A stretch of DNA of 64,000 bases from assembly GCF_001411555.2 (NCBI RefSeq), contig NC_049905.1:8461053-8525052 (forward strand). The letters are read 5' to 3'. Shown here piece after piece: positions 1 through 64,000 of this stretch. Below the pieces are notes generated by a model, which saw nothing but the letters and a program-made list of their open reading frames with translations, was not told where the DNA came from and made no database searches. Numbering within the stretch: position 1 is the stretch's first letter; every line of letters starts with the position of its first letter. The position numbers and the translations under genes were made by a program. This DNA is from Juglans regia (Eukaryota > Streptophyta > Magnoliopsida > Fagales > Juglandaceae).

Positions 1-22
1 ATCTCTGAAAACAAACGGGCCC
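1..22. repeat. Truncated end of a Tourist-like MITE
   Basis: The first bases match the terminal motif (gaaaacaaacggg) that closes another copy near 32,460-32,472. The rest of this copy lies outside the window. Confidence 0.5.
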
Positions 23-720
23 TTAGTGTAGCGAATTATTCTGATGATCAATGTAATTCATACATGTAAACCTCACAACTTAACCCAGGTTCCCTACAGA
101 TGCCAAACCTGCTTGTGTTGACACCCATGTCTCCCACCAACAAGGCATCAAAGATCCATACTAATAAACAGGGGAACTAACATTTCCCTGGGCAAAGTTT
201 AGAGAAGACATAACTCAACCAAACCAAAACCCAAAACAGCTAAATCTACAGCATCATAAGAACATGGGATAAAACTTTAACATTATAAGAGTGCACAAAA
301 AGGAGAAAATAGAAAGAGATCTACCTCAATTGAAGTCTCCCAAGTTTTACGAGCAATTGCAAGGAAAAGACGTTGCAGCCACAGTTTTCTTTTAACTGGA
401 GAGAAAATAGTTCCTGCTTGCAAACCCCGATTTGTTGGATGAAGAAAAAGAAGGCGCTAAAGAAGTGAATAAAGTATTGGTTCTGAATACATACTGACAA
501 CTATCCATCAACCCACGTATAATTGTATCGAGTCAAAGGAAAAACTCACAATAAACACCCACACCCCTTAGATTCCAACAGCTCTCTACGGGTAGTTGGC
601 GTCTTTTCTCTATGCATGATTTTTAAGAGATACACAAGATAGATGAGGTTGCTGCATAACCATACAGGAAATTGACACAGGAGATTGTATAGTCCAAGCA
701 ATAAAACATGATAAATGGCT
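23..720. other. 3' flank / 3' UTR of the ALY gene
   Basis: No coding exon is convincing here. Because the ALY stop codon is at 721-723 on the minus strand, this stretch should hold its 3' UTR and terminator region. The short ORFs on both strands have no recognisable product. Confidence 0.4.
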
Positions 721-3700
721 TCAATTATTCTGCTTTGCTTCCTCATGATACTTCTCCAAATCAGCATCAAGATCTTCTTGAGATAACTTTTCACCACGGC
801 CTCTTCCCTGACTGTGTCCACGACCCCTTCCAAAACCACGTCCACCTCTGCTGCCACGTGGCCGTCCTGGTGCACCAGCTCGACCTTGTCCACTGTTCAT
901 TAATTGAAAAAAATCAATCAAGGCTGCCACATATATTCCATAAGCGGCACAGTAGACATACTCGAAGTAGATGTAAATAATCATTTTGAAGTGTAGCTTA
1001 ACCCTTTAAAAAATTGGTGTATGCCACAATTTTTTTTTAATGACGAGGAATCCCAGAGACTGCAAATGCAAGTCTTCTACCCTGCTAATCTCCGACCCAT
1101 GTAAGCCACAAAAACTTATTATGTAATTGCTTTATAGTTAATAAACAGTACTTTGATATAATTACTTCAAATTTCATACATTTTCCATCAAGTTCGTACA
1201 TAGGCAAAACTCATGCTCAACTACCTAAAATAAAACTCTTGTACACCAACCACAGAATCTAAATTTTATATAAGCAACAGCAGAATCCAAATAATGAATA
1301 CTTTAAAAAATTAAAAGATGCTGCTAAAAAAATTATCATAATAATTTTCGTCCATAATGACAGTCTTGGTCACAATCATACTGCACATGCCACCCTGGGA
1401 ATGCTTTTTCAATATAAGTAAACAAGTACTATTAATTAAAAATGGGCACCAACTGCCAGTTACAGAAATTATGCCCTATCTACGTAGGCGCATTAGAAAC
1501 TAAAAAATCATGAAGATTCATGCCATTAAAGTCCACAGCAATTGCCAAAGTACAAAGAGTCCTAAAAAAGAAAATTTTAAGCTCCACCATATAGATCTCT
1601 CTGTCTTCAAATGTCCGCTCATTGCGCTCCTGCCACAAGCACCACATGATACAAATCGGAATCATTTTCCAAACCGCTTTAATCTATTGTACCCCTCGAA
1701 TGGAGGTCCAGCACGCCAACATCTCCACCACAGATTCTGGCATCACCCATTCTAGATCCATTCTTTGAAACATCTCATGCCAGAGAGACCTAGCAACCTC
1801 ACAATGTAAAAGTAGATGATTCACCAACTCTCCCCCACTTTTACACATGCAACACCAGTCTGTAATGATTATCCTCCTCTTTGACAGATTATCCGTAGTG
1901 AAAATCTTGTCTAAGGCAGCTGTCCACACAAAGAAAGAAGCTTTGGGTGGAGTCTTGTTCTTCCAAAACCTTCTTCAAGGAAACTGTGTCTCAGGTTCTT
2001 GTGAGAGAACCTTATAAAAGGAACGAACTGTGAAAACCCCTCCCTACAGGAGTCCACCACAAACCATCTTCATGCTGAATATCCGGATGCCACGAATACA
2101 ACAGACTATACAAATCTACAAGACACTCCACCTCCCAATCTTGTGCCGCCCGGATGAAATTGATATTCCAGTGTATACTCCCACCCGAGATGCACATAAC
2201 CTCTGCCACTATGGCATCTTTGTCTCTAGCGATCAGGAACAGTATAGGAAACAAATCTTGAAGCGCACTATTACCACACCAAGCATCCTTCCAAAATCTG
2301 ATCCTGGACCCAGTTCCCAACTGAAAGCGAGTATGAAGATGGAAAGCCTCCCACCCTCTTCTTATATGTTTCCATAGCCCCACTCCATTGGTACCTCTTA
2401 ACTTCTCTAGTACACCAACCCTCCCCTACACCACCATATTTGTTCTCGATCACAACTTTCTATAAGGCTTCTGGTTCCTTAATATATCGCCACAACCATT
2501 TTCCAAGTAACGCCCGATTAAACAATCTCAAATTTCTAATACCCAACCCTCCACTAGAGATAGGACGGCAAACATTCTCCCACTTGACTAAATGAAATTT
2601 AAATTCCTCTTTGTAACTTCTCAAGTCTTCCTGCCACACTTGCCGATATAGGAAATAAGGATAAGAAATAAGTAGGTAGATTAGAAAGTGTACTCTTGAT
2701 CAACGTAATCCGGTCCCCTTTCGACAAATACATTCTCTTCCAGCCTGCCAGTCTCATCTCTATTTTTTCAACTACCGTATCCCAAATCGAGCACGACCTC
2801 GAATTTGTACCCAACGGGAGTCCCAGGTACGTCATAGGAAGAGATACTATCTTACACCCCAATATCCCAACCAACTCTTGGGCATTCTGGACTCCCCCAA
2901 TCAGCATCAACTCAGATTTATCATAGTTCACTTTTAAGCTAGAAACCACTTCAAAACAAAGAAGCAACGCCTTCACAGCACGCAACTGATCTAAATTAGC
3001 CTCACACATAATAAGCATATCATCTGCAAACACCAAATGAGAAATAGTAGTAATACCCCTACTCGAGGATCCCACCTGAAAACCTCCTACAAAACCATTA
3101 GCCACCAACGCCAAGATCATCCTGCTTAATGCCTCCATAACAATAACAAAAAGTAAATGAGATAACGGATCCCCTTGTCTCAAACCTTGAGAACTCGGAA
3201 AGTAACCCTCTAGACTGCCATTGATCAACATAGAGAATCTTGCCGTGGAAATACACCAACTGATCCAAGACCTTCACCTCTCCCCAAAACCACACCTACC
3301 GAGTAGATATAGGAGAAAATCCCAATTAACATGATCATACGCCTCCCTGTACTCCCAGCCTTCAATCTATTGTTCAGACATTCATTAGCAATTAGAACCG
3401 CATCAAGAATCTGTCTACCCTTTACAAATGCATTTTGAGGCTTAGTTACAATCTTCCTCAACACCACACTTAACCGATTAGCAAGTACTTTAGAAATAAT
3501 CATGTAAACTCCATTCACCAAGCTAATAGGCCAATAATCCATAATCTCACTAGCTCCCACTTTTTTAGGTATCAAGGCAAAGAAAGTAGTGTTAAGACTT
3601 TTCTCAAATTTTCCAACCGAGTACAACTCCTGAAACACCTTCATAAGATCTTCTTTTATCACCTCTCAACATTCCTGAAAAAAATCCCATAGAGAAACCA

Positions 3701-6700
3701 TCGGGTCCGGGAGCCTTGTCTTTTACCATATTTCTTACTACCTCATACACATCTTCCTCCTCAAAAACCCTCTCCAACCTATTTACATCCCCCGTCTCAA
3801 TAGTGTCAAAAACCATACCATCAAGAGTAGGCCTCCACCCCACTTGCTCAGTAAGGAGCTTCTTAAAGAAATCAACAACATGATCTTTAATAATCTCCTC
3901 TTCCCTGCACTCCACCCCCTCAATTTTCAGACCTCAACGTTATTGTTTCTTCTATGCGAGTTTGCGATTTGATGGAAGAACTTCGTACTCCAATCTCCTT
4001 CCCTTAACCATAGTGCTCTCGACTTTTGTCGCCAAGAAATTTCTTCTTGTAAAATAATCCTCTCAAGATCTGCAACCAATACAGCCCGTTGTGATTGCTC
4101 CTCCTCAGAAAGTGATCTCCCTACTTGGAGTCTTTCTAATTCCTGAATTTCCATCCACTTGGAATTTTTGTTCTCCCTTACGTTTCCAAAAAACTGTTTA
4201 TTCCACTCCTTTAGGTTCCTTTTTAAGGCTTTCAATTTGTTGGCAAAAATGAAACTGGGCGTACCATTGAACTGATAAGAAATCCACCATTGTTTAACCC
4301 TATCCACAAAGCCTTCTGATTTCAGCCACATATTTTCGAATTTAAAGTAACGTCTACCACTATGAATGCCTCCACAATCTAGCAGAGGCCAATGATCCGA
4401 ATTTAATCGTACCAAACGCTTTTGCCAAATCTTCGGAAAATGACTTTCCCAATCAGGGGAAATTAGAAAGCGACCCAAGCAAACCAAGTCTGGTTATTAG
4501 ACCATGTGGTTGGGCTCCCTACGAGAGGAAGGTCAACCAAATTCATATCAAAGATACACTCTGAGAACTCCACACTTGCAGGCCTCAATCTTCTTCTTCC
4601 TCCTAAGCTTTCACTTGGGAATCTCACAACATTAAACCCCCCCCCCCCCAATACACCATGGAAGATCCCACCAGCTATGCACCCTGCTAATTCATCCCAC
4701 AATAGTCTTCTGTCAACGTCTAGATTTGGTCCATATACACCTGCAAAAGCCTATAAGAAATCATCGGACACATTTTTTAAAGAACACGCTATCATATATC
4801 TCCCTATATATTCCTCCACTTTCTCCACTACCCGCCTATCCCACATCACCACAATTCCTCCCGATGCCCCTATTGATGCCAAATATACCCAATCCACATG
4901 AATACCGCTCCATAAACTTCGCACAATCTTCCTATTTATCATTTTCATCTTCATCTCCTGTAAACAAACAATGTCTGCTTTCTACTCACGAAGCAAGTTC
5001 TGAACTCAGTGGCACTTATCTACCTCGTTAAGCCCACGCACATTCCAAGACACAATCTTAGGCTTCATTTGGGAACAGCTAGCCCCTTCCCTTTTACCCT
5101 ACTCCTACTAGAGCTTCCCTCTGAATTCATCGACCATGCCAATTTTTTGAGCTCCCGAATTTTCTTCAAATCCCCCTTTCTTTTTTGTTGATGTCCAGCA
5201 TCCATAGCAGCTAATAATGCTATGAACTGCTCTTCATACCCCTCACAATTAATCCCCAAATAATGTTCAATTTCTTTCACCTTATTAATGACCCAATTTG
5301 ATGCTTGGTTTGAATAACAGTAGTTCAAAGGAATAGGAATCCCCCTCCTGTTAATATGATAATTTTGAAACTCCTCACCCACCGAAATCCCATCCTAGCC
5401 CACCTGATCTCTTGCCTCAGAGATAAAAAATTCATCCTCCACCAAATGCATAAGCATCTGATCACAAGCCTCAGGGAGAAAAAACTCATCCTCCACCAAG
5501 TGCATAAAGTCGACCGAATCATCATCCTCCCCAGCCACCTCGAAATCCATGTTTTTAATTTCGTACCGTACCGGCCGGTACGGCCGAAATTTTTCGTTTC
5601 GGCCGTCCGGCCGGTACAGGTACTAGATATATACCGTACCGGCCAAAATACCGGCCGATACCTGCCGTTTCGGCTTAAATTTCGGCCTGTACCAGCCTAT
5701 ATTTCGGCCGGTACCGGCCGATATTTCGGCCTGTGTTTTTTTTTTTTCGTTTTTTCAAACTACAAGTTTATTTTTTGACCCCCAATTTAGATTAGACTAT
5801 TTATAATTTATATGTATGTATGTATTTATATATAATTTATTCATATATAAACTATTATTTTAGAATATAATTGTTATATATATTTATATATATAATTTAT
5901 TCATATATCGACTATCCCGAAACGGTACCGGTACCGAAATATTTCGTTCCAGTGTCTTGACCGGTACGCCATCCGGTACGGTATTCAAAACATTGCTCGA
6001 AATCCTCATACAACTTGACAGACAAGTTCGCCGAAGCCACACCCACATCTCCTCTAGTCATCAGCGACGTCTGAGCTTCCTTCAGGGGAGAGAAACGCGT
6101 TCCAAACTCCACCATCGCCTTTTGTGCTCAGTACACCGGCGGACCATCATCAGCGACCTCCATCACATCCGTCAGCGACGTCTGTGCCCCCTCCCCTTGG
6201 GCCTCCGCCGAGGCAAGCTTTCCGCCACGAAGCCTAGACTGTGCAACTCGGCGGAACACGTTGGGTTAGGGTTCACAAAGCAACTTGAATTTGCCATGGG
6301 CTGAGGCAAGCTTGACCCGATCCCAAGCCCATCACAACGGGCCCTGGGCTTAGACGACCCAGCCCCTGACGCTTGCTGCTTGGCCTTAGATTGAATAGGC
6401 CCACCCTTTTGACGCCACACAGCCCTTCCCAAGCTTAATTTTCTGCCAGGCCTCCCTCTGGGCTCTTCTAAGCCCATCTCCCGTTGCCTTCTTCTTTTCA
6501 TTTAAGTCCCCATTTTCATCCCTTACCTTAAACAGACCGACAACATCGAGTATTTTAGCCATACCCCTCTGCAGAAGCCATAACTGCCCTTGCACCTCCA
6601 ACAGCATCCTACGGACCTCCCATGCCTCCTGACATGCCACAGGACTTCTGCCATTGGAATGGCTCATCGCACCATATGGCTCGCAACGCCCATGTCCCCT

Positions 6701-9700
6701 AACAGAGCCCCTCACACCTTCGTCTCCTTTCCTCGCCACCTTCGGCAGTGACAACACCTCCTTATGCGACTGAGATTGGAGCCTCATCTCCCCTTTAAAA
6801 ACATTCGACTGACCTCCAACAGAATACTCCTTTCTCTGTTCTAACAAAGCCTCCCTCATCTTCCTCTATCCCCACTCATTCTCACCCTCTAGAATGCATA
6901 AGACATTTCTTCTCCCCCCCCCTGGTTGTACTCTGCAACCTCAAGGTATCTCCCTCTACGATTTGAGCATCGCTGAGCAATAAGACTACAATAACCTTCT
7001 CTTGTTGCTTGATACACCTCCTTTCTTCCTCCTTACAAGCTCTCCTCTAACACCATCCCCAACCACTGCAATGAAGATGGACCTAAAAGAACCGCATGTT
7101 CTGTCTTCCATTTTCTTTCGGTAAGTCGCAGCAGTCCACCCCCAACCTTTGACAGAATAAAACGTTTGGATTCAATCACCACCTCTTCATGACCACCCAT
7201 TTTAGTCACCACAAGAACTCAAAGATAAAGCAACACCATCAACGGAAAAAAAAACGATGTAGTACTTAGCACGAAAAAAAATCCATGTGTACGGAGAGAG
7301 AATTTTAGGTGAGAGAAAATGGTTGAAGCTACTCACCACCCTGGGAATGCTACGAAACTAATAATCATCACAAGTAAGCATAGACCCAAAGCATTGCAAA
7401 CACAACCAAAAAAAAAAACTTCTTTTTATTAGCACCACTGGGACAAAGTCCTAACTAACCCAGGGACATGACCAAAAAACACTCGCACCATTAAAATAAA
7501 ATTTATGAGCAAAACAGTTCACAAATTTGTCAGATGGTGCATACCCTCTGGGGATTGCATTTGAATTTCCAAAAGTCCCATTAGTTGCTGGAGGTGCAGC
7601 AGGTGTTGCAATGTTTGTTCCCACAATCTCTATCTTCATCGGTTTCCCATCAAGCTGTACATTGTTGTATCTCTTGACAGCAGCCACAGCATCTCCTCGT
7701 CTCGAGAATACTACTTCAGCAGTTCCCTAAGAAAAAGAGTTTTTCTAAACTACAGCGGGACGAAAAGAATCCATCATCAGGACCTACTTATGCCAAACTT
7801 GACTAGATACCTTCGATCTCCCGCTTCTATCATAATGGATTGAATACCGTTTAAGGTCACCAACTTCAGCAAACAGTTCCTGCACAAGTTTAAATTACAC
7901 ATAAATGTCAAGAGACTCGGAACATATAAAAAACAGGAGGCAACTCCCACTACCTCAAATAAATAATTAGAAATAAAATTATAACATTTAGGATGAGAGT
8001 AATTCCCCTGGAGGGATAAAGACCTGCTAGATTTCATAGGGCAATGTACTGGGCGGATTTCTCTACCATAATAATCATATTAAATTAGAATTTGAAAGCA
8101 ATAAAATGCTGATGAGATTTTATGAACATCTCATTTAAGAAAATGTTTAAAATGTTTAATGAGTGGCTTTATCTGTTTTTATTCTATTGCACAATTTTAT
8201 GAATATGCAGAAACAGACATACAAATTCCATGAAGAAATAAACAAATGAGAAGTTAAAAAAAACAAAACATAGGCGGCATCTCGCAAGGGTCAAAACCTT
8301 GAGAGATCTACCTCCAGTGCAAACATTGACCCACTAAATATTGCCAACAAAATCTGTCCTAAAAGATGTCCACCGAAGCAGGACACTTAAACGAGAAATG
8401 TGAACCCAAGAAAGAAAAGAATTAAATAAGTGCGAAAGGTTGGCTCAGATATGCAGGATAAATTTGAGGACACCATAGAAACAAAATTTGGTATCCAGTC
8501 CAAATTCTATCAAGAATGATCATCTTGATTCTTAACAGACATTGATACCAAACCAAAAACCTTCTTTAACATGTACGATGCACGCAAGAATGAGGTTTAT
8601 AGAACCAAACAAAAATAAAGTTTTCTGCCAATCCTTCCAAAATAAAAATACCACAGAATACCCTATGCCCATGTTTCTGACATAATAAACAACATCATTA
8701 GAAGGAAGCTTTCCTAAAAACCAAACCGTCCAACTATGACTTAAAATTCTCGCCACTAACTGTTGCCCAACTAAACAAAATGTCAAACACAAACAATAGA
8801 ATCACAAGTAGTTAAATTATACTCTGTCAACTATTAAGTCATATGATAAACCAAATCATCCACCTGGACAGCACGCTCCCACACAACATAAACACACAAG
8901 TACTGCTATTTTTGTATTAAGTAACGCCAAAAGATATTGAACAAACACAAATTAAAAACAGAACTCTGTGTCTCTATATTACACCTTCATTCAATCAATC
9001 TCCTAAGCAAACATTTCTTTTGGATAGTTACGCTAGCCAGTTTTCGGTTCGGGGTGAGTTTTGTTTGCCAACCTATGGCAACATAATGGCATTTTAATCA
9101 CCTGAGACTCGGTGAAAATTACCCGCTTAGCACATCTATCGAAATCTGCCGTCAAATACGTGGAGAAAAAGTTGAGATTTTTACTTCTTAGGGATTTGTA
9201 AAAATTATAACGGATGTAAATAGATCGGATGGTATTACTATTAACATACCACAGGTATGAAAAAAAGCGCAAGTTACCATTTTTTTTTCGATTGAACCAA
9301 TCAAACAGACAAGACTACGAAAGAGAAAACTGAAGGAGAGCAAGAGCACATTTTAGCACCAACAATTGAAATTCCAAATTAAAAAATAAATAAAAGATAC
9401 CTTAAGGTCCTCGTTCGAAACACCGTAATCAAGATTGGATAAAAAGAGCTTGGTCCCAGTCTCTATAGCAGAAGATCGACCCAAATTCTCTTCCCTATAC
9501 AAATCGTGCTGCCACGTCGTCTCAGGTGCCTAATTTCACCAAAGGAAGAATCTTAAGAACAAGTCGTAGCGACGACGGAATGAAAGAAAAAATCAAATTT
9601 TATGAAAATTCAGATATATGGGAAGAAACTATGAGCAAATTACAGGCAGAGGAATCGAAGCATGAGAAGAGAGAAATAAAGGGAACAGATCGGAACCCTA

Positions 9701-9879
9701 AGTCACACCTTAACGGCGGCATAAGGAGCCGTACGGTTGGCAACGCGGTTAGGGAAGCGGCGGGCGGGTCCAGGACCAGGACTGGATGCTCGGTTACGGC
9801 CTCTGCCGCTGCCGCTGCCGGACTTTTTGTTGGTCTTGATGATGTCGTCAAGGGCCATGTCTAAAGCTGTCGACGACAT
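721..9879 (-). CDS. ALY: ALY/REF mRNA export adaptor (THO complex subunit 4 family)
   Basis: Five exons read 9709-9879, 9401-9529, 7811-7879, 7545-7726 and 721-892 on the minus strand. All have GT/AG borders and keep phase, giving 723 nt and 240 aa. The N-terminus ([10 protein letters not shown]) and the C-terminus ([14 protein letters not shown]) are the two conserved UAP56-binding motifs of ALY proteins. Between them lies an [14 protein letters not shown] is RNP2-like and KGTAEVVF is RNP1-like. An RG-rich arm in the last exon ([17 protein letters not shown]) follows. The family couples transcription and splicing to nuclear mRNA export through TREX. The length fits plant ALY proteins of about 240-290 aa. 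Intron 4 is 6.65 kb because a LINE lies inside it in the same orientation as the gene. The coding frame is intact, so function is likely unless the LINE disturbs splicing or polyadenylation. Confidence 0.93.
1480..5068 (-). pseudogene. LINE ORF2: endonuclease, reverse transcriptase and zf-RVT region (dead)
   Basis: The reading starts with the endonuclease signature [11 protein letters not shown] just after the ATG at 5066-5068. It continues through DIVCLQE, with a stop just before, and through the RT blocks [10 protein letters not shown] (about 3,700), GLRQGDP (about 3,175) and FADDM (about 3,020). The tail has the cysteine/histidine pattern CCMCKSGG...HLLLHC near 1,800-1,860 and ends in a WxxRNxRxF-type segment near 1,600. 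The RT catalytic ADD pair is intact, but the frame is broken several times. A run of at least 12 cytosines near 4,637-4,650 sits at one break in the endonuclease region. Confidence 0.85.
5065..7200 (-). pseudogene. LINE ORF1-like region, interrupted by a MITE
   Basis: From the ATG at 7198-7200 ([14 protein letters not shown]) the frame looks like the start of plant L1-type ORF1 proteins. It then passes through several broken segments and resumes in a hydrophilic acidic linker. That linker contains a near-duplicate of the peptide MHLVEDEFF with a 54-bp period (about 5,432 and 5,486). The MITE at 5549-5995 splits an EDFE peptide whose codons form its target duplication. The last segment ends at 5065, overlapping the ORF2 start by four bases. 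Confidence 0.6.
5549..5995. mobile_element. CCGG-rich MITE nested in the LINE
   Basis: The 10-bp word ctcgaaatcc flanks it at 5539-5548 and 5996-6005. The ends are imperfect inverted repeats: about 16 of 19 bases match between atgtttttaatttcgtacc and the complement of the right end. The left half is packed with short palindromes built from GGCCGGTACGGCC, TACCGG and CGAAAT. The right half is AT-rich until the GGTACCGG motifs return near 5,920-5,980. A target duplication of 9-11 bp suggests a Mutator-type element. No transposase frame is present. Confidence 0.75.
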
Positions 9880-10118
9880 TTTTCCACAGAGAGAGAGAGA
9901 GAGAGAGAGGTAACGAAGAAGTGGAAAGATTGGAGGAGAGATGATGGAGTCGATGGACACTCAAAAATCAAAATGTATACAATCTAGTATTAGGTCGTCG
10001 CAGTAAAGTCTTCGCTGTAACAAAATTGTTTCGTGGGGATGAGGCTGAGCCTTCGACAACAAGCTGTTGCCGTTTTGTAGTTGGGTACTTTGATTTTACA
10101 TTTAATTAATGAAATTGG
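9880..10118 (-). promoter_or_regulatory. ALY 5' UTR and proximal promoter
   Basis: Directly upstream of the ATG at 9877-9879 lies a (GA/CT)n tract at 9890-9911, a common 5' UTR feature of plant housekeeping genes. No clear TATA box was seen. A MITE begins about 240 bp upstream. Confidence 0.4.
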
Positions 10119-10220
10119 GCTGTGCTGCGCATAAGCCGGAAGCCGCAGCACACCACAGCTAAATTTTTTTTTTTTTTTTTTTTCACTCAATACATTGAGT
10201 GTGCGGTGGCTGATGTATAC
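10119..10220 (-). mobile_element. Small MITE with internal CACTCAA hairpin and poly(A)
   Basis: Read on the minus strand it has CATCAGCC, then CACTCAA..TTGAGTG, then about 20 A residues. That is the same order as the well-bounded element at 18570-18684. Ends here are approximate. Confidence 0.5.
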
Positions 10221-10369
10221 AGTAGGCTGATATTTATATTTTCTCAATAAAATTATACCATAATATTAAAAATATCTTTCTATTACTTAAAAGTTTCTAT
10301 GTTTATTATTATTTATTACTGTTCATAAACAGTAATATACTGTTCATCAACAGTAATAAACAATAAAGC

Positions 10370-12760
10370 AGATTTTTTTTTCTTCGTATATTTTTTTCAT
10401 ATATCTTATTACTGTTCATCATACTGTTTATGAACAGTAAAGAATTTTTTTTTCTGTTTTTTTTTTGTTTGTCTATGTAAATGCCAATGTGTGACGTAAT
10501 ACCGCAATCGTGCGTAGGGAATGAGAGAGAGGAAGAAAGAAAAAATGGAAAAAAAATAATGATTTTTGAGTTTTAAATGAATAGTAAATAAGTTATTTTT
10601 TTTTTCTTCGCATGTTTTTTTTCGCATATCCTATTACTGTTTATTACTGTTTATCAACAGTATGATAAACAGTAATGAACACAAATTTTTTTTTTTTTTT
10701 GTTCGTGTGAATGCCAATGTGCGACGTAATACTACAATCGTGCGTGGGGAATGAGAGAGAAGGAAAAAGAAAAAGTGGGGAAAAATATTAGTTTTTGAGT
10801 TTTAAATTCCAATCCTTCATCTAATCTTTAGATTTAATCTAACGGTAAAAGTTTAAATATCGATTTAAACTAACATAAAATAGATAATTAAAATATAAAT
10901 ATTCTATCATACATTTAAAATTAATTTCAATTTATAAAATATTAATTTTTCATTATTAAATAAAAGATAAAATTTTACTGAATATTTTTAAGAGAATAAT
11001 ATTATATCATACACTAAAAATCAATTTTAATTTATAAAATACTAATTTTTCATCATTAAATAAATGATGAAATTTTATTGTATATTTTGAAGAGAAATTA
11101 ACAATAAAGCAGCTTTTTTTTTTTCTTCGCATGTTTTTTTCGCATATCTTATTATTGTTCATCAATAGTATGATGAACAGTAAAGAGATTTTTTTTTTTG
11201 TTTTTTTTGTTTATCCGTGTGAATGTCAATGTGCGACATAATACAGCAATCGTGCGTAGGGAATGAGAGAGAGGAAGAAAGAAAAAGTATGAAAAAATAT
11301 TAATTTTTGAGTTTTAAATGAACAGTAAAGAAGCTTTTTTTTTTCTTCGCATGTTTTTTTCCGTATATTATATTACTGTTCATCAATAAGTATGATGAAC
11401 AATAATAAACAGTAATTTTTTTTTTTTTTTGGTTTGTCCGTGTGAATGTCAATGTGCGACGTAATACCACAATCGTGCGTGGGGATAAGAGAGAGAGAAA
11501 AAAAAGAAAAGTGAGGAAAAATATTGGTTTATGAGTTTTAAATTTCAACACTTCATTTTTAATCTTCAGATTTAATCTAACGGTAGAAGTTTAAATATCG
11601 ATTTAAACTAACATAAAATTGATAATTAAAATATAAATATTCTATCATACACTAAAAATCAACTTTAATTTATAAAATACTAATTTTTCATCATTAAATA
11701 AATGATGAAATTTTACTATATATTTTTAAGAGAAAAAAACTATCTAATTAATTTGAATTTTTAATATAATTTAAATTTCATAATAAATGATGAACATAAA
11801 TAAATAATAATTTGATTCTTATACATTAGACTATTTTAATATTCGAAATTACACTTTATTTTTTTCTTCAATTTGACAGATGTGGCAACCGTGTTTTTTT
11901 TTATCAATTAGAAAATCCTACGTCATATAGGATTTTACACAAGTACCACTAATTTCAAAGTAACCAAGTCCATTCTAAAGATCAGCGCAATCACTGAATC
12001 AAATAAATAGCAAAAACAGAAAAAAAAAATATATATGAACTAATTAATTACTGTCGTCTGGCTGATCTGACGCTTCTGTCATTGCTGATCTTACTATACT
12101 AGGATGCCAATTAACCTTTTATATATGTGTACGTATATATATCTCTTTATATTTAAAAGTATGTATTGTCTGATGAATAGTAAGATGAACAGTAATAAAC
12201 AATGATAAACAATATTTTTATTTTACGCTTCCCTTCTTCGTCCATCTCTACATCTTCAAAGCAATCCTCTTTACAAAATCACCACAAAATATCACAAAAA
12301 TTATTACAAGAGAACTGCTAGAGCTACCGAAAAAGTAGTCCGAAAATATGTCCTGAATGTGTATTTCACTTTTTTATTTTTATTTTTATTTTTATTTTTT
12401 TTCATGTATTTTTTTAATCATCATAAACATTTTTAAAAAAAATAAAAAATTCACAACATCATTAAAAAACAATTCTTTAATCACTAGGTAAAAAAAAAAT
12501 GTGAGAGAGGGAGAAAGAGAAAGTGAGACCAAAATGAAACTTTTGAGGATTTAAATCTAATCCTTCATCATAACTCTCCAAATTTGATCAAATGGTAAAA
12601 ATTTAAATACTGATTTAAATTAATTTAAAATAGATAATTAACATATAAATATCATATCGTAAATAAATTATCAAATTTAATTTATAAAATACTAATATTT
12701 CATCATTAAATAAATGATGAAATTTTGTTAAATATTTTTTAAAAAATATAACTATATAAA
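10370..12760. repeat. AT-rich higher-order repeat array
   Basis: A unit of about 110 bp containing tgccaatgtgcgacgtaat and gcaatcgtgcgt recurs at 10482, 10712, 11224 and 11447. The spacings of about 230, 512 and 223 bp make two dimers with a period near 740 bp. Each dimer ends with a tail (attaatctaacggta-type) at about 10,817 and 11,562. A diverged third tail is at about 12,565. Palindromic ttactgttcatcaacagtaat-like words sit between units. A second duplicated block (cctgaatgtgtatttca) occurs near 12,352 and 12,855. No coding frame is present. Confidence 0.7.
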
Positions 12761-14207
12761 TAATTAGAGTTTTAACATAATTTAAATATAATAATATTCC
12801 TAATTAACTAAATAGAACTGCTATAACTAAATAAAAATTAGCCTGAAAATATATCCTGAATGTGTATTTCATTTTTTTATTTTTATTTTTTTTCATGTAT
12901 TTTTTTAATCATCATAAACATTTTTAAAAAAATAAAAAATTTACAACATCATTAAAAAAATATTTCCTCAATCACTAGATTAAAAAAGATTAAAAAAGAT
13001 TTTTCAAATCTAAAAATAAAAATAATATGAAAAAAATATATTCTAACAATATTTTATTCAATATTTAATTTTTATCTCAATTTATCTTATTTTATCTTAA
13101 TTCAAATTATCTTACTATTATTTACAAATTTTATTAATATTATTCTCAAAATTTTTATTCCATCTCAACTCTCGAGCTTATCCTTAAATAGATAAGTTTC
13201 ACCTAAAACACAGTAAGCTTTTTATATACTCAGCTAGCCTCGTATAATCTCCTGGTGCTCACCTACATGGCCATCACTTTAATAACCTCACCAAGACGGT
13301 AAATTATAAATTTATTATTTTAAAATTTTTTTAAAATGAAAAGGTAATTAAGTAAAATTTATGGAAAAATAAAAATAAACCTACAACACTTTTTTCAATA
13401 GTTAAGTTATTAGGATCGGGTGACGGGTGGCCCTCCTCAATAGGACGGTCGAACGCGAAAGATTGCCAGCCGAAGGTTGCTGAGGGAAATCCTTACGAGA
13501 TTAACTTCAAACGGGGGTGTAAAAGTAAAACTCCTTTTTACACCATCCAATACAAAACTGCGTCATAACTCCACCAAAAAGAATTTCCAGGCCTGCCTCT
13601 CACAATCTTACCTCCCGTCCCCTTTACAGTAATTCTTTGCTTGGATTTGAGAATCTGGAGTAGGAGGTAGGAATTATTTAGACAGTGAGGTGATATGAGA
13701 TAATTTTAGATAAATTGAAAAAAATATTATTATAATATTATTATTTTTTTAAGATTTAAAAAAAATTATTTATTATATTTTATATAAAAATTTAAAAAAA
13801 TTATAATAATGATATGAATTAAGATAATTTCTGTATCCAAACGAGTTAAATTTCAAAAAACCGGTCTACTCTTATTTGAGAGAGGGAGAGAGAGGGAGAT
13901 TTGGCTTCATGGATTTTTCTTTATTAGCTACATGGTTTTAGTGATTGATCTTATTTAGATCTCGTTTGAATAGTGAGATGAAATAAAATAATTTTAAATT
14001 AAAATTAAAAATTAAATAAAATATTATTAAAATATTTTTATTTAGATATTTAAAAAAATTAAATTATTTATTATATTTTACATGAAATTTTAAAAAAATT
14101 ATAATGAAACCTTCTGTTCAAACCCTAATCTCATTGTTTCTTTGGATTGGCTGTCAACTGATGATCTCTAAGAAAATATGTGCATTAATTATTTTGCAGT
14201 TTCCAAG
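12761..14207. other. AT-rich spacer with two Tourist-like MITE copies
   Basis: Two copies of the common Tourist-like element lie at about 13,666-13,846 and 13,956-14,125. They are recognised by internal ataaaatattattaaaat and ttataatgatgag-type blocks and ends such as tccaaacgagtt. A GC-richer stretch at 13,420-13,620 has no ORF. Confidence 0.5.
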
Positions 14208-16070
<1,863 letters not shown>

Positions 16071-16517
16071 TCAAGAGCTAGTGAATTTGGTGACGGCCTT
16101 GGTCCCTTCAGAGACGGCGTGCTTAGCCAACTCACCAGGCAGCACGAGGCGCACTGCGGTCTGGATCTCCCGGGAGGTGATCGTAGGCTTCTTGTTGTAT
16201 CTGGCCAGCCGCGAAGCCTCCTGGGCGAGCTTCTCGAAGATGTCGTTAATGAAACTGTTCATGATCCCCATAGCCTTGCTTGAGATCCCAATGTCGGGAT
16301 GGACCTGCTTGAGCACCTTGAATATGTAGATCTTATACGTCTCAACGCTCTTCTTGGTCCGCTTCTTCTTTTTATCACCGGCAACGGCTCCGCCTTCCTT
16401 CGGGAGCTTCTTTCCGGCTTTTGGCTTCTTCTCGGCCGGAGCCTTCTCCGCAACCGTGGATTTCTTCTCCTCCGCTGGCTTCTTCTCCGCTGGCTTCTTG
16501 TCGGCTTTAGGGGCCAT
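16071..16517 (-). CDS. Histone H2B, copy 1
   Basis: A single intronless frame of 148 aa. The N-terminal tail (about residues 1-55) is rich in [13 protein letters not shown] and KAGKK motifs, as in plant H2B. The histone fold starts at [16 protein letters not shown] and runs through [22 protein letters not shown], with the C-terminal helix ending AVTKFTSS. The lysine in AVTK corresponds to the conserved C-terminal ubiquitination site of plant H2B. The product forms the H2A-H2B dimer of the nucleosome. It differs from the second copy at 51,989-52,438 mainly in the tail and at QEASR versus QESSR. A lack of introns and S-phase type promoter motifs are usual for this family. Confidence 0.96.
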
Positions 16518-16624
16518 CGGAAATTTCCTTCTTTTTTCTCTTGAAACAAACCAAAACTTCAAACTTCAGAGAGGGGAGAGCGAGTTAGTTGAGATACGTG
16601 AGATGGAAATGACTGTAAGTTGTT

Positions 16625-16860
16625 CTTTCGTATTTATAAAGATGTAAGGTCGGTTCTGAATGGACAATTGGAGAAGCCACGGATCGATGACATGGCAAGA
16701 CGAGGAATGTCGATTTATATCCGTACAAATTGGGAATCGACGGTTGAAATGAGATGTGCGAAGCGGTTTATTGTTGTTCTGATTGGGGGAGAGCTAACTG
16801 CGCAGATAGATGACGTGGTACATATTGGCCGTCCGATTCGCTGAAATAGAAATGTGGATC
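16625..16860 (-). promoter_or_regulatory. H2B copy 1 promoter with octamer-like motif
   Basis: A TATA-like word (CTTTATAAATA on the minus strand) lies about 115 bp upstream of the ATG. The word cacggatcgatga at 16678-16690 contains CACGGATC, one mismatch from the plant histone octamer CGCGGATC. The same 13-mer is in the promoter of the other H2B. Further upstream are gacggttg at about 16,740 and tgacgtgg at about 16,810, resembling CCGTC-type and ACGT hexamer elements of histone promoters. Confidence 0.6.
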
Positions 16861-17577
16861 GGCGGTTAGGAAAGATCATAGTCTTCATTTCGATCACCAT
16901 CCTTCTAGTTTGTTTCACATACTCATTGATAAATTTTACGAAGGCTACATTGTTAGAAAAAAAAATATATATTACATTAAAGTTTAGATTCAGATATAAG
17001 ATAATATAGTTTAAGATTAAAGATAAAATTTTAAAAAAATATTATTTTAATATTATTTTAAAATTTAAAAAAATTGAATTGTTTATTAAATTTTTTGTAA
17101 AATTTTAATAAAATTATAATAACGAGATAAAATGAGATAAAATATTTTTTGAATTCAAACAGAGTCTAAGATTATTGTCATAAAAAATGAATTTTACATT
17201 AAAAAAAATGATCGGATAAAGTAATAGATAAGATTGAAAGTTGAGACTTTTGAATATGTAAAACAAAAAATAATAAAAATACTATTTGAATGGTTTAACC
17301 AAACTTATAGATAATCTAATGTATGAGAACTAGATAAATTAAATTAATTAATATATATATAATGACGAGACGAGATGAAATGAAATATTTAAATATTTTT
17401 TCAAGTTAAATTTTAACCAGAAAAAATACATAAACCGATGTAATGTTATTTGCCCCTTCCTACGCGCCATGCTTTTCCAAGTTGCAACACATGCTTTGCT
17501 TCAGAAATAATAGGATGGGCAAGACCCTAAAGTAGAATGCAAAAAATCTGATTTTGAAAGATATTTGGCATATTTTG
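16861..17577. other. AT-rich spacer with a diverged Tourist-like copy
   Basis: A degraded MITE copy spans about 16,975-17,168, ending in ttcaaacagagtct. Nothing coding is seen. Confidence 0.4.
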
Positions 17578-17766
17578 AGGTTGCGTTTGGATGTTGAAGT
17601 GAGTTGAGTTGAGTTGAGATGATAAAATATTGTTAAAATATTATTTTTTAATATTATTATTATTTTGAGATTTGAAAAAATTGAATTATTTATTATATTT
17701 TATGTTGGGATTTAAAAAAATTATAATGATGAATTGAGAGATATTTAGTAACCAAACGAAGCCTGA
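17578..17766. mobile_element. Tourist-like MITE
   Basis: Ends match as imperfect inverted repeats (aggttgcgtttgg against aggcttcgtttgg on the complement). The interior is the standard family sequence with gagttgagttgag repeats and attataatgatga. It closes the left side of the LINE relic; the target duplication is not resolved. Confidence 0.65.
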
Positions 17767-17928
17767 ATTCTCATGATTCTCATCCCCCCATGAAATTTTG
17801 AAGTGCACATTTTTTGAAAATTACACCAATGCACTTTACGTTCCGCACCACGTTGATCGCGCCAAAACCTTGCAAACATACCTCCAAGCTCTTTACAAAT
17901 AAACTTGGGTAGTTGAAAATAATTCTTA

Positions 17929-18128
17929 CGGTGAGTTTGAATGTTGAAGTGAGTTGAGTTGAATTGAGTTGAGATAATAAAATATTATTATAATATTATT
18001 TTTTAATATTATTATTATTTTGAGATTTAAAAAAGTTGAATTGTTTATTATATTTTATATTAGAATTTGAAAAAGTTATAATGATGAGTTGAGATGAATT
18101 GAGAGTAGTTTATGTTCCAAACGCACCC
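17929..18128. mobile_element. Tourist/PIF-Harbinger-like MITE with TTA target duplication
   Basis: TTA at 17926-17928 and 18129-18131 flanks a 200-bp element whose ends pair as cggtgagttt and gggtgcgttt. Removing it brings two LINE RT segments (LPTYT and NYFQLPKF) together. This identifies the abundant AT-rich MITE of the window as PIF/Harbinger type. Confidence 0.8.
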
Positions 18129-18569
18129 TTAGTATATGTTGGCAAGGCCTAAGCTACAACTTTTATCAAGACCTCTCGATTAGCCTGATGTAATAATTTT
18201 TCCTTCCATCCTTGTGATTTTTCCCAAGCCCTTTCTTTGACTTCTTGAAAAGTACTCATTTCGAATTTATCCAAAAAAAAAAAAAAAAAAGAGAGAGTCC
18301 CAAATCATGATGTTGTAAAAAATGAACATTCCATAGTGATTTTATATCTTGAAGTTTGAACCACCCCGTCTTCAACATTCTTACTTAATAACAATTCAGT
18401 TTTATCCATATTAATCTTCTAGCCTGAAGCAGACTCATAAACATGAAGTAAGTGTTTGAGATATTCATTTGCTACATGTGTGGCTTGACAGAAAATTAAG
18501 CTATCATCTGCAAATAACAAGTGAGTAACTGTAGGAGCTCCATTACACACCTTAACACATTTTATCAAT

Positions 18570-18684
18570 AGAAAAATATTTGCATCAGCCCCACACCAGC
18601 ACACACTCAACCTATTGAGTGTAAAAAAAAAAAAAAAAGTGATGTGAAGTGTGTGCTGGTGTGGGGCTGATGCATAGCATTTCC
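18570..18684. mobile_element. 115-bp MITE with long inverted repeats and internal poly(A)
   Basis: The 9-bp word tttatcaat flanks it at 18561-18569 and 18685-18693. The arms pair over about 26 bp (gcatcagccccacaccagca and its complement). Inside are an ACTCAA..TTGAGT hairpin and 16 A residues. It interrupts the LINE RT just before the FADD block. Either hAT (8 bp) or Mutator (9 bp) type is possible. Confidence 0.85.
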
Positions 18685-19400
18685 CTTTATCAATTGACAC
18701 ATTTCAGCATTTTGAACAAAAGTAGATAATCCCTTAGCACATAACACAAACAAATATAGGGAAAGTGGGTTATCTTGGCATAAGCCTCTAGATGCAGCAA
18801 AGGATGAAGTAGAACACCCACTAAAAAGTACCTTATATGTAGCTAAATTTAAGCAAGACACAACTAGCGCCACCCATGTGGAGTCAAAACTCAATTTCAA
18901 CATAATCTTTTGTGAAAAACCTCATTCCACTCAGTCATATGCTTTATTCATATCCAGTTTCACTGACATAACACCTTGTTTACCTCATCTTTGCTTCCGG
19001 ATAGCATGAATAGTCTCAAAAGTAACAAGTACATTAACACTGGCTATCAAATATCACATATGGCAAAATGGATTTAAGCCAACAACTTTAGCAATTATCT
19101 TATATACCACGTTGCACAAACTTATGGAGCGGTATTCTATAATCCTCTTAGGCTGCTTCTTTTTAGAATAAAAACTAGAAAAGTTTCATCCAATTAAGCA
19201 GAAACTACATCATGGTCAAGAGAGTAAGGTATTGCCTTTGTGACTAAATCACCCACTATATGCCAATATTTATTAAAGAAAAAAGGAGGCATACCATTAA
19301 GGTTTGGTGCTTTCATGGGTTGCATATGAAAGAATGCAATTTTGACCTCCTCACTAGCATACAGCCTGAGAAGAGTATCATTCATATTAGATAAGAAAAT

Positions 19401-20529
19401 GTAAAAGAAGATTGGGTCCCCATTTGCTTCTTTTTGTGAAATGATTTATGCATAATAGTGAAATGATTTAAGTTAAGGCCTCACATAGATAATCAGATGA
19501 AATGAAAAATCTGTAAATAGTAGTGAGATGATTTGTAAATAGTAATGAATAGTTTAAGTTAAGATTTTTATTGAGTTTTGAAAACTGAGAAAAAAAAGTT
19601 GAATATGAATATTATAAAGTTAAAATATTGTTATAATGTGATTTTTTAATATTATTTTTATTTTGAGATTTGAAAAAATTGAATTATTTTTTGTGTTGTA
19701 TATGAAAGTTTGAGAAAGTTGTAATGATTAGTAATGATTAGATGAAACAGTATAAAAGAGAAATTAAAAAGTATTTGTGTCTGAGTAGTGTTTAGATGTT
19801 GAAATGAGATGAAATGAGACCAATTGTTTATCCAAACGTCGCGTAAGTTGTTTTGTTAGGTTTTGGGAAAAAAGAAAAAAAGTTAAATAAAAATATTATA
19901 TTGTCATAATATAATTTTTGCTTTGAGATTTGAAAAAAATGAATTATTTTTTTATTTTTTTTTTAAGTTTGAGAAAGTAGTAATTAGATAATGATTAAAT
20001 GAAAAAATTAAAAATTTTAAATTGAAAAATGTTTATATTTGAATGATATTTAGAAAGAAAATTATGAGATTAGATGATATGTGTTTTCCAAACAACCCCT
20101 TAATCTTTTAAACTGAAGAGGCAAATATTATTTTTTAATTTTTATTATGAATTCATAATGATTGTTAAGAAATGAAGACAAAAATATTTTCACATTAATT
20201 AATATGAGAAACTTTCACATAAATAATATATTCATTATAAATAAGAATATATATCAAGAAGTCTTTTACAATTTGTTCCGTTTGAATAAATAAGTCTCTT
20301 ATAAAATAATGATATTATTGAGAAAGAGTTGTAAAATGGTTATAAATATTAAAAACATAGTTTATTTATGCCAAAAAAAAAAAAATTTGTTTTAGCTTTA
20401 ACGTGGGCTAGCCTAACATTGGCCTCAGCCCAATCCATTCACTCCCTCACTTAGCTCGAACCTCTGCAAGCTGCAACTTCAAATGGCTCACAGCCGAAAT
20501 GATTCTCATTTTCGAACCCAAAATCGAAA
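19401..20529. other. AT-rich spacer and PPR gene promoter with Tourist-like copies
   Basis: Two diverged, partly nested copies of the Tourist-like family fill about 19,440-19,850 and 19,850-20,100 (gaaatgagatgaaatgagacc, tccaaac ends). The 430 bp before the PPR start is AT-rich without a clear TATA box. Confidence 0.45.
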
Positions 20530-23241
20530 ATGAAGCTAATTCGTCCTCATCGACCCCTCACAAATTCTACCATTTACAGAAAGCAAAGAAATTTGTGTAC
20601 CTCCAAATTTAAATCCCAAGATAATGAAGAAAACGAGTCGCACTTCGTGTCGATCCTCCGAGACATAGTACGAGGAAGTCAGAGCTGGAAAATCGCGCTC
20701 AACAACACCTACATGTCAGGCACTTTGAGGCCCCACCACGTCGAGAAGGTCCTGATCCAAACCATCGACGATTCCAGGTTAGCCTTGAGGTTCTTCAATT
20801 TCTTGGGCTTGCACATAAACTTCAACCACTCCACGACTTCGTTTTGCATCTTGGTCCATGCTCTGGTCCAGTCCAATCACTTTTGGCCAGCTTCTTCGCT
20901 CCTGCAAACGCTTTTCGTTCGTGGGTTAGACTCAGAAGAGGTTTTTGAACATTTTTTGAATTCCTACGAGAAATGTAATTTTTCTTCGAGTTTGGGTTTT
21001 GATTTGTTAGTTCAGAATTATGTGCAAAATAAAAGATTTTTGGATGGAGTGGTGATCGTGAGGCTCATGAGAGAAAATAAATTGTTGCCCGAAGTTAGAA
21101 CTTTGAGTGCCCTTTTAAACGGGCTAGTGAGAATTAGGCAATTTCATGTAGTTTTGGAATTGTTTGATGAGGAGGTTACGAATGCCGGTCTTAGGCCTGA
21201 TGTGTATACATACACTGTGGTGGTTAGGAGTTTGTGCGAATTGCGGGATTTTGTAAGAGCCAAGGAAATGATTTTGCAGGCGGAGTTGAATGGATGCAGT
21301 TTAAGTGTTGTAACGTATAACGTGTTGATTCATGGGCTCTGCAAAAACCAACGAGCTTGGGAGGCTATTGAGATAAAAAATTTGTTGAGTGAAAAGGGAC
21401 TGAAAGCAGATGTGGTTACATATTGCACATTAGTACTTGGTTTGTGCAGAGTGAAAGAACACGAGGCTGGGATGGAGCTGATGGATGAAATGATTGAGTT
21501 GGGGTTTGTTCCAAGTGAAGCCGCTGTCTCAGGAGTTGTAGAGGGATTGAGGAGGTCAGGGAAGATTGAAGAGTCTTATAATGTGGTGAAGCGGGTGGAG
21601 AGAGTAGGGGTGCTGCCTAGTTTGTTTGTTTATAACGCGCTGATCAATTCTCTGTGCAAAGACGGGAAATTGGATGAAGCGGAGTTACTTTTTTATAATA
21701 TGGGTGAGAAGGGTCTGTTTGCAAACGATGTCACTTATTCTATTTTGATTGATTCGTTCAGCAGAAGAGGGAAATTGGACGCTGCATATTTTTATTTTGG
21801 TAAAATGTCGGAGTCCAGGATTAGAGCTACTGTGTATTCGTACAATTCTTTGATAAGTGGGCAATGCAAGTTTGGCAAATTGAGTGAAGCGGAGTTTCTT
21901 TTTGGTGAGATGATCGATAAAGGATTGGTGCCAACGGTTGCAACCTATACATCACTGATCAGTGGATACTGCAAGGAAGGAGAACTGCACAAGGCATTTA
22001 GGCTGTATCATGAGATGACCGGGAAGGGAATTGCACCAAATACTTACACCTATACTGCACTTATATCTGGTTTCTGTCGTGCAAATATGATGGCTGAAGC
22101 AAGTAAGTTGTTTGGCGAAATGGTTGAGCAAAACATTCTGCCAAATGAGGTGACTTATAATGTTATGATAGAGGGTCACTGTATGGATGGTAACACAGTA
22201 AAAGCCTTTGAATTGTTGGATGAAATGGTTGAGAAAGGTCTTAAACCAGACACATATACATATAGGCCTCTAATTAGTGGTCTTTGTTCTTCAGGTAAAG
22301 TTTCTGAAGCCAAAAAATTCATAGATGACCTCCACAAAGAGTATCAGAAGTTAAATGTGATATGTTATAGTGCACTTCTACATGGCTACTGCAAAGAGGG
22401 GAAATTAGATGATGCATTGAATGCTTGCCGTCAGATGGTTGGAAGAGGAATAGACATGGATCTTGTGTGTTTTGCAGTACTCATTTGTGGAACTCTAAAG
22501 CAGTATGACACGAGAAAAGTATTGGGTCTCTTGAAGGAGATGCATGATCAAGGGCTGAAGCCTGATGAAGTAATATATACAAGTATGATAGATGCATACA
22601 GCAAAGCAGGAAGGCTTAAGGAAGCTTTTGGGTTTTGGGATTTGATGGTTGCTGAGAGATGTTTTCCTAATGTGGTGACATATACTGCCTTGATCAATGG
22701 CTTATGCAAGGCAGGACATATGGATAAAGCAGAACTTCTTTTAAAGGAAATGTTAATTGGCAATGCCCTTCCCAATCAGATCACTTATGGTTGTTTCCTT
22801 GACCACCTTACGAAGGAAGGAAGTATGGAGGAAGCTGTACAGCTGCACTCTGCAATGCTAAAAGGGTTTCTAGCAAACACTGTGACATACAATATACTTA
22901 TCCGGGGCTTCTGTAAATTGGGAAAGATTCAAGAAGCTATTGAGCTCCTTGTTGGAATGACTGACAATGGTATTTTTCCAGATTGTATTACCTATTCGAC
23001 TTTTATCTATGAGTATTGTAGAAGAGGTAATTTACAGGAAGCTGTTGAGTTGTGGAACACCATGCTAAATAAGGGTCTAAAGCCTGATACATTAGCATAT
23101 AATTTTATGATATATGGTTGCTGCATAACTGGAGAACTCACCAAGGCATTTGAATTGCGCGACGATATGATGAGAAGGGGGGTGACCCTGAATCGGGTAA
23201 CATATAATGCTCTTCTTCATGGAACTTGCTTGAAAAGTTAA
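20530..23241 (+). CDS. P-class pentatricopeptide repeat protein (At5g59900-like)
   Basis: One intronless frame of 903 aa. The first 40 residues are rich in R, K, S and T with few acids, as in organelle transit peptides; mitochondria are the likelier target. From about residue 190 to the end there are about 20 consecutive 35-aa PPR motifs, for example VVTYNVLIHGLCK and NTYTYTALISGFCR. One of them is 34 aa long. No E, DYW or other C-terminal domain follows, so it is pure P class. Such proteins bind one RNA base per repeat and act in organelle RNA stability, splicing or translation. Length and layout resemble Arabidopsis At5g59900 as I recall it; orthology is not proven. The ATG at 20530 is the first in frame and gives the basic N-terminus. 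Confidence 0.93.
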   Translation: MKLIRPHRPLTNSTIYRKQRNLCTSKFKSQDNEENESHFVSILRDIVRGSQSWKIALNNTYMSGTLRPHHVEKVLIQTIDDSRLALRFFNFLGLHINFNHSTTSFCILVHALVQSNHFWPASSLLQTLFVRGLDSEEVFEHFLNSYEKCNFSSSLGFDLLVQNYVQNKRFLDGVVIVRLMRENKLLPEVRTLSALLNGLVRIRQFHVVLELFDEEVTNAGLRPDVYTYTVVVRSLCELRDFVRAKEMILQAELNGCSLSVVTYNVLIHGLCKNQRAWEAIEIKNLLSEKGLKADVVTYCTLVLGLCRVKEHEAGMELMDEMIELGFVPSEAAVSGVVEGLRRSGKIEESYNVVKRVERVGVLPSLFVYNALINSLCKDGKLDEAELLFYNMGEKGLFANDVTYSILIDSFSRRGKLDAAYFYFGKMSESRIRATVYSYNSLISGQCKFGKLSEAEFLFGEMIDKGLVPTVATYTSLISGYCKEGELHKAFRLYHEMTGKGIAPNTYTYTALISGFCRANMMAEASKLFGEMVEQNILPNEVTYNVMIEGHCMDGNTVKAFELLDEMVEKGLKPDTYTYRPLISGLCSSGKVSEAKKFIDDLHKEYQKLNVICYSALLHGYCKEGKLDDALNACRQMVGRGIDMDLVCFAVLICGTLKQYDTRKVLGLLKEMHDQGLKPDEVIYTSMIDAYSKAGRLKEAFGFWDLMVAERCFPNVVTYTALINGLCKAGHMDKAELLLKEMLIGNALPNQITYGCFLDHLTKEGSMEEAVQLHSAMLKGFLANTVTYNILIRGFCKLGKIQEAIELLVGMTDNGIFPDCITYSTFIYEYCRRGNLQEAVELWNTMLNKGLKPDTLAYNFMIYGCCITGELTKAFELRDDMMRRGVTLNRVTYNALLHGTCLKS

Positions 23242-24091
23242 GTCCACTCTACCTAAACATGTTGGAGAAGAATTTTTGTTATTTAATGTCAACAGTCTGC
23301 GATGTTATACCAGAGACCCTTCTATTTGCCATTGAAGAACCATTTTTGGGGATTACAGCTTTTGTGTTATATCAACTTGTAGCATTTTTTTAGGACTGAC
23401 GGTTGAAGATGACAAGATTCTTTTCTGTACATAATTAAGCTTGCAAACCTGAAGGACCAGGAGGGTACTAAATTGAGGCTGATTAACATATGGATGAAAG
23501 AATCTTTAACTGTCTTTCTGTTAGCAACAGATTGTTGTGAGCATTGTTATTTGAACGTTGATAATGTTGGAATACTGATCTTACAAATAAGATTTGCTCC
23601 CATCGGTAGAGTTGGCCAAACAGAACATGTGAACAGTGAAAATTCATCTTTTGGTGTGGGTCTGTAGATGTATCCTTGTATATTTCATAGGTGCATCTCA
23701 TGCTACAGAATTCTGTGTCTAGAAGTTCAAAATGTGGTGGTTCCTGGCCTACTGTTTTGCTGCACTTTTGGTTCTTATCAGAGCATTACTTATCAGTCGA
23801 TACCAACCCCCCCACCCCCTTCTTCCTCCCACCGTTTTATTTTTGCTGGGTCAAAGCTGTCTGCTGGTCCTTCTGTAGTTGAGGAAGAATAAGGATCTGT
23901 GCAAATTTGGTTGCTCGTGAAGTTAAATTATCACTTGAAATCAAGGTATGAAGTGATGGTTCAATTCAGCTGATTCAAGTTTCAGCTTGAATTGATAACA
24001 AGTTAGGAATCAATTGATAGACATTTTGATTGGGGAAGAGAATTCCGATGTTGAACTCTTTCAATGGCTATCAGGATTCATAATGAATAGA

Positions 24092-24213
24092 ATCAGAAAG
24101 TCTAGGAACTTGAATGGTATGCGTAAGAATTGCCCTTCGATTTATTCACATTATCAGAAAGTCTAGGAACTTGAATGGTATGCGTAAGAATTGCCCTTCG
24201 ATTTATTCACATT
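24092..24213. repeat. Perfect 61-bp tandem duplication
   Basis: Two adjacent identical 61-bp copies start with atcagaaagtctaggaac at 24092 and 24153. The copies are exact, which suggests a recent duplication. Confidence 0.9.
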
Positions 24214-24509
24214 GATGATTGGAATCAACACAAATTAAACAGATGAAGTTTCCAATAAATTTTTTTTTGTTCATGCTTATCTCTACTGTTTTTCCAAATT
24301 AAACCTACGGATAAATCTATCTTTTGTCGAACAAAATAATAGGTCATAATAATTAACAAGATAGGATCATAAATGAACGACGTGCTTTGTTCAAGCCTAC
24401 ACGCTCTATGCTTTTCCCCAGCTTTCCCTCCAATAAAAGATTAGCTCATTCCCCTCGTGTCTATGGATTCCTGGGGCATGAGAACTATTATAGATATAAA
24501 AAGATTATA

Positions 24510-24660
24510 TAAAAGTAAACTTATAGACTGATGTGGCTTCATGTGATGCATTAGATCTACTTTACATAAAAAGTAACTTTACAATCTGATGTACTGCATC
24601 AAGTCACGTCAATATGATGTACTGCATCAAGTCACGTCAGTTTGTAGATTTCCTTTTGTG
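24510..24660. mobile_element. Foldback MITE with an expanded arm
   Basis: The left arm (cttatagactgatgtggctt) pairs imperfectly with the complement of the right arm (tctacaaactgacgtgactt). The right arm contains a 28-bp tandem repeat (gatgtactgcatcaagtcac at 24588 and 24616). Ends are approximate. Confidence 0.5.
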
Positions 24661-25663
24661 TAATTCTTTTGTGGTTAAAGTATTTCAAATTGCTTTAATT
24701 CTTTTCATATTTATGGTATTTTTTTAATATTTATTTTTTTATCATTGTATTCTGGAAGAAATGTTAAAGAACTAAATGAAAAGATATGGCGTTCATCAGG
24801 CTCAAATTCTACCCGCCCTACAGTCTAAGATTGCTACCCACCCATTTTCGGGCGGGTAACCTTCCGTGCCTCTGCCTGGCGGGGTGGCCATTTAGGGCAA
24901 GGGCAGCAGAGGGTGCCACTTGCTTGTATAGACCCTTTGATTCCCACAATGCCAAGAAGTTATTGACATTAGATCTTGCTACTTAACCAGATTCTCAAGC
25001 CTGTCTGGCACGCTTGTGTTCTACTCAGATTAGGATCCTTTACAATTTTTTACAATTTCACATTAAATAATGTGGTCCATGGATAATATGAACTCCGGCA
25101 TTCATTATAGAGGAGCTCACGTAGCGTTCTTTTCAAGTTGTAAAAAATGTTTGGATTAGAACTATAATCCTATATACTTGCTGCCATCAATGTCTGACAA
25201 GAAATCAACTGCTGAAATCTAGCACAAGCCAAAGAAAAAACTAGTCTCAGATATACTTGATAACAAATCTTACATGAGTTCCAAATCGACTACACCAGCA
25301 ATCTAGACAGTATTGAACCGCAGTCCACCTCCTGCAGGGCTAGACGGGTCAAAAATCCATTTCAGAGGTCTCAAAAAACAAGCAAGAGTGCTTCTCTAAT
25401 CCCAAGATGATATACATCTTGGCTTGTAGATATAACAACTACAAGGACACATTCATTGCTTCAGTTCCACACAACAAATCATACACGATATTGATTGGAA
25501 TCATTGAAATTTGGTTCTAGTTGAAGGCCAGACCGTAAGGTAAAACTTGAACAACAAACCAATATGATAACTCAGGTTCATGGCCCCACATACTATTAAC
25601 ATTTTCACTTAAAAAGAAAACCGAGAGCAGAGACAAATCGCCATGCGAGACTCAAGACAAATC

Positions 25664-27760
25664 TTAGTTGGCACGGCTTCTAAAAACATCAAGACCCATC
25701 TCAGTTGGATCGGTGGCCTGCAGCTCTATTTGAATACCATCCAGTTCTCTCTTGAACCTGTCCTTGGAGCTTGCATAGATCATTTTGCTCCTCACCCTTG
25801 ATGTATCAGGGGACCTAAGTGAACAGTAAACATGCACAAACAGCAATGATTAAAAGGGGATAGCTTATACACGAGGAAAGAGATAGCTAGCTTTTAGCAC
25901 ATTATATTACCATGCAATGAAGAAAATCCTGCTTTTTTGGCAGTTTTCTGCAGTGACAAAGTCAAAATCAAAAACAGCATATCGACACTCATCAGCTGGA
26001 AGACTTGCAGCAAAATCCTCGTAGCTTTGAGTTGGCTCCCCAACTTTTTCTACCACCACCTGCTTTTGCTTCTCCTCAATCTTAAATACAATGAAACGGT
26101 GAGTCCTTTTAGCCTTCAACTCCAAAAACTTCAGCTTGCAGTCATCATGCACAGCCATCCCCGATGCTGCATTAGCCTGTACATAGAATGAAAAATATAT
26201 TTGTGTTAACAAAAAATATTGAATTGGAAGAAACCATAGAACAAGAGCAACCATAGACCAACATTTCCAAAAGGCTCATCTGCATGTTTTGTAATTAGAC
26301 ATGTATTTGAATGCAGATATTTAAGTTAGTTATGCTATACTCCAAACATACTAAGCCATGACGACTGATATTAAATTTTAACCTCATTGGTGTAAACCAT
26401 TTGGACCTTTGAGTCTCTAGGAAAGCAGAACGCCACCACCTTTCCTTACTTTCGAACAATAATCATGTATGTCAAAGAATTAGTGGCTAAACACGTCATC
26501 TGTTCAAAATATGAACTTAAAACAAAGACACTGGCTGGGATGGAAAGAGCTTAAAGCAAAATGTAACAAAGTCTGAACAATTTATGAGTGAATCAACTAT
26601 AGTCCATGATGGAGCAGCTAACAATTGATAAACAAGACAAACAATAAATACATCATATCTTCTACTAACTAAAAACAAATAGGAATAACATTCAAGTGCT
26701 TGTGATGTGTGCTTCTAGTGGGACTTATCTCATCTGTTTGTTTTCACAACTCATCTTATCTAATAATTACAACTTTTTCAAATTCTCACACAAAATAAAA
26801 TAAACAATTCAATTTTTTTAAATCCCAAAACAAAAATAATATTAAAAAAATATATTCTAACAATATTTTATTCAACTTTTAACTTTAATCTCAACTCATT
26901 TCATTTCATCTGCAAAAACAAACAAGGCTTAGAATATAACAAATTATGTTTTATAATTTATTATGTTGAGGGGAAGGCTTGATAGATAGGGTTTGCACCA
27001 ACAATTTGGGTTGGAAAGATTGATCTCACATAGAAAAAATGCCACTACTTTTAATAATCAAAAAGTGACCTTGGAATTGAAACGGCGCTTGCAACAATCA
27101 GTCTCATGTAACCTCTATAAGATGACATGTCAACTTTGGAAATGACACCGAAACCACAGTTAAAATATTCACAATTGCCACCCGATATAGTAAATGTTAC
27201 TCTCCGTAATACAAGCCAAAATCACCAAACCCAAGTATCTTCATGAAAGCAGTTAAGTCCCATCAACAGAAGCATGCGCTATAAAGATGATCTAACTAAT
27301 GCATGACCTTCTCATAGTTGTATCGCCCTTTACAGATTTCAACAAACACCACCAGAACTTTCTTCTGGGTATTTACATTTATAACAACAATTTTTTTTAA
27401 AAGTACATTTATGACAACAATTTACTAAAAGTAAATACAAAACGCACAAATCAAAGCGGCAGCATCTACCGAAGGATCCATTAAACCAACAACCCAAATG
27501 CAAAAAACCTTCTTTGTTTTTCCTCTCCTAGCATACATCATTCACTAACAACATCAAACCCAGTAGCCAAAGCACGCAACAACCTTAATCAACATCGAAG
27601 TTCAAAGATCAAAAGAAATCCAACGTCAGATCCAAAGTAACTGAGCCCAAAATAAGCACATCTACGGTCAGTCAGACATCACAGATCAAACATAAAAACA
27701 GACATAAAATTCCTAAAGACCGCCAAACTAAAAATATATAGTCCAAAAGAGACATACCAT
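25664..27760 (-). CDS. ADF: Actin-depolymerizing factor (ADF/cofilin)
   Basis: Three coding exons: the ATG alone at 27758-27760, then 25911-26176, then 25664-25814. Borders are GT/AG and the total is 420 nt, 139 aa, the usual plant ADF length. The ADF-H fold is complete: [20 protein letters not shown] at the N-terminus, [20 protein letters not shown], and the actin-binding helix with [17 protein letters not shown]. Ser6 is the site inhibited by calcium-dependent kinase phosphorylation in plant ADFs. The protein severs and depolymerises actin filaments in the cytoplasm. The sequence is closest to the broadly expressed subclass I (Arabidopsis ADF1-4) by inspection. The 1.58-kb first intron, starting right after the ATG, is a conserved plant ADF trait and often boosts expression. 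It holds a Tourist-like MITE at about 26,733-26,935. Confidence 0.95.
26733..26935. mobile_element. Tourist-like MITE in ADF intron 1
   Basis: Reverse-orientation copy of the common family: starts tttgttttcacaactcatct, ends tctgcaaaaacaaacaaggc, with attacaactttttcaaatt inside. Confidence 0.65.
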
Positions 27761-28584
27761 GGCTAGATATCAAGGTTACGAGACAGAAATGGGTTCAGAA
27801 AATCTAGCGCAGACGAGAAATGGGGAGTGAACCTGCGGAGGAAAAATAGAGAGATTGAACTCAGAAAGACACCACAGTCTCAGATAATAAAACGGAAGAC
27901 CTTTTTCTTTGCTTCTCTTTCAGAAGAACTCAGACACCACCTTGGTATTCGGTGGCTCCAGTCGTCTCCAAATATCAATGATACTGGGCATGCGTGACAA
28001 CAGGCAAAAAGTAGGTCTGTCCAATGATGTTGCGACGCGTTTGACAAAAGCAGAATGACGGTTCGGCCCTGCAGCTACGTTGCTTCGTCGGTCGGTCTCC
28101 GTACGAGATTGGATAACGACTGGGCTGAACATTCTTGAATGCCGCACTTAATCCGAATCTCCCCAATGATTCTGGCCCAATGGACCTCCCATTTTTCCGT
28201 AGACAATTTTTATTCGTTTAGTTGTTTTTTTGGATATCTTCAACACATCAATAAAGCAAATCATATAATATATAAAGAATTATTAATATTTTATTTTATT
28301 TTATATTATAATTTAATGTGTCTTCCAGCAAATTTGTTAACTCACCAAACTTATAGGTAATAAAAGTTAGGTAATGATAACCTTACATTTTATCAAGAAC
28401 TCGGCTACAATTTAGTCTAACTTTTTCTTCTTTTTTGTTTTGTGCCATTTTTCTTTGAAATTAAAAAATAATTTTAGAAGTGACTAAAAAATATCAGAAG
28501 ACCCCCTCGCGTAGCGCCCATCGCCCCTCCCGCTATGTGGCCACGGTCGAAAGACACTAACCCCTCACCATCGCCTCTTTCCCA

Positions 28585-28618
<34 letters not shown>

Positions 28619-28809
28619 TAAAAGCCCTTGCATCGCGTCTAGGCCGACTCCTCTTCATGTCACACCTCCTGCGGTGTGGCTACGATTCAACGACACTGTC
28701 CTAGGTGAGGATATCCATCGATCCCTCTCCTTCAACTCTCTCCCACATTAACTCTATTTGTCTCGAATTTTGTAGGTGTTGTCACTATCGCCACTAAGCA
28801 TTGCCGGAG
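27761..28809. other. ADF 5' UTR/promoter and CT/CA-rich spacer
   Basis: A possible 5' UTR acceptor (ctccgcag on the minus strand, near 27,834) precedes the ADF start. The 27,920-28,166 frames overlap each other on one strand and have no known product. A (CT)n(CA)n tract lies at about 28,585-28,617 in a GC-richer block. Confidence 0.35.
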
Positions 28810-29320
28810 ATGCCCTTCTTGAGGCTCCAGGTAAGCCCCCACATTTTCCCCCTCTATGATTTTCCACCATTAATCATGTTATTCAATTTATTTTGGGCTT
28901 GTTCGGTTTATTCCAAAGCACCAGTCATAAAAGGATTAGCAAAATCTATTGGGTGCCCTAACTATGGAGAATGAGTCATGACCTTGACCTTGTTTTGGAT
29001 CTAGTAGGCTCATGAATAGGAATTCTTTTAATCTTAGTTGTTGGTGGGTTTATCAACCACTGTTGCAAGTAAGTTCACTGTTCTTTGTATAGAACTGAAT
29101 GAACTCTGGAGTCATGAGATAATTTTATGAAAATTGTGGACTATGTCTTTGTTACTTGCTGCTTTGTTAGGCAACTTGAAATGTGCATGGATTTTTATTC
29201 CTTTTAGTAATAAATGTTGTATACATGCAGGTTTACTCTTCCAGTTTGGTAGATATGGAGAGAGATTATTTGTCGATTAACTATTTAGACTGTTGCGAAT
29301 TGGCCAAAGGAGAATCTTAA
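28810..29320 (+). other. Possible short spliced ORF, product unknown
   Basis: An ATG at 28810 opens a 21-nt exon (MPFLRLQ) that ends in CAG before gtaagc. An acceptor at 29230 (catgcag) leads to an in-frame 90-nt exon starting VYSSSLVDMERDY and ending in TAA, about 36 aa in all. I do not recognise the peptide. It could be a small gene, a 5' leader relic of a lost gene, or chance. Confidence 0.2.
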
Positions 29321-29727
29321 ACTTCCAATCGATTCATCTGTCAAAATAGATTTTGAGGCCTAAGATGATAACTTAAAATGGGACCTTTTCTTGCATGTGT
29401 TAAATTGACTAGTTTATATCTAAAATATATTTTCATTTAAAAACTATTCTTCTTGCTTTTTGATATGCAAAATCGTTATTAAATTTTTACATTCAAGTTT
29501 TTATAATATTTCATTTTCAATTGATAATATGGTCAGTCTTTTTAATCTTTTCTGCAACATTGTTGATCGTAGATAAGATTTTATCAATTTTAATTATGAA
29601 AAACTTATTTATGCAAAAGCAATAGTAATATGTATTGCCAATAAGATTCTATAAGCTATGCATGCATTTGGAAAAAGAATCAAACCTTTTTATATTTTTT
29701 TAATATGCCAATCGGAGTGCTTTCTTC

Positions 29728-30462
29728 TAGGGGTGGAAATATGTGACATGACCCGTGAATCAAACACGAATACAACATGAAATTAGAAGGGTATAGGTTT
29801 GATATAAATGGTTTCGGATCAAAATGGGTTGCCTAGTTAAGACACGATTAATAAACGGGTCAACAATGAGTCAACTTGTTTAACCCGAAATTACTCATTT
29901 AAATCTTATTTCAAAATTAAAATTTTGTTATTAAGTTGTAATATTAGTATTTCTCAATATGCTTATGTTTTATTGTCATAAGTGTAATTCTAGACTTATG
30001 CATATTTGTTATTATTGTGTTTGTAATATTGATTTTATTATAGGTTAAAATTATCTGAAAAATATTGATATTTTTTATTTGTGAGTGGTCTTATTGGTTT
30101 ATATATGTGTATATATATAAAAATATATAGATATTGTGGCCATTAATAAATATAGATTCTAACTTTTATTTAAAATTATGTTAATCAAGTTAAATAGGTT
30201 ATGCGGGTTAGTTCAACTCATTTACATGAAACAAATTAAAATAAGTCATGTTGAGTGTACTCATTTTTAATAAATTATTAAATGGGTCAAAATAAGTGAC
30301 ACAACACAACCTATTGTTTAAATGAATCGTGTTAGGATTAAAGATCTTATTCGTTTAGCTTGACATATCGGGTCGGATCGGGTTTGGGTTGACCCTTATA
30401 GTTGAATATCCATGACTTGATACGACATGAAAACGAGCCGTGGATATGAATTGTCACCCATA
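29728..30462. mobile_element. 735-bp non-autonomous hAT element
   Basis: An 8-bp duplication (ctttcttc) lies at 29720-29727 and 30463-30470. The ends are TAGGGGTGGAAAT and, on the complement, TATGGGTGACAATT, the typical hAT MITE terminus. The ends inside are rich in acccg/cgggt words. No transposase frame is present. Confidence 0.82.
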
Positions 30463-31191
30463 CTTTCTTCTATTTGTAAAATTTATTTGAAAACTTTTAG
30501 TTCTGAAAATAAATCTAAACCATTAATATCATATTTCAGAAAGATTTCAAAGACTAAGACAATCTTTTTGCAAACTACAATTATCAAGTAATTTCAATTT
30601 CTTGAAATTAAATAAAAAATAAAAAATATTTTCATTTATTTGAAATTGGTCAAACTTGTTTTGAATTGAAGAAATTGTTTGATCTACTATAAATAAAAAA
30701 TAATTAATTCTAAAAGATTTTTCAACAAAATGTGTTCTCTTTGTTGACATTTATACCAAATTGTATTTTCTTTGAATCATTCCATTTTCTCTCAATATAG
30801 GTTATATTTCCATACTAATTGCAATATCTTTTGATGAAATCATAGCAAATTTAAATCCATTTTTTCTATAATGTTGAAAAAAATAAAACTCTTAACTAAT
30901 CAATGACAACATTTATATGCATATATTTGAATTCCAAACTTACTTACAGAATTGACAGCAAATAAAATATCATATCATATCATATCATATGCATATGGTC
31001 ATGCCTAATATGAATTCAAAGTTCTCGATTTTATATGCTACTAAATAATTATTGTCACTTTTTGTTTTAAGATTTTCAGTTGTTTTTGCTAGTTGCAATA
31101 AAACTTCTCTTATCTATGGAGTTTGGAATTTTATCGCTTTGATACTTTTAATTTAACTTTCCCAACATGTGTTGTAAGAGTGGCTTAAGAG
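30463..31191. other. AT-rich spacer
   Basis: Only a short (atatc)n microsatellite at about 30,968-30,990 stands out. No gene seen. Confidence 0.4.
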
Positions 31192-31500
31192 TTAAACTTG
31201 ACACATTATCTTGTGAAATGCTTTAGGATTTATATCAACTAGTCTTCTTTGCATCCCTTGCTCTTTACCTTTCATATTAGACCCATTATCATAACATTGT
31301 TCTCGAATATCATTAATATCAAGTTCAAAACTTTTTATTACATCTAATAATTCATTGCGAAAACATTTTCCACTAGCATCATCTACTTTAATAAATTCAA
31401 GAAAATATTCTTCTATTTTTATTGGACTTGTTGAAATATTAACACATTTTTTAGTACGAGAGACATTTGTTTCTAATGATTTACATTGGGATACAATCAA
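31192..31500 (-). pseudogene. hAT transposase fragment (ZMYM1-like type)
   Basis: A 102-aa minus-strand frame contains EYFLEFIKVDDASGKC, DINDIREQCYDNGSNMKGK and GMQRRLVDINPKAFHK. This order of an EFIxVDD block and a YDNGxNMxGK block is that of hAT-family transposases annotated as zinc finger MYM-type 1-like. The first catalytic region and the C-terminal dimerisation domain are absent, so it is a remnant. Sequence beyond both ends is AT-rich and without frame. Confidence 0.75.
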
Positions 31501-31779
31501 ATATAATTGAAAATTATTTGCTTTCTTGATTTACTATCTATGACCTCGATACAGAATTAGCGAATTAAAATTAAATAGTTTGATTCATTTAGTTAGATGT
31601 CATTATTTTTATTGTCAATAAAAATAATTTATAGCCCTCATTTAAAAAATAATCTTTATCATTTTAAAACTTACGGTTCTTTATTTAGTTCTCATTTTCA
31701 AGCAAACCTTGATATAAATTAGGAAAAGAATGTCAAGGCATGGAATTTTTGTTTTTTTTTTTAAATATTGGATTCATAG

Positions 31780-31955
31780 TTGATCTCAATTCATCTCATC
31801 ATATCTAATTATTACAACTTTTTCAAATTCTCACACAAAATATAATAAATAATTCAATTTTTTCTAATTTTAAAATAATAATAATATTAAAAATAATATT
31901 TTATTCAACTTTTAACTTTCATCTCATCTCAACACACTATCCAAACTTCACCTTA
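31780..31955. mobile_element. Tourist-like MITE
   Basis: Reverse-orientation copy, from ctcaattcatctcatcatat to catctcaacacactatccaa, with the family's AT-rich interior. Confidence 0.6.
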
Positions 31956-32074
31956 TATTCTAAATTTAAGATTTTTTTTTTTTTACAAAGAAATCAGTGT
32001 GTTAGCACATCACTTTTACTGGGACCTATTATAACTTTAAAAAAATCAAAACACTAATCATTGAGTAACGATAT

Positions 32075-32224
32075 ATACAATCTTAAGGTATGCAAATCCT
32101 GTGTACTCTATTTGAAAATTGGTGGGATCCAACATTAAAAAATAATAATTTTTTTTATGTGAGTTCTAGAGTTGTACACTTTTTTCAAAAGAAGTATACG
32201 AAACTTGCACGCCATAAGATTACA
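32075..32224. mobile_element. 150-bp foldback MITE
   Basis: The arms pair imperfectly over about 33 bp (tacaatcttaaggtatgcaa against tgtaatcttatggcgtgcaa). The same general family appears at 63,036-63,190. Confidence 0.6.
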
Positions 32225-32261
32225 AATATCAATTCTCATTCTAAATAGCTTTTATCTAAGG

Positions 32262-32474
32262 CATTATTTGTTTTCGCAGATAAGATGAGATAAGTTGATA
32301 TTAAAGTTAAAAGTTGAATAAAATATTGTTAGAATATATTTTTTTAATGTTATTTTTGTTTTGAGATTTGAAAAAGTTGAATTGTTTATTTTATTTTGTG
32401 TGAAAATTTGAAAAAATTGTAATGATTAGATGAGATGAATTGAATTGAGAGAAATTGTGAAAACAAACGGGTTT
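32262..32474. mobile_element. Tourist-like MITE upstream of H2A
   Basis: Complete-looking copy with ends ttgttttcgcagataag and gtgaaaacaaacggg. It sits about 300 bp upstream of the H2A start. Confidence 0.65.
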
Positions 32475-32564
32475 AAATTTAAAGATTCCCAAAAATTCAA
32501 ACTCGCTCCCCATTGGTTGATATCAAAAGACACCATCGTGGAAGAAAACCAACTATTCCTCCAC

Positions 32565-32770
32565 AGCCGTCGATAAGGTCTTAAATCCAACAGTCACGAC
32601 GCTCTGACTTTCTGATCCACGCACCCACATGGTTTGCACTTGTCACCCCACGGCCTCTATAAAATTGTCTGCCAACTAAACTCAGCCCATTCCTTTCATT
32701 GATTCCAGTTCCATTTTCCGGTCAAAGTGCTCCACTGGTTGGACTTGTGGCGTTTCGATCTTTTAGGTTT
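32565..32770 (+). promoter_or_regulatory. H2A promoter
   Basis: GATCCACG at 32614-32621 is one mismatch from the reverse histone octamer GATCCGCG. GCCGTCGAT at about 32,568 resembles the CCGTC-type element also seen upstream of H2B copy 1. A TATA box (ctataaaat) lies at about 32,656-32,664, about 110 bp before the ATG. Confidence 0.5.
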
Positions 32771-32985
32771 ATGATGGAGAAGAAGGGCGCTGAAGGAAGG
32801 AGAGGCGGTGGAGGGCCCAAGAAAAAGCCTGTTTTCTGTTCCGTCAATGTCGGTTTGCAGTTTCCAGTTGGGAGGAAAGGTCAGTACCTGAAGAAAGGGA
32901 GGTACTCGCAGCGTGTTGGGACCGGTGCTCCAGTTTATATGGCAGTTGTGCTCGAGTACCTAGCTGCCAAAGTATGCCACATTTG

Positions 32986-33037
<52 letters not shown>

Positions 33038-33727
33038 GTGGCTATAAATTTTTATTTAATTTTTTTTTAAATTTCTTATCGTCAACATAGTACTATTTCC
33101 ATGTCGCTCAAATCTATCATTTTGCTTGATCATATGCGGTTAGTGTTTAGCTCGGTAGTTGCTATTCTTGTTTTGCCATGAATGCATTTCTTAGCGCAAT
33201 TCAGTATTCATTTCAAAATTTATCTAAGAAAAACCGGGTAAAGGGTTGAGAGGTCAGATGTTCTTTTGTTTTGATGTATTTTCTTAGCAATCAAACAGTG
33301 GGCTCCATCATTCCTGAATTTCAGAAGACTACAAAGTGTAGAGATACTGCCATTTATGTTCTTTTTTATGTGTTTGTTATTAGTTTCTTAGGGATTCCTT
33401 GTATCTTCTGTTTTCTCTCTCTGGGTTTTGAAGTAATTGAGTGTAAATGTGCGTGTGAAGGTTCTAGAGTTGGCCGAAAATGCAGCTCGCGATAACAAGA
33501 AGAATAGGATAATCCCATGGCATGTTCTGTCGACAGTGAGGAACAACGAAGAGCTAGGGAAGTTGCTTTCTGGTGTTACCATTGCTCATGGCGGTGCTCT
33601 TCCGAACATCAACCCGATTCTATTGCCTAAGAAGACTGACAAGGCTTCGAAAGAGCCCAAATCTCCGGCTAAGGCCACCAAATCCCCGAGAAGGCTTAGC
33701 TGCTTTGTCATTGATTGCCAATTTTAA
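32771..33727 (+). CDS. Divergent histone H2A.W-like variant
   Basis: Two exons (32771-32971 and 33461-33727) give 155 aa in phase. The start could also be the next codon, since it begins ATGATG. The tail has [12 protein letters not shown]. The histone fold is clear ([56 protein letters not shown]) and two SPxK-type motifs (KSPAK, KSPRR) end the protein, as in H2A.W. The intron sits at the usual place after AA(E). Unusual: Lys67 replaces acidic-patch Glu (canonical E61), Asn96 replaces Asp (canonical D90), VGRKGQ replaces VGRIGR, and WHVLST replaces RHVLLA. The C-terminus reads [15 protein letters not shown], not KSPKKA, consistent with a one-base loss. It could be a specialised variant or an early pseudogene; the frame is open throughout. 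A (CT)n tract is in the intron at about 32,987-33,034. Confidence 0.8.
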
Positions 33728-35096
33728 CGCCGCTTTTTCCATCTGTATGTAGCATTCTGATTTTAGGATCGTTCATTTTTTTCTTATTTTTGGATTTGTG
33801 TTGTTGCTTTTGTAGGTGTAAAATGATGTATTTGAAATATCTCTTGTCATATGGAAATTAATGGATGAAACCTCTCGTTTCAATTTATAATTTGTGTTTT
33901 GCATCAATTTATAAATTTATTTTTTTTTCTTTTTAAATATAATGTCATACATTCTTTGAAATGATAACAATATATATGCTAATGGGGCTGAAAGTTAAAA
34001 GTGATGAGCATATTTTCCTTTGTAAGGCAATCACTGCTTCCATGTGCTTTATTATTTCTTTTGTCCCCTTTTTCACAGGATACAAATTCTTTCTTTCCTT
34101 TTATCTTTTTGGCAATCTTGTACTTTACTTGCATATGGGTTTATGTATAAAATCCCCCAAAAAAAAAAACCTTTTCAAATCTTGTTTGAATTTTTATGAT
34201 ATTGTTCTATTTGGATAATGAAATTGTTTTATTTTATCTCATCATTATAATTTTTTCAAATTTTTATAGAAAATTTAATAAAAATTTAAATTTTGTAAAT
34301 TTTAAAATAATATTAATATTAATAAATAATATTTTATTTAATTTTTAATTTTCATCTAAAACTATCTCATCTCATTTCACTATCTATATATTTATAATGC
34401 AACTTTAGTGCTTTCTTGGACGTGGAAGGGTGGTAATTTCTTTTGATATCCAACAGGGTTGAAATTGATCCTGGGTTCAGTCATCAATGTGAGGATATCA
34501 AATTGGGCTATTGGGAGTCGAGAGGACTACATTGAGCGATTTTTCCATTCGAAACTTGAGAACCCCAAATAAATTTCCAATCTTTTTACAGGGAAAGAAC
34601 TTCAAATTTTCCTAACAATGCAAGTAAGGAGATGTTTGAAGAATGAGATGAGATAGAAATTTTATGAATAATAGTAAGATGATTTATGAATAGTAGTGAT
34701 ATAGTTTAAGTTAAATATTTATTGGATTATGAGAAATGAGAGAAAAAAAAATTGAACAAAATATTATAAAGTTGAAGAGAAACGCTAGGGGTTGAATATG
34801 GTGTCGAGTGGAGAAAAAAATAGAACCAACTACAGGTAAGGGTCTCTCATACTCCTCCCCCTTCACTCCCTCTCTCTCTCTCTCTCTCTTACGTTAGAAT
34901 GAGATGCTTCGCTTCAATGTTACAAGAGAATCGAGATGGAAAATGACATGAAAGAAGAGGAAGAGGTAGAGGAAGAGAAATGGATCAAATCACTAAAAAT
35001 GGGAGTCTTTAGTTTTGAATTCTAAGTAAACATGCACAAACTTGTTCATTGACAACAATCCCTCCGATTGATCACGATTGGTAAGTTTCTACCTCC

Positions 35097-35097
<1 letters not shown>
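33728..35097. other. H2A 3' flank and spacer
   Basis: Contains the H2A 3' UTR, a Tourist-like copy at about 34,215-34,390 and a partial one at about 34,630-34,785. No gene is recognised in the 34,400-34,620 block. Confidence 0.4.
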
Positions 35098-35193
<96 letters not shown>

Positions 35194-35224
35194 TCTCACT
35201 CTCACTCTCTCTCTCTCTCTCTCT
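35098..35224. repeat. Compound microsatellite (AC)46 then (CT)n
   Basis: An uninterrupted (AC)n tract from 35098 to 35189 is followed by CACTCT repeats and (CT)n to about 35,224. The long frames on both strands here are simple-repeat artefacts. Confidence 0.97.
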
Positions 35225-36299
35225 CAAGCCGGTTGCTTTGAGAGAATGCGCTCTCGAATTCGTATGTAACTCTATCATCATCAATATTCCATTGGTGAAT
35301 CCTGAGCTAGATCTCGAAAACCCTAACCTTAATCATTTTGGGTCTCTGTTTGTGCTTCTCTAAGGTTTTTATAACTAGGATTTTGGTCTAGATTTTGGAA
35401 ACAAATTTGTAAAATTAGTGAGCTTACCATTTGATTCTACAACTATGTTTTATGCCTTATATTTTCTTTGATTACTAGTTTTAGGTGATTTTGTCCCAAT
35501 TTCCACTGTCACTTTGATAAGTTTTTGTAAACTCAAGCTCATACTTGAATTTGTGCAATTTTCATTGTCACTGTGATTACTGGCTTTGCATGATTTGAGT
35601 AAGCTTAGACCTAAACTTGCTTTGTCATTGTTGTGATATTTGGGTCGTCAGTTGCTGTGATATTTGGTTTGCACAGTTGTGATTTGTGATTTGTTGATTA
35701 ATGTGTTTTGTACTGTTGGGTCTCTGGTTTTTGTTGTTCATTAGTTATTTGCTTTGTTGTTGAATTATAACTTTGTCTAGCAGCTTTTGGCGTTGATATG
35801 CACGGGGTTGTCGTTAGGGCTGTATGTGTAATGTAATGAGACTTTGATCGTGGTTAAATTGAATATTGGAAGTCTACAATCACAAGTGTTGTGCATGGGA
35901 CTCGATCGATATGACAGGGTAACCCGAATTTCTATCTTTCTTGTGAAAGTTTCACAGAGGCAACCATTTTGCAGTCATTCGAGCTTGTGCAGCACAAGAA
36001 AATATTTGTTGTGCTTTGCATGATTTGAGTAAGAAAATGCAAGTTGTGCTCCTTTCCTACGCCTGAAAGATAAAATCACTCAGAGCCCCATGAGAAAATA
36101 CTTGTAATACTTGGTTGTTATGTGCTTATCTCCTATTTACTTGTCCCCAAAAAAATTACATTGTAGTTTTTCTATTCCTTCTGAAGCTGCTTTTCATTTA
36201 TTTTGATTGCAGTATTTTTAAAATAAGTGTTTCTGAGTTTGTGTTTACAAAACATTTTTTTATAGGTAAAAGTAAGAATGAATGAAACTTTGAGCATTC
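35225..36299. other. Transcript-like spacer without ORF
   Basis: The T/G-rich plus strand with telo-box-like aaaccctaacc at about 35,319 looks like a 5' leader plus intron, but no coding exon follows. Confidence 0.3.
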
Positions 36300-36870
36300 T
36301 TAGTGTTAGACAAATAACAAAAAATATTTTTTTTTAATATATTTGGGGGAGGGCGGTTTCAAACTCCAGACCTCCATTTTGGAGGTTGAGGGTTATGTCA
36401 ATCAAGCCACATGCATTTGACAAAGGACAAAAAATATTATAGTTAGAGAATAGACAAAAACCATTACATTTTAAAATTTAACTAGTACAAAATAATACCG
36501 TTGGAAAAGACAAATTTTGATAAAAAAAAAAATCGTAATAATTTTGAAAATATTATCGTATCCGCAAAAAAAAAAAAAAGGCTTTGTGTTTAAAATATTT
36601 GCTAGAAAGTGATAGTTCAAAACATAAGAAAAAAACAAAAGAGTGAGTAGTTACTATTGTAAAAGTTAGTGAGAGAAAAAGATAATAAAAAAAGAATAGA
36701 GAAAAATTATTTTAATAGGATAGAGAAAAAATAAAGAATGAAACGTAGGAGGAGGTTTTTAAAAGAAGAGTAATATTTAAGAGAAAATTAGAAAAAAAAA
36801 AAAGAGGATGATTTTTAGCCAAAATTTAGGAAAAATGATGGGGAATCAGATGTGATTGCTCTAACAAACA
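36300..36870. mobile_element. AT-rich DNA element, copy 1 (interrupted by a SINE)
   Basis: The stretch from about 36,470 to 36,780 aligns by eye with 61,800-62,110: aataattttgaaaatatt, gatagttcaaaa, gtgagagaaaaagataataa and tagagaaaaaata occur in the same order. The end reads gatgtgattgctctaa. Borders uncertain. Confidence 0.5.
36329..36418 (-). mobile_element. Short tRNA-derived SINE
   Basis: On the minus strand TGGCTTGATTGA resembles a pol III A box and GTTTGAAAC a B box about 45 bp downstream, followed by an A-rich tail. A 20-bp direct repeat with 2 mismatches (gacaaa..acaaaaaatatt) flanks it at 36309-36328 and 36419-36438. At about 90 bp it is near the minimum size for a SINE. Confidence 0.6.
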
Positions 36871-38439
36871 AATTTACAATTTTTTTTTTCTTTCTCTACA
36901 TTCTTATTTGAACATTCTAACTTCCCACCTTTAGTCGGTAAACTTGTGTCATTACCTTCCATCAATAAATTTCTTATATTGGTTGATGCTTTTATATATT
37001 CAATTGTTTACAAGAGGGAAACACTTGCATGGAAAATATGCTATGCAAATCACCCAATCAACTATACCTTAATTGAAGTACCAAAATACTATTGAGAGAA
37101 TGATGATTTAAGGGATAATAAATAGAAAAATGCTATATCGCACAACTATTATAAAACACGAAACGCACGAAATAGGAAATGTCCAATTTATCCTTCTTTA
37201 AAACAGAACCTTAGTCTGCTCGTTTTTCATTTGGAATAGGACTTCTCGTAGAAGCAAAGGTATATTATACATGTACCTTCATCATTCTCGAGTGTTTTTG
37301 GATAACTTTCTAGTTACATATTAATTATGGATGATACTGGGACCGATGTCCCTGACAACAATCCAACGATAAGTGAATTATTTTTTTCTTTTTTTTTTTA
37401 ATTATTTTCAGTCTCCCCACCTCTATGGTTTCGTGCTCTCCTTATTAAATTACAATGTAGTAGAAGAGCTTCAGACTAGTTTGGATCTCAAAGCCATCTC
37501 AATTCATTTCAACCTTTTCAAATTTTAAAATAATAATAATATTAAAAAATAATATTCTAACAATATTTTATCTTCTCAACTCAGTTCAATATTCAAACGC
37601 AGTCGTTAAGACTCAAATGGTTCATTTGTTGAAACCATTCATTGGTCTAAACTGGTATCCCCAATTCCGAATGTAATACCAGCAAAAAAAAAAAGGTTGT
37701 TTAGTTAAATGACGTGAACAAATTATAAAAACATATACTACTCATCAGAGTAGAAGGAAGTTGGAAAACTGATATAGAATCTGAGTATACTCTAGCTTGC
37801 CAAGGCCCCAATAGCACAGTCAATTCATATTGGCTATGGATGGATTAAATGAGTGTTTCTAGAAAAATGTCATAAATTTATGCATTCTCTGACTAAAATA
37901 AAACAATAATCAAGAAAGAAGAAAGGCCTAAGAAAGACTTGCATAAACTATTTCGTCACACCCCATCATGCTTAAATAATGTTCAATACAAATTCTAGTT
38001 CTTAAAGCACATCAAATAACAAATTTTTTATTGTTCAATAGAAATTTCAGTGGGACAACCAAAAACCATCTAAGTGATGGAAAAAATATCCCTTGCTATT
38101 GAGAGGAAAACCTCCACCATGTCTTGATAGCCTCCCACATACAATTTCAAAAACTTGATGTCTTAGTCATCAGCAAGAGTTTGACCCTTAGAGGTAGGCA
38201 CAACCTAAAAAAAAGAAAATTTCTTTCAAGTCAACAATGTAGAACAATCCATGCAATTATGTGCTCAATTTATGAACTAAAAATCCAGCACAACTGTGAA
38301 AAAGAAGCATTTTCTACTAATTGAAGGAAAAAATATAGAACCTACTCCACTAGGCACCAGTGGGTGTTGAACATTCTTCCTGCACAGTTGAAGGAAAAAA
38401 TTTATTAGTAAGGATTACAGAAGCATAAAAAGACATAAT
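36871..38439. other. AT-rich spacer
   Basis: Holds one reverse Tourist-like copy at about 37,475-37,610. No gene seen; the 66-aa frame at 38,124 has no recognisable family. Confidence 0.4.
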
Positions 38440-39085
38440 AAAAAATCATACCTTATAAACTGCGCTAACTTGAGTTGGAGGGGTTGGTTGTATTTCATTT
38501 GATTCACTTAATTGGATGGGCTGGTAGAAATTAAAAGTGTTGATATAACAAAATCTATACACTAGTAACAAAGTGAATTAAAAACTATAAAGAGAGCTTC
38601 AGACCTTTTGTTTCTTACTGTTATTTTTCTTTTTTCTTACATTTAACTCACCAATTTGAATAGTGCAATCAACTTGCTCAATATCATACTCGTTTGAGTG
38701 CACACTTTCATTAATTGTTTTTGAAGTCTTATCATGCCCACTTTTAGTAATTTCCTCAACATCTCTTGATGTACCCGTGCTATATGACCCAAATGGTTGG
38801 ATAATTGGGGGTTACAAAATGAGCGGATATAAAAGAAGGTATTATAATAAATTAATTAACTTTATACATAATATATGATATAAAAGAATGTATTATATTC
38901 ACCTGACAACTCCATATATAGGGGTAATGTGTGCTTTTGGAAGGAGCATTATGCTTTGTAGGAGTAGCACATGGAGGGGAAGGATAGGGATTTGGATGGG
39001 CATTAGGGGTTGGTGGAGCATATAGAGGTTGTGTCCTAACAAATGGTGGAACAAATTGTGTTGACATGACATCATAATAAGTCTA
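38440..39085 (-). other. Exon-like minus-strand segments of an unrecognised gene or TE
   Basis: Three open stretches lie in tandem. One at about 38,903-39,085 is proline-rich (TYYDVMSTQFVPPFVRT) and bordered by tttatttag and gtgaat. One at about 38,600-38,810 is hydrophilic (GTSRDVEEITKSGHDKTSK). One at about 38,455-38,530 (NFYQPIQLSESNEIQPTPP) ends at gtatga. Composition resembles the low-complexity C-terminus of a nuclear or transposase-derived protein. I could not join them in one consistent phase, so no gene is called. Confidence 0.3.
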
Positions 39086-41093
39086 AATAAAAAGTACAAG
39101 AAAAAGCATTAGTTTCAATTTTCCAACAATAACAAAAAAAAGGTTCATTAAGTAAATCTAAACTAAACCATCACCTTCATCAGCTTCAACAAGCCATCAA
39201 GGATATATTTGACAGGTCATCCTCTTCGTCCATCAAACTATTCAACCAAAAGTACTCATCCTCACTACTCTAGCCATTTATTTCATACAATTAGATAATC
39301 AACAATGCTACAAGTCAGAGCCCAAATCCATAAAACACATTTTCTCAATCCAAAATCAAACTAAAATCATATATGTTTTTATCTAATCTATTGGTCTAAG
39401 ATCTGATTTTTACCCTTCCTTCCAATTTCACATCAAACCCACACAACTAGAAACCATCAAGTCAACTTTAAAATTCAAGGATGTACATAAAAATGATTTC
39501 TTTAAGAAAAAAACACTGCAAATCTTGGCCATGGCTGCTTGTATATTTTTTTTCAAATTTTTTAAGTTGTAGGAGGCCTAAAGTAAACACATACAAATAA
39601 GATAAAATGGATGCTATCAATTTAGTTAAAAATCACTAAGTACACATATAAATGAAGATAAAATGTAAAGAGAGTAATCTCACATTGTTCAAAAATTTAC
39701 AGATCATTTACACACGTATTTTACCCAAAAAAATATGTTTACACATTCATTCCCTTACACACATATTACACAGACAGGGAGAGAGAGGTGATTAACTTCT
39801 CTTGGACGCGTGAAATGCTGTAGAGGATGAACAATTCGTCAGTGCAGGAGAAAAATATTTCCTTGTTTTCGTTGTTTCATGATCTGGGCAGGAGGATGAG
39901 AGACTATACATACGAGGGAGAAAATATAAAAAGTAAAAAGAAGCTTCTTATTTAACTTTTTGTTATTTTGTTATGTATTTTTATTTTATTTTTCCTTTAC
40001 TTATCCACGTGCGTTTTGTGTAACAAAATGGACTTCCCTGGAGCAGCTCTCTAATAAATATCATCTTTCTTGTTTTATTAAGATCGATAGCAATTCTTGT
40101 TTTATTTGGACTAAGTCAAGCTCGATAGCAATTTGCAAATATGTCTGAAGCAGAGTGCAGGATTGTGCTAACCACAGACACTTTCTTCCATATACAGAGT
40201 GAGTCAGGTCCTTGGAAGCCACTGGAGATAAGGGCTGGAAGAACCAAACAAAGTTTACCTCAATTTACTGACGAGAAATGATATTATTGAGTGCATAAAT
40301 ACTACACAATTTCTTTGAAAAATATGAGCAAATACGAAATCTATTTGAAAAAAAAAAAAAAAAAACTTAATTTATTAATAATGGACCTCACTTTTTTTTA
40401 AAAATGATTACACGGCGTTTGCGCTCTCCACGACTGTATGTAGATTTACTCGATAAGTGAAAAGCTACTAGTCCACTTCGTTTGGCTCTAAACTCTTTTA
40501 CAAGTAACCATGCATATTCTCATACATATATATTTTTCAGAAGATAAATTAAATTATTAAATTCATTTCTTTTTTCGTATAAGCTTAAGCATTTGAGACA
40601 TTTGAGACAAATAATGATTTAAAATGATATCAGAGTAAAGGTACTAAGTTTCACCTCCATTTAATTAATATTTCACCTGGCATATGCTTACTAGTCTTGA
40701 CCTGCATACTGTGTTAGAAAGATGCTAACATATGAAAAGGACAGACACCTCACCACTTAATATTCTACAACCACCCAATCTGTCACCATTTTTTACAGAA
40801 CTAACGACACACAAAGTGAGAACAATCGACCAACTGCCATTCTTGACATCTCATCCAATTATGCAGAGTGCTGAGAGAATCAAACTTAAACACAAACTGA
40901 AAACCCGCGGTATTGACTGCACCTTCAATGAATTCTAGACAAAGGCTTCAGATTGTGGGATTGGGAGTTCATCAACTAGCACTTTTCCATTCCAAAACAG
41001 GAGCTTTTTCCTACTCACAAATTCTAGGATCAGACCTCAAATGTGTCTATGCCTCTTACAGAATACATAAATTGTCAGGGTGATGCTTAGAAC
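39086..41093. other. Spacer downstream of the first yippee-like gene
   Basis: AT-rich, no confident gene. The last about 150 bp are homologous to the 3' end of the second yippee-like copy at about 45,130-45,274, so they are probably 3' UTR. Confidence 0.4.
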
Positions 41094-43337
41094 TTACTGT
41101 TCCATTCGAATTGTTCCTTCCCTTATTTCCAGGGTGGGTTCTTCAACTTCGACCTGAACACAAAGAATCCAGTCAGAATATCATGAAATCGAAACAATCT
41201 CGAAAGAAAAATAATTGAGATTTACATATTTTCTTCCCAAAAGTATGTTGCATTTGATACAAAGGACATTTGCCACTGTTCTATCCTTCAAATCTCTCCA
41301 ATAATGTACTGGATCATCAATCACCACGTTGACACTACATATCAAACAAGAAATTCATGACTATTAATTCGAAGGCCTACCATAGAAAAGGTGAGCCATC
41401 CTTCAGAAAGATTTGGCTTGGTAGTCAATGCCATTAGAGTCGAGTTTGAACGAGTCCTTGATCAAAAGAAGTTTGATCAAGAGTCCATCTTATTAGAGTT
41501 AGGTTTAGCTTTCAAATATAGGTAGAGAAGTTTTATAAATATGGATTTTGTTTACATCAATAGAAAATGCAAACCAAGACAAACAATTATAACATTTTTC
41601 AAGGTTCTTATTCTTTTTTCATTTTTTGCCAAGTAAAAAGGGTAAGTGGACGAGACCAGAGTTTGATAGAGGTAAGTCTCATCTCTATCTTGACTGACCA
41701 TTGTAGCACCCTATATCTATAGAAAATGGTTTCTGTTCATGCTGTTAGAATACTCGCAATACGGTTTACAATAGTTTTTACAGTGTCATAATCATATTCA
41801 ATATTTGGATTCCTGTTTGTTGCTATAAAAACGTCTGCGTGTCACCTTCTACAATATATTTTGGGTCAAGCTTCTGTCCCATGTCGATTTTGATATTGGA
41901 GGTTGTGTCAGGCTTCCTGCTTTTCTTACATATATTTGTGTTGAAAGTTGTATTGATCTTCCTTTAACCCCTGCTAATTTCCAGGATTTTGTTTTCCTCT
42001 AAAAAATAAGTTTTGCAGTTATTACATCTGTGGCTAAGATTTTAGGACAGCTTAAAGGATATTGTTTGCTACCGGCCTCACAGAATTGTGACACATTGAC
42101 CTATTTCAATATCCTGAACTGAATAATTAACCACAGACCAAATATGCAACTTCCAATGCTTGTGCTGAATTAGAACTAAACCCTAGGATGGCAGCGATTC
42201 AATCTACATATAAGTCTTCTCAGCAAACAAGAATTAGTCATTAAATCAAAGAATGTATATAGACTGAAGGAGGCTCTCAGATTTCGTTCCAATGCATATA
42301 TGTCAAGGTGAACAAACAGCAGTGTGGTGAACAAAATGCAAAGATTAATTGCATTGAATGAAGTTTGAATATCTTACACTTTTTCGAAGAAGATGTTCAC
42401 AAGAGTCTGCAAAATAGAATGCGAACGACAGTAAGTCAAAAGAAGTCCTTGTCAAAATAGTGTAATAAACAAAGATACATGATCATAGTGAACAAGTCAC
42501 AAACACACTGCTTGATGGAAGTGAAAAAAGAAATTTGCTACTTATCATCATTTCAAAATCCCTTGATGCTATTACTTTGATGTCACTTCAGGAGATGACA
42601 AAATAATAATAAAAGTTAAAAGGATGATAGATAGCATTTTCATTAAAATTATACCGATAACGATTGTGTTAATAATATTAAGTTCTTTCACAGTCCAGGA
42701 CAAGAAATAACTGATACCAAAAGGTTTCACTAGTTCCATAACAAACAGTATTTTCTAGTTCTTTTCTTTCCCTTTTCTATAATTGAAAAAAAAAAATTAA
42801 ACAAAATAATTCCACTGTTATCTATATCTTTTATTCTAAAAATGTGAGTATTAGTTTTTAAGTTAGATTTCAATTTTGATCAACTCTGAGAAATCGAAGT
42901 TAGATTACACATAGTCAGTATGTGCTTTAAAGTTAGATAACAAACTTGATAAGTTGCATTTCAAAACACTATTTCTAAATTATGCACAAAAAAGACCATC
43001 AATTTAAAAAAAAAAGGGAAAAAAGAAAGAAAGAAAGAATCCATCAATGGTACAAAGTCTCATTTCCAAAGACCTTTCTTTGAATGTATATCACTATGAA
43101 AGAAAACCCTGAAGAAATAAGAACTGTAACAGACTTTCTCAGAAGTTCAGAGACATTGCATGAGACAGATACGAAAAAGTGGCCAACAAATCAACACAAA
43201 CACAAGAGGGAGAGAAGAGATTTTTTTACACTAGAAAGAAAATCTTGGGCCGATGCAATGTGCGTTTGGCATGAACGGCACAAGTAGAACCTCTTATCAG
43301 GAGTTTGATCGTATTCAATGAGATAGAGCCTCCCCAT
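41094..43337 (-). CDS. Yippee-like zinc-binding protein, copy A
   Basis: Four exons: 43230-43337, 42378-42406, 41226-41334 and 41094-41153, all GT/AG and in phase, giving 306 nt and 101 aa. The start MGRLYLIEYDQ and the paired zinc knuckles CRSC (20-23) and CIKC (71-74) match yippee proteins. So do VVNV and TVANVLCIKCNILLGRKY, which align with the usual TVADIFCCCCG..GWKY. Spacing between knuckles is 47, against about 52 in the family, and the C-terminus is short and divergent (EIREGTIRMEQ). A 5' UTR intron is likely, with donor gtaagt near 43,505. Yippee proteins are small conserved proteins of poorly known function with a fold like cereblon's. Exon 2 of only 29 nt is notable. The divergence makes the family call likely, not certain. 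Confidence 0.72.
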
Positions 43338-43894
43338 CTGGAACCTGTTTGCTCAAAGAGCTCTGAAACTGCAAGTTTTCTGAGTACTTAAAGAAAATGC
43401 TGCAGCTGCAAACAAAGAAACAAGGTCATATTTCTCTGCAAATATTGAAGCCAGAAATAGAGGTAAGAAAGAATTCAAGATTGTGATTGAGTACTATACT
43501 TACCAGTCTATGTTGTTCAGAAGTGTTCACCCAATTGCAACCTTCCAACTCTCGTACTTGCAGAATTGGACAAAGGCCAACGCACAACTTCCACACTAAG
43601 AAAACAGGGTAAAAGTTCTAGACTGTAAATGATCAGGAAAGTATGCTTTTTATTTTTTTATTTTTCGAAATCATATTTGCAATCACTGAATACGCAAGTA
43701 TCGTATAATTTTTTTTGAAAAAAATAAGTAAATATAATATCTATATAAAAAAAATAGTAAATCTTATTCTTTTTTAAAATAATTATATAGTATTATACAC
43801 TCTACGACTGTATGTAACATTATTCTATTTTTCCTATGTCCATACAGAATGGAGCAAGTTGTCCTAGAAATGGGAAGACTTATATAAGGATATT

Positions 43895-44360
43895 TGGAAA
43901 TAATTTTCATATCATTTAATCTCATTTCATTATCAAATATTATTCAAACACAAATACTTTCAAACTAATCATTACAACATTTTCAATCTAATTATTTCAA
44001 CTTTATCAAATTTTCAAACAAAAAAAATCCAAAATTTTCAAATTCCAAAATACTCATTTTATTCTCAAATATTATTCAAACACAAATACTTTCAAACTAA
44101 TTATTACAACATTTTCAAACTAATTATTTCAACTTTATTAAATTTTCAAACAAAAGAAATCCAAAATTTTCAAATTCCAAAATAAAAATACTATTTTAAT
44201 AATATTTTAACTTTCTAATATTTTTTATTATTTAACTTTTTCTCTCATTTTCTAAAATCTAATAAATATTTAACTCAAAACTATCTTACTACTATTTACA
44301 AATCATCTTAATACTATTTATAAAATTATCATCTCATCTCATTCCTCAACCATTCATAGT
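43895..44360. mobile_element. Tourist-like MITE with an internal 132-bp tandem duplication
   Basis: Reverse-orientation family copy expanded by a near-perfect 132-bp repeat: caaatattattcaaacac starts at 43934 and again at 44066. Confidence 0.7.
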
Positions 44361-44609
44361 TGGGATAAAACAGACCGGTCTAGCTCATTGGGAGTCTATC
44401 ACCAAGAACAAATGAGGTAAATTGACTCCCTCACGTAAAAGGAAAAAACATCATAAGGAAGAATGACTCAATTGTTCTAAAAAATTTAAGACCTCTATCC
44501 CTTACCAAAAACCACCCACCAGTTTCATTAAAGACCAAGTTTAACATTCCTGGCAATTTCTTCTTCTCGAGAACATTGTTTCAAACACCAACACCTCAAG
44601 CAAATAGGA

Positions 44610-45274
44610 TTTACTAATCAGAAATTATCAATTGGGAAAAAACATCATTCAAGTCACAAAATTCACGCTAAAACTGAACAGAACACTAAAATGTTGGGGA
44701 AAGAGCTATTCGATCTCATTTATACCGTATACAAACCGGATTGAGCAGATGCAACTTCATCATATCCAAAACAGTGTAAGTCTTATGGTATGGTTTAAGA
44801 GAAGGCAAAGGAAAGCAAAATTAAAGAACATTCACTAGCCACAACCCAGATTCAAATCTGTACAAAGCATTCTGGTATGAGAGTTTCACACCAACTGGAA
44901 AGCCACCCACCACCAATGAAAACCTTGACTTCACGTATACTTTCTTTAGATTACTGGAGAATCAAACTTCATTACCAAACCAGAATAAGAGCGGGGGGAA
45001 ATAGAAGGAGAGAAAGAAAAAAGAAACAGAGGAGAAGAACCCATGCAGTAACTGCATGTTCAATGACTTGTAGATGAAGTCTTCATACAATGTTCTTGTA
45101 ATCTGTGTAATCTGCCCATTCAAATGTCATTGGGTGGTTACAGCTTCTCTTCATCCACTAGCTGATATCCATTCCAATGCAGGAGCTTGTCCCTGCTCAA
45201 AAATTCTTGGATCAGACCCCCAAATATATTAATGCCTTCTATAGACCCCCAAATGTTCATATCATTCGGAGAAC
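44610..45274. other. Duplicated H2B 3' flank and yippee B 3' UTR
   Basis: 44,620-44,775 matches 51,725-51,890 block by block (tatcaattggg, catcattcaa, aagagctatt/aaaagctatt, gcaacttc/ccaacttc). That second stretch is the downstream flank of H2B copy 2. No H2B coding sequence is left here. The end is the 3' UTR of the next gene. Confidence 0.6.
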
Positions 45275-47674
45275 TTACATATCAAGCACAATTCTTGCTT
45301 CTCTCATATCCGTGGTGGGCTCATCAACCTGAACCTGAAAATAAAGAATTGGTTAGGAGCATAGTCACATCAAGAAATCAAAAGAATAACAAAATAAAAT
45401 AAATATTAATTTACATATTTCCAGCCCAATTCCGCATTGCATTTCGTACAAAAGACATCTGTCGTTGTGCAATTCAGAGACCTATCGTGATGTACTGGGC
45501 CCGTCAATCAGCATGTTGACACTACATCTCAAATATACGTCGTAAATTTGACATTAATACAAATAAGATAAAATTTTATGAAGCTATGCCGTTGTTTGTA
45601 ATTCAAGGTATAAAAGGTGTAAAATGCAGGATATGCCCTTCCTACTGGCCTAGCATCTATTAATTTTTGGAGAAAGTTGTAGCTTGTCCTTGCACACCCT
45701 TGCCAGTTTTCAAAAACTTTTTCGCTCTAAAATGAAGTGTTGCAGTTGTTACCAATGAATCCAAGATTTTAGCACAGCTTAGAGGACATTGTCTGCATTC
45801 AATTTCACAGGATTGTGTCATACATAGACCTATTTCAATACCCCTAAACTTAATAATTAATCTTGGACAAAACAAAACTCCAGAGATGACAGGGTCAAGA
45901 CCAACATTTTCAACATGTAGCAAGATTCTTAACCTTGTTGCTCTCGTGATGCAAAAATATAGTTCTTCTACAAAAACTAATGCTATATATTATAGCTAAG
46001 GTTGTAAATTGACTGAAGAAGATTTGTTGTTTTTTTATAGGTAGATTTGTTGAAGCTATTAACACTGTATCTTAGATTTTAGGACAGCTTTATTTGCATC
46101 TGGTAAGATTTTTTGAGCTTTTGCGTTTGTAACAGAAAATATAATTCTTCCAAACGAATGACAAATCTTAATTAAAGCAAATATAGACAGCAGAAGACTA
46201 GTTGTATATTAAAGCATGTGCAAAGATGAATGAACAGCACAGTGGTGATCGAAATACATAGATTAATTGCATTGAACGATTTATGAATATCTTACACTTT
46301 TTCAAAGACGCCAAATTTTGTCATAATAGTCTGCAAAATTCACAGCAAACATGGGTAAGAAAAAAGGATCTGCTTTTCAAAACATGGTTTTTTTAAATAA
46401 GCAATAATTCATGCGTGGTGAGGAAAACAAGAAACAGGATTATAGCAAACAAATCAAAAAGAGGCAAACTACTCGTGGGCTAGAAAATAATAATTATTAC
46501 ATTATAACCCAATAACAGGATTATCTCTCTTGGTAATTTCAGAACAAATTTATTTTCTAGTTTTTTCAGTCTTCTGGATGTTAAATACCATTGGATGGGT
46601 TACTTTTTATCACCAGAGTTCCCCTGACATTAGCACCATTTTCGAGTCAATTTAATCTCAAATAATTTTGATCTTTTACATGCTATCCACTCCAAAAATT
46701 ATCCAAATGTCAAATTCTCACTATGGATTTTCCAAGTTGAACATTGTCACTGATTTTTTTTTTTGCTGTGCTATTAACAACAAATTACGTGCATATCCCC
46801 TGTTGTTTTTCTTTATCATAATTTCATCTATGATAGACTTCTTTCTCAGAGGAAGATCAAAACACAAAGTGTGTTCACCTCGTATTCTAAGAATGCTAGA
46901 AAAGTCGAGGATCAAAAAAACTAGAAAAGTAATTTATACCTTTTCTATACACAAACAAAAGAAAAGAGAACCATACTCCTTTACAAATATATAGTATTCT
47001 AGAGAAACACTATCAAGGAAGTTATTAATGAGCAGAACAGAAGGGTCACAGGAGATCTAGAGATTGAAAGAGCATTCAGCCTCTATTTTGGAAATCTGTT
47101 TTGTTCTACTAACCCATCCAGTGACGAGATAGAAGAATGTTTGAGATGCATAGAGCCAAAGGTGACAAAGGAGATGAATGAAATGCTGTCCAAAAGGTTC
47201 ACTAGTATGGAGATTGAGGAGGCTTCGAAACAAATGTCCCCTTTGAAGTCACCTGGTCCTGGAAGAATAATTTCTTATCCCAGGCTGGCAAAGAAGTTCT
47301 GATCAAGGCTGTGCTCCAAGCCATACCTTCTAATGCCATGAGTGTGTTCAAGCTGCCGCTCAAACTCTGCAGTGAGATTAATACTTTGTTTTCCAAATTC
47401 TGGTGGGGGAAGCAACAGATGGAAGGGGGGATTCAATGGAGGAAATGGGAAAAGATGGTTGGGCAAAAAGAGAAGGGAGGCTTAGGCTTTAGGGACTTGA
47501 GCAGTTTTAATCTAGCTCTATTAGCAAAACAAGGATGGAGGCTCCTACAGTTCCATAACTCCCTGGCATCAGTAGTGTTTCGAGAGAAGTATCTAAAAAA
47601 TGCTAATTTTCTAAATGTCAGGGTTGGAGAAGTATATGAAGTGCAAGAGACCTTATTAAGGAGGGTTGGAGATG

Positions 47675-47829
47675 GAAAGAAAATCAAAATTTGGGGTGAT
47701 AAATGGTTGAACTCCACTCTTTCACTCTCAATTCAGCCACCAAATACAGTGCTCATGAAAGATTCAAAAGCAGCTGAACTGCTGTTAGAAGACAGAAAAG
47801 AATGGAATGAAGATTTGATTAATGTTGTT
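47675..47829 (+). repeat. Left copy of a 155-bp target duplication
   Basis: Matches 49017-49171 with five substitutions by eye and no gaps. It is LINE A sequence duplicated around LINE B. Confidence 0.88.
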
Positions 47830-49016
47830 CCTATTGGGTGGAATGAGAGAGGAGAAGAAATTCCATTTGGTTAGATGGGAGACTGTATGCGCTCCAGATG
47901 TGAATGGGGGGTTGAGTGTTTGTAATTTGAGAATTTTCAATAAAACTTTATTGGGAAAATGGCTATGGAGATATCATCTGGAGGGGGGTCATTGTGGAGG
48001 GATACTATTGATGCTAGATATGGGGTAGATTGGGGTGGGTGGTGCTCTAAGGAAGTAAACGGGAACTATGGGGTGGGTTTATGGAAGTATATAAGGAAGG
48101 GGTGGCCATGTTTTGTAAATCAAGTTTGCTTTGTAGTTGGTGAGGGCAGTTGTATCAGATTTTAGAGGGATGTGTGGTGTGGAGTCCAGGCTTTGGAAAG
48201 GGTTTTTCCGACCTTATACTGTATTGCAGCTGATAGGGAAGCTTCAGTGGCTGATGTAAAAAGGGATCTACATGATTGGGAATTATCTATTGTTTCAGAA
48301 TTTTTCAGCTTATTATATTCCACGGAGATCCCAGTGACATAGCGAGATAGTTTGAAATGGAGGTCTAATAACCATAAGTTATGTACAGTCAAGGTGTATT
48401 ATAGCATCTTGACAACACAACTTGAGATTACTCCGTTCCCTTGGAAGAATATTTGGAGGGCTCGTGTGCCCCTTAGAGTAGCTTTCTTCGTTTGGAGTGC
48501 AGCTCTTGGGAAGATACTGACCACGAATAACTTGAGGGAGAGAGGATGTGTAGTATTGGACTGGTGCTATTTGTGTAAGAAGAATGGAGAATCTGTGGAC
48601 CATCTATTACTACATTGTGAGGTAACAAGGGTGTTGTGGGATGAAATCTTTCTGAGGGTTGATATTGCCTGAGTTATGCCTATGTGGGTGGTGGATTTGT
48701 TGGGATGTTGGTCAAAGCTGCAAGGTTGCAATCAAGTGGTATCAGTGTGGAAGATGATTCTGTTGTGTATTATGTGGGTATTTGGACGGAAAGGAATGTC
48801 CGTTGTTTTGAAGATAAGGAACGCACAAGTACTAAGTTGAAGAATTTTTTTCTCCACACTCTAATGTGTTGGTTTTCCAATATTGTATTAAATGGGGACA
48901 AGGATTTATCGCCTTTAGAATGTCTTTAGGAGTTCCTTTGTATACGTCCCGTGTACAAGGATTACGTTTATTTCATTCATATATATAATATCTCTCTTTT
49001 TTACTGATCAAAAAAA
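47830..49016 (+). mobile_element. LINE B, 5'-truncated, nested in LINE A
   Basis: Starts in the middle of ORF2 (VRWETVCAPDVNGGLSVCNL), goes through FFVWSAALGKILTTNNL and CYLCKKNGE...HLLLHCEV, and ends in a short A-rich tail (aaaaaa at about 49,011). It is close to the LINE in the ALY intron (same HLLLHCEV block). The 155-bp flanking duplication is 49017-49171. Confidence 0.85.
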
Positions 49017-49171
49017 GAAAGAAAATCAAAATTTGGGGTGATAAATGGTTGAACTCCACTCTTTCACTCTCAATGCAGCCACCAAATACAATGCTCATGA
49101 AAGATTCAAAAGTAGTTGAACTGCTGTTAGAAGACAGAAAAGAATGGAATGAAGATTTGATTAATGCTGTT
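49017..49171 (+). repeat. Right copy of the 155-bp target duplication
   Basis: Begins gaaagaaaatcaaaattt directly after the poly(A) of LINE B and continues into the rest of LINE A without a break. Confidence 0.88.
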
Positions 49172-50942
49172 TTTGAGAAAGAGGAAGCAGAGCAGGTCCT
49201 GAGCATTCCACTTGGCAGAGGTTGGACAGAGGACAAGGCAACATGGGGGCCTTCAAAGAAAGGGGTTTTTACTGTCAGAAGTGCATATTTCTTGCAACTT
49301 GAAATGAAAAGAAGGTGCAAAGGAGAATACTCTATGGAGAAACAGGTGGACAGCAGGTGGAAGTGTATTTGGAATCTAGAAGTACCAAATATGGTTAAGA
49401 TTTTCCTATGGAAGGCAGCAAACTAGTTATTACCTACTAAGAGGAATCTGTTTCTTAGAAAGATTGTCAAGAATCCTTTATGTCCAATCTGTTTTAGATA
49501 TGAAGAATCGGTTATACATGCACTTTGGGAATGTCCAGCAGCAAATGATGTATGGGCAAATGGCTTGAGTGGTGTAACAAGTGGAAGAGGGAGGGTGGTG
49601 ATTTTCTGATGTAACGGGGAAAGATGATGGAAGTTTTCGAGAAAGCTAAGTTAGAGGAGGCCACTGTTATCCTTAGGAAATTCTGGCTGAGAAGAAACAC
49701 CTTTGTTTTTTATAATTGACTCACATGCCCAAGAAGACTGTTATCCACAGCTATTAAGACACTGGAGGAGTTAAAGAAAGAGAATATAAGGATATTACTG
49801 AAGATCAGCAAGCTGTAGTGCCTTTTACTAAGTCTAAATGGGTTTGACCTACAGTAGACTTTGTGAAGGTTAATTGGGATGCATCCTTGAATTTGAAGAA
49901 GAGGAGAATGGGGATGGGGATAATCATTAGAAATGAAGATGGAAAGGCACTGCTTGCTGTGTGTGATAGTATAAGGAATGTGCAGACACCGGAAGTTGCA
50001 TAAAGCATAGCTCTGTGGAAGGCAATGCAGATTTGCAATGAACTCAATATACATAAAGTTATCTTTGAAGGGGATGCGAAGGCAGTCATCATGGCTGTGA
50101 AAAGTGAAGAAGAAATTTTGTCTCTTGTTGGTCCGTTGATTGATGATATTAGAAACGTTTTTAAGCATAGGAAGGACTGGTTTTTACAGTTTGATTATAG
50201 GGAAAAAAAATTTGTTGCTCACAATTTGGCTAAGGCTGCTTTTCACTTAGTTCAGGAAAAAGTTTGGATAGAAGAAGTTCCAGACTTCTTAGTTAATAGT
50301 TTGGAATTTGATAGAAGATGTATACATGAAACACAATTATAATAACTGAGGTTTCTTTAAAAATAAAATATATATATATATATATATAGTATTCTAAGAA
50401 TGCAAGTATTTGGTTTTCAAAGTTCAATGAACTCCTAGAAACCGAAGTTAGATTACAGATATTCAGGATTGGTTTTCAAGGCTAGATTACAATTTGACCA
50501 ACTCGTTGAAAAGTAGATCAAGATAACACAAACTACGTCCAGTATAAAGACGCCAGATTGGCATCCTCAAACGCTGGTTCGAAACTATGAGGCATTTCCA
50601 AAACGCAAGTCATATCTTGGAAGCATGTCCCGAAGAATAAAATTCACAGAAAGAATCCCAACAAGGGTTTAAATCTAATTTCCAATAACCTTTCTTGGTA
50701 CGCATAACACTATCCAAGAAACCCTGAGGCCTGAAGAATTAGGAAAGATAACAATGCCTATATTGTCAACCAAAAAGCAGGTCATAAAGAATCCCAACGA
50801 GAGAGAGAGAGAGAGAGAGAGGGAGATAGGTTACCTTACAAAGAACATCTTGGGCCACTGCAAGGTGGGTTTGGCATAAACGGCACACGTAGAACATCTT
50901 GCCAGGAATCTGATCGTATTCAATGAGAAAGGGCCTCCCCAT

Positions 50943-51988
50943 TTGAAATTTTTCTGTTCAAAGAGCTCTGGAACTTCAAGTGGTATGAAAAGTACATGAA
51001 AATATTGCAGCGGCACTAAACATGAAGAGCGGGGATGTGAGGAACCAGAAAGATAGCCAAGAAAGAATTCAAGAGGTTGGGTAAGAAACATACCAGTCGA
51101 CGTAGTTCGGCCGCGGGTTTAGAGAGGTTATGGGTTGAGTTGTGAGTTGGGAAGAAAATATATAGCAGTGTTTATCAATCGTTTAACAGAGTTCACAGCT
51201 GATTTTTAAACCAATCCCATATAATAAGGTCTAAGGATTCAGAAATTAGTAAATGACTCTGCACCCCGTGATTGTGCATGAACCCCAAGCAATCAACAAA
51301 TAATTGAAAAATAAAAAGGAATCCCAAAATCTTTGTTTTTTAATTATTGATAAGAGGTTTAGAAATTAGAATGAAGGAAAATATAAAAATATAATTTACA
51401 CACGAAGTTCTCGTTCTTCCACTTCCTCGAATATTACATAATTTTCGAACTTAGTTTTCTTAACAAACAAATGAAATTCAGAAACTCAAAACAAACCCAA
51501 AAACAGCTTTGAATCATTACACAGTTGCTTTTATGAGCCAAGAACTTCAATGACAGCAGATTACCCACAAAGCCACCAAATTGCCATCTCAGAAAAGATG
51601 TACAATTTCTACTTTACAAGAACACCTAAACAGAATGGTGGTCTATGGACTGCGACGATTGGGATTTACGTTGTTAATACTCAAAACCAAAAGCGATGGT
51701 TTTCAAATCACATAATCGATAAGAACTCAGAATTTATCAATTGGGGGTAAAATCATTCAAATCACTGCATTGGTCCTGAAATGGAAGGAAAAACTTATGC
51801 GTGGAGCCAAAAAGCTATTGAATTCATTTCTGCCTTACAGATAAACGGGATCGAGTAGATCCAACTTCTGCACAAAAAACCAAAACAAAAGAAGACAAAA
51901 GATACAGCAATTAAATTAATTAATCTACGAACCCTAACCCTAAACACAAACAACCAGCAAGTCCATCATCAACCAACACCACCTACGT
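50943..51988. other. Yippee B 5' region and H2B copy 2 3' flank
   Basis: 51,080-51,170 holds the yippee B leader exon (gtcgacgtagttcggcc) and promoter. From about 51,480 the sequence is H2B downstream flank, homologous to 44,620-44,775. No other gene seen. Confidence 0.45.
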
Positions 51989-52438
51989 CTAAGAGCTAGT
52001 AAACTTGGTGACCGCCTTGGTCCCCTCAGAAACGGCGTGCTTGGCGAGTTCACCAGGCAGCACGAGACGCACCGCCGTCTGGATCTCCCGAGAGGTGATG
52101 GTGGGCTTCTTGTTGTACCTCGCAAGCCGAGAAGACTCTTGGGCGAGCTTCTCAAAGATATCATTAATGAAGCTGTTCATGATCCCCATGGCCTTGCTGG
52201 AGATCCCAATATCAGGGTGGACCTGTTTTAGCACCTTAAAGATGTAGATCTTGTAGGTCTCAACACTCTTCTTGGTCCGCTTCTTCTTCTTGTCCGAGGC
52301 GCCGGCTCCTCCTTCCTTCGGGAGCTTCTTTCCGGCCTTGGGCTTCTTCTCGGCTGGAGCCTTCTCCGCAACCGTCGATTTCTTCTCCTCGGCGGGCTTC
52401 TTCTCGGCGGGTTTCTTCTCTGCTGCTTTGGGAGCCAT
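51989..52438 (-). CDS. Histone H2B, copy 2
   Basis: Intronless, 149 aa. It is almost identical to copy 1 from [21 protein letters not shown] onward. The differences are in the tail ([25 protein letters not shown]) and at QESSR. The C-terminal AVTKFTSS keeps the ubiquitination lysine. It is a core nucleosome protein, nuclear, replication-linked by its promoter motifs. Its downstream flank belongs to the segment duplicated with the yippee-like genes. Near-identity of the fold beside different UTRs suggests purifying selection or gene conversion. Confidence 0.96.
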
Positions 52439-52529
52439 AATGATTTAACGGGAAATGAGATGATAAACGTAGAAGAAAAGAAATCAGGGGAAGCTCTCAC
52501 GATTGAGGTTGTGTGTAAATTAAATGGTC

Positions 52530-52700
52530 CATGAATGAGAGTTTATATAGAGAGGATAAGTGGATTTTATTGGATAAGATTGGTTCTCACGGATCGATGA
52601 TTTGGCATCTGTTTGGGCCGTTGAATAGAAATTCTTTAAGGAACGATTGACTTGACGGCCGAGAATCGTTGAAACTTGCGGAGCTCGAATTTGGTGACGT
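52530..52700 (-). promoter_or_regulatory. H2B copy 2 promoter
   Basis: A TATA box (CTATATAAAC, minus strand) lies at about 52,539-52,548, roughly 100 bp before the ATG. Two CCAAT boxes (attgg on plus) are at about 52,568 and 52,579. The 13-mer cacggatcgatga is at 52588-52600, as in copy 1, and tgacgtgg is at about 52,693. Confidence 0.65.
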
Positions 52701-54914
52701 GGCTCAGTTGCGGATCAGCGAGCTGGCAATTGTTTTGGCCGTAAATGGCTATCGAGCGGACTCACAAATCAACGATCAATATTCTTTTAGCTTTGCGAAA
52801 ATTTTCAGATTCGTTTCGTGTTTCGCTCGCGCGGCAACCTTGAAAAATGACTCGGGGAAGCGCCTTCTTAAATTGTTTTCGTTCTTTGTTTTTCTACTCA
52901 TTTCGCACTCAAATTAGCCATTTGAGAGCATTATTATTGGATTAGTTAAAAATTAAATTTAATGAGAATTGAACTATTAAGTCAGTAAATTATTCATATT
53001 GAATTAGTTATATTCCAAATATAGCTACAATAATATCAAAATTAATTTTTAAATTTGGAATACACTATTCATTCATCAAATTTCTTTTATATTATTTATT
53101 TCTCTCCTTTTAATATCAATTATGTATCTCTCTATTTTAAATGATAATTAAAAAAATATAATTAGAATATAATTACTAATTAATATATAATATTATGAAT
53201 AGTAAAATATGATAAAATAAAATAAATTCATAATTAAAAAAATTAAAAAATTTTCAAAATTATTAATTACTCATTACTATATAATGAATAAATGGATAAT
53301 CTAATTTAGAAATTTGATGTGAATAGTCAAAGTTAAATTCATCTTATATTATTTTATTGTCATATAATAAAAAAATGACTATTCCAATGTAGAAACTTAT
53401 GTAAATGTAATAGCTAAATACTAAATTCATCTTGCATTCATAAAAAATGTACTTTAACTTTAGCTAATCTAATGAAAGTGCTCTGAGTTATCGAACAGAA
53501 ATTTAAGGCTGACTTATAGAGTTAGATGAGATGAAAATTTTGTAAGTAGTAGTGAGATAATTTAAATTGAGTATTTTTTGAGTTTTAAGAAATGAGAAAG
53601 AAAAATTGAATAAAAAATATTATAAAGTTAAAATATTATTAGAAAATAGTTTTATAATATTATTTTGTTTGGAGATTTTATAAAGTTAGAATTATTTTTT
53701 ATTTTTTATTTAAAAATTTGAAAAATTTGCAATGATTATTTTGAAACTTAGGATTGTTTGAGGTTGCATCAAAGTCATAAAAAGTTCTTAAATAATCTTA
53801 AAAACTCTTTAATAAACAAATTAAGTTGTTTGGATGTTATATATTAAAAATTTTATTTAAACATTAATTTTAAATAAGTTAATTTTGATATTTTTCTACA
53901 AACATATTTTTACAATTCAAATTTTAAAAAAATTGTGAACGGCAAAAATACTCATAACTTTAAGGTAATTATAATTTTCAAACTTTTAAATATATAGTCA
54001 TAATTTTAAAAGAAATAAAAAAAAACTTAATAATCGTTATTTCTATCTGAGAAATCACTTTTTTAAGAATTTTAAAAAGGTCAAAAATCCATTTTTTAAA
54101 AATACACCAAATTGAATTTTTTATTGAGAAGAAGAAGTTCCTGCAAATAATGTTACATTTAAAAAATATATATACCGTAACTAACTTTAAAAGCATTTTA
54201 AGTACATATTTACCAAAGAGTCGCTAACTTTTTTTATAGGACTACAATTAAAAACGCTATTATGAAATCCGAAACAAGCACTAAACTAAAAAATTATGCA
54301 AATTTTGCATATAGAGCACTCCTAATGGCTCTTATAAAATATACATTTCTTTAAAATATAAAAAAATATGGTTAAAGTCTCTTTCATTAAATCATTTATT
54401 CTATTTCTATTTTATATTCAACTGTGTAAATCTTCTACATGTAAAGGTTACTGCTCATTATTTTAAATAATTTTTTTATTATTTTTCTCTCATTTCATCT
54501 TCTTTTATTTTTATCTTATTTTCATTTTAACCTTTTTATCACTTTTGCATAGGCCACACTCTCTTATTTCTCATTTACTCTCTAGCACTCCGTTTATAGT
54601 CTCTTCGACTTTTATGCATGCAAAAGTTTTGATATTGTTAATAATAAAGACATGTATTTTTTTATCATTTTACTATTTTTTAAAATAATTTAAAATATTA
54701 CATTATCATAAAGAAATATTATAAATGTCAAAATATATGATGTATAGAGAAATATTTGAAATATATGATGCGTAGATAATATAATATTTGAAATAAATAA
54801 AAAATATTAAAAAGTATAATATTTAAATGATATAAAGAAAAAATAAATAAGCTGATGTATGACGTGTTGTAAAGCTAGTATGTAAAATTAAAAAAAAAAG
54901 TGAGTTTTGAATCA
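52701..54914. other. AT-rich spacer
   Basis: One Tourist-like copy lies at about 53,500-53,755. The rest is very AT-rich. The ORFs have no recognisable product. Confidence 0.45.
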
Positions 54915-57900
54915 TTTTACACCTTCAAAATGATTTCAGGTATGTCTTTGGAAGAACATCTTGATGAGTTCAACAAAATCATCTTGGATCTTACAAATAT
55001 AGACATAAGTATAGATGATGAGGATCAAACTATTCTGTTATTGAGTTCTTTAGATTTTTCTTATGCAAACCTCAAAGAAACCATGATGTATGGTTGAGAG
55101 AGTCTGTCATTTGAAGAAGTACAATATGTTTTGCACTCAAGAGAGCTGCAAAATAAAACTGAGGTAAAAACAAAACTGGAGAAGGTTTGAATATAAGGGG
55201 TAGGTTTGAAAAACCAAGTCACAAGAGAAAGAACAACAAAACAAGATCAAAATCTAAAGGAAAGCAACTAAAGTGTTTCATTTGTCACAAGGAGAAGCAT
55301 TTTAAAAGAGACTATCTTGAAAGGAAACAACAAATCCAAGGATGAGGGCAAGTCAGCTGTTGTTTTAGATGGTTATGACAGTGCAGAAGTTTTAAAGGTC
55401 TCAGAAGTAGATTATGGAAATGAATGGATCCTAGACTTAGGGTGCTCATTTCACATGTGCCCCTCTAGGTCCTAGTTTGAGACTTTTAGAGTTTTGGATG
55501 GAGGTCAGGTGATTCTAGGAAATAACAAATCTTGTAAAATTCTAGGAATTGGGTCAGTGAGATTGAAACTGCATGATGGTATGAAAATAGTGCTTAGATA
55601 AGTAAGATACATACCTGAGTTAAATAGGAACTTAATCTCTTTAGGAATGCTTGACCAATCTTGTTGCACCTTTAAATCAGAATCTGGTACACTAAAGGTT
55701 TCGAGGGGAGCTCTTGTAGTGATGAAGGGGGTAATTAAGAATAGACTCTACACACTAATAGGCAAGACAATAAGTGGTGAAGAATTCCCAGTCTAACACA
55801 GAATGGGAGACAAGGTTCTCTTATGGCATAGAAGGTTGGGTCATGTCAGTCAACAGGGTCTACAAGAACTTGAAAAGCAAGGTTTATTGGGGGAAGGAAA
55901 ACTTGGGAAGTCTAATAGAGTCAATTTCAAAACAGCAACACACCTAACAAAGCAGACTTTGGACTACATTCACTCAAATTTATGGGGTCCAGCAAAGGTA
56001 AACTCTATGGAAGTGCCAAGTATTTTCTGACTATTATTGATGACTACTCAAGGAATGTATGGTTATATACTCTGAAAAATAAAATTGACACATTTGCTAA
56101 GTTCAAAGACTAGAAAACACTAGTTGAGAATTAGGTTGGCAGGAAGGTTAAGAAGTTGAGAACTGATAATGGGTTAGAATATCTATAAAATGACTTTAAG
56201 GAATTATGTAAAAGGGAGGGGGTGGCTAGGCACAAAACAGTGAGGGAAACCCCTCGACAAAATGGCTTGGCTGAGAGGATGAATAGAATCATTTTGGAAA
56301 AAGTTAGGTGCATGCTATCAACATCTGGGTTGCTTAAAACTTTATGGGTTGAGGCAGCTGTTACAGCAGTATACCTCATCAATAGATGTTCATCCTCAAC
56401 CTTATGTTTCAAAACCCCACAAGAGATGTGGTCTGGAAAACCATATGGATATGCCCACTTAAAAGTATTTGGATGTGTTGATATGCACACTCCAAAACTG
56501 ACAAGTTGGAACCATGTGCACTCAAGTGCATCTTTGTGGGATATCTAGAGGGTGTTAAAGGCTATAAATTGTGGATTAATGAACCTGGAGGGCAGAAATG
56601 TATAATTAATAGAGATGTAACATTCAACGAGAAGCAAATGGCTGGAAAGAAAGAAAATTCAGAATGTCAAGAGGAGTTACCTACCACTGCTGATATGCAT
56701 CTTGAGGTGGAGCAATCAATGAACTCACCTTGTAATCATGAAACTTGGGTTAGAAAAAATGAGGACTCAAGTTCAGAGGTTTGAAATCGAGGTGGATAGA
56801 ATACTTATCAACTAGCTCGAGACAGAGAAATGAGAGTTATAAGAACCCCACAGAGGTATGGACAGGCTGAATTAACTACTTTTGCTCTTATTGTTGCTGA
56901 GCAGGAAACTGAAATGGAACGTGGATCCTTTAAGGAAGCCATGGCTAGCAAAGAGGCAGACATATGTATGTTTGCAATGCAAGAAGAAATGGAGTCTCTA
57001 AATAAAAATAAAACATGATAAATGGTTCCAAAACTCAACTCAATAGGGCATACCAAGGGTTGAACTACCTAGGCACAAAGCTAGGTTAGTAGCTAAAGGA
57101 TTTACACAAAGAGAATGAGTGGATTACAATGAAATCTTCTCCCCTGTAGTTAAACATAGCTCAATAAGATTGTTACTCTCTTTTGTGGCTTACCAAGACA
57201 TGCATTTGGAACAACTAGATGTTAAGACAGCCTTCTTGCATAGTGAACTTGAAGAAGTCATATACATGCAACCACCTTAAGGCTTCACTATAGAAACCAC
57301 AAGGAATCAAGTGTGCTTGCTAAAGTTATCACTTTATGGAGCTAAACATTCCACGAGATAGTGGTATAAAAGGTTTGATTCCTACATGATTAAAAATGGT
57401 TCAAACATAAGCAGCTATGACAATTGTGTATATTACAAGCCACATGAAGGAAATCCAATATATCTAGTACTATATGTGGATGGCATGCTCATTGCTTGTA
57501 AGGATAAAAACAAAATTGATGAAGTCAAGAACATACTGAAATCAGAATTCGAGATGAATGATATGGCCCCAACAAAGAGGGTTTTGGGAATGGAGAGAGT
57601 AAGGAAAAGGGAGAAAAGGCTTATCTACCTATCTCGAAAATCATACATTTCAAAAGTTATCAACAGGTTTGAAATGGATCAACTAAAAACAATCAACACT
57701 CATATTGGACAACATGCTAAACTGTCAGTTACTCAAATGTCAGAAACAGATGAGGACAGAGAATTTATGAAGAAAGTTCATTATGCTAGCATGGTGGGAA
57801 GCATCATGTATGCCATGGTATGCACTAGGCCTGATCTAACTTATGCAATTGGCTTAGTTAGCAGGTTTATGAGCAATCCAGGAAAGCCACATTGACATGC

Positions 57901-58441
57901 TATCAAAATTCTTTTTCAATACTTATCTGGTACAAGATGTTTGGGACTGAAGTTTGGAGAAAACAAGCAAGTAGGATTTGAATTACAAGGTTTTGTGGAT
58001 TCAAATTATGCAAGAAATTTGGACTCAAGGAAATCCTTAATTGGTTTTGTGTTCATTGTTTTTGGAGGAGTAGTCAGTTGGAAGGCAAACCTACAAACAG
58101 TGGTAGCCTTATCAACAAATGAAGCTGAATATATTATTATGACCGAGACAATAAAAGAGGCTATATGGTTAAAAGGAATATCTCATGAATTAGGCATGGT
58201 TAATGGTAGTGTCACAGTCTACTGTGATAATCAGAGCACTATACATCTAGCCAATAATAATGTCTATCATGAGAGATCCAAATATATAGATGTTAGATTA
58301 TATTTCATGAGAGACATCATATCTGCTGGGAAGATTGGGGTGGAAAAGGTTCCTACATAAGACAACCCTTCTAATATGATGACAAAATCATTACCTACAA
58401 TCAAGTTTAGGCATTGCCTAAACTTGATTAACAAGGGAAAT

Positions 58442-59480
58442 TGTTAAGTACCCATTAGGGGGAACTTGCAGGAACAACCAAGATGAAGAAGTTAGCTTAC
58501 AAGGACTAAATGCTTGCCAAGGTCGAGATTTGTTAAATGAGATGTCAACTAGTTAGATCCTTACACATGTCAAATGAAATGAAGTTTGCAACCAAATGTA
58601 AAACTCGAGTAAACAATTTGCTCTAAGGTGGAAGACTGCATGGTCATTATGTGTAAATAGGGGTGCTACCCGCATGGTGCGGGGCAGGGGCACCCCCTCC
58701 CCATCCCCGCCCCGCACCATGCCGGTGAAGGGGTTTCATACCCCGCCACGCTACCAGGGGGTAGGGTAGAAACCGCATCCCGCCCAGCCCCCGCTCAACC
58801 CATTGTCTAAAATTTTTTTTTTTAGTCTAAAAATATTTTTAGAATCAAATTATAATATAATTTAAAATATAAATTGAAATTTATACATTAAAAAAATACA
58901 AACTCATTAAAGTTATATTTTGGATTGTCTTGACCTAGGAGGCCAAGGTAATACATTAACTTGAAGTTAAATTCAAGTTTTTAACAAATTGTATATATTT
59001 ATATAAATTACTTATATAAATATTATAAATTATAAATTTTTACATTAAAAATGGAAGTAGTGCGGGGCGGGAGGCAGGGCCCCACTAGGGTCAATCCTCC
59101 CCTTGCCCCCGCATGGGCGGTGCGGGGTAGCCCGCCCGCCCTCCCTTGCCGGGGCGGGGCCCAGCTGCTCACCCCTATGTGTAAAGTCTATATAAGAGGT
59201 TCTCTGTGATTCATTTATACACAATGTAATGCAGCAAGTGAGACAGGGAGGGAAAAGAGAGAAAACACGAGTGATTAGACTTTCTGTCAAGAAAGGTTTC
59301 ATGAGAGGTGTTATCTTGTAATACTAATATATGTACTTGAATGATTTGCAATAATGAAAAGCTCATAGCTGTTCTTATCGTGGATGTAGATCATTAGGAT
59401 CTACATGCATTTTTCTATTGTTTTCAATTATTTAAGTTTTTTGTGGAGTTCTTGGCAATCTTGGCAAGTCAGTTCAATTC
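58442..59480 (+). repeat. 3' LTR of the Copia element
   Basis: Starts TGTTAAGTACCC after the polypurine tract. A TATA-like ctatataag at about 59,190 and the Tork-type U5 word cgtggatgtagatcatt at about 59,379 lie inside. The right end is approximate. A 520-bp hAT element enlarges it. Confidence 0.65.
58658..59177. mobile_element. GC-rich-ended hAT element in the Copia LTR
   Basis: An 8-bp duplication (tgtgtaaa) lies at 58650-58657 and 59178-59185. The ends are perfect 8-bp inverted repeats TAGGGGTG...CACCCCTA. Both subterminal regions are very GC-rich (gcggggc, ccccgc repeats) around an AT-rich core. No transposase. Confidence 0.85.
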
Positions 59481-60583
59481 TGCAGACCAACTAAGGTGAT
59501 AGAATTGTAACAAAAAGAGAGCATAAAGCTCTTGGAAAAGTAAGACGCAAAGGCAAAATAAGGTCTTGCAAATGGATGTGGTGGATATGGATGCAAATCT
59601 ACACTATGGAAGTCTTGTAGAATTTGGGGATAAAAAACAAAGAGAAAAATATATAAATTATTAAATAGAACATGTTTAGCGGAGGGCTCGGTGTAGGAGG
59701 TGTACTGGGGGCGACCATAGTCGAAGTCATTGGAAGGTGACCGACGTCGATTCGTGGGGATTTCCTTCGCATTGAGCTTCGACTTCGGGTTAAGCTTCGA
59801 CGAATGGGGTGCTCGGGTTGAGCTTCGACCTAGGGGATGCGATTTAGGGTTGCGAACGTGGGTGTGGGTGTGATTCGACAAAGGGGGTACTCAAGTTGTG
59901 CTTCGACCTTGGGGATGTGATTCGGGGGTGCGGGTGCGATTCGGGGTTGGGAAGAGGAATCAGGGGTGCATATGTGAGGGACGAAGGCCTGTGCAAGGGA
60001 TTTCCTTCGAAGGGGGTGCGCGTGATTTTTGCAAACAAATTGGTTTTTTGATGTTTGATGGTTTAGGATAGATACGTGGAAGGATTATGTGTAAGTTTAT
60101 AAGTGGCAGGCTGTTTTTGTTTGAAAATCAGCCGGACCGACTGTAAGGATTTCTCTTGTAATAATTAGTGTTAAAGTCGTGTTTCGCACGCGCCAAGGGT
60201 AAATAAATTGTTACAAATAGAGAATGAAAGAATCCAGAAGGAAAAGCCACCCCTTTTGGGGTAGGGGAGGATGAAAGAAGCAGAAATGGTTCGTGTTTCA
60301 TTGACAGTGGCCGATTTATGGTTGATGGGCCCGTTTGGGAACGCAACTGTAATTAGATATTTTAAAATTATTTTTCTACTATTTACAAATTATTTCATTA
60401 TTATTCGTAGATATTTTGATATAAATTTTTAATATTCAAAGAGTCCTAAGGCACTTGCCTAAGACCCCCACTCCATTAGCCCCACAAAAAATGACCCTAA
60501 GGGATGTTTGGTAATATTTTCCATCTCATTCTATCTCATTTATTTTCCAAACATCACTCAAATATAAACATTTTCAAACTAAT
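59481..60583. other. Spacer with degenerate cttcgac repeats
   Basis: 59,770-59,960 contains a degenerate repeat: gcttcgac recurs about every 40-60 bp with gggtgcg/gggtgtg filler. The open frames here follow from that composition. A Tourist-like fragment at about 60,495-60,583 is cut by the next element. Confidence 0.4.
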
Positions 60584-61320
60584 TGTAAGAGAGTTTTTCC
60601 CCCTATCGGCCCATACAACAAGTCCACGAAGGACCACGAAAGAAGCAACTTAGAGAGTCTAGCCAAGCCTAGCCAAACCCAACAACCATCAATTAAGAAA
60701 TGTCAGTGGACCCCTGCAGAGTACTCGGCTCACAAGCAAAATTCACCTCCAAAGCAACTCATGCATGGGGAAAGCGGACAGTAGGGGCAGATGAGACTCC
60801 CCACCTTAACACCTCTTTGATGACACCTTACCCTCAAGAACCTGAGCATGCAGGTAGGCGGAAAATACGAGGAACCTTTGATCTCCTGACAGCAGGTAGA
60901 AAAGGGCTTAACAGGGAGCATCCGTAGGGAAAAGTGAATTAGAGAGCCACGCCGCATTAATGGCACTACTCCCCAGACTCTATACCGCATTAATGACATC
61001 GCCCATAAGCCACGCAGCATGAAATGATTCTAATAGAACGAATGGTGGAAAGAACATAGGCTCCTCAAAGCCAGGTACGAGTTGTCCCCATCAGAAACCT
61101 AATATAAAAGTCGATCCCCATGTATGAAGAATTCTCTTTGATTACTCTAAGTTTACGCACAAACTATTAATGAGATATACTGACTTTAGCATCGGAGACT
61201 CCCCGACCACCACCAAGGCCCCCATTCTCCGTGTTTGCTTAAAGTGTGCAAGTGACAAGCTCAACCTAAAGGGCCATATAGAGACTTTCTGGAGTGCTAG
61301 ACGGCTCTTTTAATAAACCA
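60584..61320 (+). mobile_element. Probable solo LTR, Ty3-type
   Basis: Begins TGTAAGAG and interrupts a Tourist-like MITE. A promoter-like tataaaagtcgatcc lies at about 61,101, followed by tgactttagcatcggagact, which resembles the GCGTCGGAG word of many plant Ty3 LTRs. No internal domain follows. The right end and the target duplication are unresolved. Confidence 0.45.
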
Positions 61321-61324
61321 CATT

Positions 61325-62190
61325 AGAGCATCCACATCCGCCTCCTCATAATTGCTACTTAGCCAAATTATTGGCAAAAGAAAAAGAAAAATGGGTTACA
61401 TCCTACTCCCCAAACTAACTTTTGATTCTATGATTGTTATAGTTGCTACCCAAATTTAGGAAGCAATTATAGCAAGCCTAAATCATTTTTTTTTTCAAGT
61501 TTAATAATATATTTAGATATATTTGTCATTCCTACTCTTTTTTCAAAACTAGAAACAATATCATATAAAGGAAATTTTCTTATATTTGTTAATGTGAGGC
61601 AAATTATATTTTTATATCTTTCAATAATATTAAATATAGTTATTTTTACTAAAAGTTTAACTAATTTTTATTAACAAACACTTGTTTCCATATTGCTATA
61701 TACTATTTGGATTCCCTAATAATTACATATCTTTAGATTTTTTTAATTCCGAATTTAACTAAATATTTCAATTCCCTACTAATTTTTAAAATTTAACCGT
61801 TACAAATATTATTGTTGTAAAAAGAAGATTTTGACAAAAAGTTATATTATTCTTAAAACAGTAATAATTTTGAAAATATTTTCATACCCGCAAAAAAGAA
61901 ATTTAAATTTTTTTTAAAATTTTTCGCTAGAGAGTAATAGTTCAAAATAGAAGGAAAAAGATAAAAATAATTAGTAGTTAAGATTGTAAAGGAAAGTGAG
62001 AGAATAATAATAATAATAATAATAATTAAATAATAGAAAAATATTATTTTAATATAATAGAGAAAAAATAGGGAGTGAGATATACTAGGTTTTGGAAAGA
62101 TGTGTAAAATTTAGGGAAAAAAATTAGGAAAATATGATTTTTGGTGAAAATTTAGGAGGAAATTTGCTCATCCAAATGTGGATGTTTGGA
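61325..62190. mobile_element. AT-rich DNA element, copy 2
   Basis: The ends look inverted (gagcatccacatccgc and, on the complement, catccacatttggatgagc). The interior matches 36,470-36,780 in order. It includes a (taa)n tract near 62,006-62,024. Confidence 0.5.
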
Positions 62191-62440
62191 GAATGAGATA
62201 AGATGAGAAATCTGTGAATAATAATGAAATGATTTATGAATAGTAGTAAAATAATTTGAGTTATGATGTTTTATGGGGTTTTGGAAAAATAGAGAAAAAA
62301 AATAGAAAAAAATATTATAAAGTTAAAATGTTGTTAGAATATAATTTTTTAATATTATATTTGTTTTTAAGATTTGAAAAAATTGAATTGTTTTTTGTAT
62401 TTTGTTTGAAAGTTTTGGAGAGTTGTAATAACAAAACCGC
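62191..62440. mobile_element. Tourist-like MITE
   Basis: Family interior (agttaaaatgttgttagaat, ttttaagatttgaaaaaatt) beside the right end of the previous element. Confidence 0.55.
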
Positions 62441-62758
62441 TTCACACCAGTTGGGCTGGTTTTCCCACAAAAACAGTCATTCATTCATCTCAAGCCACTT
62501 CGGATAAAACACTCTAAGAGAAATACACTCCACTACAAACAATCACCTCTTATCTTCCTCGGCATTGTCCTCCATTCTTTTCCTCGCTGGTCTCTTTGCC
62601 CTTAGAAAGAGGGGGAAGATGTTGTGAATTTTTTTTTCTCATGCATGCATGCGTAGAATAGAGTTTCCTACACCTCTTATATGGCAGAGCGTCATTGGTG
62701 AGTGTAAAAATGGGATAGGCATCCGACTGGCCTGTAGCTTCTCTTTTTTTTTTTTTTT

Positions 62759-62790
<32 letters not shown>

Positions 62791-63035
62791 AATTTTGAGT
62801 AATGCTACTTATCATCTATTTTATCATAATTCTCTAATCATTTCATGATGTGGTATTAATTGATTGAAGACTATTTATTATGTTTTACTTGTGAATCTAT
62901 CATTTAATATCAAATCAATAAATATTGAAAGAATGATAATAAAAAAGATGATAAATATATTTATTTATAAATTTTATGTAAGTGTGTGAAAATTCAAATA
63001 TTGATTTTGTTGGTAATATTTATTTTGAGTAATGC
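62441..63035. other. AT-rich spacer
   Basis: Contains poly(T) and (TA)n tracts at about 62,742-62,791. No gene seen. Confidence 0.4.
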
Positions 63036-63190
63036 TACATACAGTTATAGAGTGTGCAAGCATTGTGCAGTTGCTTTAAAAAAGAGTGAAATTCAATATT
63101 AAAAAATTAACTTCTTTTTATGTGAATCTCATATTTATTCACTTTTTTTAAATTAATTACACGATACTTGTACATTCATAACTGTAACTA
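63036..63190. mobile_element. 155-bp foldback MITE
   Basis: tacatacagttatagagtgt at the left pairs with the complement of the right end (tacagttatgaatgtacaag) over about 32 bp with mismatches. Confidence 0.6.
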
Positions 63191-63234
63191 TCATTTTTTA
63201 TTTATTTTATACAGATTTTTTGGGTTCATTATCA

Positions 63235-63998
<764 letters not shown>

Positions 63999-64000
63999 TC

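Follow-up and report, generated by a model that had tools for sequence, protein, structure and literature searches.

The question raised by this locus is whether a histone H2A gene of the walnut Juglans regia, the product of which has lost two acidic residues from the nucleosome acidic patch, encodes a specialised variant or is a duplicate that has largely escaped constraint. The sequence analysed (the window) is 64,000 nucleotides long and corresponds to C5:8461053-8525052 of the 571-Mb assembly; contig numbers (C5, C14 and so on) are assumed to equal walnut chromosome numbers. No study of walnut H2A was found among the literature matches listed. An earlier note on this DNA had reported an open frame with good splice sites, and this was borne out by translation of the joined exons, which gives a two-exon H2A frame at 32774-33727 that is open throughout, with a GT...AG intron at the paralogue position (Table 1). 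Another in-frame ATG, at 32771, immediately precedes the 32774 start. An identical protein is given by the NCBI model P0004 ("probable histone H2A.4 [Juglans regia]", 154 aa), which begins at the second Met. Matches above cut-off to the Pfam core histone and Histone_H2A_C families were obtained, the latter over its full length. Third-position GC of the gene (0.532) is the lowest of nine H2A genes, the others lying at 0.57-0.63. Its CpG observed/expected ratio (0.68) is close to that of the C14 copy (0.69) and gives no hint of a general decay of CpG sites. Elsewhere in the window, an ORF at 31192-31500 on the minus strand has a weak, below cut-off match to DUF4371 and is perhaps a transposase remnant. 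A further H2A.W-like copy on C5 (L052, C5:7634300-7635700) apparently lacks the start of exon 2 and is probably a truncated pseudogene.

Table 1. Features at and around the C5 H2A gene, in window coordinates.
Feature	Position	Strand	Basis or remark
Two open H2B genes flanking the H2A gene	16146-16496, 52064-52408	-	C14 counterparts near 9.605 and 9.679 Mb
Imperfect inverted repeat, MITE-like; 126-nt arms, 83% complementary	31768..32466	.	Ends ~300 bp 5' of the ATG
Block CGCTCCCCATTGGT, inverted CCAAT, identical in C14	32504..32517	+	Alignment with C14
Block CACAGCCGTCGATAAGG, identical in C14	32562..32578	+	Alignment with C14
TATA-like box	32658..32663	+	Short motif
Exon 1, H2A.W-class gene	32774..32971	+	Translation; start matches C14 homoeologue and P0004
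Codon AAA for Lys67 (E61K at H2A position 61), closing exon 1	32969..32971	+	Alignment to solved H2A chains
Intron, GT...AG, contains (CT)n run	32972..33460	+	Same place as in 8 other exon-joined H2A paralogues
Exon 2, closing with TAA 33725-33727	33461..33727	+	Translation
Codon AAC, Asn96 = H2A position 90 (D90N)	33545..33547	+	Alignment to solved H2A chains
Frameshifted C-terminus replacing KSPKKA-stop	33689..33727	+	By-eye comparison with C14 and pecan

The best matches of the protein among solved structures were the Arabidopsis chains "Probable histone H2A.7" and "HTA6", both of which we take to be H2A.W. The features given for this class in PMC12459048 are a lysine/glycine-rich N-terminal tail, RY[A/S][Q/K] in loop L1 and a C-terminal KSPKK motif. 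The walnut protein has the first of these and carries the second as GRYSQR; KSPKK is absent, KSPAK and KSPRR being present and followed by a frameshifted tail. In descent, the gene has a collinear partner on C14 with 83% identity over 142 shared codons. Since it lacks KSPKK, it is called H2A.W-class on grounds of descent, short of a full H2A.W. The altered tail results from a one-base deletion near 33689, which has left the old stop TAG out of frame at 33697-33699, whereas the KSPKKA end is intact in C14 and in the pecan protein P0095. When compared to plant H2A.W (Arabidopsis H2A.7 and HTA6, and C14), the walnut copy thus shares the N-terminal tail, the RYSQ loop, the docking domain and KSP motifs but differs in E61K, D90N, 13 private replacements and the loss of the terminal KSPKKA. 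A model from Hevea brasiliensis (P0113), which has extra sequence at the exon junction, also ends in KSPRRL... in place of the usual KSPKKA, a similar C-terminal shift.

When the protein is aligned to H2A chains of solved structure, the two from Arabidopsis among them, Lys67 stands opposite E61 and Asn96 opposite D90 in conventional H2A numbering. Equivalents of E56, E64, E91 and E92 are retained, so that two of the six patch residues are changed and four kept, exactly as the earlier note had read them. Its claim that ordinary plant H2As keep the patch likewise held in the nine walnut paralogues read (C14 and eight others, a subset of the H2A loci of the genome), all of which have E61 and RNDEEL. 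An assembly error behind K61 and N90 is unlikely, because the pecan protein carries both. Each change is a G-to-A transition, and its site is probably highly mutable. Read on the C14 codons (GCC GAG), E61K is a CpG transition; for D90N this holds only if the codon before it was AAC, which is the case in the C5 gene and on C4, C11 and C8, C14 having AAT. Two of the four stem replacements fall in the six patch residues (P 0.010-0.031 depending on the CpG factor, uncorrected, for a surface picked after the fact). This concentration, together with the CpG mutability, is suggestive and no more.

Laboratory mutants and the short H2As of animals are familiar cases of a weakened acidic patch, and the mammalian short variants have a shortened C-terminal tail. 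The likeness to animal H2A.B proposed in the earlier note holds for the change of charge but not for the rest of the molecule: a shortened docking domain or C-terminus is absent, with a full-length Histone_H2A_C match and a long tail. As described in PMC7226823, the mammalian short H2As (H2A.B, H2A.L) have no patch and an altered docking domain, and arrays with a neutralised patch mimic those of H2A.B; the walnut patch is reduced, but four of its six residues are kept, as are both the docking domain and the tail, and no kinship is claimed.

The closest paralogue of the gene is at C14:9625288-9626143, with 81% and 78% DNA identity over two matched stretches and 67% over the aligned intron. The order and orientation H2B-H2A-H2B are identical on C5 and C14, and Jr5 and Jr14 are given as a homoeologous chromosome pair in Table 5 of PMC4574618. 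Given this collinearity and the published pairing, the two genes are most simply explained as duplicates from the juglandoid whole-genome duplication, with the C5 gene as the chromosome-5 homoeologue from the event common to walnuts and hickories. A 63-bp fragment 87% identical to C5 exon 2 (L046, C14:9634599-9634661) lies ~8.5 kb from the C14 homoeologue.

Upstream of the two genes, a 14-base and a 17-base block match exactly inside an alignment of 58% identity. The sequence CCGTCGAT, within the second block, is also found upstream of two of the four H2B genes examined. Between the C5 upstream region and those of 11 other histone genes, the 9-mers in common were AT-rich words only, so the case for histone-type regulation rests on the two blocks shared with C14 plus short motifs. 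Against the C14 upstream sequence used for comparison, the inverted repeat gave no match longer than 32 nt, and local silencing through it is a guess. AT-rich copies related to this repeat occur near 34235-34351.

Selection on the gene was estimated using a codon model of the GY94 type with branch-specific omega. With five H2A.W genes, omega on the walnut C5 branch (omega_W) was 0.12 compared to 0.027 elsewhere (p 0.0005 against background, p 0.0001 against 1). Dropping the two most distant genes gave 0.12 and 0.019 (p 0.0005 against background, p 0.0009 against 1). In these runs 2dlnL crosses 3.84 at an omega_W between 0.2 and 0.3. The pairwise C5-C14 values were dN 0.062-0.072 and dS 0.60-0.76, compared to dN 0.004-0.026, dS 0.43-1.01 and ratios of 0.005-0.034 in nine control comparisons from the same genome (six among four H2B genes, C2-C9 H2A, and, between C11 and C8, one SQEF-ended (H2A.X-type) and one H2A.W pair). 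Of the ten pairs that the five H2A.W genes form, five were saturated, with no usable dS by either method, and were kept out of the controls; the C4-C11 pair (dS 5.7) was excluded as too saturated and the C14-C4 pair (0.022-0.027) as older. The histone dS of 0.60-0.76 exceeds the published genome-wide 0.36-0.48 for the same duplication.

These values rule out positive selection (omega above 1) as well as neutrality along the entire branch. The earlier note had counted a dN/dS near 1 as the sign of a pseudogene, and the whole-branch value is significantly below it. A dead pseudogene was also rejected given a fold without inactivating lesion, an open frame with its intron and an omega of 0.12 (p<0.001 against 1), although function may have been lost recently. 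An omega of 0.12 could reflect strong constraint mixed with weak or no constraint, or steady mild constraint.

Three protein searches of 5.8 billion proteins were conducted, with ~7,980 scored in each, and the best 120 from each gave 244 distinct homologues. Among those listed, K61 occurs with N90 in two, the walnut model P0004 and pecan P0095 (I3760_14G073700), which suggests that E61K and D90N probably predate the walnut-pecan split. The pecan protein, a prediction compared here at the protein level, agrees with the C5 gene against C14 at positions 61, 90, 114, 120, 124 and 131 but has 14 private replacements and an intact KSPKKA end. At positions 114 and 120 the shared residues may be ancestral, since they also occur in Alnus, and the other two, 124 and 131, belong to the variable tail and differ among other H2A.W proteins; orthology of P0095 to the C5 gene is therefore judged mainly from 61 and 90 plus the overall pattern, and is probable. 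The earlier note would have counted it against the idea of a variant if orthologues had intact patches only, and this probable orthologue carries both changes; if it is the orthologue, they either precede the split or arose in parallel. As for K61 as a recurrent plant variant, the sole further case among the 244 is P0212 (Camellia). Extra sequence stands at its exon junction, and the same is true of the models read that have V, Q and L at this position (P0107, P0113, P0190); the position 61 count also includes two G cases and a second V model (P0169), taken as listed. At position 90, the count includes two odd readings, likewise taken as listed, and P0060 and P0225 had no motif match.

There are 13 private replacements in walnut and 14 in pecan, excluding the walnut frameshifted tail and walnut position 98, whose ancestral state is unclear. 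These were compared to 17 other H2A.W-class proteins (C14, C4, Alnus P0091 and 14 listed proteins picked by hand) and to a neutral expectation from Monte Carlo simulation, in which transitions and CpG sites were given their bias and a proxy for the ancestor was the starting sequence. In walnut, nine of the 13 fall at positions invariant in the 17, among them R81W, G67E and R32Q, against a neutral mean of 8.2. Pecan has five of 14 at such positions (including D72N, P80L and R42H) against 8.8 (P 0.04), indicating some avoidance, and the pooled figure is 14 of 27 against 16.9 (P 0.17). Changes in the fold are likewise near neutral values (walnut 8 against 8.6, pecan 9 against 9.3, pooled 17 of 27 against 18.0). 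The private replacements thus nearly ignore site conservation, less clearly so in pecan. Both frames are open, but this says little about constraint since 0.87 stops are expected beside 27 neutral replacements and zero has P 0.42. With the split at 23.7 My (PMC9239856) and a rate of about 1.5e-9 (PMC9899254), 9.9 neutral replacements are expected per lineage, or 19.7 at double the rate, and on these published values the number of replacements fits neutrality. Our own alternative of a 60 My split gives 25-50 per lineage; a doubled rate or older split thus predicts 20-50, more than the 13-14 observed, and the older split leaves room for constraint.

On the sequence evidence, the C5 gene probably arose by whole-genome duplication, stayed constrained for long and shed most of that constraint at about the time of the walnut-pecan split or earlier. 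For much of the history of this homoeologue from the walnut-hickory duplication, purifying selection would have been strong, and E61K and D90N would be among the first changes fixed once most of that selection was lost. Afterwards, replacements would have accumulated in both genera with little regard to conservation, and the walnut C-terminal motif would have been frameshifted. Any protein made would probably dimerise with H2B weakly or aberrantly, present a less acidic patch and lack a dedicated role, the function being carried by the C14 copy and other H2A.W genes. The low third-position GC agrees with this reading; an omega_W below 1, which by itself suits a constraint that is relaxed yet real, the two retained upstream blocks, the partial avoidance of invariant sites in pecan, the high histone dS and the unremarkable CpG ratio weigh against it. 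A specialised variant, as envisaged in the earlier note, would here take the form of a fast-evolving Juglandaceae H2A.W with less negative charge in the patch, weaker docking of the H4 tail and of patch-binding factors, and chromatin that is less compact locally, pollen or embryo being possible sites. The patch loss on which that idea was built is real and probably precedes the split; the pairing of K61 with N90, confined among the 244 listed to the walnut and pecan proteins, agrees with it, as do the stem replacements in a patch chosen post hoc, an omega_W below 1, the two upstream blocks kept and the mammalian precedent (PMC7226823). However, the 27 private replacements are spread nearly neutrally and the walnut C-terminus is frameshifted, so that decay fits at least as well as a chromatin-loosening variant. 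Both patch changes are, moreover, transitions at probably highly mutable sites, and as several patch residues are essential in yeast (PMC6895269), losing them may simply mean lost function. We regard such a specialised variant as unlikely. A narrower form, in which a fast-evolving walnut-hickory H2A.W derivative with two of six patch residues replaced before the split would give nucleosomes a low-acidity face, possibly in reproductive tissue, is likewise doubtful.

The open frame, the intron position, the upstream blocks and the omega of 0.12 would also suit an ordinary working H2A.W copy kept for dosage under relaxed constraint, with the patch changes tolerated in a minority of nucleosomes and at least nine paralogues with E61 and D90 to cover the essential roles. 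Such a copy sits poorly with the nine walnut replacements at sites where the 17 comparison proteins never vary, with the frameshifted tail and with control histone pairs at 0.005-0.034, and we consider it improbable. If instead E61K and D90N had arisen in parallel in decaying walnut and pecan copies, they would tell nothing of a shared variant. Mutability would help here, each change having ~7-14x the mean replacement weight if CpG transitions are 4-10x faster and the ancestral codons are as inferred (2.2x without the CpG effect), but two sites in two lineages need four events, and the agreement at 124 and 131 points to common ancestry, although both vary in H2A.W. Parallel origin is thus very improbable.

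If the protein is made, walnut would have a flowering-plant histone with a weakened acidic patch, and the function of the patch would be testable in a tree lineage. If the gene is decaying, which is the likelier case, it would illustrate how a histone homoeologue can lose constraint late, and would warn that substitutions at well-known residues may be side effects of mutable codons.
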